Shown piece after piece: positions 1 to 64,000 of a stretch of 64,000 bases of DNA (positions are counted from its first letter, which is position 1; every line of letters starts with the position of its first letter). The stretch lies in contig NZ_CP012109.1 of assembly GCF_000280925.3 (NCBI RefSeq), positions 2,500,501 through 2,564,500 on the forward strand. The letters are read 5' to 3'. This stretch comes from Myxococcus hansupus (GTDB taxonomy: Bacteria; Myxococcota; Myxococcia; Myxococcales; Myxococcaceae). A model generated the notes under the pieces. That model searched no databases and was not told where the DNA came from. It worked only from the letters and a program-made list of their open reading frames with translations. Position numbers and translations under genes: made by a program.

Positions 1-431
1 TGTGTGGCCACTCGAGCTGCGGCGCGATGAAGGCCGTCCTCGCCGGCGGCGTGGGCCCGGAGCACCCGAACCTCAACGGCTGGCTGGAGCACGGCAAGGT
101 CGCGCTGACGCGCCTGAAGGACAACTCCAAGCTGGGCGAGGGCCTGCCGGACCACGACCGCCTGTCCCAGCACAACGTGCTGCTGCAGATGGAGCACATC
201 GCCAGCTATCCGTGGGTGAAGGAGCGGCTCGAGGCGGGCACGCTGCGCCTGCACGGCTGGTGGTTCGACATCGGCACCGCGCAGGTCCACGCCTGGCGCT
301 CCGCCGTGGGCCGCTTCATCCCCATGGATGAGCTGGTGGGTGAGGCCCTGCTGCGCGAGCTGGGCACGGACAGCAACGCCGCGCTGAAGAACGGCAACGG
401 CCACCTGTCCGTGGCCGCCAGCAACCCGTAG
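1..431 (+). CDS. beta-carbonic anhydrase, C-terminal part (5' end outside window)
   Basis: Reversible hydration of CO2 to bicarbonate, cytoplasmic zinc enzyme. The reading frame is open from position 3 and the first visible residues are CGHSSCGAM, the second half of the beta-class zinc site (His and Cys of the HxxC motif); the first zinc Cys lies upstream of the window. The visible 142 residues continue with the family's C-terminal part, including VKERLEAGTLRLHGWWFDIGT, where beta-carbonic anhydrases have the conserved 'L.LHGWWFDI..G' strand. The last ~25 residues are a low-complexity tail. A perfect hairpin follows the stop codon. The call rests on family motifs; the true start cannot be seen. 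Confidence 0.9.
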   Translation, partial: CGHSSCGAMKAVLAGGVGPEHPNLNGWLEHGKVALTRLKDNSKLGEGLPDHDRLSQHNVLLQMEHIASYPWVKERLEAGTLRLHGWWFDIGTAQVHAWRSAVGRFIPMDELVGEALLRELGTDSNAALKNGNGHLSVAASNP

Positions 432-434
432 CGT

Positions 435-452
435 CCCGCTGGAAACAGCGGG
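435..452 (+). terminator. hairpin after carbonic anhydrase gene
   Basis: Perfect 7-bp stem CCCGCTG/CAGCGGG closed by a GAAA tetraloop, beginning 4 nt after the stop codon. There is no T-tract, so it may be a weak or factor-assisted terminator or simply a 3'-end stabiliser. Confidence 0.5.
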
Positions 453-506
453 CAGGCAGGGGAGCGGCGAGCGCGTTACGCACCGCTCCTCGGTAGCCAA
501 ACGGGG

Positions 507-1379
507 ATGAGGAAGGGAGGATGGGCCGCGGGCTCCATGACTCCCTTCCTCTTCATGCTCGTCGTCCTGGGATTCTCCGTGGGCGCGGGACTGCTGGGTT
601 CGCTCCTGGGTATCGGCGGCGGACTCATCCTGATTCCCGTCCTCACGCTGCTCCTGAAAGTGGACATCCAGTACGCGGTGGGGGCGTCCATCGTCTCCGT
701 CATCGCGACGTCCAGCGGCGCCGCCGCCGCGTACGTCCGCGACCGGATGGCCAACACCCGCGTCGCCATGTTCCTGGAGCTGGCCACCACGGCGGGGGCG
801 CTCAGCGGCGCCTTCCTGTCGGGCATGGTGGGTGGGCGTGGGGTGTACTTCGTGTTCGGCGCCGTCATGGCGTGGTCCGCGCTGGTGATGCTGCGGCGGA
901 TGCGCGTGGCCGCGGAGGCGCCGGTGCCGGCGGATGCCCTGGCGGACCGGCTGGCCCTGCACGGCAGCTACTGGGACGAGTCGCAGGGCCGCGAGGTGGC
1001 CTACCGCGTGACGCGGCCGCTCGCGGGCCTGGGGCTGATGTACGTGGCGGGCACGGTGAGCGGCATGCTGGGCATCGGCTCGGGGGCGCTGAAGGTGCCG
1101 GCCATGGACCTGGCCATGCGGCTGCCCCTCAAGGTGTCCACGGCCACCAGCAACTTCATGATTGGCGTGACGGCGGCGGCCAGCGCGGGTGTGTACTTCG
1201 CGCGCGGCAACATCGACCCGTTCATCGCGGGGCCGGTGTGCGTGGGCGTGACGCTGGGCGCGTGGCTGGGCTCTCGCCACCTGATGGCCCGGGTGAACAG
1301 CACCTGGCTGCGCGCGCTCTTCGTGGGCGTGTTGCTGTGGGTGTCCTTCGAAATGCTGCGCAAGGGATGGGCGCCATGA
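507..1379 (+). CDS. TSUP (TauE/SafE) family membrane transporter
   Basis: Inner-membrane permease of the sulfite exporter TauE/SafE family, members of which move organosulfonates, sulfite or related anions; the substrate here is not predictable. The 290-residue protein shows the family's two-fold arrangement of hydrophobic helices with the glycine-rich signatures SLLGIGGGLILIPVL near residue 35 and SGMLGIGSGALKVPAM near residue 185. The ATG at 507 is used here, but the ATG at 537 (MTPFLFMLVV), which begins directly at the first helix, is an equally good start. Its stop overlaps the start of the next gene by ATGA, implying translational coupling. Confidence 0.88.
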   Translation: MRKGGWAAGSMTPFLFMLVVLGFSVGAGLLGSLLGIGGGLILIPVLTLLLKVDIQYAVGASIVSVIATSSGAAAAYVRDRMANTRVAMFLELATTAGALSGAFLSGMVGGRGVYFVFGAVMAWSALVMLRRMRVAAEAPVPADALADRLALHGSYWDESQGREVAYRVTRPLAGLGLMYVAGTVSGMLGIGSGALKVPAMDLAMRLPLKVSTATSNFMIGVTAAASAGVYFARGNIDPFIAGPVCVGVTLGAWLGSRHLMARVNSTWLRALFVGVLLWVSFEMLRKGWAP

Positions 1380-1819
1380 GCGACACGTCGAATCCCGAGC
1401 CGCGCGGCCCCGAGGCCACCGCCTCGCTTCGCGACGAAAGCGGGCCGCTCCAGCCGGAGGTGCTCATCAGCGACCTGCTGCGCTACGGCGTGGCCGCCAG
1501 CCTGTCCCTGGTGACGCTGGGCACGGTGGTGACGTTCTTCCGCCACCCCGACTACCTCGTCTCGTCGGAGGCGCTCCAGCGCCTCACCTCGCCCCACCCG
1601 GTGCCGCACACCCTGAGGGACGTGCTGACGGGCGCCCTGGCCGCGCGGGGCCAGGCCTTCGTCATGGCGGGGCTGCTGGTGATGATGGCCGTGCCGGTGA
1701 TGCGGGTGGCGCTGTCGCTGCTCATCTTCCGGCAGCAGAAGGACCGGCTCTACGTGGGCATCACCAGCGCGGTGCTGGCCATGCTCATCCTGTCCTTCCT
1801 GCTGGGCGCAGTGCACTGA
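1376..1819 (+). CDS. DUF1634 family membrane protein
   Basis: A 147-residue protein with an approximately 40-residue hydrophilic N terminus followed by three hydrophobic helices (around residues 35-55, 95-115 and 125-145). DUF1634 proteins are commonly encoded directly downstream of TauE/SafE permeases, as here, where the ATG overlaps the permease stop codon. That pairing suggests an accessory subunit of the transporter, but the biochemical role is unknown. It converges on sixA with only 10 bp between stop codons. Confidence 0.8.
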   Translation: MSDTSNPEPRGPEATASLRDESGPLQPEVLISDLLRYGVAASLSLVTLGTVVTFFRHPDYLVSSEALQRLTSPHPVPHTLRDVLTGALAARGQAFVMAGLLVMMAVPVMRVALSLLIFRQQKDRLYVGITSAVLAMLILSFLLGAVH

Positions 1820-1829
1820 GTCGGCGGCG

Positions 1830-2324
1830 TCAGCGCAAGTCGCCGGGGCGCTTCACCGGCTTGCCCGGCGTGGCCCACCACGCCAGCGTGAAGCCGCCAT
1901 TCTTCAGCGGGTGCAGGGCCAGCGCGGCGCCCTTGCGGAGCTTGTCCGGCAGCTCATGCTCCAGGGCGCGCTGGGCGGCGCGCTCCAGGGAGGGGTTGTG
2001 GCCCACCAGCGCCCAGCCCGGGCCGCGCTCGCGCGCCAGGTCGATGACGCGCTTGTGCGCGCCGCGCTGGGGCAGCAGGGCGGGGTGGACCTCCACGCTG
2101 GACGCGCCGAAGGCCTCGGCGAGCAGCTCCGCCGTCTGGACGGCCCGGACGAGCGGACTGGTGATGATGCCGCGAAGGGGCGTGAGGCGCGCCAGCTTCC
2201 GCGCGTGATGACGGAAGGCGGCTCGGCCCTCCGCGGTGAGGGCGCGGGCTTCGTCGCCCAGGACGTGGGAGTCCTCCGCGACGGCGTGGCGGACGAGGAG
2301 CAGCGGCAGGTCACGAGCTGACAT
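1830..2324 (-). CDS. sixA: SixA-type phosphohistidine phosphatase
   Basis: Histidine-phosphatase (RHG) fold enzyme that removes phosphate from phosphohistidine, e.g. from HPt domains in phosphorelays. The 164-residue length fits SixA. The catalytic LVRHAVAE motif carries the nucleophilic His at residue 13, and the second conserved His lies in ALVGHNPSLE near residue 109. It is the last gene of a minus-strand run that includes a histidine kinase/response regulator pair, so an effect on that signalling pathway is possible but only inferred from position. Other small RHG phosphatases are an alternative. Confidence 0.85.
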   Translation of the reverse strand: MSARDLPLLLVRHAVAEDSHVLGDEARALTAEGRAAFRHHARKLARLTPLRGIITSPLVRAVQTAELLAEAFGASSVEVHPALLPQRGAHKRVIDLARERGPGWALVGHNPSLERAAQRALEHELPDKLRKGAALALHPLKNGGFTLAWWATPGKPVKRPGDLR

Positions 2325-2383
2325 GGTGGCCGCCGTGAATCACTCCCGGCGGCCCGGTGCAAGCAACGGGCTCGCGACAACGT

Positions 2384-3333
2384 CTACCCTTCAAAATCGT
2401 TGAGCGCGTCCAGAGGGAGGGGCGCGGCGCCCGTCACCGTCCCATCCAGGTCCGTGGGCAGCGATTCGGGGTCGACCGCGGGGGAGGGGCGGCTGTCCAT
2501 GGGCGTGGCCGCCGCACGCGAGCCCGCCCCCGGAGGCGGGCGCAGCACGGGGCCCGGCGGCGGCAGGCCGGAGTGGCGCCGCGCGGCTTCCATCAGCGCG
2601 TTGTGGTGGCGGTAGCGCGCCTCCACCAGCTTGTGGACCAGCAGCGGCCCGCCGGGGACGCGGCGCGCGGTGAGGGCCTGCGTGGCCTTGCGCACCGGGT
2701 AGCGCACGCGGCGAATCTGCACGCGCCAGCCCTTGGGGTGAAGGTGAAGACGCCGTAGGCGGGGCGCAAATCCCCGTCCCGGGGGATGCCCGCGCTGGCC
2801 ACGTCCGCGATGAGCATGCGGCCCACGCGGCGGCGGTAGGGGAAGTGCAGGTGGCCGAAGGCGCAGGCCGCCGCGTCCAGGTGGCTGAAGAAGCGGCGCA
2901 CCGCGACGTCATCCAGCGTGGGGTCCAGCGACTCCTCGAGGTTGCGAGGGTTCGCGTGGCAGACGAAGAGGTCCTGACCCTTGCGCGGCGTGTAGCGCAC
3001 GGAGAAGGGCAGGGCGCCCAGCTTCTCCAGCAGCGCGCCGCCCAACTGGTCGCGCGTCCAGCGCAGCAGCTCCGTCTTCCAGTGGTCCTTCTCCCGGTAC
3101 GCGCCCCCCAGGTAGTTGCCCGCGAGGTAGCAGTCGGTGTTGCCCATCAGCACCGAGTCACATCGGTCGAAGAGCAGGTCCACCGTCTCGCGTGGGTGCG
3201 CGCCGCGAAGGGCGAGGTCGCCGGCGGCGACGATGTAGTCCGGAGCCACGGAGCGAGCGATGTCCTCGAGGACGGCCTCGCAGGCAGGAAGATTGCCGTG
3301 GATGTCCGCGAGGATGGCGACCCGCATGGTCAC
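2384..3333 (-). CDS. calcineurin-like metallophosphoesterase, frameshifted in this sequence
   Basis: Metal-dependent phosphoesterase with the family motifs in order: DIHGN (D10, H12), AGDLALRG (D39), GNTD near residue 66, a His in FVCHANP and FGHLHFP, all coordinating the two-metal centre. The frame breaks at the C-run opposite positions 2735-2738. Adding one base there joins ...AYGVFTFTP to KGWRVQIRRVRYP and continues to a stop at 2384, giving one 316-residue protein. The unshifted frame instead runs into low-complexity Arg/Ala sequence. The C-terminal ~60 residues are Pro/Ala-rich. It starts 6 nt after the sensor kinase stop. A consensus error is likelier than true decay, but this gene need not be essential. 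Substrate unknown. Confidence 0.8.
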
Positions 3334-3339
3334 TCCATC

Positions 3340-4707
3340 CTACCCCGTCGCCGCGCTCGATGAAGCTGCCTGGGGCAGAAAAATCGTGAAGGTGCTCCCC
3401 TCGTTGGGTTGGCTCTCCACCTTGACCTCTCCGTCCATGGCCTGGAGGAGGTGCTTGACGATGGACAGGCCCAGTCCGGTGCCGCCCATGTCCCGGCTGC
3501 GCCCCTTGTCCACCCGGTAGAAGCGCTCGAAAATACGAGGCAGGTGCTTGGGCTCGATGCCCAGCCCCGTGTCCTTCACCCGCACCACGCAGCGGCCCGC
3601 CTCATACGCGCCGTAGACGTCCACCCGGCCGCCGCGGGGCGTGTACTTCACCGCGTTGTCCAACAGATTGAGGAGCACCTGCTCCACGGCGCGGGTGTCC
3701 CCCACCGCGAGTAGATTCTGCGGGACATGGAGTGAAACCACCTGGCCCTTGCCCTCGGCCTTGGGCCGCACGGTGTCCGCGGCGCGGGCGGTGGCGACGG
3801 CCAGGGGGACCTGGGTGAGCTTCAGGCTGACCTCGCGAAACTCCAGGCGGGACAGCTCCAGCAGGTCCTCCACCAGCTCGGACAGGCGCTCGGATTGGCG
3901 GTGGATGATTTCCACCATCTTCGGCGCCATGACGGGGTCATTGAGGGCGCCGCCCTGCAGCGTCTCCGCGTAGCCGCGGACGGCGGTGATGGGCGTGCGC
4001 AGCTCGTGCGACACGTTGGCCACGAAGTCCTTGCGCACCTTCTCCAGCCGGCGCAGCTCGGTGATGTCGTGGAAGACGGCGGCGCTGCCTGGCAGGTCCT
4101 TGGCCAGCGGCGTCACGCGGACGGAGAGCGTGCGCGGGAAGAGCCCCTCCAGCGTGAGCTCCAGGTGGCTGGACGCTCCGTCCCGGCAGGCGCGAATCAC
4201 GGCGTCGTGCAGGGCTTCGTTGCGGATGACGGCCAGGGGGCGCTGCCCGGTGAGGGGGCCGCCCGTGGTGGGCAGCAGGAAGTCCCGGAGCGCGTCGTTG
4301 TGGCGCACCACGGTGCCCTCGGCGTCCGTCACCCAGACGCCCTCCGCCATGCCATCCAGCACGGCGGTGAGGGTGCGGGCCTCCTGGTTGAGCTGCGCGG
4401 TGCGCGCCGTCATTTGGGCGTGGAGCGAATCAATGGCGCCCTCGAGCCCGGCCATCTCCTCCAGCCGCTCGGGCGGTGGAGGGACGGAGGCGGGGCTGCC
4501 CTCGGCGCGGTCCCGCGTCTGGCGCGCCAGCAGGTCCAACTGGCGCTGCAGCGTGCCGCGGCTCAGCCCCAGGGACATGAGGGAGCCGGCGAGCGCGACG
4601 AGCGCCGCGGCGACGACCTCCTTGGGGCCGTCCAACAGGGCGACGAGCACCGCGACGATGAGCGGCGGGAGGAGGAGCGGAAGGAGCGTGGCGCGCAGGG
4701 GCAGCAT
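3340..4707 (-). CDS. sensor histidine kinase, PhoR-like
   Basis: Membrane-anchored sensor kinase of 455 residues, partner of the response regulator encoded 13 nt upstream. Order: two closely spaced hydrophobic segments (residues ~5-25 and 30-48), a linker with a short coiled coil, a PAS domain (~105-215), a HisKA domain with the phospho-accepting His at 234 in VSHELRTPITAV, then the ATPase domain with N-box NLLDNAVKYTP, G1 DTGLGIEP and G2 GTGLGLSIVKH. The layout matches PhoR, and a PhoB-like regulator supports a phosphate-type response, but no pst/phoU genes are nearby, so the signal is unproven. Confidence 0.9.
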   Translation of the reverse strand: MLPLRATLLPLLLPPLIVAVLVALLDGPKEVVAAALVALAGSLMSLGLSRGTLQRQLDLLARQTRDRAEGSPASVPPPPERLEEMAGLEGAIDSLHAQMTARTAQLNQEARTLTAVLDGMAEGVWVTDAEGTVVRHNDALRDFLLPTTGGPLTGQRPLAVIRNEALHDAVIRACRDGASSHLELTLEGLFPRTLSVRVTPLAKDLPGSAAVFHDITELRRLEKVRKDFVANVSHELRTPITAVRGYAETLQGGALNDPVMAPKMVEIIHRQSERLSELVEDLLELSRLEFREVSLKLTQVPLAVATARAADTVRPKAEGKGQVVSLHVPQNLLAVGDTRAVEQVLLNLLDNAVKYTPRGGRVDVYGAYEAGRCVVRVKDTGLGIEPKHLPRIFERFYRVDKGRSRDMGGTGLGLSIVKHLLQAMDGEVKVESQPNEGSTFTIFLPQAASSSAATG

Positions 4708-4720
4708 GGGCGGTCGTGCG

Positions 4721-5401
4721 TCACGGGGGGCTGAGCTTGTAGCCCACGCCTCGCACCGTCTCGATGATGTCGCCGGCCGGTCCCAGCTTCTCGCGCAGCC
4801 GCTTGATGTGCGTGTCCACGGTGCGCGTGTGGATTTCCGCCTGGATGCCCCAGACGTCCGACAGCAGCACCTCGCGCGTCTGCACCCGGTCGGAGCGCTC
4901 CAGCAGCGTGCGCAGCAGCCGGAACTCGAGCGCGGTGAGCAGCACCTCCTCGCCCTTCACGCGCACCTGGTGACGGGTGGTGTCCAGGCTGATGTCGCCG
5001 GAGGCCAGCACCGCGGAGGGGCCGTCCTCGGCGTCCGCGCGGCGCAGCACCGCCTTGACGCGCAGGAGCAGCTCGCGGACGGAGAAGGGCTTCACCACGT
5101 AGTCGTCCGCGCCCAGCTCCAGGCCCTGGACGCGGTCGGACTCCTGGCCCTTGGCGCTGACGATGATGACGGACGCCTTGCGCAGCTCCGTATCCGCCTT
5201 GAGCATGCGCAGCACCTCGCTGCCCGCCACGTCCGGCAGCATCAGGTCCAGCAGCACCAGGTCGGGGGGGTGGGCGCGGGCCTTGGCGAGCCCACCGGCG
5301 CCGGTGTTCGCCGTCTCCGTTTCGAAGCCCGCGGCCCGCAGGTTGTAGTCGACGAGGCCGGCGAGGTCCTGCTCGTCCTCGATAATCAGGATGCGCGACA
5401 T
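4721..5401 (-). CDS. OmpR/PhoB-family response regulator
   Basis: DNA-binding response regulator of 226 residues. The receiver domain (1-120) has the acidic pair at E8/D9, the phospho-accepting D52 in LLDLMLPD and the conserved K104 in VVKPF. A winged-helix DNA-binding domain (~130-225) ends with HIKRLREKLGPAGDIIETVRGVGYKL, the OmpR/PhoB signature. It is first of the kinase pair and probably transcribed with phoR-like, the phosphoesterase and sixA. Target promoters are not identifiable here. Confidence 0.92.
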   Translation of the reverse strand: MSRILIIEDEQDLAGLVDYNLRAAGFETETANTGAGGLAKARAHPPDLVLLDLMLPDVAGSEVLRMLKADTELRKASVIIVSAKGQESDRVQGLELGADDYVVKPFSVRELLLRVKAVLRRADAEDGPSAVLASGDISLDTTRHQVRVKGEEVLLTALEFRLLRTLLERSDRVQTREVLLSDVWGIQAEIHTRTVDTHIKRLREKLGPAGDIIETVRGVGYKLSPP

Positions 5402-5426
5402 GAAGTCCTCTTGAGTTCCGCTGTGC

Positions 5427-5933
5427 TCAGGGCGCGATGGACGGATTGCACTCGCCGCCGCCGGTCAGCGTCAGGGGCGCGGCGATCAGCGGTGGGTTGT
5501 CGCCCGCGTTGACTTCGCGGAGGTAGTTGCACGAACTGCCCAGGAAGGTGGGCGTCGTCCCCGTCGTGATGGCTTCGATGACGAGCGCGTAATCTCGGCC
5601 CACCGGAACGTCCACCGCGAGCTGCAGGCTGCCACCCGACTGGAGGGCCGCCAGGTCCACCGGGAAGCGCAGGGCCCGGCTCTCACGGCCCTGGCTGTCC
5701 TTGAGGACCAGCAATGAGTCCCGCCGCGCCTGCGTGCTCAGGCAGGTGCGTTGGACCTCGGTGCAGTTGAGGCTGGAGCCGCGCGTCACCACGGCCACCT
5801 GCAGCGCCTGGACCTCGTCGGCGACGGCGCGCTCCATCGTCAGCGCGAGCCCGAAGCGGCCCGCGGGCTCGGCGTCGGGGCCGCAGGCGGGCAGGGCGAG
5901 CAGCAGCAGCGGCGACAGGAGTCGTAGGTTCAT
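5427..5933 (-). CDS. predicted lipoprotein of unknown function
   Basis: A 168-residue protein starting with a lipoprotein signal peptide ending in the lipobox LPAC (Cys at 17). The mature part has four further Cys (for example CTEVQRTC and SCNYL), which could form disulfides, and otherwise no recognisable domain. It overlaps the stop of the upstream TPR gene by ATGA, so the two are probably translated together; both look like envelope proteins. No function can be assigned. Confidence 0.7.
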   Translation of the reverse strand: MNLRLLSPLLLLALPACGPDAEPAGRFGLALTMERAVADEVQALQVAVVTRGSSLNCTEVQRTCLSTQARRDSLLVLKDSQGRESRALRFPVDLAALQSGGSLQLAVDVPVGRDYALVIEAITTGTTPTFLGSSCNYLREVNAGDNPPLIAAPLTLTGGGECNPSIAP

Positions 5934-6865
5934 GGGGGCGGAGGGGCCACGCGAATGGTGATGGGAACACGGCCCCGCTCCTCGCCGGAGGTCAGGGCCA
6001 CGATGCCGGCCGTGGCGCCAATGGCCACCGCGCCCACGCCCACCCAGAGCCAGGGGCTCTTGTACCAGGGGCGCGAGCCACCGTCGGCGGCGGCACCCGC
6101 GCGCAGCGCCCGGGGCGCCACCTGGAAGATGAGCGGCTGGAAGGAGTCCCCCCGGCCCGCGAGCCGGCGCTGCGCCGCATCCGCGACCTCGAAGTAGTAC
6201 TCCATCTCGTAGGGCTCGGCCTCGGAGGGAATCTCGTAGGCGGGGAGCACCGCGCGGTAGCGCTCGCGGGTGCGGCCGTCCGGCGTGCGCTCCTTCGCGA
6301 AGTCCACCGAGCTGTAGGCCTCATCGCCGGCGCGCCGGTAGAAGAGGCGCGCGCGGGCGCCCAGGGCGAGGTCCAGGATGGTGGCCTCCACCATGAGGGG
6401 CTCGCCACCGGGCGGGTCGGGGATGGGGTCCACGTCCAGGGTGACGGGGCGGACCCGCCGGCTCTTGATGTCCTCGCGGATGCGCGCGTAGAGGGCGCGC
6501 AGCTTGGGCGGGGCGCTGCGCGGCAGCTCGTAGTCCGGCCTCGCCTGGAGCAGCTTCTCGTAGGCGTCGCGCGCCTGGGGCTCGTCGCCCAGGTACAGCG
6601 CCGTCAGGCCCAGGAGGCCGTAGAGCTCCACCAACTGATTGTCGGTGAGGTCCGGAGCGTCCAGCCCTTCCAGGATGGTCCGCCGCGCCTTCTCGAACTC
6701 GCCCTGGTCGAGCTGCTCGCGAGCCTCGGTGATGGCCGGGCTCGCAGGGCCGAGCTGGGAGAGTACGGGCTCTGGGAAGAGGGGCTGGCTCCAGCCCGGG
6801 CGGGCGCCCAGGCCCAGCACCAGGAGGAGGGCCCACCCGCGCAACCGCCTGCCGTGTCCGTGCAT
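5930..6865 (-). CDS. exported TPR-containing protein with C-terminal membrane helix
   Basis: 311 residues. A signal peptide (residues 1-26, cleavage near SWSQ) is followed by a short TPR-like region (~45-115, with the FEKARRTILEGL and ALYLGDEPQARDAYEKLL helices), a beta-rich middle domain (~140-250) and a single hydrophobic helix (WLWVGVGAVAIGATAGIVAL, near 275) before a Pro-rich tail. This layout recurs in myxobacterial envelope proteins. No catalytic motif is seen. It is the first gene of the minus-strand run and diverges from yceD across a 163-bp intergenic region. Confidence 0.7.
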   Translation of the reverse strand: MHGHGRRLRGWALLLVLGLGARPGWSQPLFPEPVLSQLGPASPAITEAREQLDQGEFEKARRTILEGLDAPDLTDNQLVELYGLLGLTALYLGDEPQARDAYEKLLQARPDYELPRSAPPKLRALYARIREDIKSRRVRPVTLDVDPIPDPPGGEPLMVEATILDLALGARARLFYRRAGDEAYSSVDFAKERTPDGRTRERYRAVLPAYEIPSEAEPYEMEYYFEVADAAQRRLAGRGDSFQPLIFQVAPRALRAGAAADGGSRPWYKSPWLWVGVGAVAIGATAGIVALTSGEERGRVPITIRVAPPPP

Positions 6866-6968
6866 CGAATTGAACCTATCAAAACGTTATTGAGAGAATC
6901 CATGAAGGCCGTCCCGCTGGGGGTGACGGCGCGGTGACATCTTCATGGCGCTGTCGCACGAGGGCGTG

Positions 6969-6997
6969 TTGACGCTGGAGGGGCAGCCCTCTATGTT
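6969..6997 (+). promoter_or_regulatory. sigma-70-type promoter for yceD
   Basis: TTGACG (6969-6974), 17-bp spacer, TATGTT (6992-6997), 31 bp before the yceD start codon. The match and spacing are close to the consensus and stand out in very GC-rich sequence. Confidence 0.6.
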
Positions 6998-7028
6998 GCG
7001 CGCCCCTTTTTGCCTGGAAGTAGCGTAA

Positions 7029-7631
7029 ATGCTCGTAAAGGTTGACCAAATCAAAGAGACAGGGCTGAAGCTGGATGAGCCCATCGGTCTCGAGCTGCTC
7101 GGTGACGTGCTGGGTGGCGCTGCCTCCGGCGAAGATACCGGTTTTCGGGCCACGGCCCCCTCCACATTGAAGGCGTCGCTGCGCAAGCTCAGCGGTGGCG
7201 TGCTGCTGGAGGCTCGGTTCTCCGTGGACGTGACGAGCCCCTGCAAGCGGTGCGTCACCGACGTGTCCACGACGGTGCCCGTGTCCTTCACGCTCAACCT
7301 GGTGCCGGAGTCGCTGGCTCGGGGCGACGACTTCAAGGACGACGACGAGAAGTCCATGGAGAAGAAGGAGCGCAGCCAGGGCGAGTCCGGCGGCTCCTTC
7401 CAACTGGATGACGTGGATCAGGAAGTCTTCGACGGGAAGAGCATCGACCTGGACCCCATCGTCCGGGAGCAGCTTCTGCTGGCCCTGCCGATGAACGCCG
7501 TGTGCCGGGAGGACTGCAAGGGCCTGTGCTCGCAGTGCGGCGCGAACCGCAACGAGGCCACCTGCGCCTGCGACACCAAGCCCGTGGACCCCCGGCTGGC
7601 GCCGCTGAAGAACATCAAGCTCAGCAACTGA
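7029..7631 (+). CDS. yceD: YceD/DUF177 family protein
   Basis: 200-residue DUF177 protein; the family is linked to 23S rRNA accumulation and is nearly always next to rpmF. The core CKRCVTDVSTTVPVSFTLNL (near residue 74) and the C-terminal motif CREDCKGLCSQCGANRN (near residue 160) are the hallmark. An acidic/lysine insert sits at ~100-125. In most bacteria yceD is followed on the same strand by rpmF; here rpmF is next but points the opposite way. Start ATG 7029 has GGAAG 8 nt upstream. Confidence 0.9.
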   Translation: MLVKVDQIKETGLKLDEPIGLELLGDVLGGAASGEDTGFRATAPSTLKASLRKLSGGVLLEARFSVDVTSPCKRCVTDVSTTVPVSFTLNLVPESLARGDDFKDDDEKSMEKKERSQGESGGSFQLDDVDQEVFDGKSIDLDPIVREQLLLALPMNAVCREDCKGLCSQCGANRNEATCACDTKPVDPRLAPLKNIKLSN

Positions 7632-7643
7632 CGTGCTGGGGCA

Positions 7644-7669
7644 GGGCCACCCCCTGAAAGGGGTGGCCC
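7644..7669 (+). terminator. hairpin after yceD
   Basis: Perfect 10-bp stem GGGCCACCCC/GGGGTGGCCC with a 6-nt loop, 12 nt after the yceD stop. It lies between convergent genes and lacks a T-tract, so it may act from either strand. Confidence 0.6.
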
Positions 7670-7679
7670 GGAACGACAA

Positions 7680-7711
7680 GGGCCGCGTCCTCCGAAGTGG
7701 AGGCGCGGCCC
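7680..7711. terminator. second hairpin between yceD and rpmF
   Basis: GGGCCGCG (7680-7687) pairs with CGCGGCCC (7704-7711); inside it CCTCC pairs with GGAGG around a short loop. It lies downstream of both yceD and rpmF. Confidence 0.5.
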
Positions 7712-7724
7712 GTCGTACTTCAAG

Positions 7725-7742
7725 GCGCCCGCGAACGGGCGC
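7725..7742 (-). terminator. hairpin after rpmF
   Basis: Perfect 7-bp stem GCGCCCG/CGGGCGC closed by a CGAA loop, 16 nt beyond the rpmF stop on the minus strand. It is the nearest of three hairpins in this convergent gap. Confidence 0.5.
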
Positions 7743-7758
7743 TGTGTGCTGCTGTGGG

Positions 7759-7947
7759 TCAGGCCTCGGCCTGAGCAACCACCTCACGGCCCTTGTACTG
7801 GCCGCAGGACGTGCAGGCGCGGTGAGGCATCACCGGCTCCTTGCAGTTCGGGCACTTGGTCACCTGCACGGCGCTCCGCAGGTTGTTGTTGGCCGCACGA
7901 CGGCGGTCACGACGCATCTTGGAAGTACGCTTCTTGGGGACACCCAC
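7759..7947 (-). CDS. rpmF: 50S ribosomal protein L32
   Basis: 62-residue L32 with the N-terminal VPKKRTSKMRRDRRRA and the zinc-ribbon cysteines in CPNC and CTSCG. It starts with GTG; AGAGGTGA lies just upstream. The gene is inverted relative to yceD and plsX, although yceD-rpmF-plsX is usually one co-directional operon, so L32 here has its own promoter and cannot share a transcript with the fatty-acid genes. Confidence 0.95.
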   Translation of the reverse strand: MGVPKKRTSKMRRDRRRAANNNLRSAVQVTKCPNCKEPVMPHRACTSCGQYKGREVVAQAEA

Positions 7948-8389
7948 GGCTCACCTCTTAATTTCGACCCCGACCCGGAGCGTTCGCGCCGGTCCGGACC
8001 GGTTGAGTCCAAATGTCTTCGCGCTGTGCCGGGGTCCCCGGCTCCCTGCGCAACACTCTCTGCCTCGATATACCGGACTGGGGCGGTCGCACGAAGGCTC
8101 CCGTACTCCATGTCCGGCTTCGGAAGGCGGCGGACCCTAGCGGCTCGCTGCCCCCGAGTCAATGTGACAACGCGCGGATGCCCGTTATCTCCTGGGCACC
8201 GTCTATCCCGGACGCTGTCCGGAGACAACGCCCGTCCTTCGGAACGCATTCAGGGCGGGCGTTTTCAAGGGCAGGCAGCCAGCCGTTGCCCCCCTGGAGG
8301 GTTCCTGGTGTGCTGCGCGCCGCCCGCCCCCCGGCGGGTAGCAGACGGACATCCGCCCAGGACGCCTGGCGGGCAAGGAGAGGGTGGGG
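7948..8389. other. 442-bp intergenic region between divergent rpmF and plsX
   Basis: No convincing protein gene. It contains a 14-bp perfect palindrome CCGGTCCGGACCGG at 7989-8002 on the rpmF side, a small hairpin CCGGAC/GTCCGG at 8208-8222, and a terminator-like hairpin at 8227-8261 followed by TTTT. It must carry the rpmF and plsX promoters, but I cannot pick them out with confidence. It is the longest non-coding stretch in the window. Confidence 0.6.
8227..8265 (+). terminator. terminator-like hairpin with T-tract upstream of plsX
   Basis: AACGCCCG-T-CC (8227-8237) pairs with GGGCGGGCGTT (8253-8263), one mismatch, 15-nt loop, followed by TTTT. No gene ends here on the plus strand, so it could end a small RNA or act as an attenuator in the plsX leader. 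Confidence 0.4.
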
Positions 8390-9451
8390 ATGAGGCTGGT
8401 GCTGGATGCCATGGGCGGCGATCACGCGCCGGCCGCGCCGGTGGAGGGGGCGGTGCTCTTCGCGCGCGCCCACCCCGGCTGCCAGGTGCTCCTGGTGGGG
8501 GACGAGGCGAAGGTGGCGCCGCTGCTGGGCAAGGGCCGGCCTCCCTCCAATCTGGAGGTCCACCATGCCTCCGAGGTCGTGGAGATGGACGAGCACGCCT
8601 CCACGGCCTTCCGCCGCAAGCGCGACTCCTCCCTCCGGGTCGGCTTCGAGCTGGTGCGCGACGGCCGGGCGGACGCGCTGGTGTCGGCGGGCAACTCCGG
8701 GGCCGTCATGGCCGGGGGTCTGCTGACGCTGGGGCGGTTGCCGGGGGTGGAGCGGCCCGCCATCGCCGCGCTCTTCCCCGCCTTGAAAGGTGGGGGCCGC
8801 TGCCTGCTGCTGGACGCGGGGGCCAACGTGGACTGCCGCCCCTCGCACCTGGCCCAGTTCGCCGTCATGGGGGAGGCCTACGTGCGCGCCCGCATGGGCG
8901 TGGCCCGGCCCCGGGTGGCGGTGCTCTCCAATGGTGAGGAGTCCTCCAAGGGCACGCCGCTCACCCGGGAGGCCAGTGACCTGCTGCGCCGCTCGGACCT
9001 GGACTTCGTGGGCTACGTGGAGGGCAAGGACCTCTTCTCCGGCGACGTGCAGGTCGTGGTGACGGACGGCTTCACCGGAAATGTCGTCTTGAAGACGTCC
9101 GAGGGCGTGGGCATGGGCGTCATTGGCATGTTGCGTCAGGCGATTGAGCGGCGCGGCGGGCTGGCCGAGAAGGTGGGGGCGATGCTGCTCCAGCCAGCGC
9201 TGGCGGGCCTGCGCCGGGTGGTGGACTACGCTGAATATGGAGGGGCGCCGCTCCTCGGTATCCAGGGGGTGGGCATCGTCGCGCATGGACGTTCCACGCC
9301 CCGGGCCCTGTTCAACGCGCTGGGGGCCGCGCTGGCCATGGCGGAGGGCGGCGTCCAGGCGGAGTTGACGCGTTGCATCGGGCGGGCAGCGGGCTGGCTG
9401 CCGTCCGTGCCCAAGGGAAAAAGGGCGACAGAGGCGGGCGTTTCCGATTAG
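8390..9451 (+). CDS. plsX: phosphate acyltransferase PlsX
   Basis: Makes acyl-phosphate from acyl-ACP for phospholipid synthesis; peripheral inner-membrane enzyme. 353 residues starting MRLVLDAMGGDHAP, the family N terminus, with SAGNSGAVMAGG and DGFTGNVVLKTSEG further on. ATG 8390 is preferred over GTG 8384 because AAGGAG lies 8 nt upstream and the protein then begins like other PlsX. It leads the fabD-fabG-acpP-fabF cluster. The usual fabH neighbour between plsX and fabD is absent. Confidence 0.96.
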   Translation: MRLVLDAMGGDHAPAAPVEGAVLFARAHPGCQVLLVGDEAKVAPLLGKGRPPSNLEVHHASEVVEMDEHASTAFRRKRDSSLRVGFELVRDGRADALVSAGNSGAVMAGGLLTLGRLPGVERPAIAALFPALKGGGRCLLLDAGANVDCRPSHLAQFAVMGEAYVRARMGVARPRVAVLSNGEESSKGTPLTREASDLLRRSDLDFVGYVEGKDLFSGDVQVVVTDGFTGNVVLKTSEGVGMGVIGMLRQAIERRGGLAEKVGAMLLQPALAGLRRVVDYAEYGGAPLLGIQGVGIVAHGRSTPRALFNALGAALAMAEGGVQAELTRCIGRAAGWLPSVPKGKRATEAGVSD

Positions 9452-9638
9452 AGCCAGCGCCCGAAGCGTGCAGGCCGCCTCGCGGTGGGGGCAGGGTTCC
9501 CCCGCGAAATGAGTTGGCGCCACCTGCCAGATGCGGCAACAGGGCGTCCATCTGGCGGCCCAGGCCGCTGAAAGTGGGTCCACCGCGCCGGGAGGTCGGG
9601 GCGTGGGGACTGACGAAATTCGAGGAGGCAGAGTCCGC

Positions 9639-10580
9639 ATGTCGAAGGTCGCGTTCGTGTTCCCCGGGCAAGGCAGCCAGGCCGTGGGGATGGGCAAGGA
9701 CCTGTATGAGAAGTTCCCCGAGGCCCGCGCCGTGTTCGACGCGGTGGATGACGCCCTGGGGGAGAAGCTCTCCACCCTCTGCTTCGAGGGTCCGGACGAG
9801 GCGCTGAAGCTCACGGCCAACACGCAGCCGGCCATCCTCACCGTGTCGCTGGCGGTGCACGCCGTGTTCGCCAGGCGCGGACCGGCGCCGTCCTTCGTCG
9901 CGGGCCACTCGCTGGGCGAGTACTCGGCGCTGGTGGCGGCGGGTGCCATGAGCCTGGCCGATGCGGTCCGGGCGGTGCGCGCGCGCGGCACCTTCATGCA
10001 GGAGGCGGTGCCCGCGGGCGTGGGCGCCATGGCCGCGGTGCTGGGCCTGGTTCCGGAGAAGGTCAAGGCGGCCTGCGACGCGGCGGCCGAGGGGCAGGTG
10101 GTGTCCCCCGCGAACTACAACTCGCCGGAGCAGACCGTGATTGCCGGCGACGCCGCGGCCGTGGAGCGCGCCGGGGTGAAGTGCAAGGAGGCGGGGGCCA
10201 AGCGCGTGATGCCGCTGCCCGTGTCCGCTCCCTTCCACTGCGCGCTGATGGCGCCGGTGCAGCCGCGGCTGGCGGAGGTGCTGGGCCGCATCCAGGTGTC
10301 CGCGCCCTCCGTGCCGGTGGTGACCAACGTGGAGGCCCGCCCCAACGCGGACGCCTCGCGCGTGGTGCCGCTGCTGCTGGAGCAGGTGAGCTCGCCGGTC
10401 CGCTGGATTGAGTGCGTGGAGGCGCTGAAGGCCGAGGGCGTCACCCGCATCATCGAGCTGGGGCCGGGCAAGGTGTTGGTGGGCTTGGTCAAGCGCATCA
10501 CCAAGGACATCGAGCTGTTCAACGTCGAGGACTCCGCGAGCCTGGACAAGGCGCTCGCGGCACTGGGGGTGGCACCATGA
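9639..10580 (+). CDS. fabD: malonyl-CoA:ACP transacylase
   Basis: Transfers malonyl from CoA to ACP for fatty-acid elongation. 313 residues. The N terminus FVFPGQGSQAVGMG, the nucleophile S91 in GHSLGEY and catalytic H200 in APFHCALM are all present. The ATG at 9639 is preceded by GAGGAGG. Its stop overlaps fabG by ATGA. A 187-bp gap with a GGGGG/CCCCC hairpin (9487-9503) separates it from plsX, where fabH is often found. Confidence 0.96.
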   Translation: MSKVAFVFPGQGSQAVGMGKDLYEKFPEARAVFDAVDDALGEKLSTLCFEGPDEALKLTANTQPAILTVSLAVHAVFARRGPAPSFVAGHSLGEYSALVAAGAMSLADAVRAVRARGTFMQEAVPAGVGAMAAVLGLVPEKVKAACDAAAEGQVVSPANYNSPEQTVIAGDAAAVERAGVKCKEAGAKRVMPLPVSAPFHCALMAPVQPRLAEVLGRIQVSAPSVPVVTNVEARPNADASRVVPLLLEQVSSPVRWIECVEALKAEGVTRIIELGPGKVLVGLVKRITKDIELFNVEDSASLDKALAALGVAP

Positions 10581-11326
10581 GCGGCTTCAAGGACAAGGTC
10601 GTGCTCGTGACGGGTGGCTCGCGCGGCATCGGCCGGGCGTGCGCGGTGGCCTTCGCCAAGGCGGGGGCCTCCACCGTGGTCATCAGTTATGCGGGCAACG
10701 AGGCGGCCGCGCAGGAGACGGTGAAGCTCCTGGAGGCCGAGGGCGCCAAGGCGGAGGCCCTCCGCTTCGACGTGTCCGACAGCGCCGCGTGCGCCAGCGC
10801 CGTGGACGGCATCGTGAAGTCGCACGGCCGCCTGGACGTGCTCGTCAACAACGCGGGCATCGCCGTGGACGGCCTGGTGATGCGCGTGAAGGACGAGGAC
10901 TGGGACAAGCAGCTCGACACCAACCTCAAGGGCGCCTTCTCGCTCATCCGCGCCGTCAGCCGCCCCATGATGAAGCAGCGCGGCGGCGCCATCATCAACA
11001 TCACCTCCGTGGTGGGGGAGATGGGCAACGGCGGACAGGCGGCCTACTCGGCGTCCAAGGCGGGGCTCATTGGCCTGACGAAGTCAGTGGCGCGCGAGCT
11101 TTCCAGCCGGAACATCCGCGTGAATGCCGTGTCCCCCGGATTCATCGGAACGGACATGACTCATCAGCTCAATGACGAGTTGCGCCAGAAGATGCTGGAG
11201 GGAATCCCCCTGGGTCGGCTGGGGAATCCGGAGGAGGTCGCCGGTGCCGTCGTGTTCCTGGCGGGGGACGCCGCGTCCTACATCACCGGTGAGGTCCTGA
11301 AGGTCAATGGCGGCATGTACATGTAA
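10577..11326 (+). CDS. fabG: 3-oxoacyl-ACP reductase
   Basis: NADPH-dependent reduction of 3-oxoacyl-ACP, second step of fatty-acid elongation. 249-residue short-chain dehydrogenase with the TGGSRGIG nucleotide-binding motif, NNAG, and the Ser-Tyr-Lys active site in [14 protein letters not shown] and AYSASKAG. It ends LKVNGGMYM, typical of FabG. Translationally coupled to fabD. Position and sequence together make a different SDR specificity unlikely. Confidence 0.95.
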
Positions 11327-11333
11327 CCCACGG

Positions 11334-11362
11334 TTGGATTGCTGCCGGGCGTGGGATATACC
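11334..11362 (+). promoter_or_regulatory. sigma-70-type promoter for acpP
   Basis: TTGGAT (11334-11339), 17-bp spacer, TATACC (11357-11362), in the 104-bp fabG-acpP gap. A separate promoter for acpP is common because ACP is needed in far greater amounts than the enzymes. Confidence 0.55.
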
Positions 11363-11430
11363 GCGCCCGTTTTCGCCATGGTCCGGGAAGCCTGCCGGAC
11401 CCCATCTGGTTCCTGGAGGGTTCTACACTT

Positions 11431-11673
11431 ATGTCGACGTCAACCATTGAGGCCAAGGTCAAGTCCATCATCGCCGACCAGCTCGGTGTCGGAGAGGATG
11501 AGATCAAGCCTGAGTCTTCCTTCATCGAGGACCTGGGCGCGGACAGCCTCGACATCGTGGAACTCGTGATGGCGATGGAGGAGGAGTTCGAGGTCGAAAT
11601 CCCCGACGAAGAGGCGGAGAACATCAAGTCCGTCAACGACGCCATCAACTACATCAACACCCACAAGAAGTAG
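11431..11673 (+). CDS. acpP: acyl carrier protein
   Basis: 80-residue acidic ACP that carries growing acyl chains on phosphopantetheine. The attachment serine is S39 in [17 protein letters not shown], the canonical context. Located between fabG and fabF as in most bacteria, which identifies it as the fatty-acid ACP rather than a polyketide carrier. GGAGG lies 12 nt before the start codon. Confidence 0.97.
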
Positions 11674-11759
11674 GCAGCACCACGTGGCGTGCCGGGGTGC
11701 GGGGAGGCGCCGCGTGAATCGCGGCGTCCCCGGTGTCCCTACCGCCAGCGGAGAGGACC

Positions 11760-13013
11760 GTGTCACACCGTCGAGTCGTCGTCACCGGAACCGGGCTTGT
11801 TTCGGCTCTGGGAACCGGAACCGAGAAGAACTGGCAGGCGTTGATCGCCGGCAAGTCAGGTATTGCCCAGGTCACGCGCTTTGACGTTGGCAAGATCGAC
11901 ACGCGCATCGCGGGTGAGGTGAAGGACTTCGATCCCGAGAAGTTCATCGAGAAGCGCGAAGTGCGCCGGATGGACCTGTATGCGCAGTTCTCGCTCGCCG
12001 CCGCGCAGATGGCGGTGGAGGAGTCGGGGATTCCCGTCGGTCTGGACAAGCCTCACGGCTACATCCCCGAGAAGGTCGGCGTCATCGTCGGCTCGGGCAT
12101 TGGTGGCATCTCCTCTCTGGAAGAGCAGCACCGCAAGGGGCTGGAGAAGGGGTTCGACCGGCTGTCGCCCTTCTTCATCATCCAGATGATCATCAACATG
12201 GCGCCGGGCCTCATCTCCATGCGGTACAACTGCAAGGGGCCGAACTGGGCACCGGTGTCCGCATGCGCCACCAGCGCTCACGCCATTGGCGAGGCCTGGA
12301 AGTCCATCCGTCTGGGTGAGACGGACGCGGTCATCGCGGGTGGCGCCGAGGCGGCCATCACCCCGCTGGGGCTGGGTGGCTTCTCCGTGATGAAGGCGCT
12401 GTCCACGCGCAATGACGACCCCGCCGGGGCCAGCCGTCCTTTCGACAAGGACCGCGACGGCTTCGTGATGGGCGAGGGCGCGGGCATCCTCGTTCTGGAG
12501 GAGATGGAGGCCGCGAAGAAGCGCGGCGCCAACATCCTGGCGGAGGTGGTGGGGTACGGTGCCAACTCGGACGCGTACCACGTCACCCAGCCGGCGCCCG
12601 AGGGCGAGGGCGCGGCGCGCTGCATGCGCCTGGCGCTCCAGTCCGCGGGGCTGAACCCGGAGGACGTGGGCTACATCAACGCGCACGGCACCTCGACGCC
12701 CTTCAACGACGCGAACGAGACCAAGGCCATCAAGGCGGTGTTCGGTGACCACGCCCGCAAGGTCGCGGTGTCGTCCACCAAGTCCATGACGGGCCACATG
12801 CTCGGCGCGGCGGGTGGGTTCGAGGGTGTGGTCAGCGCGCTGGCGCTGTCGCGCGGCATCCTGCCGCCCACCATCAACCAGACGTCGCCGGATCCGGACT
12901 GCGACCTGGACTACGTGCCCAACCAGGCGCGCGAGGCCCAGGTGGACGTGGTCATGAGCAACTCGTTCGGCTTCGGCGGCACCAACGCGGTGCTGGTGTT
13001 CAAGCGCTTCTAA
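11760..13013 (+). CDS. fabF: 3-oxoacyl-ACP synthase II
   Basis: Condensing enzyme that extends acyl-ACP with malonyl-ACP. 417 residues with the Cys-His-His triad: C169 in SACATSAH, H309 in NAHGTSTP and H346 in TGHMLG, plus the C-terminal [12 protein letters not shown] use GTG 11760 ([11 protein letters not shown]) because GGAGAGG lies just upstream; GTG 11733 is in frame but has no clear binding site. Follows acpP by 86 bp. Confidence 0.96.
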
Positions 13014-13033
13014 CCGTCCCAGGAGAGTCCCGC

Positions 13034-13476
13034 GTGAAAGTCATCCTCGCTTCCGACCACGCGGGCCTGGAGCTCCGGCAGGAGCTGGTGGCGGCGCTCG
13101 CCGCGCAAGGCGTGGCCCATGAAGACGTGGGCCCGTCCACGCGGGACTCGGTGGACTATCCGGACTTCGCGGCGCGGGTGTCTCGCGCCGTGGCGTCCGG
13201 TGAAGCCACCCTGGGCGTGCTGGTGTGTGGCACCGGCATTGGTATGAGCATCGTGGCCAACAAGCACAAGGGCATCCGCGCGGCCCTGTGCACCACCGAG
13301 TTCGAGGCCCGCATGGCCCGGGCTCACAACGACGCCAACGTGCTGTGCCTGGGCCAGCGCGTGGTGGGGCCGGCGTGGGCCGCGCCATCCTGGAGGCGTT
13401 CCTCAGCACTGCTTTCGAGGGCGGCCGCCATGAGCGGCGCGTCCAGATGATCCGCGAGGCCGAGTCCCAGGGCTGA
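13034..13476 (+). CDS. rpiB: ribose 5-phosphate isomerase B, frameshifted in this sequence
   Basis: Interconverts ribose 5-phosphate and ribulose 5-phosphate. Family motifs are ASDHAG near residue 6, the catalytic Cys in LVCGTGIGMSI, and AHNDANVLCLGQRVVG. After VVGP the frame breaks at the G/C run around 13366-13374. One added G gives GVGRAILEAFLSTAFEGGRH and a stop at 13474-13476, for 147 residues, the normal RpiB length and C terminus. The uncorrected frame ends in Arg/Ser-rich sequence at 13450. Starts with GTG after AGGAGAG. Next to glyA, a frequent arrangement. Confidence 0.9.
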
Positions 13477-13512
13477 CGGCCGCGCCGCACCCGCTGTTCG
13501 AGGGAGTCCGCC

Positions 13513-14769
13513 ATGGAGAACGTCCGTACGCTGGCCGAAGTGGACCCGGAGATTGCCCGCGTCCTTCGCGAGGAGACCCAGCGCCAGGAAGAAGGCCTGG
13601 AGCTCATCGCCTCCGAGAACTTCGTCTCTCCGGCGGTGATGGAAGCGGTGGGCTCGGTGCTCACCAACAAGTACGCGGAGGGCTACCCCGGCAAGCGCTA
13701 CTACGGTGGCTGCGAGGTGGTGGACATCGCGGAGAGCCTGGCGATTTCGCGCGCCAAGGACCTGTTTGGCGCGGACGCCGTCAACGTGCAGGCGCACTCC
13801 GGCAGCCAGGCCAACATGGGCGCCTTCATGGCGCTGATGAAGCCGGGCGACACCATGCTGTCGCTGGACCTGAACTCCGGCGGCCACCTCACGCACGGCG
13901 CCACGTTCAACTTCTCCGGCAAGCTCTACAAGGTCGTCCACTACGGCCTGACGCGCGACACGGAGACCATCGACTTCGCGCAGGTGGAGTCGCTGGCCAA
14001 GGAGCACAAGCCGAAGGTCATCGTCGTGGGCGCCAGCGCGTACCCGCGCACGCTGGACTTCGCGAAGTTCCGTGAGATCGCCGACGCGGTGGGCGCGGCC
14101 ATGCTGGTGGACATGGCGCACATCGCGGGCCTGGTGGCCGCGGGCGTGCACCCCTCGCCGGTGCCGGTGGCGGACATCGTCACCAGCACCACGCACAAGA
14201 CGCTGCGCGGCCCTCGCGGCGGCCTGGTGCTCAGCCGCGAGCAGTACGCCAAGTCCATCAACAGCCAGATCTTCCCCGGCATCCAGGGCGGCCCGCTGAT
14301 GCACGTCATCGCCGGCAAGGCGGTGGCCTTCAAGGAGGCGCTGTCGCCGGAGTTCAAGGCGTACCAGCGGCAGATTGTCGCCAACGCGAAGGCGCTGGCG
14401 GAGGCGCTGCTGCGCGCGGGCCTGCGGCTGACGTCGGGCGGCACGGACAACCACCTGATGCTGGTGGACCTGCGGCCCAAGCAGCTCACGGGCAAGGTGG
14501 CCGAGGAGGTGCTCGGCAAGGCCGGCATCACCGTGAACAAGAACATGATTCCGTTCGACCCGGAGAAGCCGATGGTGACGTCCGGCGTCCGGGTGGGCAC
14601 GCCCGCCATCACCACGCGCGGCATGCGCGAGGCGGAGATGGCCGTGGTGGGCCGACTCATCGGCGAGGCACTGGACGCCGCGCAGGACGACGCCGCGCTG
14701 ACGCGCATCCGGGGGCAGGTGAAGGAGCTCTCACAAGGCTTCCCGCTCTACGCCTCGCGGTTGAAGTAG
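13513..14769 (+). CDS. glyA: serine hydroxymethyltransferase
   Basis: PLP enzyme converting serine and tetrahydrofolate to glycine and methylene-THF, the cell's main one-carbon source. 418 residues with [13 protein letters not shown], the [17 protein letters not shown] stretch and the PLP lysine K229 in [13 protein letters not shown]. Full family length with no anomalies. Lies between rpiB and nrdR, the standard order. Confidence 0.98.
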
Positions 14770-14789
14770 ACTGCGGCGCCGTACCCCCC

Positions 14790-15296
14790 ATGCGCTGCCC
14801 CTTCTGCCAGGACGCCGAGAACAAGGTCATCGACTCCCGCGAGTCCCACGAGGGCTCCGTCACCCGCCGGCGCCGTGAGTGCCTGGCGTGCAAGCGCCGC
14901 TTCACGACGTATGAGCGGGTGGAGGAGCTCTACCCGCTCATCGTGAAGAAGGACGGGCGGCGCGAGGCCTTCGACCGGGAGAAGATCGTCAACGGGCTGA
15001 AGAAGGCGTGTGAGAAGCGGCCCGTCTCCGCGGACCAGCTCGAGGAGACGGTGGTCGCCATCGAGCGGCAGTTGCAGGGCATGGGCGAGAAGGAAGTGCC
15101 CTCGTCCGTGATTGGCGAGGAAATCATGCGCCGGCTGCGGCAGTTGGACGAGGTGGCCTATGTCCGCTTCGCGTCCGTCTACCGCAGCTTCCGCGACATC
15201 GCGGAGTTCATGGACGAGCTGAAGGCCCTGCGCGAGGCGGAGGCGCGTGAGAAGTGCGAGGCCGCACCCACGGCGCCGGTGGACAAGGGCGGTTAG
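14790..15296 (+). CDS. nrdR: transcriptional repressor NrdR
   Basis: Nucleotide-sensing repressor of ribonucleotide reductase genes. 168 residues: zinc ribbon with C3, C6, C31 and C34, the TRRRREC DNA-binding strip and an ATP-cone domain (~50-140) including [15 protein letters not shown]. The C terminus carries ~15 extra residues rich in Ala/Glu. Its targets would carry paired NrdR boxes; none is evident in this window. Confidence 0.96.
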
Positions 15297-15305
15297 AGAA
15301 GGAAC

Positions 15306-16469
15306 ATGCGGCTGCTGACACGGGCAAAGCTGGAAGCGACGAGGGCACCTCGCGCGAAGCGGGCTGCGGACTTCGACCGGGCGGTGGCCGAGTTCTTCAT
15401 GCGCATCGCGCTGGAGGAGGCCGCCAAGGGCCTGGGCCGCACCAGCCCCAACCCGGTGGTGGGTGCGGTGCTGGTGAAGGGCGGGCGCATCATCGCCCGC
15501 GGCTACCACAAGAAGGCGGGCACGGCGCACGCGGAGGTCGTGGCGCTGGAGGCCGCGGGCGCTCGCGCGAAGGGCGCGGACCTCTACACCACGCTGGAGC
15601 CGTGCGACCACTACGGGCGCACCCCGCCGTGCAGCATGGCCATCATCGAGGCGGGCGTCCGGCGCGTCATCTGCGCGTCGGCGGACCCCAACCCGAAGGT
15701 GAGTGGCAAGGGCGTGGCGCGCATGCGGCGCGCTGGCTTGAAGGTCCTCACCGGCGTGCTCACGGAGGAGGCGGACCGGCTCAACCGGCCCTTCTTCAAG
15801 ATGATTCGCACCGGCCTGCCCTGGGTGTCGCTCAAGGCGGCGGTGACGCTGGACGGGAAGCTGGCCACGGCCACCGGTGACTCGCGTTGGGTGACGGGCC
15901 CGCCGGCGCGCGCGTGGGTCCACCGGCTGCGGGACTCGGTGGACGTCATCCTGGTGGGCGCGAACACCGTCCGGAAGGATGACCCGAAGCTGACCACGCG
16001 GCTGCCCGGTGGCGGTGGGAAGGACCCGCTGCGCGTGGTGGTGGACAGCCACCTGCGCCTGTCGCCGGGGTACACCGTCTTCACGCAGCGCAGCGCCGCG
16101 CGCACCGTGGTGGCCACGCTGGAGGACCCGGAGGGCCGCAAGGCCCGGCGCTTCCTGGCGCAGGGCGTGGACGTCTGGCAGATGCGCCAGAAGTCGGGTC
16201 AGGTGGACCTCAAGGCCCTGCTGCGGCGGCTGGCCAAGGAGGGCCTCAACCACGTCATGGTGGAGGGCGGCGCGGAGATGTACGCCTCCTTCCTGCGGGG
16301 GCACCTGGCGGATTCGCTGGCGCTGTTCCTCGCGCCCAAGCTGATTGGCAGCCCGGGCCTGTCCTGGGCGGGCGACCTGGGCGTGAAGGAGATGGCGCAG
16401 GCCCTGTCGGTGAAGGACCTGACCTTCGAGCGCCACGGCGACGACATGCTGCTCCAGGCGTTGCTGTAG
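15306..16469 (+). CDS. ribD: bifunctional riboflavin deaminase/reductase RibD
   Basis: Catalyses the pyrimidine deamination and the side-chain reduction of riboflavin synthesis. The N-terminal cytidine-deaminase-like domain shows the zinc site HAEVVAL and EPCDHYGRTPPC; the reductase domain (from ~175) starts WVSLKAAVTLDGKLATATGDS and includes GGAEMYASFL. ATG 15306 follows AGAAGGA, giving a ~30-residue basic N-terminal extension; ATG 15399 (MRIALEEAAKG) is the conventional domain start. First gene of ribD-ribE-ribH-nusB. Confidence 0.95.
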   Translation: MRLLTRAKLEATRAPRAKRAADFDRAVAEFFMRIALEEAAKGLGRTSPNPVVGAVLVKGGRIIARGYHKKAGTAHAEVVALEAAGARAKGADLYTTLEPCDHYGRTPPCSMAIIEAGVRRVICASADPNPKVSGKGVARMRRAGLKVLTGVLTEEADRLNRPFFKMIRTGLPWVSLKAAVTLDGKLATATGDSRWVTGPPARAWVHRLRDSVDVILVGANTVRKDDPKLTTRLPGGGGKDPLRVVVDSHLRLSPGYTVFTQRSAARTVVATLEDPEGRKARRFLAQGVDVWQMRQKSGQVDLKALLRRLAKEGLNHVMVEGGAEMYASFLRGHLADSLALFLAPKLIGSPGLSWAGDLGVKEMAQALSVKDLTFERHGDDMLLQALL

Positions 16470-16526
16470 GACGCCGGGCCGCCGTCGCCATGGGCGGGAG
16501 GGGGCCGGTCCGTTATAAGCGGCCCC

Positions 16527-17186
16527 ATGTTTACCGGGCTCATTCAGGACCTTGGCAGGGTGGAGCGTGTCATCCCCGGCGGGATGACCGACCTGTGGAT
16601 TCACACCGCGCTGGGCGCGTCGGCTTTCGAGCTGGGCGAGTCGATCGCCGTCAACGGCGCCTGCCTCACGGTGGTGGAGCGCACGGGCGACAGCTTCCGC
16701 GTGCAGGCCGCCCCGGAGACGCTGCGGCGGACGACGCTGGGCTCGGTGCAGCCTGGCGACCCGGTGAACCTGGAGCGGGCCCTGGCGCTGGGGGACCGGC
16801 TGGGCGGGCACCTGGTCTCCGGCCACGTGGACGCCGTCAGTGAGGTGCTGGAGACCTACCCGGAAGGGGGCTCCTGGGTGATGGGCTTCCGGCTGCCGGA
16901 GGCGCTGGCGCCCTACTTCATCGAGAAGGGCTCGGTGGCCATCGACGGCATCAGCCTCACCGTCAACACGCTGGAGGCGGACCGCTTCCGGGTGCAGCTC
17001 ATCCCGGAGACGCAGGAGCGCACCACCCTGAAGGCACGGGGCGTGGGGGCGAAGGTGAACCTGGAGGCGGACCAGATTGGCAAGTACGTGGCCCGGCTCT
17101 TCGCGCTCCAGCGGGGGCAGGGGGCTCCCGGGGGCGGCGGGCTGACGGCGGCGGCCATCGCGGCCGCGGGGTTTGGCACGCCGTAG
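16527..17186 (+). CDS. ribE: riboflavin synthase, alpha chain
   Basis: Dismutates two lumazines to riboflavin. 219 residues made of two homologous barrels: MFTGLIQDLGRVERV...GACLTVV and, in the second, SVAIDGISLTVN. The GHVDAV repeat motif is present in the first barrel. Family length is about 200, with an Ala/Gly-rich tail here. ribBA, often located between this gene and ribH, is absent. I see no FMN riboswitch ahead of the cluster. Confidence 0.95.
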   Translation: MFTGLIQDLGRVERVIPGGMTDLWIHTALGASAFELGESIAVNGACLTVVERTGDSFRVQAAPETLRRTTLGSVQPGDPVNLERALALGDRLGGHLVSGHVDAVSEVLETYPEGGSWVMGFRLPEALAPYFIEKGSVAIDGISLTVNTLEADRFRVQLIPETQERTTLKARGVGAKVNLEADQIGKYVARLFALQRGQGAPGGGGLTAAAIAAAGFGTP

Positions 17187-17226
17187 CAGGCGACGCCGGG
17201 CCCCGGGGTGGTGTAGGAAGCGCGGC

Positions 17227-17730
17227 ATGCCTCGCTACTTCGACGGTGACTTTCTACCCCCCAAGGGCCGCTTCGCCATCTGCGTGGCCCGCTTCAACGG
17301 CTTCATCACCGAGGAGCTGGCCAAAGGCGCGGTGGACACGCTGGTTCGCCACGGCGTCGCCGACGCGGACATCGACGTGTACCGCTGCCCCGGAACGTAT
17401 GAGCTGCCCGGCCTGGTCCGGCGCGTGACGGAGACCCGGCAGTACGCGGGGGTCATCACCCTGGGCGCCGTCATCCGGGGCGGCACGCCGCACTTCGACT
17501 ACGTGGCCGGTGAGTGCGCCAAGGGCATTGGCGCGGTGGCCTTCGAGGCCGCGGCGGCCAGTCCCGCGACGACCGTCACCTTCGGCGTGTTGACCACGGA
17601 CACGGTGGAGCAGGCCATTGACCGGGCGGGCGTGAAGGCGGGGAACAAGGGAGCGGAGGCCACGCTGGCCTGCATCGAGATGGTCAATCTGTACGCGAAG
17701 ATGTCGGCGGCCGAAGGAAGGAAGGCGTAG
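17227..17730 (+). CDS. ribH: 6,7-dimethyl-8-ribityllumazine synthase
   Basis: Condenses the ribD product with dihydroxybutanone phosphate to give lumazine, forming large shells. 167 residues with ARFNGFITEELAKGA, the GTYELP segment and GAVIRGGTPHFDYV, which include the phosphate and active-site contacts. Ends 3 nt before nusB. The ATG at 17227 begins the conserved MPRYFDGDF. Confidence 0.95.
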   Translation: MPRYFDGDFLPPKGRFAICVARFNGFITEELAKGAVDTLVRHGVADADIDVYRCPGTYELPGLVRRVTETRQYAGVITLGAVIRGGTPHFDYVAGECAKGIGAVAFEAAAASPATTVTFGVLTTDTVEQAIDRAGVKAGNKGAEATLACIEMVNLYAKMSAAEGRKA

Positions 17731-17733
17731 GCC

Positions 17734-18156
17734 ATGGGCGCGCGGAGAACGGGACGTGAGCGTGCGCTGCAGGCGCTCTACCAGTTGGAGATGTCCAACG
17801 CGACGACGGCCGAGGCGCTGGAGTCGGCCTGGTCGGCGGCGGACGAAGGCCCCAAGCGGGATCCGGACGCGGTGAAGTTCGCCCGGGAGCTGGCGGAGGG
17901 CGTGAGCTCGCACCGGGACGAAATCGACCAGCTCATCGAGCGGCACAGCCACAACTGGCGCCTGGACCGCATGTCGCGCATCGACCGCAACGTGCTGCGC
18001 CTGGGCATCTTCGAGCTCAAGTACCGGCCGGACATCCCTCGCAAGGTGACCATCAACGAGGCGGTGGAGCTGGGGAAGAACTTCGGGACGGAGGAGTCGA
18101 GCGCCTTCGTCAACGGCCTGCTGGACCGCGTTGCTTCGGCCCTGAACAAGTCGTGA
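17734..18156 (+). CDS. nusB: transcription antitermination factor NusB
   Basis: RNA-binding all-helical protein that works with NusE (S10) in rRNA antitermination. 140 residues starting GARRTGRERALQALYQLEM, with NWRLDRMSRIDRNVLRLGIFEL and PRKVTINEAVELGKNFG, the family signatures. The ribH-nusB pairing is nearly universal. Confidence 0.96.
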   Translation: MGARRTGRERALQALYQLEMSNATTAEALESAWSAADEGPKRDPDAVKFARELAEGVSSHRDEIDQLIERHSHNWRLDRMSRIDRNVLRLGIFELKYRPDIPRKVTINEAVELGKNFGTEESSAFVNGLLDRVASALNKS

Positions 18157-18185
18157 GCCGCTGATACCCGCCGGGAGGACGCGCC

Positions 18186-18677
18186 GTGAGCCAGACGACG
18201 ACGCACGACATCGGATTGGAAGGGCTGGACACGCTCGGCGGGGTGGACGCGCTCTGCCTCTTCATCGCCGAGGATGACCGGCCCCTGCCGTCCTCGGCGG
18301 GGTTCGTCGACTGGCGGCTGTGCGGCACGCTCTCGCGGGTGCTCAAGGCGGGCTTCTTCACCGGCGCGAAGGACGACTGGCTCCTCCTCCCCTCGGACGG
18401 GAAGCTGGAGGTGCCTCGCGTCTTCGTGGTGGGCCTGGGCGCCCGTCAGAAGCTGGACGCCAGCGCGCTGAACGAGGCCCTGGCCGGCGCCGGCCGCGTG
18501 CTGAGCAAGGCCAAGGTGGACTCGGTGGCGCTGGAGGTCCCCAGCGGCGGGCAGTTGGAGGACGCCGCGCGGGCGGACGCTTTCCAGAAGGGCTTCCTGC
18601 CTGCGTTCAAGGGCGCACGGGTGGCGGTCCTGGCGGACAAGGGACTCGTCAAGTCGCTGCCTGCCCGAAAGGGCTGA
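18186..18677 (+). CDS. stand-alone leucyl-aminopeptidase (M17) N-terminal-like domain
   Basis: 163 residues resembling the non-catalytic N-terminal macro-like domain of M17 aminopeptidases: a CLFIAEDDRPLP strand, a hydrophobic LRG-type helix region and PRVFVVGLGARQKLDASAL. The catalytic zinc-binding C-terminal domain is completely missing, and nothing downstream encodes it. Such orphan domains may bind nucleotides or ADP-ribose-like ligands, but that is inference. It starts 29 nt after nusB and lies just before the chemosensory genes, so it could belong to either unit. Confidence 0.65.
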   Translation: MSQTTTHDIGLEGLDTLGGVDALCLFIAEDDRPLPSSAGFVDWRLCGTLSRVLKAGFFTGAKDDWLLLPSDGKLEVPRVFVVGLGARQKLDASALNEALAGAGRVLSKAKVDSVALEVPSGGQLEDAARADAFQKGFLPAFKGARVAVLADKGLVKSLPARKG

Positions 18678-18732
18678 CGCTCGGCGGGCTGGCGGGCCTT
18701 CTGCTAGCATGCCTCGCCCGGGGCGAGCGCAC

Positions 18733-19107
18733 ATGCGTGTCAAGGTGTTGATTGTCGAGGACTCGAAAGCATCGCGCGAGTACATCGCGGCGATGGTCGA
18801 GGCCGTGGAGGGTGTCGAGGTGGTGGTGACTTCGAGCGGCTTCGAAGCGCTGAAGCTGCTGCCACGTCACCGCTTCGAGCTCATCATCACCGACATCAAC
18901 ATGCCCGACATCAACGGGTTGGAGCTCATCAACTTCGTCAAAAAGAACCCCAACTACCGCGACGTGCCGCTCTTCGTCATCACCACCGAGGGACGCGAGC
19001 AGGACCGCGACCGTGGCCTCGCGCTGGGCGCCGCGGAGTACCTGGTGAAGCCCTTCGTCCCTGGGAGTCTGGAAGCGCTGCTGCGGCGCTACCTGAAGCT
19101 GCCGTGA
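18733..19107 (+). CDS. CheY-like response regulator
   Basis: 124-residue single receiver domain with E9/D10, phospho-accepting D54 in IITDINMPD, a TTEGRE switch loop and the conserved Lys in YLVKPF. No output domain, so it signals through protein contacts. The ATG at 18733 starts the domain directly; ATG 18709 would add eight residues. Its end overlaps cheA (GTGA), making it co-translated with the kinase; it may be the kinase's main phosphate acceptor or a phosphate sink. Confidence 0.9.
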   Translation: MRVKVLIVEDSKASREYIAAMVEAVEGVEVVVTSSGFEALKLLPRHRFELIITDINMPDINGLELINFVKKNPNYRDVPLFVITTEGREQDRDRGLALGAAEYLVKPFVPGSLEALLRRYLKLP

Positions 19108-21821
19108 ATCCTGGAAGCAAGGCACTGGCCGAGTTCGTGGCGGAGGCGACCGAGATTCTCGACGCCCTCGCCAGGGACCTGCTCGTGTTGGACGAGCGCC
19201 GCGGCCAGGAGGCCGACCCGGACCTGGTCAACGGCATCTTCCGCGCGGCGCACTCGCTCAAGGGCCTGTCGGGCCTGTTCGGCCAGGAGCGCATCTCCCG
19301 GCTGGCGCATGGCACGGAGGACCTGCTCGACCGTCTCCGGCTGGGGAAGCTGTTGCTGGACGGCGCGGTGTTGGACGCGCTGATCGAAGCCCTGGACGCG
19401 TTTCAGGCGCTGCTGGGCGAGGCGGCGCGAGGCACCGAGACGGAGGGGCTCTCCGGCCGCGTGGACGTGATGGCCGCGCGGCTGGCGTCGCTGGGCGCTC
19501 CGACGGAGGTGTCCGAGGACGACCCTCTGGACCGGCTGGAGTTGGAGGCGCAGGTTCGCTCCGTCTTCACCGAGTACGAGGAGCACCGGCTCCGGGAGAA
19601 CGTGCGGCGCGGTGTGGCGCTGTGGCGTGTGCGCGCCGCGTTCGATTTGTCGGACTTCGACAAGGGGTTGGCGGAGCTCAATGCCCGCCTCAAGCCGCTG
19701 GGCGAGGTCATCAGCACGCTGCCGTCGGCTCAGCCCGGTGGGGCGCACGGCATCGCGTTCGACCTGATTTTTGGTGGGCAGGTGGACAGCGCGGCGCTGG
19801 CGGCGGGGTTGGAGGGCACTCCCGCGGAGCTGGCTCCGTTGGTGGTGCGTCCGGCCGTGGACGCCGTGACGCCCGCCCTGGTCCGTGCCGCGCAGCCCGC
19901 CGTGACGGTTCGGCAGGGCGCTTTGAAATCTCCCGGCGCCGGTTCGGAGAAGGCATCTCCCTCCGAGAAAGGCAGAGCAGCGCGGTCATCCGCGCCAGCG
20001 CCCGGGTCGACGGAGCATTCCGGTGCGGTGGCGCAGGGGCGTGTGGCGTCTTCCGACGCGGCGTCGTTCGCGCATTCGACGCCCACGGGCGAGACGGCTG
20101 CGGTGTCTCCCGGCGCTGCGAAGCCGGGTCGTTCGGGCCGGACAGGGACGGGCGCCGGTTCGGCGCTGGGTGCTCCGGAGTCCGGGAGCGACGCACGGGG
20201 CGAGGGCAACGCGACGGGGGCGCCAGACACGGCGTCCACTGCGACGACGAAGCGCAACGGTGGCCGGAAGCGGGCGTCCCGCGCGGCCTCCGCGACGCAT
20301 CCCGAAGAGCAACAGCCCTTGTTGCCACACCTGTCCGAGGACGCGGCGCAGGGGGGCGCTTCCGAAGGCGTGGCCCACCTGGACCCATCGGACTCCGGCG
20401 CGCCAGCGTCGCCCGAGGTCTTCGTTTCGCACGAGCCCGTTGCCGCCCCAGAAGTGACGCCCGCGCCGCTCGTGGCCTATCTCCAGGGCGCGGCGAAGGC
20501 GGCGCCCAAGGGGCTCTCGGTCGCCCCAGCTCCGTCGGCCCCGGGAGCGGGTTCCGCACCTGCTTCCACCGGGAGTGGCCCCGCTGCACAGACGGCGGAC
20601 ACATCGCTCCGCTCCCTCACGCAGACCGTCCGCGTGGACATCGGCCGGCTGGATGGCCTCATCAACATGGTGGGCGAGCTGTTGCTCATCAAGGCCAACC
20701 TCCAGCGGCTCGCGGAGTCGGCGAGGCAGGACGGCGCGGTGGCGCTGTCCAAGCTGTTCGGTCAGGAACTGGCGCGCGAGACTCGCGGCCTGGAGCGCAA
20801 GCTGGAAGCCCTTCAGGAAGGGCTCCTGGAAGCGCGGATGGTCCCCGTCGGCCAGGTGTTCGACAAGCTGGCCCGGCTGGTGCGCCGCATCACCCGCGAG
20901 GCGGGGAAGGAAATCGAGTTCGTCATCAGCGGTGGCGAGGTGGAGCTGGACAAGCTCATCGTCGAGGAACTCAGCGACCCGCTGATGCACCTCATCCGGA
21001 ACGCCATCGACCACGGCGTCGAGTCGCCCGACGCGCGGCTGGCCGCGGGCAAGTCCCGCCGCGCCGTGGTGTCGCTGCGCGCCGAGCAGAAGGGCAACCA
21101 CGTCGTCATCGAAGTGAGTGACGACGGCGCGGGCATCGACGAGGTGCGCGTGCGCGAGGTGGCCATCACCCGCGGCCTCATCACCTTCGCGCAGGCCCAG
21201 GAGATGTCGCGGCGCGAACTGCTCAACCTCATTTTCCAGCCCGGCTTCTCCACCGCGCGCAGCGTCTCCGAGCTGTCCGGCCGGGGCGTGGGCCTGGACG
21301 TGGTGAAGAACAACCTGGGCAACCTGTCCGGCATCATCGACGTGTGGAGCGAGCGGGGGAAGGGGACGTCCTTCCACCTCACGTTGCCCGTGACGCTGGC
21401 CATCATCCGCGCGTTGCTGGTGGGCGTCAGTGGCCGCACGTACGCGGTGCCGCTCAACAGCGTGCTGGAAATCATCTCCGTCCAGCCTCGGGACATCCGC
21501 ACCGTGGAGCGCCGAGAGGTGCTGGACGTGCGCGGCCAGACGCTGCCCTTCGTGCGGCTGGCGCGCATGTTCGCCCTGCCGGACCGCCCGGTCAGCCGCT
21601 ACTTCGTGGTGGTGGTGGGGCTGGCCCAGGAGCGTCTGGGCATCGCGGTGGATGAGCTGCATGGCCAGCAGGACATCGTCACCAAGCCCTTGGGGGGACG
21701 GCTTCAGTCCATCCGGGGAATCTCGGGAGCCACGGACCTGGGCAACCGGCGCACGGTGTTGGTGCTGGACGTGGCGGCGCTCCTGGAAGAGGGGATGTCC
21801 CCGGAGCGGCGTCGCGCCTGA
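19104..21821 (+). CDS. cheA: CheA-type histidine kinase
   Basis: 905-residue kinase of a chemosensory array. HPt domain (1-110) with H50 in RAAHSLKGLSGLFG; a P2-like response-regulator-docking domain (~150-240); an unusually long low-complexity Ala/Ser/Pro/Gly linker (~240-505); the P3 dimerisation helices from ~509 (TVRVDIGRLDGLINMVGELL); the ATPase domain with LIRNAIDHGVESP and GRGVGLDVVKNNL; and a CheW-like P5 domain (~757-900). GTG start overlaps cheY. CheA is usually 600-750 residues; the linker explains the excess. Confidence 0.95.
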   Translation: MNPGSKALAEFVAEATEILDALARDLLVLDERRGQEADPDLVNGIFRAAHSLKGLSGLFGQERISRLAHGTEDLLDRLRLGKLLLDGAVLDALIEALDAFQALLGEAARGTETEGLSGRVDVMAARLASLGAPTEVSEDDPLDRLELEAQVRSVFTEYEEHRLRENVRRGVALWRVRAAFDLSDFDKGLAELNARLKPLGEVISTLPSAQPGGAHGIAFDLIFGGQVDSAALAAGLEGTPAELAPLVVRPAVDAVTPALVRAAQPAVTVRQGALKSPGAGSEKASPSEKGRAARSSAPAPGSTEHSGAVAQGRVASSDAASFAHSTPTGETAAVSPGAAKPGRSGRTGTGAGSALGAPESGSDARGEGNATGAPDTASTATTKRNGGRKRASRAASATHPEEQQPLLPHLSEDAAQGGASEGVAHLDPSDSGAPASPEVFVSHEPVAAPEVTPAPLVAYLQGAAKAAPKGLSVAPAPSAPGAGSAPASTGSGPAAQTADTSLRSLTQTVRVDIGRLDGLINMVGELLLIKANLQRLAESARQDGAVALSKLFGQELARETRGLERKLEALQEGLLEARMVPVGQVFDKLARLVRRITREAGKEIEFVISGGEVELDKLIVEELSDPLMHLIRNAIDHGVESPDARLAAGKSRRAVVSLRAEQKGNHVVIEVSDDGAGIDEVRVREVAITRGLITFAQAQEMSRRELLNLIFQPGFSTARSVSELSGRGVGLDVVKNNLGNLSGIIDVWSERGKGTSFHLTLPVTLAIIRALLVGVSGRTYAVPLNSVLEIISVQPRDIRTVERREVLDVRGQTLPFVRLARMFALPDRPVSRYFVVVVGLAQERLGIAVDELHGQQDIVTKPLGGRLQSIRGISGATDLGNRRTVLVLDVAALLEEGMSPERRRA

Positions 21822-21864
21822 CCCTCGCTGCGGACGGGCGCGCCGGCTGCTATCCTCCGTCCTC

Positions 21865-22431
21865 GTGTCCCGGTTCTCGGAGCTGCTCGACGACTTCTTC
21901 TACCGTCCGGACGAGGACGTCACCGGGCTTCACGACTTCGCGGCGGGCAGCGACGGCGTACGGACGGTCGTCCCCGAGGAGGTCCCCGAGGAGTACCTGG
22001 CGTTCCGGTTGGAGTCGGAGTGCTACGCGGTGCCCATCCGGGGCGTGCGTGAAATCTCCAAGGTTCCTCCGTTGACGGAGATTCCCCGGGCCGAGCCCCA
22101 ATTGCTGGGCGTGATGAACCTGCGCGGCGAGCTGCTGCCCGTGTATGACATCAAGGTTCGCCTGCGCCTGGCGGAGCGGCCTCCCTTGGTGGCGGGCCCC
22201 GACGCGCCGGCGCCGCCTCGGAGCGCGCGCATCCTGGTGCTGCGAACGGAGGCGGGCCCCGCGGGCGTTTGGGTGGACGGGGTCGTGGGCGTGGTGAAGC
22301 TCAGGCCCTCCATGGTGGAGGCTCCGCCACCGGGAATGCGGACCGGTGACAAGGATTGCGTGGTGGGCATGGGCCGGCGTGGCCCCACGCTCTACATCCT
22401 CCTGGACGCGGAACAGGCGCTCGCACCATGA
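21865..22431 (+). CDS. cheW: CheW-like coupling protein, first copy
   Basis: 188 residues: a ~45-residue N-terminal extension (SELLDDFFYRPDEDVTGLHD) and then a CheW fold with YLAFRLESECYAVPIRGVREI and LLGVMNLRGELLPVYDIKVRL, the binding surface for CheA P5 and receptors. GTG start at 21865, 43 nt after cheA. Coupled to the second CheW by ATGA. The acidic extension is unusual for CheW and may make a specific contact. Confidence 0.9.
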   Translation: MSRFSELLDDFFYRPDEDVTGLHDFAAGSDGVRTVVPEEVPEEYLAFRLESECYAVPIRGVREISKVPPLTEIPRAEPQLLGVMNLRGELLPVYDIKVRLRLAERPPLVAGPDAPAPPRSARILVLRTEAGPAGVWVDGVVGVVKLRPSMVEAPPPGMRTGDKDCVVGMGRRGPTLYILLDAEQALAP

Positions 22432-22970
22432 AGGACCCCGTCAATCTGCTCCCAAGCCGTCCCCACGCCGTCGCCGACGAAGCGGCGTCGGCGGCGGATG
22501 TCGTGGTGCAGCTCTGTGCCTTCTACATTGGCGCGGCGGAGTACGTGCTGGACATCATGCGGGTGGAGGAAATCCTCCCGCTCCAGCGCGTCACGCCCAT
22601 TCCCCATGCCCCGGCCTTCGTGGAAGGCGTGCTCCACTTGCGAGGCGTCATCCTCCCGGTGGTGGACCTGCGTTGCAGGCTCCTGGGCGCACCGGGGCCG
22701 GAGACGCCGAAGACACGGCTGCTGGTGTGTAAGCTGGGCGCGCGGCGCGTGGCGGTGAAGGTGGACCGCGTGGCGGAGGTGCTGCGGGTGCGCAAGGGCG
22801 ACATCAAGCCCGCGCCCGCCCTGGTGGTGGCGGGGCACTCGCCGTTTGTCGTGGGGGTGTGCGGTCCACCGGACAGGCTCCGGTTGTTATTGGACCTCAA
22901 GGCCCTGCTGCGCGTGGAGCTGGAGCGCGAGTCTTTGAAAGCACCGGAGTCGATACGCAAGGGGGACTGA
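22428..22970 (+). CDS. cheW: CheW-like coupling protein, second copy
   Basis: 180 residues with a CheW fold from ~28 (VVVQLCAFYIGAAEYVLDIMRVEEIL) and FVEGVLHLRGVILPVVDLRCRL. It differs from the first copy throughout, so this is not a recent duplication. Two CheW proteins in one cluster suggest they bridge the kinase to different partners. The end lies 1 nt before the next gene. Confidence 0.9.
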   Translation: MKDPVNLLPSRPHAVADEAASAADVVVQLCAFYIGAAEYVLDIMRVEEILPLQRVTPIPHAPAFVEGVLHLRGVILPVVDLRCRLLGAPGPETPKTRLLVCKLGARRVAVKVDRVAEVLRVRKGDIKPAPALVVAGHSPFVVGVCGPPDRLRLLLDLKALLRVELERESLKAPESIRKGD

Positions 22971-22971
22971 G

Positions 22972-23349
22972 GTGGGCGCACAACACCTGGAGCAGCACCG
23001 TCGAATCCTCGGCATCCTCTTCATCGTCATCAACGCGGTGACGTTGCTGCTCTCCGCGGGCATCCTGGTGTTCTTCGGGGCAGTGGGCGGTCTGGTTCCC
23101 GACGTCGAACCCGAGGGGCGGGCCGCGCTGCTCATCATCGGACTGGTGGCGGGAGGGTGTCTGGCTTTGTTGGGCCTGCCGGGCGTCATCACGGGCCTTG
23201 GCCTGGTGAGGCGCAAGTCCTGGTCACGAACGGTGGCGCTCGTGCTGGGAGTCCTCGCGCTGCCCAACGTCCCGTTGGGTACGGCCCTGGGCGCGTATGC
23301 CCTCTGGTTCTATCTCCAACCCGGCTCCGACCAGGTCTTCGACCGATGA
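22972..23349 (+). CDS. small membrane protein in the chemosensory cluster
   Basis: 125 residues with three hydrophobic segments (~12-38, 50-75, 88-115) and no recognisable soluble or receptor domain; there is no methyl-accepting helical hairpin, so it is not an MCP. GTG start directly after cheW and an ATGA overlap with the HEAT-repeat gene bind it into the operon. Function unknown; as the only membrane protein of the cluster, it may anchor or gate the signalling complex (inference). Confidence 0.75.
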   Translation: MGAQHLEQHRRILGILFIVINAVTLLLSAGILVFFGAVGGLVPDVEPEGRAALLIIGLVAGGCLALLGLPGVITGLGLVRRKSWSRTVALVLGVLALPNVPLGTALGAYALWFYLQPGSDQVFDR

Positions 23350-25400
23350 GTCCCTCCTCCGAAGTCCCCGTCGCGGAAGAGGTGCGCTACCTGGCGCTCC
23401 AGGCGTTGGACCCCTGCGCCGCGGGCGTGCTGGAGATTCTCGTGGTCGGCCTGCATGACGAGAGCTGGCGCGTGCGTCACGTCGCGGCGGAGGCCCTCAA
23501 GCGGATGCCCGCGTCGACCGAACTCGCCGCGAGGCTCATCGCCGTCCTGGGCGAGCGGGGGGAGACGGGGGCCCGCAACGCGGCGGCGGAGGCGCTCGCC
23601 GGACTCGGGGGCATCGCGTTGGCACCGCTGGTGGACCTGCTGTCCCACCCGGACCCCGACCAACGCAAGTTCGCGGCGGACATCCTGGGACAGATAGGGC
23701 ATCGCGGGGCGGAGGCGCCTCTCGTGCAGGCGCTGGCGGACCGGGACCTCAATGTCCGGGTTTCCGCGGCGGAGGCCCTGGGCCGTGTCGGGGGGGAGCA
23801 GGCGATGGGGGCGCTGGAGGCTCTGTTGGCGGAGCCCGAGCCGTTGCTCCGCCTGTCCGCGCTGGAGGGCCTCACGCTGCTCGAGCGCGCGGTGCCGCTG
23901 CGCGTGGTGACGGCGCTGCTGGAGGACGTCCCCCTTCAGCGCAGCGCGTACAGGATGTTGGGGCTCATCCCCGACGCCGAGGCCACGCAGCGCATCTGCC
24001 AGGGGCTGGGGTCGGGGCTGCGCTCGGTGCGTGAGGCCGCGCTGTCCGCGCTGGGCACCCAGGCGTTGCGCGCGGAGGGCGAGCGGCGGGCCGAATTCGA
24101 AGCGGTGGTGCGCGAGTCGCTGCATGCGTCGCCCGGCCTGCTGTCCAGGTTGGAGGAGGCCCTGGCCGCCGAGGACGTCATGGTGCGCGAGTCGCTGCAT
24201 GCGTCGCCCGGCCTGCTGTCCAGGTTGGAGGAGGCCCTGGCCGCTGAGGACGTCATGGTGCGCGCGGGCGCGCTGGTGGTGGTGGCGTCGCTGGGCGATG
24301 CGTCACTGGCCATCCCCGTGGCGGAGTGCGCGCGCGAGCCTCGGCTCCTGCGCGAGGTGTTGCACACGCTGGACACGTTGGGCCCGGCGGCGGGGCACGC
24401 GTTGCTGGTGCGCATGCCGGACCTGTCCCTGCCTGCCCGGGCCGCGGTGGCCGAGGCGCTGGTGCACTTGGTGGACGCGTCGGCGGTGGCGGCCCTGTGC
24501 TCCTTGCTGGAGTGGATGGAGGGAGACCTCCGCGCCGTGGTCGTGCGCGCCCTGGGGCGCACGGGTTCGGCGGACGCGGTGCCGCCGCTGGTTGAGTTGT
24601 TGGAGGAACCTTCGCTGGCGGGGGCTGCGACGCGTTCGTTGATGGGGCTCGCGGAGTCCCATCAGATGGACGTCGTGGTGGCGTTGCAGGACGCGGTGGT
24701 GCGGAAGCGTTCGCCCGCGGCGGTGGCGGCCATGGCGCGAATCGGGAGTGCGTGGGCCGTGCCGCTGCTGAAGCGGCTGTCGCGCGACACGGAGCCCGAG
24801 TGGCGCGCGGCGGCGGTGATGGCGGCCTGCGAGCTGGAAGGCGACGCGGGCCGGGAGTGGGTCTACGCGGCGCTCGCGGATGAGTCCGCCCAGGTTCGCA
24901 TCGCGGGGGCCCGTGCCCTGGCGCGGCTGGGCGGCGCGGAGGCGGGGGCCCTGCTGTCGCCCGCGCTGCGAGACGAGGACCTCTCCGTCCGGGTGGCCGC
25001 GGTCCAGGCAGTGGGAGACTGTGGGGCCTTGGACCGCGTGCCGGACCTGGTGGCGCTGACGCGGCACACCGATGGAGCGCTGGCCGTGACCGCGGTGCGG
25101 GCCCTGGCGCGGCTGGGGGCGGCGGAGCCCGATGTCCTGCGCGCGGCGGCCAATCATGCCGACGTGGAGGTCGTGAAGGCGGCGCTGGCCGTGGGCGCGG
25201 AGACGGCGGCCGGCGTGGCGATGGCGCTCGCGTTGCTGCACCACCCACGCTGGGACGTGCGCACCGCCGCCGCGCGAGTCCTGGGCGATTCAGCGGGTCC
25301 GGAATCCCTGCCCGCCGCGCGTGAGGCCCTGGACGCGGAGTCGGACGCCCTGGCGCTGCAAGCCCTCTCGGAGGCCGTGGAGCGCCTGGTCCGGCGCTGA
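23346..25400 (+). CDS. HEAT-repeat (PBS-lyase-like) protein of the chemosensory cluster
   Basis: 684-residue alpha-solenoid of ~30-residue HEAT repeats with the recurring pattern D..W.VR..AAEALG...., e.g. DESWRVRHVAAEAL, DRDLNVRVSAAEALGRVG and DEDLSVRVAAVQAVGDCG. Such solenoids are protein-binding scaffolds; no catalytic residues are seen. Residues ~255-304 contain a near-perfect duplication of 25 residues (separate entry). Overlaps the membrane-protein gene by ATGA and precedes cheR by 9 nt. HEAT proteins also occur in the Che7 cluster of Myxococcus xanthus, but this cluster lacks the desaturase found there. Confidence 0.88.
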   Translation: MSPSSEVPVAEEVRYLALQALDPCAAGVLEILVVGLHDESWRVRHVAAEALKRMPASTELAARLIAVLGERGETGARNAAAEALAGLGGIALAPLVDLLSHPDPDQRKFAADILGQIGHRGAEAPLVQALADRDLNVRVSAAEALGRVGGEQAMGALEALLAEPEPLLRLSALEGLTLLERAVPLRVVTALLEDVPLQRSAYRMLGLIPDAEATQRICQGLGSGLRSVREAALSALGTQALRAEGERRAEFEAVVRESLHASPGLLSRLEEALAAEDVMVRESLHASPGLLSRLEEALAAEDVMVRAGALVVVASLGDASLAIPVAECAREPRLLREVLHTLDTLGPAAGHALLVRMPDLSLPARAAVAEALVHLVDASAVAALCSLLEWMEGDLRAVVVRALGRTGSADAVPPLVELLEEPSLAGAATRSLMGLAESHQMDVVVALQDAVVRKRSPAAVAAMARIGSAWAVPLLKRLSRDTEPEWRAAAVMAACELEGDAGREWVYAALADESAQVRIAGARALARLGGAEAGALLSPALRDEDLSVRVAAVQAVGDCGALDRVPDLVALTRHTDGALAVTAVRALARLGAAEPDVLRAAANHADVEVVKAALAVGAETAAGVAMALALLHHPRWDVRTAAARVLGDSAGPESLPAAREALDAESDALALQALSEAVERLVRR
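24108..24257 (+). repeat. 75-bp tandem direct duplication inside the HEAT-repeat gene
   Basis: Copy one at 24108-24182 and copy two at 24183-24257 are identical except for one silent change (GCC to GCT near the end). Each encodes 25 residues starting VRESLHASPGLL and ending AAEDVM. The near identity shows a very recent in-frame slippage or unequal-crossover event. The length is shorter than a HEAT repeat, so it does not simply add one module. Confidence 0.95.
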
Positions 25401-25409
25401 GGGGCTCTC

Positions 25410-26281
25410 ATGGCACGCTTCGACGACGGGCGCCCGGAGATGTCGGTGGAGGAGTTTCGGCTCCTCCGGGACCACGTGTATTCGCACTGCGGCATCCTCA
25501 TGCATGAGGACATGAAGTTCGTGATGGAGCGCCGGCTGTGGCCCCGGCTGGAGCTGCTCGGCCTGCCGGACTACGGCGCCTATCACCGGTACCTGCGCTA
25601 CGACGCCAACCGCTCGGCCGAACTGGAGGCGGCGGTCGAGTCCCTCACCACGCACGAGACGTACTTCTTCCGCGAGCCCATGCAGCTCCAGTCCTTCACG
25701 GACGAGCTGCTCCCCGCGCTGCAGAAGCGCAATGCCCGGCTGAAGCGGCTCCGCGTGTGGTCGGCGGGCTGCTCTTCCGGAGAAGAGGCCTACACGCTGG
25801 CCATGATTCTCAAGGACAGCGGCCGTTTCTCGGACTGGGACGTGGAGGTCCACGGCACGGACATCTCCCGGCGCGTGCTCGCCCTGGCGCGGCGGGCGGA
25901 GTACGGGCCGTCCGCGCTGCGGGCCACGTCACGTGAGCTGCAAGAGCGTCACTTCGCCCAACTGGCGCCCAACCGGTTCGGCGTGAGGGACGACGTGAGG
26001 GCCTGGGTGTCCTTTGGCCATCTCAACCTGCTGGATGAGGCGGGCAGCCAGTTGGTGCCGCGCATGGACGTGGTGTTCTGCCGCAACGTGCTCATCTATT
26101 TCGACCTGGCCGCGCGTCAGAAGTTCCTGCGCATCGTCCGGGACAGGCTGGTGCCGGGGGGGTACCTCCTGCTGGGACACTCCGAGAACCTGCTGAGCCT
26201 GGGCGCGGACTTCGAGTTCGTTCACCTGCGGGGGACCTGGTGTACCGGAGGCCCGAGCTGGACGACGGAGCCCTCAGGTGA
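25410..26281 (+). CDS. cheR: CheR methyltransferase, frameshifted near its 3' end in this sequence
   Basis: SAM-dependent methylation of receptor glutamates. Helical N-terminal domain (1-75, with LRDHVYSHCGI), then the methyltransferase domain with THETYFFRE, the SAM loop RVWSAGCSSGEEAYTLAM and FCRNVLIYFD. After FEFVHLRG the frame breaks in the G-run 26230-26234. One added G gives DLVYRRPELDDGALR and a TGA at 26279-26281 that overlaps the cheB GTG, the coupling seen across this cluster; total 290 residues. Unshifted, it would run on to 26318 inside cheB. Confidence 0.92.
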
Positions 26282-27315
26282 GCACCCAGGATGTCATCAC
26301 CGTATTGGTCATCGATGATTCGGCGCACAACCGGCGCACCCTCGCCACGATGCTGGAGTCGGAGCAGGACGTGCGAGTGGTGGACCGCGCGGCGGACGGT
26401 GAGGAGGGGCTGAAGAAGGTCGTCGAGCTGAAGCCCGACGTGGTGACGCTGGACCTGGAGATGCCGAAGCTGGGGGGCTACACGTTCCTCCGCTTGCTGA
26501 TGCGCACGGCGCCCACGCCCGTCATCGTCATCTCCAGCTATTCGCACCGCTCGGACGTCTTCAAGGCGCTGGACCTGGGGGCTTTCGACTTCATCGCGAA
26601 GCCGCAGCACGCCACGTTCGACGCGATGGAGGCGCTCCGGCGCGAGCTGTTGGAGAAGGTGCGGGCGGCGCGGCACATGCGGCCCGGCCACCGGCACGCG
26701 GCGCCGGGCGCCCGGGCGATGGCGGTCGCGGGTGAGCCGCCGTTGGTGATCGCCGTGGGGGCGTCCACGGGAGGGCCCCCGGCGGTGCAGCGCGTGCTGG
26801 AGGGCCTGGCGGCGGAGCCCACCCCGTGCGTGTTGGTGTGTCAGCACATGCCGCCATTGTTCACCCGGGCCTTCGCGGACCGGTTGGACCGCATCGGGCC
26901 CTTCTCGGTGTCGGAGGCCCGCGACGGGGACCTGGTGCAGCCCGGGCACGTGTACATCGCCCCAGGAGGCCGGCACCTCGTGGTGTCGGAGCGGGGCTCG
27001 AAGCTGGAGCTGCACACGCCGCCGCCCACGCCCGCGGACAAGTACGCGCCCAGCGTGGACCGGCTCTTCTCCAGCGTGGCGGAGGTGTTGGGGCCCAAGT
27101 CCCTGGGCGTGGTGCTGACGGGGATGGGGGCGGATGGCGCGGAGGGCACGCGTCACATCCACCGCGCGGGAGGCGAGGTCTGGGCGCAGTCCGAGGAGAC
27201 CTCGGTGGTGTTCGGCATGCCCGGTGAGGCCATCGCGACCGGGGCGGTGAAGCGGGTGATTCCACTGGGAGACATCGGGGCGGCGCTCGCGGCCCAGGCG
27301 CGGCGGCGGCGCTGA
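26278..27315 (+). CDS. cheB: CheB methylesterase
   Basis: Receptor demethylase/deamidase controlled by phosphorylation. 345 residues: receiver domain with D13/D14 and phospho-acceptor D59 in TLDLEMPKLGG, then the esterase domain with triad S163 (GASTGG), H190 (CQHMPP) and D286 (GMGADGAEG). GTG start overlaps the corrected cheR stop. Together with CheR it implies an adapting system, though no receptor is encoded here. Confidence 0.95.
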   Translation: MSTQDVITVLVIDDSAHNRRTLATMLESEQDVRVVDRAADGEEGLKKVVELKPDVVTLDLEMPKLGGYTFLRLLMRTAPTPVIVISSYSHRSDVFKALDLGAFDFIAKPQHATFDAMEALRRELLEKVRAARHMRPGHRHAAPGARAMAVAGEPPLVIAVGASTGGPPAVQRVLEGLAAEPTPCVLVCQHMPPLFTRAFADRLDRIGPFSVSEARDGDLVQPGHVYIAPGGRHLVVSERGSKLELHTPPPTPADKYAPSVDRLFSSVAEVLGPKSLGVVLTGMGADGAEGTRHIHRAGGEVWAQSEETSVVFGMPGEAIATGAVKRVIPLGDIGAALAAQARRRR

Positions 27316-27355
27316 ATCTCCTGCTTCGGCCCACGGGTGCTAACGTCCGCGCCCC

Positions 27356-27736
27356 ATGACGCAGCAGATTCGAGCCCTGGTGGTGGATGACTCGCAGGCG
27401 ATGCGGCGAAGCATCATGTACGCGCTGCAACGGCTCTCCGGTGTGGTGTGCACCGAGGCCCAGGACGGCGCGGAGGGCTTGAAGAAGCTGACGCAGGCTC
27501 GGTTCGACCTGGTGCTCACCGACATCAACATGCCGTTGATGGACGGACTCAAGCTCATCAGCCACATCCGGCAGGCGTCCGAGCACCGCGACGTCCCCAT
27601 CATCGTCGTCACCACGGAGGGCGCGGCGGCGGACCGGGAGCGCGCGATGAAGCTGGGCGCGAGCGCGTACCTGGTGAAACCCGTGCAGGCGAAGGTCGTG
27701 CTGGATACCGTTCGGGACCTGCTGAAGCTGGATTGA
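27356..27736 (+). CDS. cheY: CheY-like response regulator, distal copy
   Basis: 126-residue receiver with D11/D12, phospho-acceptor D56 in LTDINMPLMDGL, the TTEGAA switch loop and YLVKPV. It resembles the proximal CheY but is clearly diverged. Being last in the cluster, after cheB, it may be the output regulator with the proximal copy acting as sink, or the reverse; sequence alone cannot tell. Confidence 0.9.
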   Translation: MTQQIRALVVDDSQAMRRSIMYALQRLSGVVCTEAQDGAEGLKKLTQARFDLVLTDINMPLMDGLKLISHIRQASEHRDVPIIVVTTEGAAADRERAMKLGASAYLVKPVQAKVVLDTVRDLLKLD

Positions 27737-27752
27737 AGGCGAGCGCGTACGA

Positions 27753-28502
27753 ATGGATTCCGTCCTGCGGGTGGAGGGCCTGGAGAAGACCTACGGTGAG
27801 GTGAAGGCCGTGCAGGGGCTCTCCTTCGAGGTGGCGCCAGGGGAGATCCTCGGCCTGGTGGGGCCCAACGGGGCGGGGAAGACGTCCACGCTTCGCTGCC
27901 TGGCGGGAATCCTTCCGCCGTCCTCGGGCCAGGTCTTCGTCGCGGGGCATGACCTGACGCAGGCGCCCGTGGATGCGAAGCGCGCGCTGGCCTTCCTGCC
28001 CGACGAGCCCCGCTTCTTCGAGTACCTCACCGTCTGGGAGCACCTGAACTTCACCGCGCGCCTCTACGGTGTGGAGGACTGGGAGGCGCGAGGCCGCGCG
28101 CTGTTGGAGGAGATGGAGCTGTCCGGCAAGGAGAAGTCGCTGCCGGGTGAGCTGTCACGCGGCATGAAGCAGAAGCTCTCCATCGCGTGTGGCTTCTTGC
28201 ATTCACCCAAGCTCATCCTGCTGGACGAGCCGCTCACGGGCCTGGACCCCATTGGCATCCGGCGGATGAAGGCGTCGTTGCGGCGCAGGGCGGAGGAGGG
28301 CGCGGCCCTGGTGTTGTCCTCACACCTGCTGCCATTGGTCGAGGAGCTGTGCCACCGGCTGCTCGTCATCGCGGGGGGCAAGGCGGTGGCGCTCGGAAGT
28401 CTGGATGACATCCGCGCGCGCCTGAGCGGCGTGGAGGGGGAGCACGCGTCGCTGGAGGAACTCTTCGTGCGCATCACCAGCGCGGGAACGCAGACGCCGT
28501 GA
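27753..28502 (+). CDS. ABC transporter ATP-binding protein
   Basis: 249-residue ABC-2-type ATPase. Walker A GPNGAGKTS near residue 40, signature LSRGMKQKL (LSxGxxQ), Walker B LILLDEPLTGLD and the switch His in SSHLL are all present. It overlaps the permease gene by GTGA, and the pair forms an exporter. It begins 16 nt after the distal cheY, close enough to share its transcript, though functional linkage is not shown. Substrate unknown. Confidence 0.9.
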   Translation: MDSVLRVEGLEKTYGEVKAVQGLSFEVAPGEILGLVGPNGAGKTSTLRCLAGILPPSSGQVFVAGHDLTQAPVDAKRALAFLPDEPRFFEYLTVWEHLNFTARLYGVEDWEARGRALLEEMELSGKEKSLPGELSRGMKQKLSIACGFLHSPKLILLDEPLTGLDPIGIRRMKASLRRRAEEGAALVLSSHLLPLVEELCHRLLVIAGGKAVALGSLDDIRARLSGVEGEHASLEELFVRITSAGTQTP

Positions 28503-30229
28503 GCTTTTCCCGCGCGGTGGCGTTCCTCTGGGTGGCGTCCTGGCGTAATCGCATCCGGAGGCAGTTGGCGCGGCTGCGCAAGCCACGCTACCTGCTGGGC
28601 GCCCTGGTGGGCGCGGCGTATCTCTACTCGGTCTTCTTTCGGAGGATGGACTTCCGGGGGCCCGTGGGCGGCGTGTCGGAGGGCGTCCAGTTGTTCGCCG
28701 AGCTGTCCCTGGTCGGCTCCGCGCTGGGGACGCTCTTCGCCGCCTGGGTGTTGGGCAGGGACCGGCCGTCGTTGACCTTCTCCGAGACAGAGGTCGTCCA
28801 GCTCTTCCCCGCGCCCGTCTCACGGCGGGCCCTGCTGCAATACAAGCTCGTGCGTGGGCTTCTGGGCACGACGGTGGGCGCGCTCTTCGCCACGTTGTTC
28901 CTGGGAAGGACCATCAGTCCGCACCCCGTGCTCTTCTTCGTGGGGGCGTGTCTGGCATTGGGCACGCTGTATCTGCATTCGACGGCGGCGGCCTTCGTCC
29001 GCACGCGGCTGGCGGCGCGAGGCACCTGGGGACTGGTGATTCGCTGGGGCGGGGTGGCGGTCGTCCTGGGGCTCGTGGCGTTGGCGGCGCTCAGCTCGTT
29101 GCAAGCGCATCCGGTGCCGGAGGACCTGTCTTCGGGACGTGCGCTGCGCGCGTGGCTTCAGTCGTTGATGGCCTCTCCGGGCGTGGGGGCGGTGTTGTGG
29201 CCCGGACGGTTGTTGGTGGCGCCCGCGCTGGCGCAGAGCGTGCGGGACTTCCTCGCCGCGTTGCCTCCCGTGCTGGCGTTGATGGTGGCGCATTACGTCT
29301 GGGTGTTGCTCGCCGAGGTTCCCTTCGAGGAGACGGCGGTGGTGCGCGCGGAGTCCCGCTCACGCGAGCGCATGCTGCGCGCGTCGGGGCGGATGGCCCG
29401 CGTCGGGTCGATGACGCTGAGCCGGCCCCCATTTCGGCTGCTGGCACGTGGCAGGCCCGAGGTGGCCATCCTCTGGAAGAACCTCATCGCCCGGAAGCGG
29501 ATGGGCGGCGGGCTCGCGGTGTTCCTCGTCTTCATCGTCATGGGCGGTGGCATCGCGGCGCTGATGGGGGACGCGCGCCTGTTCACGGACACGCGGCGGG
29601 TGCTCGGGCCGGTGGCGTTGGCGCTCGCGGTGACGTTGACGGTGGTGGGGCCGAGCGCGTTTCGCATGGACCTGCGGATGGACCTGCCCAAGCTGGACCT
29701 GTTGCGCGCGTTGCCGCTGACGGGCCGGCAGGTGGTGCGTGCCCAGCTCGCGGCCTCCGCGCTGGCCGTGGCCTCGTTCCAGCTCGCGCTGCTGGCGGTG
29801 GCGCTCGTGTTGGGCCCAGGGGTGGAGGCCCCCCGGCTGGGCGGCTGGTGGTGGCCCGGGGGGCTGGCGCTGGCGTTTCTGCTCCCAGCCATCTCCCCGG
29901 CGGGGCTCTTCGTTCAGAACGCGGCGGTGGTGCTCTTCCCCGCATGGGTGCCGGCGGACATGGGAGAGCGGGCGCGCGGGCTCGAGGCGATGGGGCAGCG
30001 GCTGCTCGCGCTCGTGGGCACGCTGGTGGTGACGCTGGTGGGCCTGATTCCCGCGAGCCTGGTGGCGCTCGTGGTGGGCGTGCCGTTGTCGCCGTTCCTG
30101 GGCCCATGGTCCTTGCCCGTGGCGGGGCTCGCGGCGGCGGGCGTGCTGGTGGGGGAGGTGGCCCTGGGCGTCATCGGACTGGGACATGCCTTCGAGCGCC
30201 TGGACCTCTCGGAGGACCGTCCGGAGTAG
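28499..30229 (+). CDS. ABC exporter permease-like membrane protein
   Basis: 576 residues with about ten to twelve hydrophobic helices in two groups separated by a polar region (~275-340). No substrate-binding domain. The GTG start overlaps the ATPase gene. The layout fits the 'putative ABC exporter' membrane subunits found with single ATPases in myxobacteria and related groups. What it exports is not deducible. Confidence 0.82.
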   Translation: MSFSRAVAFLWVASWRNRIRRQLARLRKPRYLLGALVGAAYLYSVFFRRMDFRGPVGGVSEGVQLFAELSLVGSALGTLFAAWVLGRDRPSLTFSETEVVQLFPAPVSRRALLQYKLVRGLLGTTVGALFATLFLGRTISPHPVLFFVGACLALGTLYLHSTAAAFVRTRLAARGTWGLVIRWGGVAVVLGLVALAALSSLQAHPVPEDLSSGRALRAWLQSLMASPGVGAVLWPGRLLVAPALAQSVRDFLAALPPVLALMVAHYVWVLLAEVPFEETAVVRAESRSRERMLRASGRMARVGSMTLSRPPFRLLARGRPEVAILWKNLIARKRMGGGLAVFLVFIVMGGGIAALMGDARLFTDTRRVLGPVALALAVTLTVVGPSAFRMDLRMDLPKLDLLRALPLTGRQVVRAQLAASALAVASFQLALLAVALVLGPGVEAPRLGGWWWPGGLALAFLLPAISPAGLFVQNAAVVLFPAWVPADMGERARGLEAMGQRLLALVGTLVVTLVGLIPASLVALVVGVPLSPFLGPWSLPVAGLAAAGVLVGEVALGVIGLGHAFERLDLSEDRPE

Positions 30230-30335
30230 TCCGTCGCGTGGGCGCCCTCGCGTTCGCTCGTGGACGCGTGGGTGCTTTGCGGTGGCCGGGCCGAACGGCG
30301 CGGACTATCCGGACCGCTTCTGGGAGGAGACGCGC

Positions 30336-31226
30336 ATGAAGATTGGATTCGTGGGCCTGGGGAACATGGGCCTGCCCATGGCGGCGAACCTGCTGGCCGC
30401 GGGCCACACGTTGACGGTGTGGAACCGCACGGAGGCGAAGGCCGCGCCGCTGAAGGCGAAGGGCGCGAAGGTCGCCGCCACGCCCGCTGAGGCGGCCCGA
30501 GGTGCGGAAGCCGTGTTCAGCATGTTGGCGGACGACGCCGCGGTGGGCTCGGCCGTGTTCGGGAAGGAGGGCATCCAGGCGGGAATGTCGCCCGGCGCCC
30601 TGCACGTCTCGTCGAGCACCATCTCGGTGGCCCTGTCGGAGAAGCTGGCGGAGGCGCACGCGAGCGCGGGGCAACGGTACGTCGCCGCGCCCGTCTTCGG
30701 CCGGCCCGCCGCGGCCGAGTCGAAGCAGCTCTGGGTGGTGGCCGCCGGCCCGAAGCAGGACGTGGAGCGCTGCCGCCCGCTGCTGGAGGCCCTGGGGCGA
30801 GGGCTGACGGTGTTGGGCGAGAACGCCCCCGCGGCGAACGTGGTGAAGCTGTCGGGCAACTTCCTCATCGCGTCGATGATGGAAGCGCTCGCCGAGTCCT
30901 TCGCCCTGACGCGCAAGTCGGGCATCGAGCCGAAGGCGTTCCTGGACGTCTTCCAGTCCGTCTTCGCCCGCTCCCCCATCTTCGAGACCTACGCGCAGCT
31001 CATCGCGGAGGAGAAGTACTCACCGGCGGGCTTCAAGTTGAAGCTGGGGCTCAAGGACATGGAGCTCGTCCTGGGCGCGGCCCGAGGCGCCGAGGTGCCC
31101 ATGCCGCTGGCCAGCCTGGTGAAGGACCAGTTCCTGGGAGGCGTCGCGCAGGGCCATGGGGACCTGGACTGGTCCGCGTTGGGCGCGCTCGTCGCCGAGC
31201 GGGCCGGACTCAAGCGAGGCACCTGA
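30336..31226 (+). CDS. NAD(P)-dependent beta-hydroxyacid dehydrogenase (HIBADH-like)
   Basis: 296 residues. Rossmann domain with GFVGLGNMGLPMA and NRT near residue 31; the family's substrate-binding stretch is HVSSSTIS (residues ~90-97) in place of the more usual D.ST.; catalytic Lys in NVVKLSGNF. It resembles the GLYR1/succinic-semialdehyde-reductase branch of 3-hydroxyisobutyrate dehydrogenases. ATG 30336 follows GGGAGGAG. Single gene, convergent with the SusCD pair across a strong hairpin. Confidence 0.88.
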   Translation: MKIGFVGLGNMGLPMAANLLAAGHTLTVWNRTEAKAAPLKAKGAKVAATPAEAARGAEAVFSMLADDAAVGSAVFGKEGIQAGMSPGALHVSSSTISVALSEKLAEAHASAGQRYVAAPVFGRPAAAESKQLWVVAAGPKQDVERCRPLLEALGRGLTVLGENAPAANVVKLSGNFLIASMMEALAESFALTRKSGIEPKAFLDVFQSVFARSPIFETYAQLIAEEKYSPAGFKLKLGLKDMELVLGAARGAEVPMPLASLVKDQFLGGVAQGHGDLDWSALGALVAERAGLKRGT

Positions 31227-31246
31227 GTCCAGGCCGGGGTGCGGAT

Positions 31247-31279
31247 TCCAGGTGCACGCAGGGACGCCGTGCACCTGGA
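31247..31279. terminator. bidirectional hairpin between dehydrogenase and SusD genes
   Basis: Perfect 12-bp stem TCCAGGTGCACG/CGTGCACCTGGA with a 9-nt loop, centred in the 76-bp gap between convergent stop codons. No T-tract on either side. Confidence 0.65.
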
Positions 31280-31302
31280 GCTTCAGCAGGCGCGGTGACG
31301 TG

Positions 31303-32646
31303 CTACTCCCGGGCGTTCAGCTCCGCGAGCGGGATGGGGAAGCGCTCGTGGGGCGCGATGTCCGGGTCCAGCTCGCGGGGCAGCGTGTCGAGTCGCCCGT
31401 AGCGCCGCAGGTCGATCCACCGGTGGCCGCCCTCGAACAGGAGCGAGTACCGCTTCTGCTTGAGCAGCTCGTCCAACGCGTTCGACTCATCGATGTCCAG
31501 ACGCGGAAGCAACCGGCCGGAGATGGTGCGGATGGTGTTGATGTCGTCCGCGGCGGGGCCGAAGTTCCGCAGCCCGATGTTGGCCTCCGCGCGCAGGAGG
31601 ATGAGCTCCTCGTTGCGGATGATGGGGAGGGGCGTGTTGTTCGAGGTGTAGATTCGGAACCGCCAGTCTGTCGTCAGCCTGCCTCCTCCTGCGGCAACGG
31701 TGCTCTCCAGCCGTTGGAGCTTTCGGACGACGCGATCATCCACGGTGCCGTCTGCTTGGAGGTCGGCTTCGTTGAAGGTCGACGGGTGCGCGTAGACGTT
31801 GCGGTTGAAGAGGCCGTTGGCGGTGTCTCCGGAGTTCGTTCCGAAGGCGTGATAGACGCCCACGTCCAGCGACCCCGTCGCGTTGATGAAGGACTCACTC
31901 AGGGCGGTGAGCGCCTCGGGATAGAGGCCCCGGTACACAGCGACTCGCGCGGCGAGGCCGCGGTTGAACCGCCGGAACGTCTCGGGAGTGTTGAATCCCG
32001 TGAAGCCCGGGCTGAGCTGGAAGGCGAACGTGTTGCCCGCGTTGTTCAAGTGGGTGGCGCTCTCGTCGAGCAGCGAGGCGATGCGTGCGAACACGGCCTC
32101 CTTGCTCTCGAAGGGGGCCAGTTGCCCGATGGGGAGGTTGACGTCGATGGGCGCCCCATGGGTGTCGCGCGTGTTGATGACGATGAGGAAGTCCAGGGCC
32201 TGCAGCGTCTTCGCGAAGCCGCGGATGCCTTCCTTTTCCGCATCGGAGGTGCTGGGGACCTTCTCCAAGGCATCCAGCACCGTGAAGGCATTGCGGATGT
32301 TCAGATAGGGCGTGGTCCAGTGATTCCCGCCGAACGCCGGGCCACCCGGGTCCAGGGTGGGGCCCAGCAGTTCGTTGACGGCGCGCGGGTCCGCGGGGTC
32401 GAAGACGTACGCCTCACGGCCGATGATGCCCAACTGGGCCACGTAGCCGTTGGGTGCCGAGATGCCGGCGCGATGACCCACGAGCAGACCCGTGGCCGCG
32501 GTCAGCACGGCCTGTTTCGAGGGACGTTCGCGGAAATCATCGAAGCTGGGGTTGTTCAGGTCGGGGACGTCCATGCTCCCGCAGCCGCTCAGGCCCAGGA
32601 CGGTGCACAGCCCCACGAACGCCTTCTTGGTCAGATGGATGGTCAT
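31303..32646 (-). CDS. SusD/RagB-family outer-membrane lipoprotein
   Basis: 447 residues with a lipoprotein signal peptide ending LSGC (Cys at 22) and the SusD-type start DVPDLNNPSFDDF. Helical SusD-like body including TPYLNIRNAFTVLDALE, and the C-terminal RYSLLFEGGHRWIDLRRYGRL, the most conserved SusD/RagB segment. SusD proteins form the lid of a SusC transporter and capture glycans or peptides. Encoded 3 nt downstream of the SusC gene, so expressed with it. No glycoside hydrolase is nearby to suggest a substrate. Confidence 0.9.
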   Translation of the reverse strand: MTIHLTKKAFVGLCTVLGLSGCGSMDVPDLNNPSFDDFRERPSKQAVLTAATGLLVGHRAGISAPNGYVAQLGIIGREAYVFDPADPRAVNELLGPTLDPGGPAFGGNHWTTPYLNIRNAFTVLDALEKVPSTSDAEKEGIRGFAKTLQALDFLIVINTRDTHGAPIDVNLPIGQLAPFESKEAVFARIASLLDESATHLNNAGNTFAFQLSPGFTGFNTPETFRRFNRGLAARVAVYRGLYPEALTALSESFINATGSLDVGVYHAFGTNSGDTANGLFNRNVYAHPSTFNEADLQADGTVDDRVVRKLQRLESTVAAGGGRLTTDWRFRIYTSNNTPLPIIRNEELILLRAEANIGLRNFGPAADDINTIRTISGRLLPRLDIDESNALDELLKQKRYSLLFEGGHRWIDLRRYGRLDTLPRELDPDIAPHERFPIPLAELNARE

Positions 32647-32649
32647 GGC

Positions 32650-35712
<3,063 letters not shown>

Positions 35713-36069
35713 TCGGACCTCGCTCGCTGCGGATTGACGGCTCCCCCCCAAGGCAGGTTGCCGGTGGTTGGAATCGTCACTGGGTCAACGATTGCCAGTC
35801 AACGGCATATCCTCACTTTTATTGCTATTCTTTGAATCCAGGTTGGCGCGAATGTTTGGCCGGAATTGGAGAACACCTGGCTTGAGAGGGAATGGCCGAG
35901 CGCGTCGGGCATATCGCCTGGGGATGAACGGGCATTGCTTGGAGGCCCGACCAGCGCGGTTGGGGGGGCTGGTCAGCCGCCCATGGGAGGCCTCGTCCGT
36001 TCGGAGCGGATCTATCCCGGCGAGACATGTTGCCCGGGGCACGTCCCTCCTCTAAGAGACTCGATAGAT
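35713..36069. other. 357-bp intergenic region between divergent susC-like and leuS
   Basis: No protein gene seen. Around 35799-35839 there is an unusually A/T-rich patch for this genome (ending TTGCTATTCTTTGAATCC), a likely location for promoters. Nearer leuS, GACCAGC (35949-35955) pairs with GCTGGTC (35968-35974). I cannot name a promoter or riboswitch with confidence. Confidence 0.5.
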
Positions 36070-38571
36070 ATGGCGATGAACGAGCGTTACGAGCCGCAGG
36101 CGATTGAAGGCAAGTGGCAGACCCGTTGGGACGAGGCGGGCATCTTCCGGGCAGGCAGCCGCCCCGGAGCACCCAAGAAGTACGTGCTCGAGATGCTGCC
36201 GTACCCCAGCGGGAAGATGCACATGGGCCATGTGCGCAACTATCTGCTTGGGGATGTGTACGCTCGCTTCTTCCGGATGAAGGGGTTCGATGTCCTGCAT
36301 CCCATGGGCTGGGATGCCTTCGGCCTGCCGGCCGAGAACGCGGCCATCAAGGACGGCGTGCATCCGGCGGTGCGCACGGCGGAGAACATCGCCTCCTTCA
36401 AGAAGGAGATTCAGAGCCTGGGGTACAGCTACGACTGGGACCGCGAGGTCAACACCAGCTCCCCCGAGTACTACCGCTGGAACCAGTGGTTCTTCATCCA
36501 GATGCTGGAGCGAGGGCTCGTCTATCGCCGCTTCAGCAAGGTGAACTGGTGTACCGGTTGTCACACCGTCATCGCCAACGAGCAGGTGAAGGACGGCGTC
36601 TGCGAGCGGTGCGATTCGCCCGTGGTGGACAAGGAGATGCCCGAGTGGGCGTTCCGCATCACCCGCTTCTCGCAGGACCTGCTGGACTCGCTGGACACGC
36701 TGAAGGAGTGGCCCGACCGCATCACCTCCATGCAGCGGAACTGGATTGGCCGCTCGGATGGTGCGGAGGCGGACTTCCGCGTGCAGGGCCACGACGCCTC
36801 GCTGCGCGTGTTCACCACCCGCATCGACACCATCTATGGCTGCACCTACGTGGTGCTGGCGCCGGACCACAAGCTGGTGGCCCAGGTAACGACGCCGGAG
36901 CGTCGCGCCGAGGTGGAGGCCTTCGCGAAGCGCATGGCCGCCCAGTCCAAGACGGAGCGCCTGGGCGAGGGCACGGAGAAGGAGGGCGTCTTCACGGGCG
37001 CCTACGCGGAGAACCCCTTCACCGGGCAGGCGGTCCCCATCTGGATCGCCAACTTCGTGCTCAGCGACTACGGCACCGGCGCGGTGATGAGCGTGCCCGC
37101 GCATGACGAGCGCGACTTCGCCTTCGCTCGCAAGTACAGCCTGCCCGTGAAGGTCGTCATCCAGCCGGCGTCCGGGGACGCGCTCCCCGCGGGCGACGCG
37201 CTCGAGGCGGCGTATACGGAGTACGGCGTGCTGGCGGACTCGGGCTCCTACTCGGGCCAGACGTCCGAGCAGGCGCGCCAGGCGATGGCGTCGGCCCTGG
37301 AGAAGGACGGCAAGGGCCAGGCGACGGTGACGTACCGCCAGAAGGACTGGGGCTTCAGCCGTCAGCGCTACTGGGGCACGCCCATCCCCATCGTCTACTG
37401 CGAGCAGTGCGACCCGGACCGTCACGGCATCCCGGTGCCGGTGGACCAGCTCCCGGTGCGTTTGCCGGAGATCGACACCCAGGCGGTGCTCACCGGCAAG
37501 GGGGAGCCGCCGCTGGCCAAGGTGGCCTCGTGGGTGAACACCTCGTGTCCGAAGTGCGGCGGCCCTGCCCGGCGCGAGGCGGAGACGATGGACACCTTCG
37601 TCGACTCCTGTTGGTACTTCGCGCGCTACCTGTCGCCGCGCTACGACGCCGCGCCGTTCGACCCGAAGGAGGCCCAGCGCTTCCTGCCCGTGGACATCTA
37701 CGTGGGCGGTCCCGAGCACGCGGTGATGCACCTGCTGTACTTCCGCTTCTGGACCCGGGTGATGAAGGAGCTGGGGCTGAGCCCGGTGGCGGAGCCCGTC
37801 ACGCGCCTGATTACGCAGGGCATCGTCAACGGCCCGGATGGCCGGAAGATGTCCAAGCGCTGGGGCAACGTGGTGGCGCCTGCCTCCATCGTGGAGCGGT
37901 ACGGTGCCGACACGGCGCGGGCCTACGTGCTGTTCGCCGGCCCGCCGGAGCGGGACTTCGACTGGTCCGACAAGCAGGTGGAGGGCGTGTTCCGCTTCCT
38001 CAAGCGCGTCTGGACGCTGGCCGCCACGCACCACGAGGCCTCGGCCGGGGCGGCCCACGATGGCGCCTACGAGGGCAAGGCGCTGGAGATTCGCCGCGCC
38101 GCGCACAAGACGCTGAAGCGGGTGGGGGAGGCCATCGAGCGCCTGTCCTTCAACACGGCCATCGCCGCCATCATGGAGGGGCTGAACGCGCTGACGGACC
38201 TGGGGACGCCGGAGTCGGCCGCGGAGAAGGCCGCCATGGGCGAGGCCATGCGGACGCTGGCGGTGGTGCTGACGCCTTTCACGCCGCACATCGCCGACGA
38301 AATCGCGGAGGCCTACGGCAGCAAGGACTTCACCGTCGCCCAGGAGTGGCCAGCGTTCGACCCGGCGCTGGTGGTGGACGACGTCATCCCCTACGCCGTG
38401 CAGGTGAACGGCAAGCTGCGCGCGGAGATTCGCGTCGCGGCGGACGCGGCGGAGGCGGACGTGCGCGCCGCCGCCGAGGCGGATGAGAAGGTCCAGTCAG
38501 CCCTGGCGGGCAAGACGCTGCGCAAGTTCGTCTTCGTCCCCAAGCGGCTCGTGAACTTCGTCGTCTCTTGA
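36070..38571 (+). CDS. leuS: leucyl-tRNA synthetase
   Basis: Charges tRNA-Leu. 833 residues of the bacterial type: MLPYPSGKMHMGHVRNY (HIGH motif, ~45), an inserted editing domain (~220-420) and KMSKR near residue 595 in GRKMSKRWGN, followed by the anticodon-binding helices. The start is ATG 36070 (MAMNERYEPQ) or ATG 36076. As in E. coli, an lptE-like gene lies just downstream. Confidence 0.97.
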   Translation: MAMNERYEPQAIEGKWQTRWDEAGIFRAGSRPGAPKKYVLEMLPYPSGKMHMGHVRNYLLGDVYARFFRMKGFDVLHPMGWDAFGLPAENAAIKDGVHPAVRTAENIASFKKEIQSLGYSYDWDREVNTSSPEYYRWNQWFFIQMLERGLVYRRFSKVNWCTGCHTVIANEQVKDGVCERCDSPVVDKEMPEWAFRITRFSQDLLDSLDTLKEWPDRITSMQRNWIGRSDGAEADFRVQGHDASLRVFTTRIDTIYGCTYVVLAPDHKLVAQVTTPERRAEVEAFAKRMAAQSKTERLGEGTEKEGVFTGAYAENPFTGQAVPIWIANFVLSDYGTGAVMSVPAHDERDFAFARKYSLPVKVVIQPASGDALPAGDALEAAYTEYGVLADSGSYSGQTSEQARQAMASALEKDGKGQATVTYRQKDWGFSRQRYWGTPIPIVYCEQCDPDRHGIPVPVDQLPVRLPEIDTQAVLTGKGEPPLAKVASWVNTSCPKCGGPARREAETMDTFVDSCWYFARYLSPRYDAAPFDPKEAQRFLPVDIYVGGPEHAVMHLLYFRFWTRVMKELGLSPVAEPVTRLITQGIVNGPDGRKMSKRWGNVVAPASIVERYGADTARAYVLFAGPPERDFDWSDKQVEGVFRFLKRVWTLAATHHEASAGAAHDGAYEGKALEIRRAAHKTLKRVGEAIERLSFNTAIAAIMEGLNALTDLGTPESAAEKAAMGEAMRTLAVVLTPFTPHIADEIAEAYGSKDFTVAQEWPAFDPALVVDDVIPYAVQVNGKLRAEIRVAADAAEADVRAAAEADEKVQSALAGKTLRKFVFVPKRLVNFVVS

Positions 38572-38584
38572 GCGAGGTCCCCAG

Positions 38585-39184
38585 GTGCCGGCCGAAGTCC
38601 TCGTCATGTGCAGTGCTTGTGGGCGGCCCCAGTCGGCCGGCCGCCCACGGTGCGTCGCGTGTGAGGCTCCGCTGCCGGAAGCGCCGCTGCCCGGAGGCCC
38701 GGCACCCGGGCAGCCCTTCCTCCACGAGGACCTGGGTGGGGGGCGCATGCTCTCCGGCGAGGGGACGCGGCTCTTCTATCAGCCGCATCCCTCGGTGATG
38801 GTGCCGCCGGTGGAGCTGGACTCCCTGCGCGAGGTCCGGCTGGAGTCGCACTTCTTCAAGGAGGCCCTGGCGCTCTTGGCCTTCGTGGCCCTGGGTGTCG
38901 TCGCCCAGGCGCTCGCGCTGAAGCTGGTCGCTTTCGGCATCGCGGCGCTGGGCACCCTGCTGGCGGTGACGTGCCGCTCCCACGTGCTCGTCTTGGAGCC
39001 CCGGGAAGGGCGCGCGGTGCACTGGCCGCTGGGGCTCGCGCGCCGGGGCTCGTCGCGGGACACCCGGCTCCTGGGCGCCTGGGGTACGCTGGCCGAGGCG
39101 CTGCGCGCGCGGGGCATCCCGGTGCGCGGCGCGGGCGTGGAGACGTCCTCGGCGGACGCGCGGGGACACGGGCCGCACGCTTGA
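38585..39184 (+). CDS. zinc-ribbon membrane protein of unknown function
   Basis: 199 residues. An N-terminal zinc ribbon (CSACGRPQSAGRPRCVAC, residues 9-26), a Pro/Gly-rich linker, a hydrophobic hairpin of two helices (~95-135) and a basic C terminus. GTG start, 13 nt after leuS. The combination of a ribbon and a membrane hairpin recurs in proteins of unknown function; nothing here shows a specific role. Confidence 0.65.
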   Translation: MPAEVLVMCSACGRPQSAGRPRCVACEAPLPEAPLPGGPAPGQPFLHEDLGGGRMLSGEGTRLFYQPHPSVMVPPVELDSLREVRLESHFFKEALALLAFVALGVVAQALALKLVAFGIAALGTLLAVTCRSHVLVLEPREGRAVHWPLGLARRGSSRDTRLLGAWGTLAEALRARGIPVRGAGVETSSADARGHGPHA

Positions 39185-39215
39185 CGGGCGGATCCGGCCG
39201 GGTAGGGTGCCGCGC

Positions 39216-39734
39216 ATGTCGCGACCCTGCGCTGCCGTAGTCACTCGGCGCCTTCGGATTGGCGTGGTGCTGGGAATGTGGGTGGCCGCTGGGACGGGGT
39301 GCGGCTATCGCCTGACGCCCCGGGGAGACGGCTTGCCGGAAGGCGTGACGGCCCTCTGCGCGCCCGTCTTCACCAACGCGACGGCGGAACCCACCCTGGA
39401 AACGGTCTTCACGCGCTTCCTGCGGCAGGAGTTGATCCGCGTGGGGCGGCTGGCGGACGCCGCGTCGTGCAACGCGCGCATGGAGGGGACCGTGCTGTCG
39501 GTGGCGAGCTCACCCACCATCATCCCCAACTACTTCCGGGTCTTCGCGCAGGCACGCGTCCGCATCGTGAAGGACGGTCAGGTCCTCACGGAGACGATTG
39601 TCTCCGGGACCGAGGACTACCTGCTGGGAAGCGGTGACGTCCTGGAGGCGGAGGCGAACCGGCAGGTCGCGCTCGAGCGCCTCGCGGAAGTCTTGATGCG
39701 GGACGGGTACGACCGGCTGGCGGGCGCCTGGTGA
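39216..39734 (+). CDS. lptE: LptE-like LPS-assembly lipoprotein
   Basis: 172 residues. Signal peptide with lipobox GTGC followed by GYRL, the typical LptE start, then a beta-alpha domain with NATAEPTLETVFTRFLRQEL and ending in EANRQVALERLAEVLMRDGYDRL. LptE plugs the LptD barrel that inserts LPS. Placement after leuS matches the leuS-lptE order of E. coli, although holA does not follow. ATG 39216 is chosen over GTG 39207. Confidence 0.85.
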   Translation: MSRPCAAVVTRRLRIGVVLGMWVAAGTGCGYRLTPRGDGLPEGVTALCAPVFTNATAEPTLETVFTRFLRQELIRVGRLADAASCNARMEGTVLSVASSPTIIPNYFRVFAQARVRIVKDGQVLTETIVSGTEDYLLGSGDVLEAEANRQVALERLAEVLMRDGYDRLAGAW

Positions 39735-39752
39735 GGAGGCAAGAACCTCCTC
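39733..39752 (+). terminator. hairpin overlapping the lptE stop codon
   Basis: GAGGAGG (39733-39739) pairs with CCTCCTC (39746-39752) around CAAGAA; the first arm starts inside the stop codon. Confidence 0.5.
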
Positions 39753-39776
39753 CCGGCAGCCTGCACGGATGAAGCA

Positions 39777-39795
39777 GGGCCACGCGAGGTGGCCC
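39777..39795 (-). terminator. hairpin after rpsT
   Basis: Perfect 7-bp stem GGGCCAC/GTGGCCC with a 5-nt loop, 10 nt beyond the rpsT stop codon on the minus strand. Confidence 0.55.
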
Positions 39796-39805
39796 AGCGC
39801 TTCGA

Positions 39806-40081
39806 CTAGGCCTGCGCGCTGGCGGCCTTGGAGGCGGCCTTCGCGAGACGGGAGATGCGGCGGGACGCGGTGCGCTTGTGCAGCACGCCCTTGGTGGCGG
39901 CCTTGTTCAGCGCCTTGGAGGCCGTCTTGAGGGCGTCCGTCATCTTCGCCCCATCCTTGGTGCCGAGCGCCTCGCGGGCGGACTTCACGGCGGTCTTCAC
40001 GTCACCGCGCACGGTGATGTTGCGCGCACGGCGCTTGACGGACTGACGGTGACGCTTCTCTGCGGACTTGGTGTTGGCCAA
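39806..40081 (-). CDS. rpsT: 30S ribosomal protein S20
   Basis: 91-residue basic protein starting ANTKSAEKRHRQSVKRRARN, with a second basic helix LHKRTASRRISRLAKAA, both S20 signatures. The start codon is TTG, with GGAG 6 nt before it. E. coli rpsT also starts with UUG, where the weak start is tied to translational autoregulation, so this is a meaningful rather than random choice. Lies convergent to lptE. Confidence 0.96.
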   Translation of the reverse strand: MANTKSAEKRHRQSVKRRARNITVRGDVKTAVKSAREALGTKDGAKMTDALKTASKALNKAATKGVLHKRTASRRISRLAKAASKAASAQA

Positions 40082-40122
40082 GGAAATCTCCAGCGGTTAT
40101 GGCAGGCTAAAAAGAGGGGCCG

Positions 40123-40151
40123 TCCTTACTGCGACGCCTCGCAGGCGTCAA
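40123..40151 (-). promoter_or_regulatory. predicted rpsT promoter
   Basis: On the minus strand: TTGACG (40151-40146), 17-bp spacer, TAAGGA (40128-40123), leaving a leader of about 35 nt before the TTG start. Good -35 and spacing, weaker -10. Confidence 0.45.
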
Positions 40152-40220
40152 GACGGGTGTGGGCCCCCAGCCGGGATTTCCGGGATCTGGACGCCACGCC
40201 GAGTGCTCCTGCGAGGAAAA

Positions 40221-41411
40221 TCACTCTACCGAAGGCGCATATTCCCACACCAGCCCCGAAGGATCCTGAAACGCGAGTCGTCCCTCCCCGTGCTGGATCA
40301 GCCGGCCGCCGGGGATTTCACCCAGAACGGACTGGAGCCGGTCCACGGCGGCGGGGGAGGGGGCCGTCAGGGAGAAGGTCATGCCAGCGGCCGGGGCCTG
40401 GGCCGCGTGGAAGACGAGCCGCAAGCCGCCATCCTCATAGGAAGCCTGATCCGGGGCCTGAGCGCGCGGGGTGCTCCACCCCAGCCGGGGGGCCAGGGCG
40501 TCCCAGAAGGCGCGCTGGGCGGGCAGGTCCGCCACGCCCAGGCGCAGGGTGGTGACGGGGGACCGGGGAACCCAGGACGGCGCGGGCAGGGCCTTTTCGC
40601 GGGCCTTGGCGTCCTGCCAGTGGCGCTCCATGTGCTCCAGGGTGGCGTCGCCCAGGGCCACGCCTTCGGCGCGCAGGGCGGACTCGATGTGCTGGAAGCG
40701 GGCGGTGAAGCGGCGGATGGCCATCCGGAGCGCGTCCTCGGCCGGCGCTCCAACGAAGCGCGCGAGGTTGGCCAGGGAGAAGAGCACGTCACCCAGCTCG
40801 TGCTCGATGGCGTCCCGATCATTGGCGGCGATGGCCTCGTCGAGCTCGCCCAGCTCCTCCTCCAGCTTGGCGCGCACGCTGGCGACGTCCGGCCAGTCGA
40901 AGCCAATGCGGCTGGCCTTCTCCGTGAGCCGCTCGGCGCGCATCAGCGCCGGGGCGGCGACGGGCACGCCGTCCAGCACCGAGCCCTCCCGGCCCGTCTT
41001 TCGCTTCTTCTCCGCGGCCTTCAGCTTGGCCCAGTTGTCCAGCACCTGTTCGGCGCCGTTCATGGGTTGGCCGCCGCCAAAGACGTGCGGGTGGCGGCTC
41101 ACCAGCTTGTCGCTGATGGCCTTGGCCACGTCCGCCAGGGTGAACTCCCCCATCTCCGTCGCGAGCTGCGCATGGAAGACAATCTGGAAAAGCAGGTCTC
41201 CCAGCTCCTCACAGAAGGTGCGCCAGGAGCCGCCGTAGGCCACCCGGTCCATCTCCTCCAGGACCTCGAAGGCTTCCTCCAGGAGGTAGGGTCGCAGCGA
41301 GCGCAGATCCTGCTCGCGATCCCACGGACAGCCGCCATCGGCGCGCAGCTTCCGCATGATGTCGACCAGTCGCTCCAGCTCGGCCCCGGGGTTCAACGTC
41401 GTGTCCGCCAT
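40221..41411 (-). CDS. mazG: MazG nucleotide pyrophosphohydrolase fused to a VOC/glyoxalase-like domain
   Basis: Hydrolyses NTPs to NMP and pyrophosphate. Residues ~8-265 are a normal two-domain MazG: LRADGGCPWDREQDLRSLRPYLLEEAFEV, the metal-binding EELGDLLFQIVFH and, in the second half, EEELGELDEA and HELGDVLFSLANLARF. From ~275 to the end (VTTLRLGVADLPAQRAFWDAL... FQDPSGLVWEYAPS) comes a VOC-fold module as in glyoxalase/bleomycin-resistance proteins. MazG normally ends near 265. ATG 41411 has AGGG 6 nt upstream, better than ATG 41417. Role of the VOC part unknown. Confidence 0.88.
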   Translation of the reverse strand: MADTTLNPGAELERLVDIMRKLRADGGCPWDREQDLRSLRPYLLEEAFEVLEEMDRVAYGGSWRTFCEELGDLLFQIVFHAQLATEMGEFTLADVAKAISDKLVSRHPHVFGGGQPMNGAEQVLDNWAKLKAAEKKRKTGREGSVLDGVPVAAPALMRAERLTEKASRIGFDWPDVASVRAKLEEELGELDEAIAANDRDAIEHELGDVLFSLANLARFVGAPAEDALRMAIRRFTARFQHIESALRAEGVALGDATLEHMERHWQDAKAREKALPAPSWVPRSPVTTLRLGVADLPAQRAFWDALAPRLGWSTPRAQAPDQASYEDGGLRLVFHAAQAPAAGMTFSLTAPSPAAVDRLQSVLGEIPGGRLIQHGEGRLAFQDPSGLVWEYAPSVE

Positions 41412-41527
41412 GCACATCCCTGTAGCACGCGCGGGTCAGGCACTGTCCGGCAAACGCGGCAGGTGGGCTGTCTGGCTGGCGTTCGTTTTCGCGGTTGGCC
41501 CTGGGTCGCCTATCATCCACCCCCTGG

Positions 41528-43741
41528 ATGATCCGTCTCCCGCTTCTCGCCCTTCTTCTCAGCGGCTTCACGCTCCTGGCTCCCACGGTCGCGTTCGCGC
41601 AGCTCGAGGCCCCCACACGCCTTCCCGAGGTGGATCCGGGCCCGATGGAGCCCGACCTGCGGGACGAGTCCATGGATCCGCCGCGGCAGGATGACGCCGA
41701 CGACTACGCCGAGGATGCGCCCGAGGACGATGGCCTGGCGGAGGACGCCTCCACCGCGGATCCGGAAGAGGCGGCTGTGCCCCCCAGGGGCCCGGCGCGT
41801 GGCACCCGTGAGGGCGTGACGGCGCCCGGAAATGGCAAGACGCAGGAGCCGCCCGTGGCCGAGGAACCCTCGGTCATCACGCCCCGTCCGGTGGTGCTGA
41901 GCCCCATCCTCGCGCCCCGGGTGGCCGACTCGGACCTGGAGGCCCTCTGGAATCGGTGGCGGCAGGCCCGGGCGACCAACGACCGGGAGGCGGCCGCGGC
42001 GGCGCTCACGGAGCTGCGGACGTTGCGCGTTGAACTGGCCGCCACCGACCTGGAGCCCCTGAGCGCGGGCTTCTTGCGGGAAGCGGCCGTGCGTCGCAGG
42101 GCGGGGGATACGGCCGGCGCGGTACGGCTGGCCGAGACGGCGGTGGAGCTGTCTCCCGGACTTCCCTACGCGCGCTTCGAGCTCGCGGAGCTGTACGCGC
42201 TGGACAAGCCGGGTGACGTGCCCCGGTACTTCGGTCAGGTGCGGCAGGCGCTTTCGACGCTGGCGCTCGACGCGCGCTACCGCCGCCCGGCGATGGCGGA
42301 CCTGGGCGGGTTGCTGCTCATGGCGTGGGGCGCCACCGCGTTGGCGGTGATGACCTTGTTCTTCCTGCGCAAGGTCCGCTCCGCGCTGCACGATTTCCAC
42401 CACCTGCTGCCCCGAGTCGTCTCGAGGTGGCAGTCCACCGTGCTGGGCCTGCTGCTCCTGAGCCTGCCCTGGGTGCTGGGGCTCGGTGTCCTTCCCTCGC
42501 TGCTGCTGATGCTGGCCGTGGTGTCCCTGTACCTGTCCCGTGCGGAGCGGGTCGTCGCCGCGGTGCTGGTCGCGGGCATGGCGGTGCTGCCGTTGGCGGC
42601 CGGGCAACTCGCGCGCATGACGGCGTTCGCTGGAACCCCGGCGGAGGACGTCTATCTCCTGGAGCGGGGTGGACTGTCCGCCGAGGAGGCCCGGACGCGC
42701 GTGAAGGCCCGGATGGAGGCGCGCACGGCGACCTTCGCGGAGGTCGCGTCGCTGGCGTACTTCGAAGCGCGCCGGGGGCTGCTGGAGGATGCCCGGACGC
42801 ACTACAAGGCGGCATCTCAGTTGAAGAGTTCGGACGCGCGGCTGCTCACACGCTTCGGCAACACCCTGGTCGCGTTGGAAGACCCGGATGGCGCGGCGCA
42901 GTTGTACGCGCAGGCTTCCCGGACGGCGCCCGAGCTGGCGGCTCCGCACTACAACCTGGCCCAGATTGTCCGCAGAAGGGCGAAGACGCTGCCTGACTCG
43001 GAGGTGGGCCGGGAGTTGGACCGGGCCGCGACGGCCATGGCCTCGGCGCAGGCGCTCGATGCCTCCCTGATTGCCCGCGAGCTGCCCCCGGAGAGCCGTC
43101 TGCTGATGAACCTGCTGCTGCTGTCTCCGCCAGTTCTCGAGCGCGACTGGCTGCCGCTCGCGGACGGCGCCGAGGCGGGGCGTCAGGTGGAGACCCAGGT
43201 GTCCCGGTGGTTGCTTCCCGGGATTCCGCCCGGGGCCCTGGCGGCGGTGAGCGCGGTGGGGGTGGTGGTGCTGCTGACCTTGTTCGGCTTCGCGTCGGAC
43301 CGGCTGAAGTCCGCCAGGGTGTGCGAGCGCTGCGGCCGCCCGGTGTGCGTGCGTTGCGACCCGGAGCTGGGTGTGGGGAGCAAGCAGTGTGGCCAGTGCG
43401 TCAACGTGTTCGCGCGCAGAGGACTGGTGCCCCAGCACCTCCGGACGCGCAAGCAGTCCCAGGTGGACCGCCACCAGGCGTGGTCAGGCCGCCTGACGTA
43501 CGCGTTGGGCGCGGTGTTGTCCGGCGCGGGCCACGTGGCGTCGGGAGTACCCGTGCGCGGTGCCCTCTACGCCTTTGGATTCCTCTTCGCCGTGGCCGCC
43601 GTGCTGCTCCACCAGGGGCTGGTGCGAGGGCCCTACGGTGACGCGCCGCTGTACCTCAAGCTGGCACCCGCGGTGCTGCTCCTGCTGACCGTCCACGTGC
43701 TGTCATTGCGCGGCCTGCGCCGCCTGCGGCGGGGAGAGTAA
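41528..43741 (+). CDS. large TPR membrane protein with zinc-finger motif
   Basis: 737 residues. Signal peptide (1-25, ending VAFA), a strongly acidic/Pro-rich region (~30-115), a TPR-like helical domain (~125-240), four or five membrane helices (~260-370), a second TPR region (~390-540, with YLEDARTHYKAA-like repeats), another helix near 580, a cysteine cluster CERCGRPVCVRC followed by CGQC (~600-630), and C-terminal helices. No catalytic motif. It is co-directional with and 6 nt ahead of the DUF4388 gene. Function unknown. Confidence 0.72.
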   Translation: MIRLPLLALLLSGFTLLAPTVAFAQLEAPTRLPEVDPGPMEPDLRDESMDPPRQDDADDYAEDAPEDDGLAEDASTADPEEAAVPPRGPARGTREGVTAPGNGKTQEPPVAEEPSVITPRPVVLSPILAPRVADSDLEALWNRWRQARATNDREAAAAALTELRTLRVELAATDLEPLSAGFLREAAVRRRAGDTAGAVRLAETAVELSPGLPYARFELAELYALDKPGDVPRYFGQVRQALSTLALDARYRRPAMADLGGLLLMAWGATALAVMTLFFLRKVRSALHDFHHLLPRVVSRWQSTVLGLLLLSLPWVLGLGVLPSLLLMLAVVSLYLSRAERVVAAVLVAGMAVLPLAAGQLARMTAFAGTPAEDVYLLERGGLSAEEARTRVKARMEARTATFAEVASLAYFEARRGLLEDARTHYKAASQLKSSDARLLTRFGNTLVALEDPDGAAQLYAQASRTAPELAAPHYNLAQIVRRRAKTLPDSEVGRELDRAATAMASAQALDASLIARELPPESRLLMNLLLLSPPVLERDWLPLADGAEAGRQVETQVSRWLLPGIPPGALAAVSAVGVVVLLTLFGFASDRLKSARVCERCGRPVCVRCDPELGVGSKQCGQCVNVFARRGLVPQHLRTRKQSQVDRHQAWSGRLTYALGAVLSGAGHVASGVPVRGALYAFGFLFAVAAVLLHQGLVRGPYGDAPLYLKLAPAVLLLLTVHVLSLRGLRRLRRGE

Positions 43742-43747
43742 ACGTCC

Positions 43748-44866
43748 ATGTCCCTGCAAGGCACCCTGAAGGATTTTGGGATTGGCGACATCCTGCAGCT
43801 CATCGGGCAGCAGCAGAAGACAGGCACGCTCCACGTCCGCTCCAAGGACCAGGAGGTGCGCGTCGGCTTCAGTGATGGCCACATCATCAAGGCGGAGAGC
43901 GTCACCCGGAATCGCAAGGAGCTCATCGGTGCCATGCTGGTGCGCTCGGAGCTCATCACCGAGACGCAGCTCGAAGCGGCCCTGGAGACGCAGCGCCGCA
44001 CCCTGAAGCGGCTGGGGGACGTGCTGGTCTCCAACCAGGCGCTCACCGCCGAGCGCTTCCAGTCGATGATGCAGCTCCAGGCAACGGAGACACTCTACCG
44101 GCTGTTCACCTGGAAGTCGGGCACCTACGAATTCGTCCAGGAGCCCGTGGAGCCCGACGCCGAAGCCATCCGTCCCCTCCGCGCCGAGACGGTGCTGATG
44201 GAGGGCTTCCGGATGGTGGATGAGTGGCCCGTCATCCGGCAGAAGATCCACCGGGACGACCTCGTCTTCGAGCGCATCAAGGCCCTGCCTCAGCCACGCT
44301 TCGATGAAGAGGGTGGGGAGCTGGGGGCCATCGGTCCCTCGGAGCGGCGCATCTACGACGAACTCTCGCTCGGGCGGGACTTGCGCAAGCTCGTGGACAT
44401 CTCCTGCCTGGGCGAGTTCGAGACCTGCAAGGCCCTCTACAACCTGGTGAAGGGCGAATACATCCGGCCCATCCTCCCGGAGGGCGCTCCCGCTCCCTCG
44501 CCAGGTGACCAGCGCCTGCTCGCTCGGCTGGGCGGCCCGCTGGGGCGGCTGTTGGCCTCCATGGTGGTGTTCGCGGCGCTGGGCGTCGTGGCGTTTCGCG
44601 TGGTGAGCGCCCGTCACGAAGGTGTCGCGGCCACGCCGTTTGCGGATTCCGCGGCCCAGCGTCATGTTTCACAGGCCCAACGCGTCCGCATCGAGGCCGC
44701 GCTGGAGGTCTTCCGGCTGGAGCGCGGTGAGCTGCCCGAACGTCTGGATTCTTTGGTCCAGGCTGGACTGTTGGAATCGGGCGAACTGAAATACCCGTGG
44801 CGGGAAGAGTACTATTACCGGCGGTTGGCCGCTCGTCAGTTCATTCTCCTGCCACCCTTGCGCTAG
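43748..44866 (+). CDS. DUF4388 (PATAN) protein with pseudopilin-like C terminus
   Basis: 372 residues. N-terminal DUF4388 domain (1-115, starting SLQGTLKDFGIGDILQLIGQQQKTGTL), a domain common in myxobacterial and Thermus gliding/signalling proteins, a second helical segment (~120-250), a membrane helix (~270-290, LLASMVVFAALGVVAFRVV) and a C-terminal part resembling the soluble end of GspG-type pseudopilins (AALEVFRLERGELPERLDSL to YPWREEYYYR). It follows the large TPR protein by 6 nt. Function inferred only loosely: envelope- or motility-linked signalling. Confidence 0.78.
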   Translation: MSLQGTLKDFGIGDILQLIGQQQKTGTLHVRSKDQEVRVGFSDGHIIKAESVTRNRKELIGAMLVRSELITETQLEAALETQRRTLKRLGDVLVSNQALTAERFQSMMQLQATETLYRLFTWKSGTYEFVQEPVEPDAEAIRPLRAETVLMEGFRMVDEWPVIRQKIHRDDLVFERIKALPQPRFDEEGGELGAIGPSERRIYDELSLGRDLRKLVDISCLGEFETCKALYNLVKGEYIRPILPEGAPAPSPGDQRLLARLGGPLGRLLASMVVFAALGVVAFRVVSARHEGVAATPFADSAAQRHVSQAQRVRIEAALEVFRLERGELPERLDSLVQAGLLESGELKYPWREEYYYRRLAARQFILLPPLR

Positions 44867-44955
44867 TCCTGACACAAAGTCGTCTTTCGCGGCCTGAATG
44901 GCGGCGTTACGTTGGTGTCAGCCGTAGCGACACAAGACCGAGGAAAGAACCCGCA

Positions 44956-46047
44956 TTGCGAAATCCCGCCACGTTGGAAGCGCCCGAAGTCATTACCGCC
45001 TCCGCCAAGGTGGACGTTCGTGACAACGCGACGGCCCTGGCTCTGTGCGGCAACCAGAACGAAAACCTCAAGTTGATGGAGCGGCGCCTCGGGGTCCGGG
45101 TGGGACAACGGGGAACCGAATTCCATCTGTCCGGCCCGTCGGATGCCGTGGCCTTCTCGGTGCGCCTCCTGGAGAACCTGGAGGAGATGATCCGCGCCGG
45201 TCGCCCCATCTACCGCGAGGACGTGGAGCAGGGCATCAAGGTGCTCGGCCGTGGAGCGGAGTCCCTCCAGGAGGTCATGCTGGGGCCGGTGCTGAAGAGC
45301 TCCGGGAACCGGCAGATCTCCCCCAAGAGCATCAACCAGAAGCGCTACGTGGATGCCATCCGCAACCATGACATCGTCTTCGGTATCGGCCCCGCCGGTA
45401 CGGGCAAGACGTATCTGGCCATGGCCATGGCGGTCGCCTTCCTCCAGGAGCGCAAGGTCAAGCGCATCGTCCTGGCGCGTCCCGCCGTCGAAGCCGGTGA
45501 GAAGCTGGGCTTCCTGCCGGGCGACCTGCAGGAGAAGGTGAACCCCTACCTGCGGCCGCTCTACGACGCGCTCAACGACATGATGGCGGCCGAGCGCGCC
45601 GCCCAACTGTTGGAGCAGGGCGTGGTGGAAGTGGCGCCGCTGGCCTTCATGCGCGGCCGGACGCTCAACGACGCCTTCGTCATCCTCGACGAGGCGCAGA
45701 ACACCACCGTGGAACAGATGAAGATGTTCCTGACGCGCCTGGGCTACAACAGCAAGGCCGTCATCACCGGTGACGTGACGCAGGTGGACCTGCCCACGGG
45801 GAAGATGTCCGGGCTCAACCACGCCCGGGCCGTGCTGAAGAACATCGAGGGCATCCACTTCGCGGAGTTCTCGGACGTGGACGTCGTCCGGCACCCCCTG
45901 GTCCAGGAAGTCATCCGCGCCTATGACCGCGCGGACCTCGCCCAGCGCGAGGCCCAGGCGGCCCGAGAGGCCGCAGCCCGGCCCGCCGGGGCTTCTGTGA
46001 CTCAGTCCCCCTCGGAATCGGCTGCAGAGCCCGTTGCCGTTGAGTAA
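44956..46047 (+). CDS. phoH: PhoH-like ATPase
   Basis: Cytoplasmic ATPase, often linked to RNA metabolism and encoded with ybeY. 363 residues: an N-terminal KH-like segment (~20-90) and the PhoH domain with Walker [10 protein letters not shown] and Walker [12 protein letters not shown]. The start is taken as TTG 44956 because GAGGAAAG sits 8 nt upstream and no ATG or GTG is better placed. The C-terminal 35 residues are low complexity. Clusters with the HD hydrolase and the YbeY fusion, as in many bacteria. Confidence 0.92.
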
Positions 46048-46063
46048 CGGTCTCTTGACCTAC

Positions 46064-46101
46064 GTACGCCCACCCGTGCATACCCTGCCGGGCGGGCGTA
46101 C
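46064..46101 (+). terminator. long hairpin after phoH
   Basis: GTACGCCCACCCG (46064-46076) pairs with CGGGCGGGCGTAC (46089-46101), 12 of 13 positions, 12-nt loop, 16 nt after the phoH stop. No T-tract. It may limit read-through into pgpH. Confidence 0.55.
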
Positions 46102-46180
46102 CCCATCCCACCCTCGCGAATATTCCCAGGCGCTGCGTCCTTGAAGGATCCGCGACGCCTTATCTAGGGTGAGGACCCCC

Positions 46181-48679
46181 ATGGCCGAACCGGAAACGCA
46201 GCCCCCCGGGCGCAGTCCACTGGACGCGCTCGCCGAACGCCTCGGCCTGGACAATGGCGTCTGGGGGCGGCGCGCCGTCCAGGTCCTCCTGCTGCTCGCC
46301 GTCTCGGTGGGCGCGGGCTTCATCATCTCCCCCGGGCTCTACAGCCAGCAGATTCCGGCCCTCTCCGAGGAGAACCTGGGCAAGCCGTTCCGGGCGAGCT
46401 CTCCGGCGGGCTTCAAGGCCGCCCGGGACTATGAGGTCGTCCACCGGGCCATGACGCAGCAGCGCCGCCAGGATGCGCGCGCCGCCGTCCGGCCCGTCTA
46501 TGACTTGAATCCCGCCGTGCTGGGGCAGCTTCGCGGGACGGTGAGCTCCGCCTTCGCGTCCATGCGCACGCACCTGGACACCCTGGCGGAGGCCCAGTCG
46601 GACGCGGAGCCCGAGGAGCGCGAGGGCAACCGCAAACGCAAGGCCGCCGCCTCACCGGAGATGGTGGAGTTGGAGCGTGGCACCCGCGAGAAGATGCGCG
46701 CGGAGCTCCAGGAGCGCTTCTTCGGCAAGCGGGACGCGGTGCTGGAGTCAGAGGACTTCCAGGCGCTGTACGCCACCAGGTTCTCCCTGGAGGCGGAGAC
46801 GGCCATGCTGCTGGTGCTGGAGCGGGCCTACCGCTCCGAGCGCGGGCCGGTGTACGTCGCGGGCCTGCGGGAGGAGCTGGTTCGCGAGGCGCACCAGGGG
46901 CTCACCGTCCGGGACGTGGTGAACAAGGCGGAGGAGACGCTGTCGGGCGGCTCCGCCCAGGTGATGGACGTCGCCGAGGCGCACCAGGAGATGGAGCGCT
47001 TCGCCTCCGTCCCCGGCAACCTGATGCCGGACGCGCCGGGCATCCAGCGCCGCGCCATCCTGCGGATGGCCCAGCGGCTGGTGCGTCCCAACCTGACCAT
47101 CAACATCGCGGAGACGGATGCGCGCCGGAACCAGGCCGCGCAGGCGGTGAAGGACGCCGTCATCTCCATCAAGAAGGGCCAGCGCGTCATCGGCGACGGC
47201 GAACTCGTCAACGAGTCGCACCTCGTCATCCTGCGGGGCATGCGCGCGGAGACGGACCGCCTGGACCTGGTGCAGCTCCAGGTGGGCGGCACCGGCCTGG
47301 TGGGCCTGCTCATCGTGGCGTCGTACTTCTTCTGCAGCGCCGCCTTCCGCCGCTTCCGGCCCACCCGCAAGGATGGGGTCTTGCTGGGCATGCTCCTGCT
47401 GCTCTCGCTGGGCCTGCTGCAGCTCTGGGTGTCCATCGCGGACGCGGTGCAGGACCGGTACACGGCGCTGCCCATCGAGGCCTTCTATTACGCCTTCCCG
47501 GTGGCCGCCGGCGCCATGCTGGTGCGCTTCATCCTCACCCAGGAGATGGCGCTCTTCTTCGCGCTCGTCTTCGCGTGCCTCACGGGTGTGATGCTGGGCA
47601 ACTCGCTGGCCTTCGGCATCTTCACGCTGGTGGGCTCGCTGGTGGCCGCCGACCGCATCGTCAAGGCGAAGGACCGCGTGGGCATCTTCCGCGCGGGCTT
47701 GATTACGGGCGCGGTGAACCTAGTGGCGGTGCTCTTCCTCTTCCTGGTGGAAGGCAAGGGCCTGTCGGCCGACACGCTCGTCACCGCGCTGAGCGCCTTC
47801 GTGGGCTCGTCCCTGGCGGTGCCGGTGATGGTGATGGCGCTCACGCCGCTCATCGAGGCCACCTTCGGCTACGCGTCGGACATCAAGCTGCTGGAGCTGG
47901 CCAACCTCAACCACCCGGCGCTCAAGGAGCTCATCGTCCAGGCGCCCGGCACCTACCACCACTCCATCATCATCGGTTCGCTGGTGGAGAACGCGGCGGA
48001 GACCATCGGGGCCAATCCACTGTTGGCGCGTTCGTGTGCGTACTACCACGACATCGGCAAGGGCCGGAATCCGCTCTACTTCGGTGAGAACCAGAAGGGC
48101 GAGAACCGCCATGACGCGCTCGCGCCCGCGATGAGCGCGGTCATCATCAAGCGCCACGTGACGGAGGGCCTGGAGATGGCCCGCCAGTACCGGTTGCCCA
48201 AGCTGGTGGCGGACGCGATTCCGCAGCACCACGGCACCCGGACGGTGGGCTTCTTCTACCACAAGGCCCTGAAGGAGCAGGAAGGCAAGGAGGGCGCGCC
48301 TCCCATCGACGAGAGCATCTACCGCTACCCGGGGCCGAAGCCGCAGTTCCGGGAGGCGGCGTTGGTGATGATCGCCGACGCGGTGGAGGCGTCCACGCGC
48401 GCCATGCCGGACCCCACCACGTCCAAGCTCCAGGGGCAGTTGCAGAAGATCATCAACCTCATCTTCTCCGAGGGTCAGCTCGACGAGTGTGACCTGACGC
48501 TGAAGGACCTCAACCTCATCTCGCAGTCCTTCCTGCACACGCTCGAGGGCATCTACCACACGCGTCCGGCCTATCCGGCGGGCGCCGTGGGAGGTGGCAA
48601 GGCGCCGCCGCTGGTGGTGGCGGGCGCGCCGCGGGCGGTGGAAGCCAAGGACAAACCACGGAACGCGGGGGGGGCATGA
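46181..48679 (+). CDS. pgpH: PgpH-type membrane HD phosphohydrolase (7TMR-HD)
   Basis: 832 residues: one N-terminal helix (~33-52), a large extracytoplasmic 7TMR-HDED-like domain (~55-370), about seven membrane helices (~375-565) and a cytoplasmic HD domain with PGTYHHSIIIGSLVENAAE and AYYHDIGKG (metal ligands). Characterised PgpH proteins in Firmicutes hydrolyse cyclic di-AMP; that activity is inferred here. The cupin-YbeY gene overlaps its end. ATG 46181 follows GTGAGG. Confidence 0.9.
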   Translation: MAEPETQPPGRSPLDALAERLGLDNGVWGRRAVQVLLLLAVSVGAGFIISPGLYSQQIPALSEENLGKPFRASSPAGFKAARDYEVVHRAMTQQRRQDARAAVRPVYDLNPAVLGQLRGTVSSAFASMRTHLDTLAEAQSDAEPEEREGNRKRKAAASPEMVELERGTREKMRAELQERFFGKRDAVLESEDFQALYATRFSLEAETAMLLVLERAYRSERGPVYVAGLREELVREAHQGLTVRDVVNKAEETLSGGSAQVMDVAEAHQEMERFASVPGNLMPDAPGIQRRAILRMAQRLVRPNLTINIAETDARRNQAAQAVKDAVISIKKGQRVIGDGELVNESHLVILRGMRAETDRLDLVQLQVGGTGLVGLLIVASYFFCSAAFRRFRPTRKDGVLLGMLLLLSLGLLQLWVSIADAVQDRYTALPIEAFYYAFPVAAGAMLVRFILTQEMALFFALVFACLTGVMLGNSLAFGIFTLVGSLVAADRIVKAKDRVGIFRAGLITGAVNLVAVLFLFLVEGKGLSADTLVTALSAFVGSSLAVPVMVMALTPLIEATFGYASDIKLLELANLNHPALKELIVQAPGTYHHSIIIGSLVENAAETIGANPLLARSCAYYHDIGKGRNPLYFGENQKGENRHDALAPAMSAVIIKRHVTEGLEMARQYRLPKLVADAIPQHHGTRTVGFFYHKALKEQEGKEGAPPIDESIYRYPGPKPQFREAALVMIADAVEASTRAMPDPTTSKLQGQLQKIINLIFSEGQLDECDLTLKDLNLISQSFLHTLEGIYHTRPAYPAGAVGGGKAPPLVVAGAPRAVEAKDKPRNAGGA

Positions 48680-49560
48680 GCGGGGCACGGAAGGGCACCA
48701 GCGTGAGATTGCGCAAGGGGAAGCTGATTCCCCGCGACGACGGCAAGCGCATCGAGGAGTTCGTGGGCGCGGCGACCACCCACACGGAGTCCGCGTCGGT
48801 GGCGAGGATGCTGGCCCCGCCGGGCTGGTCCGAGCCCGCGCAGCGGCCCGAGTTCGACGAGGTCGTCATCGTCCTGACAGGAGAGCTGACGGTGGTTGTG
48901 GAAGGCCGCCGCCAGCGCATCGCCGCGGGCGAGGTGGGGCTGGTGCCGCGCGGCAAGCGCGTGGTGTACCGCAACGACGGCCAGGGCGCGTGTGACTACT
49001 GGTCGGTGTGCGCGCCCGCCTTCCGCCCGGAGCTGGCGCACATGGAGGCGCCCAAGCCTCGCGTGGAAGGCAACCACGTCACCATCCAGGTGGCGCACGG
49101 CCAGGGCCGGGACTTCGCGCGCCTGCTGACCACGTGGGCGAAGGACTACCTGCTGCAGCTCGAACTGGCGGGCGTGGAGCTGTCGCTGTCGCTGGTGGAC
49201 GACCGGGCCATCCGCCGCCTCAACCGCACCTGGCGGCAGAAGGACAAGGCCACGGACGTGCTGAGCTTCCCCGCGGGGGATTTGCCCAAGGGCACCCCGG
49301 GCCCGCGCCCGCTGGGCGACGTGGTCATCTCCCTGGACACGGCGAAGCGTCAGGCCAAGGAGTACGGCCGCACGCTGGAGTCGGAGATGGCGCGCTACCT
49401 GGCGCACGGTCTGCTCCACCTGTTGGGGCACGACCATGAGCGTCCGCGTGACGCCAAGCGCATGGCGGCCCTGGAGGAGCAGCTTCTGGGGGAGCGGGGC
49501 ATGGTGGCGGACTCGCTCCAGGTGGATGCCCGGGCCCGGCGGGCCCGCAGCCTCATGTAG
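48676..49560 (+). CDS. ybeY: cupin domain fused to endoribonuclease YbeY
   Basis: 294 residues in two modules. Residues ~1-115 are a cupin fold (EFDEVVIVLTGELTVVVEGRRQRIAAGEVGLVPRGKRVVYRND). Residues ~130-290 are a full YbeY, the metal-dependent RNase needed for 16S rRNA 3'-end maturation, with VLSFPAGD, PLGDVVIS and the zinc site HGLLHLLGHDH. YbeY is normally a ~150-residue single domain. The ATG overlaps the pgpH stop. The cupin lacks a clear His-rich metal motif, so it may only bind a ligand. Confidence 0.9.
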   Translation: MSGARKGTSVRLRKGKLIPRDDGKRIEEFVGAATTHTESASVARMLAPPGWSEPAQRPEFDEVVIVLTGELTVVVEGRRQRIAAGEVGLVPRGKRVVYRNDGQGACDYWSVCAPAFRPELAHMEAPKPRVEGNHVTIQVAHGQGRDFARLLTTWAKDYLLQLELAGVELSLSLVDDRAIRRLNRTWRQKDKATDVLSFPAGDLPKGTPGPRPLGDVVISLDTAKRQAKEYGRTLESEMARYLAHGLLHLLGHDHERPRDAKRMAALEEQLLGERGMVADSLQVDARARRARSLM

Positions 49561-49659
49561 GCCCTCTGTCGGCTCCCCGCCGGACAATCCGGCATCCAGC
49601 CCGTTGAGCCGGGCATGTCGCGTGATAGGTAGGCCGCCTCCCACGTGTTGGACCCTCCC

Positions 49660-50982
49660 ATGCTCCGCCCGTCACTCATCGCCTCCTTCCTGATTGGCCT
49701 GCTGCTGCTGGCGGTCCCCGCTCGCGCGGCCTCCACGTCGCCGTGGGGCACGGGGGAGAGCCGGGGCGAGGACCTGTCCATTCTCCTGGTGACCTTCAGT
49801 CCCGGGGATGACGTGCCCTCGTGGTGGGGCCATGGCTCGTTGGTGGTGGAGGACCGGCGGCTGCGGCAGTCGCGCCTCTACAACTACGGCATGTTCTCGT
49901 TCGACGAGGCCATGCTCGCGCGCTTCGCCATGGGCCGCCTGGAGTTCTGGGTAGGCCAGTCGTCGGTGGGCGGCACCTTCCGCCACTACCAGGCGGAGGA
50001 CCGCGATGTCCGCGTCCAGGAGCTGAACCTGACGCCGGAGCAGCGCGTCGTGGTGGCGAAGCGCCTGGCGGACAACGTGCTGCCGGAGAACCGCGAGTAC
50101 CTGTACCACCACTACAACGACAACTGCGTCACCCGGCTGCGGGACATGATTGATGTGGCCGTGGGGGGGCAGCTCCGCGAGGCGGACCGGGCGCCGGGGC
50201 GGATGACGCTGCGCGAGCACACCCGGCGCTACACCGCGGTGAACGCGCCCATGAGCGTGCTGCTCGACTTCATGATGAACGACGAAATCGATCGTCCCGT
50301 CACGAAGTGGGAGGAGGCGTTCCTCCCGGACGAGCTGGAGGCCCAGGTGGCCGCGCTCCAGGTGAAGGGCCCGGATGGGCAGTTGGAGTCGCTGGTCGCG
50401 AAGCAGTGGAATCAATACGAGTCCGCCACCCGCAGGCGCCCGCCGGCGGAGCCTCCCGCCTGGGGCCCGTGGATTCTCGCCCTGGGCCTGTCGCTGGGCG
50501 GCCTGGCGGTGGGGCTGGCGGCGTGGGAGCGCCAGCGTGGCAGCCGCATCGCCCGCATGCTGCTGGGGCTGGAGAACGCCGTGGTGGGGCTGCTGCTCGG
50601 GCTGCCGGGCACCGCGCTCTTCATCATGGGCCTGGTGACGGACCACTCGGTGACGTTCCGCAACGAGAACCTTTTCCTGGCCAACCCGCTGACGCTCTTG
50701 GCGCTGCCCTTCGGCGTGGCTGTCATGTGGGGAAGCCAGAAGGCGCGGGCGCGGCTGTCCAAGGTGTGGCTGCTGCTGGCCGCCTCGGGCGTGCTAGGCG
50801 TGCTGCTCAAGGTGTTGCCGCCTTTCGACCAGGACAACTGGCGGCTCATCGCGCTCATCCTGCCCATCTCCCTGGGCATGGCGGGCGCTTTCGGACTGGA
50901 CCGGGTGCTGGCGCGCTTTCCTGGAGCGGATCGCGCGTCAGCGGGACGGCGGGATGCCGTCGCATCGCTGAAGACTCCTTAA
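49660..50982 (+). CDS. DUF4105 membrane protein (Lnb-like)
   Basis: 440 residues: signal peptide or first helix (1-24), a periplasmic DUF4105 domain (~35-245) with the conserved WWGHGSLVVED and YLYHHYNDNCVTRLRDMID (His, Asn and Cys-containing motif), then five or so membrane helices (~265-425). DUF4105 is the catalytic domain of Lnb, a lipoprotein N-acyltransferase of some Bacteroidetes and others; the Cys in the NDNC motif fits a catalytic residue. Activity is inferred. Confidence 0.78.
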   Translation: MLRPSLIASFLIGLLLLAVPARAASTSPWGTGESRGEDLSILLVTFSPGDDVPSWWGHGSLVVEDRRLRQSRLYNYGMFSFDEAMLARFAMGRLEFWVGQSSVGGTFRHYQAEDRDVRVQELNLTPEQRVVVAKRLADNVLPENREYLYHHYNDNCVTRLRDMIDVAVGGQLREADRAPGRMTLREHTRRYTAVNAPMSVLLDFMMNDEIDRPVTKWEEAFLPDELEAQVAALQVKGPDGQLESLVAKQWNQYESATRRRPPAEPPAWGPWILALGLSLGGLAVGLAAWERQRGSRIARMLLGLENAVVGLLLGLPGTALFIMGLVTDHSVTFRNENLFLANPLTLLALPFGVAVMWGSQKARARLSKVWLLLAASGVLGVLLKVLPPFDQDNWRLIALILPISLGMAGAFGLDRVLARFPGADRASAGRRDAVASLKTP

Positions 50983-51001
50983 ACGGACACGGAAAGAAGC
51001 C

Positions 51002-52124
51002 ATGGCGAACGATTCGATGGAGAAGATCAACGGCCTCCGGGAGCGTGTGTTGGCGCTCCGGGGGCATCTTTGACCTCGACCGCAAGCGGTCCCGCATCGC
51101 GCTGATTGAACGCGACTCCACGCTGCCCACCTTCTGGGACGACAACACCAAGGCGCAGGCCCTGCTCAAGGAGAAGTCCACGCTGGAGGCCAGCGTCGGT
51201 GCCTATGACAAGGTGATGCGCGGCCTGGATGACGCGCAGGTGCTCTTCGAGCTGGCCGCCGAGGCCAACGACGAGGCCACCACCCAGGAGGCGGAAGGCT
51301 CGCTCACGGGGCTCGAGGGAGACGTCGCCACGCTGGAGCTGGCGCGCATGCTCTCCGGCGAGCAGGACCGCAGTAGCTGCTTCATGGACATCAACGCCGG
51401 CGCCGGTGGCACCGACTCCATGGACTGGGCGGCCATGCTGCTGCGCATGTACTCGCGCTACTGCGAGGCCAAGGGCTGGAAGGTCGAAATCAGCGACGAG
51501 GTGCCGGGCGAAGAGGCGGGCTTCAAGAACGTCTCCCTGCGCATCGAGGGGGACTTCGCCTACGGCTACCTGAAGGCGGAGGTCGGCGTGCACCGGCTGG
51601 TGCGCATCTCCCCCTTCGACGCCAACGCGCGGCGCCAGACGGCCTTCGCGTCCGTGGACGTCTACCCGGAGGTGGATGACTCCATTCAGATCGACCTTCC
51701 GGAGAAGGACATCGAGCTGAAGTTCATCCGCGGCGGCGGCGCGGGTGGCCAGAAGGTGAACAAGACGTCCTCCACCGCGCAGCTCCGCCACCTGCCCACG
51801 GGCATCATCATCACCTGCCAGACGGAGCGCTCGCAGTCGGCCAACAAGGACATGGCCTTCAAGATTCTGCGCGGCCGCCTGTACGAGCTGGAGTTGAAGA
51901 AGCGAGAGGCCGCGCGCGACGCCGCCGAGGCGCAGAAGAAGGACATCTCCTTCGGCTCGCAGATTCGCTCCTACGTGCTGGCGCCGTACCGGATGGTCAA
52001 GGACCTGCGCACCGGCATCGAGACGGGCAACGTGGACTCGGTGCTAGACGGGGACCTGGAGGAGTTCGTCACCGCGCAGCTCCTGGGCGTGAAGAACCCC
52101 AACCGCGGCGCCGGCGCGGACTGA
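51002..52124 (+). CDS. prfB: peptide chain release factor 2, with programmed +1 frameshift
   Basis: Recognises UGA and UAA and releases nascent peptide. The zero frame from ATG 51002 stops at TGA 51071-51073 after 23 codons; a +1 shift at CTT-T continues with GAC 51072 to give 373 residues. Landmarks are SPF at 203-205 (stop-codon recognition) and GGQ at 248-250 (peptidyl-tRNA hydrolysis). Binding site GGAAAGAAG lies before the start. The in-frame stop is the autoregulatory feature of prfB, not damage. Confidence 0.97.
51059..51074 (+). promoter_or_regulatory. programmed +1 ribosomal frameshift site of prfB
   Basis: CGGGGGCATCTTTGAC: an internal Shine-Dalgarno-like GGGGG (51060-51064) 3 nt before the slippery CTT, then the in-frame TGA and C. 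It matches the E. coli site (AGGGGGTATCTTTGAC) in spacing and in the slippery heptamer. Low RF2 lets the ribosome shift and so make more RF2. Confidence 0.97.
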
Positions 52125-52166
52125 GCCGTCACGCCGGCGCTTTCCCGCCTTCGACCGGAACCTTTT

Positions 52167-52194
52167 CCGCGGCCCTGCTGTCCGAGGGCCGCGG
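52167..52194. terminator. hairpin after prfB
   Basis: Perfect 10-bp stem CCGCGGCCCT/AGGGCCGCGG with an 8-nt loop, 42 nt after the prfB stop and ahead of the sigma factor gene. No T-tract. Confidence 0.6.
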
Positions 52195-52262
52195 GGCAGG
52201 GGACAGGATAGGCTGAGGGACGGTGGCGCCTCCTGCGGAGGGGCTGACGCGGGAGGCCAGCG

Positions 52263-52892
52263 GTGTCGTCGGGCGGTGTGCTCGAAATCGGACAGGAAGG
52301 GGCCGCGGCCGCGGACGCGTCCGAAGCGCGCCGTCAGGACGCCGCGCTGCTCGTCCGCCTGCGCAGGGGAGACCCGGACGCCTTCGAGCTGCTGGTCCGC
52401 ACCCACCAGGACCGCCTCTACGACTTCTGCGTCCGCATGCTGGGGGACCGCGAGGAGGCTCACGACCTGGTGCAGGAAATCTTCGTCAGCGTGCACCAGA
52501 ACGTCCGCCGCTTCCGCGAGGACGCCAAGCTGTCCACCTGGCTGTTCCGCATCACCCGCAACCACTGCATCAACCGGCTCAAGTACCTCAAGCGCCGGGG
52601 CCGGGGGCGCTCCGAGGTGTACGACGAGGCCACCGCGCTCTTCTCCGAGGGCGGTGGGACAGCGCCGGGCCCGGATGCCGCGCTGGAGTCCGCGCGCGAG
52701 CGCGCCCGCGTGCAGTGGGCCATCTCCCAACTGGAGCCGGACGCGCGGATGCTGGTGGCGCTGCGCGACATCGAAGGCCTCAGCTACGACGAAATCATCG
52801 ACATCACCGAGCTACCGGAGGGCACGGTGAAGAGCCGGCTCCACCGGGCGCGGGAAAAACTGGCGGACCTCCTGGGGCGGCTTGAGCCATGA
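52263..52892 (+). CDS. ECF-family RNA polymerase sigma factor
   Basis: 209 residues. Region 2 (~30-100) with DAFELLVRTHQDRLYDFCVR and DLVQEIFVSVHQNVRRFR; region 4 (~145-205) with DARMLVALRDIEGLSYDEI and LPEGTVKSRLHRAREKL, a helix-turn-helix. The linker contains a Gly/Ser stretch. GTG start. Its stop overlaps the anti-sigma gene, the standard ECF arrangement. It may be a RpoE-type factor like those of M. xanthus, but the regulon is not visible here. Confidence 0.93.
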   Translation: MSSGGVLEIGQEGAAAADASEARRQDAALLVRLRRGDPDAFELLVRTHQDRLYDFCVRMLGDREEAHDLVQEIFVSVHQNVRRFREDAKLSTWLFRITRNHCINRLKYLKRRGRGRSEVYDEATALFSEGGGTAPGPDAALESARERARVQWAISQLEPDARMLVALRDIEGLSYDEIIDITELPEGTVKSRLHRAREKLADLLGRLEP

Positions 52893-53272
52893 CGGGCATT
52901 CATCGCAGACTGAGGGACGTGGAACCGCGGATGAACCATCGAGAGGCGAGGGCGCTGTTCCTCGCGCTCGCGGACGACGAACTCCCTGCCCCCCAGGCGC
53001 AGGAGGTCCGCACCCACCTGGACGGCTGCGAGGACTGCCGCCAGGGTTGGCAGCGCTATGCCAGCGTGGTGAAGCGGGTCCAGGCCGTGGAGCGTGAGAA
53101 GGCGCCGCCCGCGCTCGCCTCCAGGGTGATGAACCGGGTGCGCCACCAGCGCCGCTTCGGTCTGCGGGGCCTGCACACCGCGCACATGAACCACCGCCTG
53201 CCGGTGGAAATCCTCATCCCGCTGCTGCTGGCCGCCGCCGTGGCCGCCTTCCTGGTGATGGCCGCCCCCTGA
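52889..53272 (+). CDS. zinc-finger anti-sigma factor, membrane anchored
   Basis: 127 residues. An N-terminal anti-sigma zinc-finger domain with H43-x3-C47-x2-C50 in RTHLDGCEDC, a basic linker, and one C-terminal membrane helix (~107-125). It would hold the sigma factor at the membrane until a signal releases it. The ATG overlaps the sigma gene; MNHREARALF at 52931 is an alternative start. Confidence 0.85.
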   Translation: MTGIHRRLRDVEPRMNHREARALFLALADDELPAPQAQEVRTHLDGCEDCRQGWQRYASVVKRVQAVEREKAPPALASRVMNRVRHQRRFGLRGLHTAHMNHRLPVEILIPLLLAAAVAAFLVMAAP

Positions 53273-53293
53273 GCGGCCGTCCGATGTGTTGCG

Positions 53294-53322
53294 TTGCTTC
53301 CCGAGGGAGCCTTGGCTACGGT
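53294..53322 (+). promoter_or_regulatory. possible lysS promoter
   Basis: TTGCTT (53294-53299), 17-bp spacer, TACGGT (53317-53322), 24 bp before the lysS ATG. Modest matches; spacing is ideal. Confidence 0.35.
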
Positions 53323-53346
53323 GCCGCGCCTTTGGGAAAGCGCGTC

Positions 53347-54900
53347 ATGGCCGAGACCGAAAACAAGAGCGACAAGAGTGCGGGCGAGGGCGACCTCGGG
53401 ACGAAGGAACAGGAAATCTACGACCAGCGCCTGGAGAAGGCCGGCAAGTGGCGTGACGCCGGCTTCAATCCGTACGGCAACGGCTACCGTCCTCAGCACC
53501 AGGCCGCCGAAATCCACGAGAAGCACAGCGCGCAGACCGCCGAGGAAATCGAGCAGGCCGCGCCCCCTCCGTACGACGTCGCGGGCCGCGTCGTGGCCAT
53601 GCGCTCGTTCGGCAAGGCCGCGTTCATCAAGCTGCGCGACCGCTCGGGCGAAATCCAGGTCCACATGAAGAAGGACGCCCTGGGTGACACCTACGAGACC
53701 TTCAAGCTCTGCGACGTGGGCGACTTCCTCGCGGCCACGGGCACGATTTTCCGCTCCAAGACGGGCGAGCTGACGCTGTCGGCCACGAAGTTCGTTCCGC
53801 TCACCAAGTCCCTGCGCCCCCTGCCTGAGAAGTGGCACGGCCTGCAGGACGTGGAGATGCGCTACCGCCAGCGCTACCTGGACCTCGTGTCCAACCCGGA
53901 CGTGAAGCAGACCTTCCTCCGGCGCAACAAGCTCATCCGCTTCATCCGCAACTTCCTCGACACGCGCGACTTCGTCGAGGTCGAGACGCCGATGATGCAC
54001 CCGCTCGTCTCCGGCGCGGCGGCGCGGCCCTTCAGCACGCACCACAACGCGCTCGACATTGATTTGTACATGCGCATCGCCCCGGAGCTGTATCTCAAGC
54101 GCCTGGTGGTGGGCGGGTTCGACCGCGTCTACGAGGTCAACCGCAACTTCCGCAACGAAGGCATCAGCACCCGGCACAACCCCGAGTTCACGATGCTGGA
54201 GTTCTATCAGGCGTACGCCACGTACGAGGACCTGATGGACCTCTCCGAGGAGATGATTTCGGAGGCGGCCCAGGCCGTCACCGGCGACTCCAAGGTGAAG
54301 TACGGCGAGCACGTGCTCGACTTCGGCAAGGGCTGGAAGCGCATCTCCATGACGGAGGCCATCCGCGAGGTGGTGAGCGGCCTGTCCGACAAGGACATGG
54401 CGGACGCGGACCGGCTGCGCCACGAGCTGCTCAAGACGAGCCACTCGGAGGCCGAGCGGCGCGCCGTGGACACCATGAACCATGGTGAGCTGGTGGGCGC
54501 GCTCTTTGAGCACCACGTCGAGCACACGCTCATCCATCCCACCTTCATCACCCATTTCCCCACCGCCGTCTCGCCGCTGGCTCGCCGCAATGACGCGAAC
54601 CCGGACGTGACGGACCGCTTCGAGCTGTACGTGGCGGGCCGGGAAATCGCGAACGCCTTCTCCGAGCTGAACGACCCGCTGGACCAGAAGGGCCGCTTCC
54701 TGGCCCAACTGGAGGCGAAGCAGCGGGGCCAGCAGGAGACCATGGACTACGACGACGACTACATCCGCGCCCTGGAACACGGCATGCCGCCCACGGCCGG
54801 TGAAGGCATCGGGATTGATCGGCTCGCCATGTTGTTCACGGATTCGCAGAGCATCCGGGACGTCATCCTGTTTCCCCTCCTCAAGCCACTGGCGAAGTAG
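53347..54900 (+). CDS. lysS: lysyl-tRNA synthetase, class II
   Basis: Charges tRNA-Lys. 517 residues: OB-fold anticodon domain (~75-185, AGRVVAMRSFGKAAFIKLRDRSG), then the class II core with motif 2 FRNEGISTRHNPEFTMLEFY and motif 3 GEGIGIDRLAML. A ~25-residue charged N-terminal extension (AETENKSDKSAGEGD) precedes the usual start. Followed after 12 nt by the Lol permease gene, a common neighbourhood in delta-type proteobacteria. Confidence 0.97.
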   Translation: MAETENKSDKSAGEGDLGTKEQEIYDQRLEKAGKWRDAGFNPYGNGYRPQHQAAEIHEKHSAQTAEEIEQAAPPPYDVAGRVVAMRSFGKAAFIKLRDRSGEIQVHMKKDALGDTYETFKLCDVGDFLAATGTIFRSKTGELTLSATKFVPLTKSLRPLPEKWHGLQDVEMRYRQRYLDLVSNPDVKQTFLRRNKLIRFIRNFLDTRDFVEVETPMMHPLVSGAAARPFSTHHNALDIDLYMRIAPELYLKRLVVGGFDRVYEVNRNFRNEGISTRHNPEFTMLEFYQAYATYEDLMDLSEEMISEAAQAVTGDSKVKYGEHVLDFGKGWKRISMTEAIREVVSGLSDKDMADADRLRHELLKTSHSEAERRAVDTMNHGELVGALFEHHVEHTLIHPTFITHFPTAVSPLARRNDANPDVTDRFELYVAGREIANAFSELNDPLDQKGRFLAQLEAKQRGQQETMDYDDDYIRALEHGMPPTAGEGIGIDRLAMLFTDSQSIRDVILFPLLKPLAK

Positions 54901-54912
54901 CCAGGAGGCCGC

Positions 54913-57279
54913 GTGCACTCCGCCGAACGGCAGACCGTCTATCGCTGGTCCTTCATCTGGGTGGGGGCGCTGGTCTCCCTTGCGGGCTTCGCCCTGCTCG
55001 GGGTCGCGCTCACGTCCTCTCAGGCCTGGGTCGAGGCCAGCCCCGCTTTGGGGCTCTCCCTGCTGGGTTGGGGAGGTCTGGTCCAGGCCCTGAACGCGGT
55101 GCTGCTGGTCTCCCAGCAGGCTGTCGCGCCTTTTCCGCACACCGGTGTGTTGGTGGCGGGCGCGGCCGTCTGGCTCGCGGGGTGGGCACTGATCGCCGCG
55201 GGCGTCCGCCGCGCGCCGGCGTCCGCCGAAGGGCCGAGCCCCGCCGCGGGCGCCACGCTGTACCCTCGGCTGGCGCGCTACCGGGACTTCTACTGGAGCA
55301 CCCTGGGCGCCTACGGCGGCGGCATCCTCCTGGCGGAGGTCGTCCTCATCCTCCTGCAGACGCTGCTGTCCAGCGGGGTGTCGACCACCGAGCTGGCGGG
55401 CGCGGCGAAGGAGGGCGGCGGGATGACGCTGGCGCCCACCGGCGCCTTCGCCATCGCGCTGCTCGCGGGCGGCATGGTGGCGTTCATCTCCGGCTTCATC
55501 GGCGCCTCGCGCGCGCAGCGCCTGTCGCTGCCCGAGGCCACCATTGGCGTGCTGTACCTGGGCCTGCCCATCCCCATCATCCTCACGCTGATGGAGCGGC
55601 TGCCGGGCCTGCAGCTCGCGCTGGGCTACCGGCTGCGCGAGGTGACGTACGTCGCGGGGCTGATTGGCCGCCCGGAGCTGGGGTACTGGCTCGTCTTCAC
55701 CTTCCTGGTGCTGGCGCTGGTGCTGGGCGTCAACACCGGCTTCATCGCCGCGGGCAGCGGCCGCGTGGACCTGAAGCTCGGCTTCGAGCTCTTCGTCGCG
55801 CGCCGGCACGTGGCGGTGTTCCGTCCCTCGTTGCTGCTGGGGACGCTGGCGGTGCTGATGTTCGGCATCATCCCGCCGCTGCTCGTGTACTTCATCATCC
55901 GCTCGGCGGAGGCTGCGGTGGAGCGCACGCGCATCCGCAAGCTGGGCCTCAAGGACCCGCTGGCTGCCGCTTCCGACCTCAACCGGCTCAAGCTGCATGA
56001 GCAGTCGCCCACCATGATGATGACCGCCCTGTCCGTGGGCGGCGTGGGCGTGGGCGTGATGGCGCTCATCATCGTGCTGTCGGTGATGAGCGGCTTCGAG
56101 GCCGACCTTCAGCAGAAGATCCTGGGCACCAACGCGCACGCGGTGGTGTCCAAGTACGCTGGGGACCTGCCCGAGTACGCCAAGGTCATGGACTCGGTGC
56201 GCAAGGTGCGCGGCGTGGTGGGCCAGACGCCCTTCATCATCAATCAGGTGATGATCGCCTCCGAAGGCAACGTGGACGGCGTCATCATCAAGGGCATCGA
56301 CCCGGCCACCGTGGGCGAGGTGACGGACCTGCCGCGCAACATCCTCCACGGCGGCTCGCTCGACATCCTCTACACCCCGGAGAAGATCGCCCACCGGGGC
56401 CTGACGGACGAGGAGCCCGCGGAGGAGGGCGGGGTGGAGGAGGACGACATCATCCGTCGCTCCGGCACGCCCAAGAAGCCGCCCGTCCTGCCCGGCATCG
56501 TCATTGGCCGCGAGCTGGCGGCGTCGCTGCGCGTGGTGGTGGGAGACCGGGTGAACGTCGTCTCCCCGCTGGGCACCGAGCTGGGGCCGTCCGGCCCGAT
56601 TCCGAAGAGCCGCGCCTTCCGCGTGGCGGCCATCTTCTACTCGGGCATGTACGAGTACGACTCCAAGTTCGTCTACATCCTCCTCAAGGAGGCCCAGGAC
56701 TTCTTCAACGTGAAGGGCGCCACGGGCATCGAACTCAAGGTGGCGGACATCGACGACGCGCGCCGCATCGCCTCGCAGGTGGTGAAGTCGCTGGGCGGCT
56801 ATCCCTACCGGGCACGTGACTGGGGAGAGATGAACAAGAACCTCTTCTCCGCGCTGCGCCTGGAGAAGCTGGTGATGGGCATCATCCTCTCCATCATCAT
56901 CATCGTGGCCGCGGGCCTCATCGTCGCCACCGTCATCATGCTGGTGCTGGAAAAGCGGAAGGAGATCTCCGTTCTCAAGGCGCTGGGCGTCCCCGATGGC
57001 GGCATCGTGAAGATATTCCTCGCCGAGGGCCTCCAGATTGGTGTCGCGGGCGGCTTCCTCGGGCTGATTTCCGGCCTCTCGTGGTGCGTCTTCATCGAGA
57101 AGGTCGGCATCAAGCTGGACCCGGACGTCTATTACATCCCGGCGCTGCCGGTGCGCATCGAGCCCGTGCAGACCGTGCTGGCCGTCGTCATCGCGGTGCT
57201 CGTCACCTACCTCGCCTCCATCTACCCGGCCCTCAAGGCCAGCAGCGTGGAGCCGGTGGAAGGCCTGAAGGCGGAGTAG
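54913..57279 (+). CDS. Lol-type lipoprotein-releasing ABC permease with long N-terminal membrane extension
   Basis: 788 residues, about twice LolC/LolE length. From ~360 the protein is a normal LolE: first helix [35 protein letters not shown], a periplasmic domain (~400-645) and three C-terminal helices including [13 protein letters not shown]. Ahead lies a ~350-residue region with about eight membrane helices and no recognised domain. GTG start. LolD follows 2 nt after the stop. One permease gene implies a homodimer, or a second partner elsewhere. Confidence 0.88.
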
Positions 57280-57281
57280 CC

Positions 57282-57956
57282 ATGGCGCTGTTGTCCATCC
57301 GCAATGTCTTCAAGAGCTACTTCCTGCACGGCAAGCGCATCGACATCCTTCGAGGCGTTTCGCTGGACATCCAGCGGGGAGAGCTGGTCTCGCTGGTGGG
57401 CGCCTCCGGCGCGGGAAAGAGCACCTTCCTGCACGTGCTGGGCACGCTGGATGCTCCGGCCGCGGGCGAGGTCCTCTTCGAGGGCCGCTCCGTGTTCTCC
57501 ATGAACGACGCGGAGATCGCCGAGTTCCGGAATCGGACCATCGGCTTCGTCTTCCAGAGCCACTACCTGCTGCCGGAGTTCACCGCGTTGGAGAACGTGG
57601 CGATGCCCGCGCTCATTCAGCGACAGGAGCGCACGGGGGCCTACGCGTACGCCCGTGAACTGCTGGAGCGGGTCGGGCTGGGACATCGCGTGGACCACCG
57701 TCCAGGGGAGTTGTCCGGTGGTGAAGCCCAGCGTGTGGCCCTGGCGCGCGCGTTGGTGCTCAAGCCCGCGGTGTTGCTGGCGGACGAGCCCACCGGCAAC
57801 CTGGACCCCACGACGGGTGAGGGCATCCACCAGCTCCTGCGTGAAGTGAACCGCGAGCAGGGCATCACCGCCGTGGTCGTCACGCACAACGAGGCGCTTG
57901 CCCGCTCCATGCCCCGCCGTCTCAGGTTGGCCGGGGGGGAGGTGTCGGAGGCGTGA
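57282..57956 (+). CDS. lolD: lipoprotein-releasing system ATPase LolD
   Basis: 224-residue ATPase that powers release of outer-membrane lipoproteins. Walker [10 protein letters not shown], the LolD-family stretch [22 protein letters not shown], signature [15 protein letters not shown], Walker [13 protein letters not shown] and the switch His in VVTHN. Family length about 230. The pairing with the permease identifies it over the related MacB ATPases. Confidence 0.94.
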
Positions 57957-57974
57957 TGTCCCGGCAATTTTGCA

Positions 57975-58004
57975 TTGAGGGCCTCGGGGACCTTCCCGTA
58001 GATT
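57975..58004 (+). promoter_or_regulatory. possible bamA promoter
   Basis: TTGAGG (57975-57980), 18-bp spacer, TAGATT (57999-58004). If used, transcription starts near 58011, which would exclude the TTG at 58003 as bamA start and favour 58033. Confidence 0.4.
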
Positions 58005-58032
58005 GCCCCGCCTTTTCCTGGCCGGTCTCCAC

Positions 58033-60497
58033 TTGAGGCTCCCCGTTCTGTCGCGCAAGTCACTGCTCCCGCTGCTGGCGGTCGCCATGTGGTCCCTCGT
58101 GCCCGGCTCCGCGCTGGCACAGGAAGACGGGGGTGTTGTCTCGCCCTCGCTCGTACCCGAGGTCGCCGCCCCCGCCACTCCCGCCGGCACCCAGGAGTCG
58201 GCGTCCGAGCCCGAACTCCCCCAGGATGCTCCGGTCTCCCCGAGGACATCACGCGCGTCGTCGAGGTCCGTGTCGAGGGCAACCGCCGCGTGGAGGCCGA
58301 GGCCATCCGCCGCGCCCTCCGGACGCGCGTGGGCGACTCGCTCACCCCCACCCGGACCGCGCAGGACCTGCGCGCGGTGTGGGCCCTGGGCTACTTCCAG
58401 GACGTGGAGCTGCTCGTCCAGCGGATGTCCCGCGGCGTGGCCTATGTCGTCCGCGTCGAGGAGCGGCCCACCGTCCGGCTCGTCCAGCTCCTGGGCAACG
58501 ATGAGCTGAGCAAGGACGACCTGAAGGAGGAGATCGACGTCAAGCCCTCCACCATCCTGGACATGGAGCTGGTGCGCTCCACGGTGAAGAAGATCCAGGC
58601 GAAGTACGTGGAGAAGGGCTACTTCCTCGCGGAGGTCAACCACCAGATCAAGCCCGTCGAGGGCGGCGCCAACGTGGATGTGGTGTTCAACATCAACGAG
58701 CGCGCGAAGGTGATGGTGAAGCAGATCACCATCCTCGGCGCGGAGAAGGTCTCCGCCGCGGAGCTCAAGGAGACGATGATCACCCGCGAGGGTGGGTTCC
58801 TCTCCTTCTTCACTGGCGAGGGTACCTACCGCGAGGAGGCCTTCCAGCGCGACCTGGCCGTCATCCAGATCGCCTACTACGACAAGGGCTTCATCAACGT
58901 CCGGGTGGACAAGCCCACCGTCCAGCTCTCCGCGGACAAGCGCTTCATCTTCATCACCCTGCGCGTGACGGAAGGCGAGGCCTACGACATCGGGAAGGTC
59001 GACTTCGCCGGCGACCTGCTCGACGACGTCCCCAAGGCGGCCATGGCGGCGAAGATGAAGTCCGCCACGGGCGAGCGCTTCAACCGCTCGCAGTTGTCGG
59101 AGGACATCCTCTCCGTCTCGGACGTCTACTACGACCGCGGCTACGCCTACGCGAACATCAACCCCATCACCAGCGTCAACGCGGACAACCGCACGGTGGA
59201 CCTGACCTTCGACGTCCAGAAGGGCCCCCAGGTCACCATCGAGCGCATCGACGTGGTGGGCAACAGCAAGACGCGGGACAAGGTCATCCGGCGCGAGCTG
59301 CGCGTCTATGAAGGCGAGCTCTACGACGGTGGCGGCGTGCGCCGCAGCCGCGAGCGCGTCACCGCGCTGGGCTTCTTCGAGACGGTGGAAATCACCCAGC
59401 GCCCCGGCTCGGCGGACGACACCATCGTCCTCCAGGTGGAGGTGAAGGAGAAGGCCACCGGTACCTTCCAGGTCGGCCTCGGCTTCTCCAACGTGGAGAA
59501 CTTCATCTTCACGGCGCAGATCGCCCAGAACAACTTCCTGGGGTGGGGCCAGAGCCTCTCTGCGTCCGCGCAGATCTCCGGCCTGCGCTCCCTGGTGCAG
59601 TTGTCCTTCTATGACCCGTACTTCCTGGACACGCGCTACCTGCTGTCCGCGGAGTTCTTCCGCATCCAGGCGGACTACGAGGGCTTCATCCGCAGCTCCA
59701 CGGGTGGCACGGTGTCCATCGGCTACCAGTTCGTGGACGACCTGCTGGGCACCATTGGTTACTCGCGCGAATGGGTCAACGTGGAGGCGGGGCAGAACCT
59801 GGGCGCGGTGCTGCTGGCCAACCAGTTCCTGTCCGGCACCACCAGCGCGGCCCGCGTGTCGCTGTCGTTCGACCGCCGCAACAACCGCCTGTTCCCGTCG
59901 AAGGGCTTCATCCACTTCGGCTCGGTGGAGTTCGCCCCGGACTTCCTCGGCGGCACGTTCCTCTACAACCGGTACACGGCGTACTCGCGCTTGTACTTCC
60001 CGATGCCGCTGGGCTTCGTCTTCAAGACGAACGCCACCGTGGGCTACATCCAGCAGTTGGACTCGAACAAGCCGCTGCCCATCTCCGAACTCTACTACGT
60101 GGGCGGCATCAACAGCGTCCGCGGCTACTTCCTGCGCAGCATCAGCCCGTCCGTGAAGGTTCCGCGCTCCGGCAGTCCGGACGCGACCATCACCGACTTC
60201 CGCGTGGGTGGTAACAAGCAGCTCGTCTTCAACTTCGAACTGGAATTCCCCATCTTCGAAAAGGCCGGTCTGCGCGGCGTGGTTTTCTACGACGCGGGTA
60301 ACGCTTTTGCCGCCAACGAGCGTTTCTTCGAGGACCGGCAGGACAAGCTGCCGCTCGGTCTCTTCCATGCCGCCGGCTTCGGCTTCCGCTGGTTCTCTCC
60401 CATTGGCCCTCTTCGCTTCGAGTGGGGCATCCCGCTCACCAGGCGGCCAGAGGACGACAGAATCTTGTTCGAGTTCACTATCGGCAACTTCTTCTGA
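58033..60497 (+). CDS. bamA: outer-membrane protein assembly factor BamA, frameshifted near its 5' end
   Basis: Essential core of the BAM complex. A signal peptide (LLPLLAVAMWSLVPGSALAQ) and a Pro/Glu-rich linker are in one frame; the five POTRA domains (EVRVEGNRRVEAEAIR...) and the barrel (VGLGFSNVENFIF... to RILFEFTIGNFF, with the conserved GGINSVRGY loop) are in another. The break is in the C-run 58238-58241; one added C joins DAPVSP to EDITRVVEVRVEGN and gives 821 residues. Start is uncertain: TTG 58033, TTG 58003 or ATG 58087. Followed by skp, lpxD, fabZ and lpxA as in E. coli. Confidence 0.93.
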
Positions 60498-60523
60498 TAA
60501 GCCCTTGGCCCGCCGTCCGGGGC

Positions 60524-60539
60524 CCGCCCCCACGGGCGG
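60524..60539 (+). terminator. small hairpin between bamA and skp
   Basis: CCGCCC/GGGCGG stem, 4-nt loop, in the 107-bp bamA-skp gap. No T-tract; weak candidate. Confidence 0.35.
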
Positions 60540-60604
60540 AGGGAATTGAAGAAGCCCGATAGGCGTACGTCGGAGCCTGTACCCTTCCTGAGGAGTCGCT
60601 GAAC

Positions 60605-61159
60605 ATGTCGCTTCGCACCACCATCGCGGCCGCCGCCGCTGCCCTGTCGCTCGGCCTTCCGGTGGCCGCCTCCGCTGCTGACGTGAAGGTCGCCTACGTC
60701 GACCTGCAGAAGGTCATGCTGGAGGTGGATGATGGAAAGGCCGCCAAGACCCGCCTCCAGAAGTGGCTCGAGGACCGCCAGAAGGAAATCGACAAGGAGC
60801 AGAACGCGCTCCGCACGGAGAAGGAGACGCTCGACAAGCAGTCCAGCGCGATGAGTGCGGAGAACAAGGCCCAGAAGGAGGCCGAGCTCCAGCGCAAGGT
60901 CATGCTGCTCGCCCAGAAGTGGGAGAAGAGCCGCTCCGAGGCCGCGACGAAGGAGCAGCAGGAGATGCAGCCGATCATCCAGAAGATCGACGGCATCATC
61001 GCCGTCATCGCCGAGCGCGATGACCTGGGCTTCGTGCTGGAGCGCCGTGACTCGGGCATCGTGTTCGCCCGCTCGGTGCACGACATCTCCAACGAGGTCA
61101 TCCGGGCGTACAACGCCTCGAAGAAGACGGCGGCCAAGGACGCCCCGACGAAGAAGTAG
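60605..61159 (+). CDS. skp: periplasmic chaperone Skp/OmpH family
   Basis: Holds unfolded outer-membrane proteins on their way to BamA. 184 residues: cleavable signal peptide (AALSLGLPVAASAA, cut near 23), the start DVKVAYVDLQKVMLEV, then a long charged coiled coil (~35-125) rich in Lys/Glu/Gln, and the C-terminal strand and helix DLGFVLERRDSGIVFARSVHD. GAGGAG lies ahead of the ATG. Confidence 0.93.
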   Translation: MSLRTTIAAAAAALSLGLPVAASAADVKVAYVDLQKVMLEVDDGKAAKTRLQKWLEDRQKEIDKEQNALRTEKETLDKQSSAMSAENKAQKEAELQRKVMLLAQKWEKSRSEAATKEQQEMQPIIQKIDGIIAVIAERDDLGFVLERRDSGIVFARSVHDISNEVIRAYNASKKTAAKDAPTKK

Positions 61160-61192
61160 CCTCGTCACTCCCTACTCGTGCAGACCGCTCCC

Positions 61193-62242
61193 ATGCCCCG
61201 ACAGCTCGGGGAGCTCGCCGCCCACGTCGGTGGTGAGCTCCTCGGTGATTCCTCACTGCTCATCCACGGACTCAACGGCCTTGAAGAAGCGGGCCCGGGA
61301 GACGTGTCCTTCTACGGAAACGCGCGCTACCGCCGCCAGTTCGAGACCTCCAAGGCCTCGGCCGTGCTGGTGGGCCATGACGCGCCGCCGCGAGAGGGCG
61401 TCGCGCTGGTGCGGGTGGCCAACCCGCATCTGGCCTACGCGAAGCTGCTGCAGTTGTTCCATCCGACGGCCCGTCCCGCCGCCGGTGTGCGTCCGGGGGC
61501 CTGGGTCCATCCCGAGGCCACGGTGCATCCGGAGGCGGTGGTGCTGCCTGGCGCCTCGGTGGACCGGGGTGGCCGCGTGGGCGCGCGCACGGTGCTGTAC
61601 CCGGGCGCGTACGTGGGCGAGCAGGCCGAGGTGGGAGACGACTGCATCCTGTACCCCAACGTGACGGTGCGCGAGCGCTGCATCGTGGGCGCGCGGGTCA
61701 TCCTCCACGCCTCCAGCGTGGTGGGGGCGGACGGCTTCGGCTTCGCTTTCAACCCGGAAGGCGAGACGGGGCCGGAGCACTTCAAGATTCCCCAGGTCGG
61801 CATCGTCCGCATCGAGGACGACGTCGAGGTGGGCGCGTGCACGTGCATCGACCGGGCGACGGTGGGCGAAACCGTCGTGGGCCGAGGCTCGAAGCTCGAC
61901 AACCTGGTGCAGATCGCCCACAACGTGCGCGTCGGGCCGCTGTCGCTCATCTGCGCGCAGGCCGGTGTCTCGGGCTCGGCGGAGATTGGCACGGGCGTGG
62001 TGCTGGCGGGGCAGGTGGGCGTGGTGGGCCACATCCGCGTCGGTGACCTGGCCAAGGTGGGCGCGCAGTCCGGCGTGGCGCACGACGTGCCGGACGGCCA
62101 GGTCGTGAGTGGCAGTCCGGCCATTCCCCACCGGGAGTGGCTGCGTGCCAGCGCCGCGGCGGGTCAGATGGCCGACCTGCTCAAGGAAGTGCGGGCCTTG
62201 CGGCGCCGGGTCGAGACGCTCGAGAAGGAAAAGGGGCCTTGA
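61193..62242 (+). CDS. lpxD: UDP-3-O-acylglucosamine N-acyltransferase LpxD
   Basis: Third lipid A step: adds the N-linked 3-hydroxyacyl chain. 349 residues: N-terminal uridine-binding domain ([18 protein letters not shown] to ~100), a left-handed beta-helix of hexapeptide repeats with catalytic-site segment [12 protein letters not shown], and a C-terminal helix ([21 protein letters not shown]). ATG 61193 is preferred over GTG 61178. The stop overlaps fabZ. Confidence 0.95.
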
Positions 62243-62703
62243 TGGACATCGGAGAGATTCTCAATCTGCTGCCGCACCGGTACCCGTTCCTGCTGGTGGA
62301 CCGGGTGGTGGAGATCGTCCCGGGCCAGAAGCTGGTTGCCTACAAGAACGTCACCATCAACGAGCCCTTCTTCAACGGCCACTTCCCGGGGCACCCGGTG
62401 ATGCCGGGAGTGCTCATCCTGGAGGCGTTGGCGCAGGCGACGGCCATCCTCGCGTACAAGAGCGAGAACATGGATCCGGCGCGCAAGCTCACCTACCTGA
62501 TGGGGGTGGACGGCGCGCGCTTCCGCAAGCCGGTGCTGCCGGGTGACCGGCTCCAATTGGAGATCGAGGTCATCCGTCACAAGGGCGCCGTCTGGAAGAC
62601 CAAGGGCCTGGCGACGGTGGACGGCGTACGCGTCTCCGAAGGCGAGTTCCTGGCAACCGTCGTCGACAAGGACGCCGCAGCGGCTGACAACGCGGCACCC
62701 TGA
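62242..62703 (+). CDS. fabZ: 3-hydroxyacyl-ACP dehydratase FabZ
   Basis: Dehydrates 3-hydroxyacyl-ACP in fatty-acid elongation, competing with LpxA/LpxD for the same intermediate. 153 residues, hot-dog fold, [17 protein letters not shown] at the start, catalytic His in [21 protein letters not shown] with the downstream Glu. Overlaps lpxD by one base (TGATG), so the balance between lipid A and fatty-acid synthesis is set by one transcript. Confidence 0.96.
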
Positions 62704-62734
62704 CGCGCGCGCCCCGCGAGCAAGAGGAAACTTC

Positions 62735-63511
62735 ATGGCTCAGGTTCATCCGACCGCGGTGGTCCATTCCGGCGCCCGGCTCCACGAAACAGTCGAAGTC
62801 GGTCCCTATTCGGTCATCGGTCCCCAGGTGACGCTCGGCGCGGGCACCCGCGTGGGGCCGCATGTCGTCATTGAGGGCCGCACGACGCTGGGCGAGCGCA
62901 ACCGCATCTTCCAGTTCGCTTCGGTGGGCGCCGACCCGCAGGACCTGAAGTACGCGGGCGAGGACACGGAGCTGGTGCTCGGCGACGACAACCAGATTCG
63001 TGAGTTCGTCTCCCTGCACAAGGGCACCGCGGGCGGCGGCGGGGCCACGCGCGTGGGCAGCGGCAACCTCTTCATGGCCAACTGCCACGTCGCGCACGAC
63101 TGCGTGGTGGCCAATGGCTGCCGCATTGGCAACGGGTCCGCGCTGGCGGGCCACGTCACCATGGAGGACCACGTCATCATCAGCGGCCTGGCGGCGGTGC
63201 ATCAGTTCACCCGGCTGGGCAAGCACGCCTTCATCTCCGGCGGCGCGATGGTGACCATGGACATCCCGCCGTACGCCACCGCCCAGGGTGACCGGGCGGA
63301 GCTGGTGGGCCTCAACACGGTGGGCCTGGAGCGCAACGGCTTCTCGAAGGAGCAGATCGAGCGCGTCAAGGAGGCGCACCGCATCCTGTTCCGCTCGAAG
63401 CTGACGCTCCAGGAGGCCATGGTGCGGCTGCGCGCGGAGTTGGCGGGCCACTCCGAGGTGGACCACCTCATCCAGTTCATCCAGCAGAGCAAGCGCGGCC
63501 TGACGCGCTGA
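62735..63511 (+). CDS. lpxA: UDP-N-acetylglucosamine acyltransferase LpxA
   Basis: First lipid A step. 258 residues: hexapeptide beta-helix starting VHPTAVVHSGARL, catalytic His in NLFMANCHVAHDCVV, HQFTRLGKHAFISGGAMV and the C-terminal helical domain with the LERNGFSKEQIERVKEAHRILF motif. AAGAGGAAA lies before the ATG. Confidence 0.97.
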   Translation: MAQVHPTAVVHSGARLHETVEVGPYSVIGPQVTLGAGTRVGPHVVIEGRTTLGERNRIFQFASVGADPQDLKYAGEDTELVLGDDNQIREFVSLHKGTAGGGGATRVGSGNLFMANCHVAHDCVVANGCRIGNGSALAGHVTMEDHVIISGLAAVHQFTRLGKHAFISGGAMVTMDIPPYATAQGDRAELVGLNTVGLERNGFSKEQIERVKEAHRILFRSKLTLQEAMVRLRAELAGHSEVDHLIQFIQQSKRGLTR

Positions 63512-63539
63512 CGCCGTGGGCGACGGAGGGGAGTCAGCG

Positions 63540-64000
63540 ATGGAGCGGATTGGCCTCATCGCGGGCAACGGCCGGCTGCCGTTTCTCTTCGCGCGGGCGG
63601 CGCGCAAGAAGGGGCTGGAAGTCGTCGCCGTGGCGCACCGGGGAGAGACGGACCCGGCCTTGGCCTCGGAAGTGGACCGCCTGACGTGGGTGCGCGTCGG
63701 GCAGGTGGACCGCATCCAGAAGGCCTTCCGGGAAGCCGGCGTGAAGCAGGCGGCCATGGCGGGTGGTATCGGCCGGGTGCGCGCGTTGGCGGAAGCGCGG
63801 CCGGACCTGGGCGCGGTGCGCATCATCTCCAAGCTGCGCAGCTTCCGGGATGACGCGCTCCTGCGCGCGGTGGCCGCGGACTTCGAGTCGCGCGGCGTCA
63901 CCATCATCGCCCCCACGGACTTCCTGGGCGAGGTGCTGTGCCCGGAGGGCCACCTCGCGGGGCCCGGCTGCACCCAGCGCAGGAGAAGGACGTTGCCCTG
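63540..64000 (+). CDS. lpxI: UDP-2,3-diacylglucosamine pyrophosphatase LpxI, 5' part, frameshifted (3' end outside window)
   Basis: Cleaves UDP-diacylglucosamine in lipid A synthesis; the LpxI type replaces LpxH in many alpha- and delta-type proteobacteria. Starts ERIGLIAGNGRLPFLFARAARKKG, with AGGIGRVRAL and LRSFRDDALLRAVAADFESRGV, the family's LKxxGDDxxL region. At CCC 63963-63965 the frame breaks: one added C turns GCTQRRRRTLP into RLHPAQEKDVAL, which matches the expected continuation. The gene runs off the window end. Completes the bamA-skp-lpxD-fabZ-lpxA-lpxI order. Confidence 0.88.
   Translation, partial: MERIGLIAGNGRLPFLFARAARKKGLEVVAVAHRGETDPALASEVDRLTWVRVGQVDRIQKAFREAGVKQAAMAGGIGRVRALAEARPDLGAVRIISKLRSFRDDALLRAVAADFESRGVTIIAPTDFLGEVLCPEGHLAGPGCTQRRRRTLP

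Follow-up and report, generated by a model that had tools for sequence, protein, structure and literature searches.

The chemosensory cluster at positions 18733-27736 of the window (the whole 64,000-nucleotide stretch of Myxococcus hansupus DNA analysed here) is the myxobacterial Che8 cluster, a known system, and the unlinked receptor McpJ is probably its dedicated sensor, as McpJ and Che8 are present or absent together across the genomes compared. The first-pass annotation had presented the cluster as an uncharacterised system, which fails because Che8 in its MCP-less state is already in print. What is new here is that the matching profile of McpJ and Che8, together with the unusual length of McpJ, gives a single named receptor candidate for this MCP-less system. 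The whole reading, in which a Che8 core works with an unlinked McpJ, HEAT8 docks CheY-type regulators and the small membrane protein is dispensable, seems to us likely.

The genes run in the order cheY, cheA, cheW, cheW, small membrane protein, HEAT, cheR, cheB and cheY, all on the + strand, and the orthologous cheY-cheA-cheW-cheW-...-cheR-cheB-cheY order of the Che8/beta-group is present in the window. Pfam assigned CheY, CheA, two CheW, the HEAT protein, CheR, CheB and CheY across the cluster, confirming every Che protein that had been claimed. The first gene, cheY8b (18733..19107; PF00072), encodes 124 aa, the same as MXAN_4759, with an alternative ATG at 18709, and overlaps by 4 nt with cheA8 (19104..21821), whose product contains Hpt, H-kinase_dim, HATPase_c and CheW domains with intact motifs. 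The start of cheW8b (21865..22431; PF01584) is a GTG 43 nt past the cheA stop, for a product of 188 aa, as long as M. xanthus MXAN_4757, and its end overlaps cheW8a (22428..22970; PF01584) by 4 nt when the ATG at 22428 is taken. The membrane-protein gene (22972..23349) starts 1 nt past the cheW8a stop and overlaps by 4 nt with the gene of the HEAT protein, HEAT8 (23346..25400), which is followed after a 9-nt gap by cheR8 (25410..26318; PF01739, E 1.4e-53). There is a 41-nt overlap between cheR8 and cheB8 (26278..27315; receiver and methylesterase; PF01339, E 2.3e-63), and cheY8a (27356..27736; PF00072, E 3.6e-29) is the last gene. Coupling is therefore less uniform than had been described: overlaps exist at cheY/cheA, cheW8b/cheW8a and cheR/cheB but not at cheA/cheW8b, and the membrane and HEAT genes, said to overlap both neighbours, overlap only each other. 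The phosphorylation and catalytic motifs, for which we sought those that we take to mark these families, were intact in CheA, CheB, CheR and both CheY proteins in a sequence check. The NCBIfam scan returned names that were generic or below cut-off, except for CheB (PRK00742.1, above cut-off).

Gene by gene, the cluster lines up with M. xanthus Che8 (MXAN_4759-4751), which matches it in gene content, gene order and protein lengths and likewise has no MCP, and the che and HEAT proteins of the M. xanthus AM003 locus are 76-98% identical to those of the window. The M. xanthus locus differs in its membrane protein, which is only 70% identical, and in lacking the 75-bp duplication carried by the HEAT gene of the window. 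In 2008, M. xanthus Che8 was filed under the MCP-less 'beta group', and Tran 2008 names M. xanthus and Anaeromyxobacter as having a beta-group che cluster. By description, the delta-proteobacterial beta-group clusters (Geobacter cluster 5; Tran 2008) contain cheA, cheW, cheB and cheR without mcp; GSU2220-2222 is the putative Geobacter cluster 5. The Esn system of G. sulfurreducens (EsnA, a GAF-type MCP; EsnB, CheW; EsnC, CheA) likewise combines cheA and cheW with a distant receptor, and two-hybrid assays reported for Esn indicate that this receptor binds the products of the cheA/cheW genes. By published description, EsnA belongs to class 40H and carries a GAF domain, whereas McpJ is longer and gave no GAF match.

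The claim that the cluster encodes no MCP was confirmed: there was no MCP gene in the window, and the closest MCP match elsewhere in the genome (9.49 Mb) was about 0.49 Mb away. None of the 20 fetched Che8 stretches of 9-19 kb had an MCP in the cluster, and a 25-bit MCP match in one of them (L063) was a cyclase-like protein. The idea that relatives conserve an MCP immediately beside the cluster, which would have spoken against a receptor-less system, was rejected: among the stretches viewed, only that of G020 has an MCP close by, some 6 kb upstream of nusB. The receptor driving the MCP-less Che8/beta-group is not shown in the 2008, 2014 and 2018 descriptions, and a McpJ-Che8 link may exist in other literature. 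Of the two explanations that had been offered, a receptor borrowed from elsewhere and a novel module, the former is supported: with no MCP in the cluster, Che8 must draw on a receptor encoded elsewhere, and a co-occurring orphan, McpJ, exists.

A search for such a co-occurring orphan MCP had been suggested as a check. Among 39 genomes of the window's order, 20 yielded both McpJ (E <= 1e-197) and CheR8 (E <= 1e-75), and the other 19 yielded neither. Che8 presence was scored by the CheR8 ortholog, with every first-look CheR8 candidate scored, because the CheB8 survey, limited to the best 52 candidates in most genomes, missed the Che8 CheB of G020 and G005; both genomes have McpJ and complete Che8 clusters. 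Families f1, f3, f5 (as well as its genus g16) and f9 each contain genomes with and without Che8, and McpJ and Che8 go together in each. Fisher's test across the 39 genomes gave 1.5e-11, a value that overstates the evidence because the genomes are related. Three of the 19 Che8-negative genomes have no MCP at all, so the absence of McpJ there is uninformative. As the first McpJ survey scored the best 29 first-look candidates in most genomes, McpJ absence rests partly on a second survey, in which nearly all PF00015 candidates were scored and McpJ orthologs appeared at E <= 2.7e-40. Only two matches in Che8-negative genomes came near the strength of McpJ orthologs, and both are other receptors: the nearest own receptor was L002 for the match in G026 and L001 for that in G013, but with only 27.5% identity over 516 aa and 160 bits.

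Among the 22 own receptors, only McpJ and a DifA-like receptor had reciprocal best hits in all seven other Che8-positive genomes compared. The DifA-like gene adjoins cheW, receiver and cheA genes of another system, and relatives of this control receptor occur in at least 12 of the 19 Che8-negative genomes among PF00015 matches listed to about E 9e-35. McpB and Mcp7 were rejected as Che8 receptors, since McpB-like and Mcp7-like reciprocal best hits were found in two and one of the seven genomes, respectively. The MCP tree omitted 25 of 107 rows whose tip pattern was unmatched, including the own McpB (L012), and those rows were covered by the reciprocal best hits. The candidates in this profile comparison were receptors, and other gene families may share the profile.

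With about 22 MCP genes in the own genome and a shared Che4/Che5/Che6 receptor module described by Moine et al., several ordinary orphan MCPs of a general pool might feed Che8, with McpJ only co-retained. We consider this unlikely, because in the 2014 two-hybrid assays CheW8a and CheW8b bound none of the six other MCPs tested, and because Che8 is kept in G009, which has only four MCPs, but was not found, nor was McpJ, in G007, G022, G025 and G035, which have 12-15 each. McpJ is present in G009, and also in G001, which has only six MCPs. McpJ was outside the six receptors tested, and McpJ as the Che8 receptor would explain why those six did not bind CheW8.

Moine et al. named McpB, Mcp7 and McpJ as candidates for Che7/Che8. 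Very unlikely, in our judgement, is the 2014 assignment of McpJ, alongside Mcp7, to Che7, which would leave Che8 with another receptor or none. McpJ and Mcp7 were reported to be alike in subpolar localisation and phylogenetic grouping (Moine et al.), but six of the seven other Che8-positive genomes having McpJ give no reciprocal best hit for Mcp7, and G029 carries an Mcp7/HEAT Che7-type locus although neither a McpJ ortholog nor Che8 was found there.

The own McpJ (G000:C1, about 1,142,700-1,144,800), which by length and domain layout appears to be M. xanthus MXAN_5907, is a receptor that sits in the membrane and has a single HAMP domain and a signalling hairpin of exceptional length; conservation of its periplasmic part is poor. 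The distance from the HAMP motif to the tip is 220 aa in McpJ versus 136 in the eight own receptors in which the motif was found, and that from the tip to the C-terminus is 236 versus 151-168 in 18 own receptors, most commonly 152. Both arms thus exceed the commonest own values by 84 residues, or 12 whole heptads each, the equal extension expected of an extra-long MCP class. Across the McpJ proteins of 21 genomes, both arm lengths stay the same apart from a single residue in G020. Because of this extra length, McpJ should not mix with ordinary receptor arrays. The receptor of G013 also exceeds the usual length (213 from tip to C-terminus), so genomes lacking Che8 can have a long receptor. We presume that the class of such McpJ-like extra-long MCPs is 64H. 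McpJ was classed as 40H by Moine et al., and PMC2577667 lists MCP classes only up to 44H.

HEAT8 is a HEAT-repeat solenoid (PF13646, E 9.8e-54; model pLDDT 89.3), and a fold search with its model returned generic HEAT/karyopherin-like solenoids. Its length of 684 residues, noted in the first-pass annotation, is due to a tandem duplication of 75 bp (two copies differing by one base, at about 24108-24257 on the + strand) that adds 25 residues, coincides with a low-confidence segment of the model (residues 262-286) and is present only in the window's row of 31 aligned HEAT rows; the HEAT proteins of 22 close relatives aligned over 648-663 residues. A HEAT gene lies directly before cheR in all 20 Che8 clusters seen, two of them cut by contig ends, of which one (L059) matched with only 22 bits. 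HEAT8 is therefore a core Che8 component, and the loss in most homologous clusters that would have counted against its importance was not seen.

The own-genome Che7 locus has a similar order (cheY-cheA-cheW-...-HEAT-cheR-cheB), with HEAT in the same slot before cheR, but it differs in two respects: an MCP of its own lies within the cluster, and a gene for a fatty-acid desaturase follows downstream. HEAT7 matched the HEAT8 profile with 140 bits, which may partly reflect generic repeat similarity, and with the HEAT8 sequence as single query against the own genome (E <= 1e-10), HEAT8 itself was the only match. A HEAT protein encoded beside cheR, the placement of Cpc7 (the M. xanthus Che7 HEAT protein), is found in the window. 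According to a review, Cpc7 interacts with CheY7; by analogy, HEAT8 is probably a CheY-bound output adaptor, with binding of a single-domain CheY as its putative function, and it would join Cpc7 as another HEAT protein that partners a chemosensory system. As cheY8b was not found in four readable f5 clusters that keep HEAT (L060, L061, L181 and L182), HEAT does not need CheY8b. We regard as quite unlikely the further idea that Che8 forms the exclusive core of an ultralong McpJ-only array in which HEAT8 has a structural role (stalk bracing or baseplate spacing) beyond CheY-bound output.

The 125-aa membrane protein (AlphaFold2 model pLDDT 79.6) has three or four helices; its hydropathy gave three hydrophobic stretches, in agreement with the three-helix description. 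No family was above cut-off in domain searches, and a fold search with the model gave no match at E <= 0.001. Its gene is present in four of 18 readable Che8 clusters and absent from the other 14, indicating a lineage-specific insertion, a late addition and not a core member of a conserved module. This distribution also weakens the suggestion that the HEAT and membrane proteins form a novel input module in place of a receptor, for which their embedding in the operon and the occurrence of HEAT in every cluster seen could be cited. CheR and CheB normally require a methyl-accepting receptor as substrate, which applies to CheR8 and CheB8, and HEAT is no receptor substitute because Che7 has both HEAT and its own MCP, so that such a module is most improbable.

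For the physical pairing of McpJ with Che8, the role of HEAT8, the direction of signalling and the phenotype, we infer the following scheme. McpJ would form its own separate array with CheW8a, CheW8b and CheA8, because its length does not match that of ordinary receptors, and would be methylated by CheR8 and demethylated by CheB8. CheA8 may phosphorylate CheY8a, CheY8b and one or more single-domain regulators encoded elsewhere, including MXAN_4468 in M. xanthus according to the literature. HEAT8 would most likely be a soluble protein on which a CheY-type regulator docks, equivalent to Cpc7 of the sister system Che7, and the membrane protein could be dispensable. Moine et al. report no defect for the mcpJ mutant.

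Upstream of the cluster, two further genes on the + strand recur in relatives. The gene at 17734..18156, which we take to be nusB, adjoins the cluster in 16 of the 20 Che8 stretches viewed; it was not found in L056, and L058, L059 and L062 are cut. The gene at 18186..18677 encodes a protein with only the cytosol-aminopeptidase N-terminal domain M17_N (PF02789, E 1.7e-16), and its homolog occupies the same position in the same 16 stretches, so it is possibly an unrecognised operon member.

The chemosensory cluster at 18733-27736 of the window is composed of cheY, cheA, cheW, cheW, a gene for a 125-aa membrane protein, a HEAT gene, cheR, cheB and cheY, all in the same direction, and the phosphorylation and catalytic motifs of its che proteins are conserved. 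Its gene order and protein lengths (CheA 905, CheW8a 180 and CheR 302 aa) agree with those published for Che8 of M. xanthus (CheY8b 124, CheA8 862, CheW8b 188, CheW8a 174, CheR8 290, CheB8 345 and CheY8a 126 aa; PMC3945109), and its gene set and order are identical to those of the M. xanthus AM003 locus. No MCP gene was found within 18733-27736. The genome (9,490,432 bases, one contig) gave 23 MCP-domain matches, the closest about 0.49 Mb from the cluster, which bears out the first-pass annotation that the cluster lacks a receptor gene. Two of these matches, L022 and L023 (G000:C1, about 7134312-7134781), overlap out of frame with each other and appear to be fragments of a single MCP gene with a frameshift in its signalling domain.

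The cluster had also been put forward as an uncharacterised system; it is the known Che8, and its MCP-less state is already published. The Che8 system of Corallococcus coralloides is described without an associated MCP (PMC6194562), the M. xanthus MCP table carries no entry for che8 (PMC3945109), che8 is reported as conserved in Anaeromyxobacter and G. sulfurreducens (PMC2330069), and a beta group of delta-proteobacterial che clusters without mcp names M. xanthus among its members (PMC2577667).

To avoid bias on HEAT conservation, CheB8 rather than the HEAT protein was used as the query in 40 genomes (at least 90% complete, own included) of the window's order, taken as Myxococcales. Eighteen Che8 stretches were retrieved with CheB8 and two with CheR8, while L064 and L065, retrieved in the CheB8 set, were other che clusters and were left out. 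A dedicated MCP just outside the cluster in relatives was seen in none of the 20 stretches; the one weak match (25 bits, in L063) was rejected as a receptor, being a cyclase-like protein. The HEAT gene precedes cheR in 20/20 clusters, with the gene cut by a contig end in L058 and L059, of which L059 keeps no more than a 94-residue fragment scoring 22 bits. In family f5 (L060, L061, L181 and L182), no recognisable cheY8b was found and the HEAT gene was kept.

The membrane gene was present in four of the 20 stretches, absent from 14 and unreadable in two. Two of the four copies were only 32-36% identical, and the end of cheW8a directly overlaps the HEAT gene in genera g2, g3 and g6 and families f2 and f9. 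Among 13 loci found with a HEAT query, one of which (L026) is probably a repeat of G032, the membrane gene was present in eight, absent from four MAG loci and unreadable in one (L027). As its presence is patchy in both sets, the membrane gene is a lineage-specific insertion. Thus, of the HEAT-membrane pair first proposed as a module, the HEAT gene is retained throughout, whereas the membrane gene is missing from most of the 20 clusters and is no part of a conserved module.

HEAT8 is modelled as a helical solenoid (pLDDT 89.3), with low quality confined to its extreme N-terminus and to a near-exact 75-bp tandem duplication (window 24108-24257). This duplication is absent from 30/30 aligned orthologs and is either recent or a matter of assembly. 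The best conserved segments are mostly N-terminal (residues 35-49, 74-88, 101-115 and 132-146), with one near the C-terminus (633-647). In the sister Che7 system of the same genome (L209: cheY-cheA-cheW-mcp7-HEAT-cheR-cheB-desaturase, with HEAT and desaturase assigned by Pfam), a HEAT gene stands in the corresponding position; the protein it encodes reaches 140 bits when matched to the HEAT8 profile. Che7 has an MCP within the locus, whereas Che8 does not. Because Che7 pairs its HEAT protein with its own MCP, HEAT8 as a novel input module substituting for a receptor was rejected. Cpc7, the Che7 HEAT protein of M. xanthus, interacts with CheY7 according to a review (PMC11514114), and we give roughly even chances to HEAT8 being a CheY-docking output protein. 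KN400_2162, a HEAT-like protein gene, is listed among genes mutated in Geobacter long-term anode strains (PMC13194489).

The first-pass annotation had proposed a search for a co-occurring orphan MCP, and this search led to McpJ. A receptor tree was built from 82 of 107 receptor entries, own receptors included, with the PF00015 matches of seven other Che8-positive genomes. In this tree, the own receptor L001 had exactly one close relative in each of the seven. Only L001 and the DifA-like L003 had reciprocal best matches in 7/7, followed by L016 (6/7), L002 and L005 (4/7 each), L017 (3/7), the McpB-like L012 (2/7) and the Mcp7-like L004 (1/7). L001 was equated with McpJ (MXAN_5907; 723 aa with HAMP and two TM) because its length and layout fit the published table (PMC3945109), not by sequence comparison with DK1622, and the other Mcp and Dif names were assigned likewise.

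McpJ was detected at E <= 1e-197 in 20 of the 39 genomes searched, and CheR8 at E <= 1e-75 in the same 20 (Fisher 1.5e-11, without correction for the relatedness of the genomes). Weaker CheR matches in G022, G025 and G035 (6e-50 to 1e-46) were counted as CheR8-absent; weaker matches to the McpJ query in G029 (5e-57) and, as a second one, in G027 (1e-50) were both Mcp7-like. McpJ and Che8 also agreed within families of mixed content (f1, 10 with and 1 without; f3, 1 and 1; f5, 7 and 5; f9, 1 and 1) and within the mixed genus g16. MCPs occurred in 16 of the 19 Che8-negative genomes (up to 15 MCPs), with none in the other three, and a DifA-like receptor was found in at least 12 of the 19 (16 loci examined from among the matches listed). 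McpJ is quite probably the Che8 receptor, as suggested by this co-occurrence, which is correlative and drawn from related genomes.

In the 39-genome search, at most the best 29 first-look candidates were scored per genome. A second check scored almost every PF00015 candidate and placed the McpJ orthologs at E <= 2.7e-40. Only two Che8-negative matches came near this strength, those in G026 (8e-40; nearest own receptor L002) and G013 (2.5e-44). The nearest own receptor of the latter is L001, but at 27.5% identity over 516 aa and 160 bits, compared to 610-836 bits for the seven orthologs.

McpJ is also unusually long. From the HAMP motif to the hairpin tip it has 220 residues, compared to 136 in the eight own receptors with an identifiable motif, and from the tip to the C-terminus 236, compared to 151-168 (most often 152) in 18 others; the exceptions were the Mcp7-like L004 (440), L017 (609) and the broken L022/L023. 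Relative to 136 and 152, the excess is 84 residues, or 12 heptads, in each arm. Across 21 genomes, one arm of McpJ measured 216 residues when counted from query position 240, and the other 236 in all but one case (237). Receptors that differ in length are believed not to assemble into common arrays (PMC3945109; PMC2577667), so McpJ should require its own CheW/CheA. Our arm measurement disagrees with class 40H, in which Moine et al. placed McpJ (PMC3945109). The G013 receptor (L206, G013:C26:46200-50200) has a tip-to-C-terminus arm of 213 residues, longer than usual, so a long receptor is possible in a genome without Che8. This receptor and the best-29 scoring somewhat reduce overall confidence. 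The reading as a whole, with a Che8 core, McpJ as its unlinked receptor, HEAT8 docking CheY and the membrane protein as a dispensable addition, is reasonably likely.

For comparison, the Esn network of G. sulfurreducens joins CheA/CheW genes to a distant MCP, with interaction in a two-hybrid test (PMC5585712). On the output side, phosphorylation of MXAN_4468, an orphan regulator acting on the transcription of groEL, is reported to involve CheA8 and CheA7 in M. xanthus (PMC9040617).

The genes around McpJ were compared in 11 genomes: in 9 a putative penicillin-binding protein gene lies no more than a few genes away, and in 10 a TatC-like gene does. These common neighbours support McpJ orthology, and by itself the neighbourhood suggests no function. 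The penicillin-binding protein gene is 1A-like and is placed at L183 8719-10794, with counterparts in the relatives.

Between nusB and cheY8b, the N-terminal domain of an M17 aminopeptidase is encoded as a whole protein (window 18186-18677). It is there in 16/20 Che8 stretches and may be a Che8 operon member. Finally, L024 (BNCN01000006.1), labelled 'Comamonas sp. KCTC 72670', holds a myxobacterial Che8 locus very near that of the window (nusB 98.6%, cheY8b 100%); the record is probably mislabelled.
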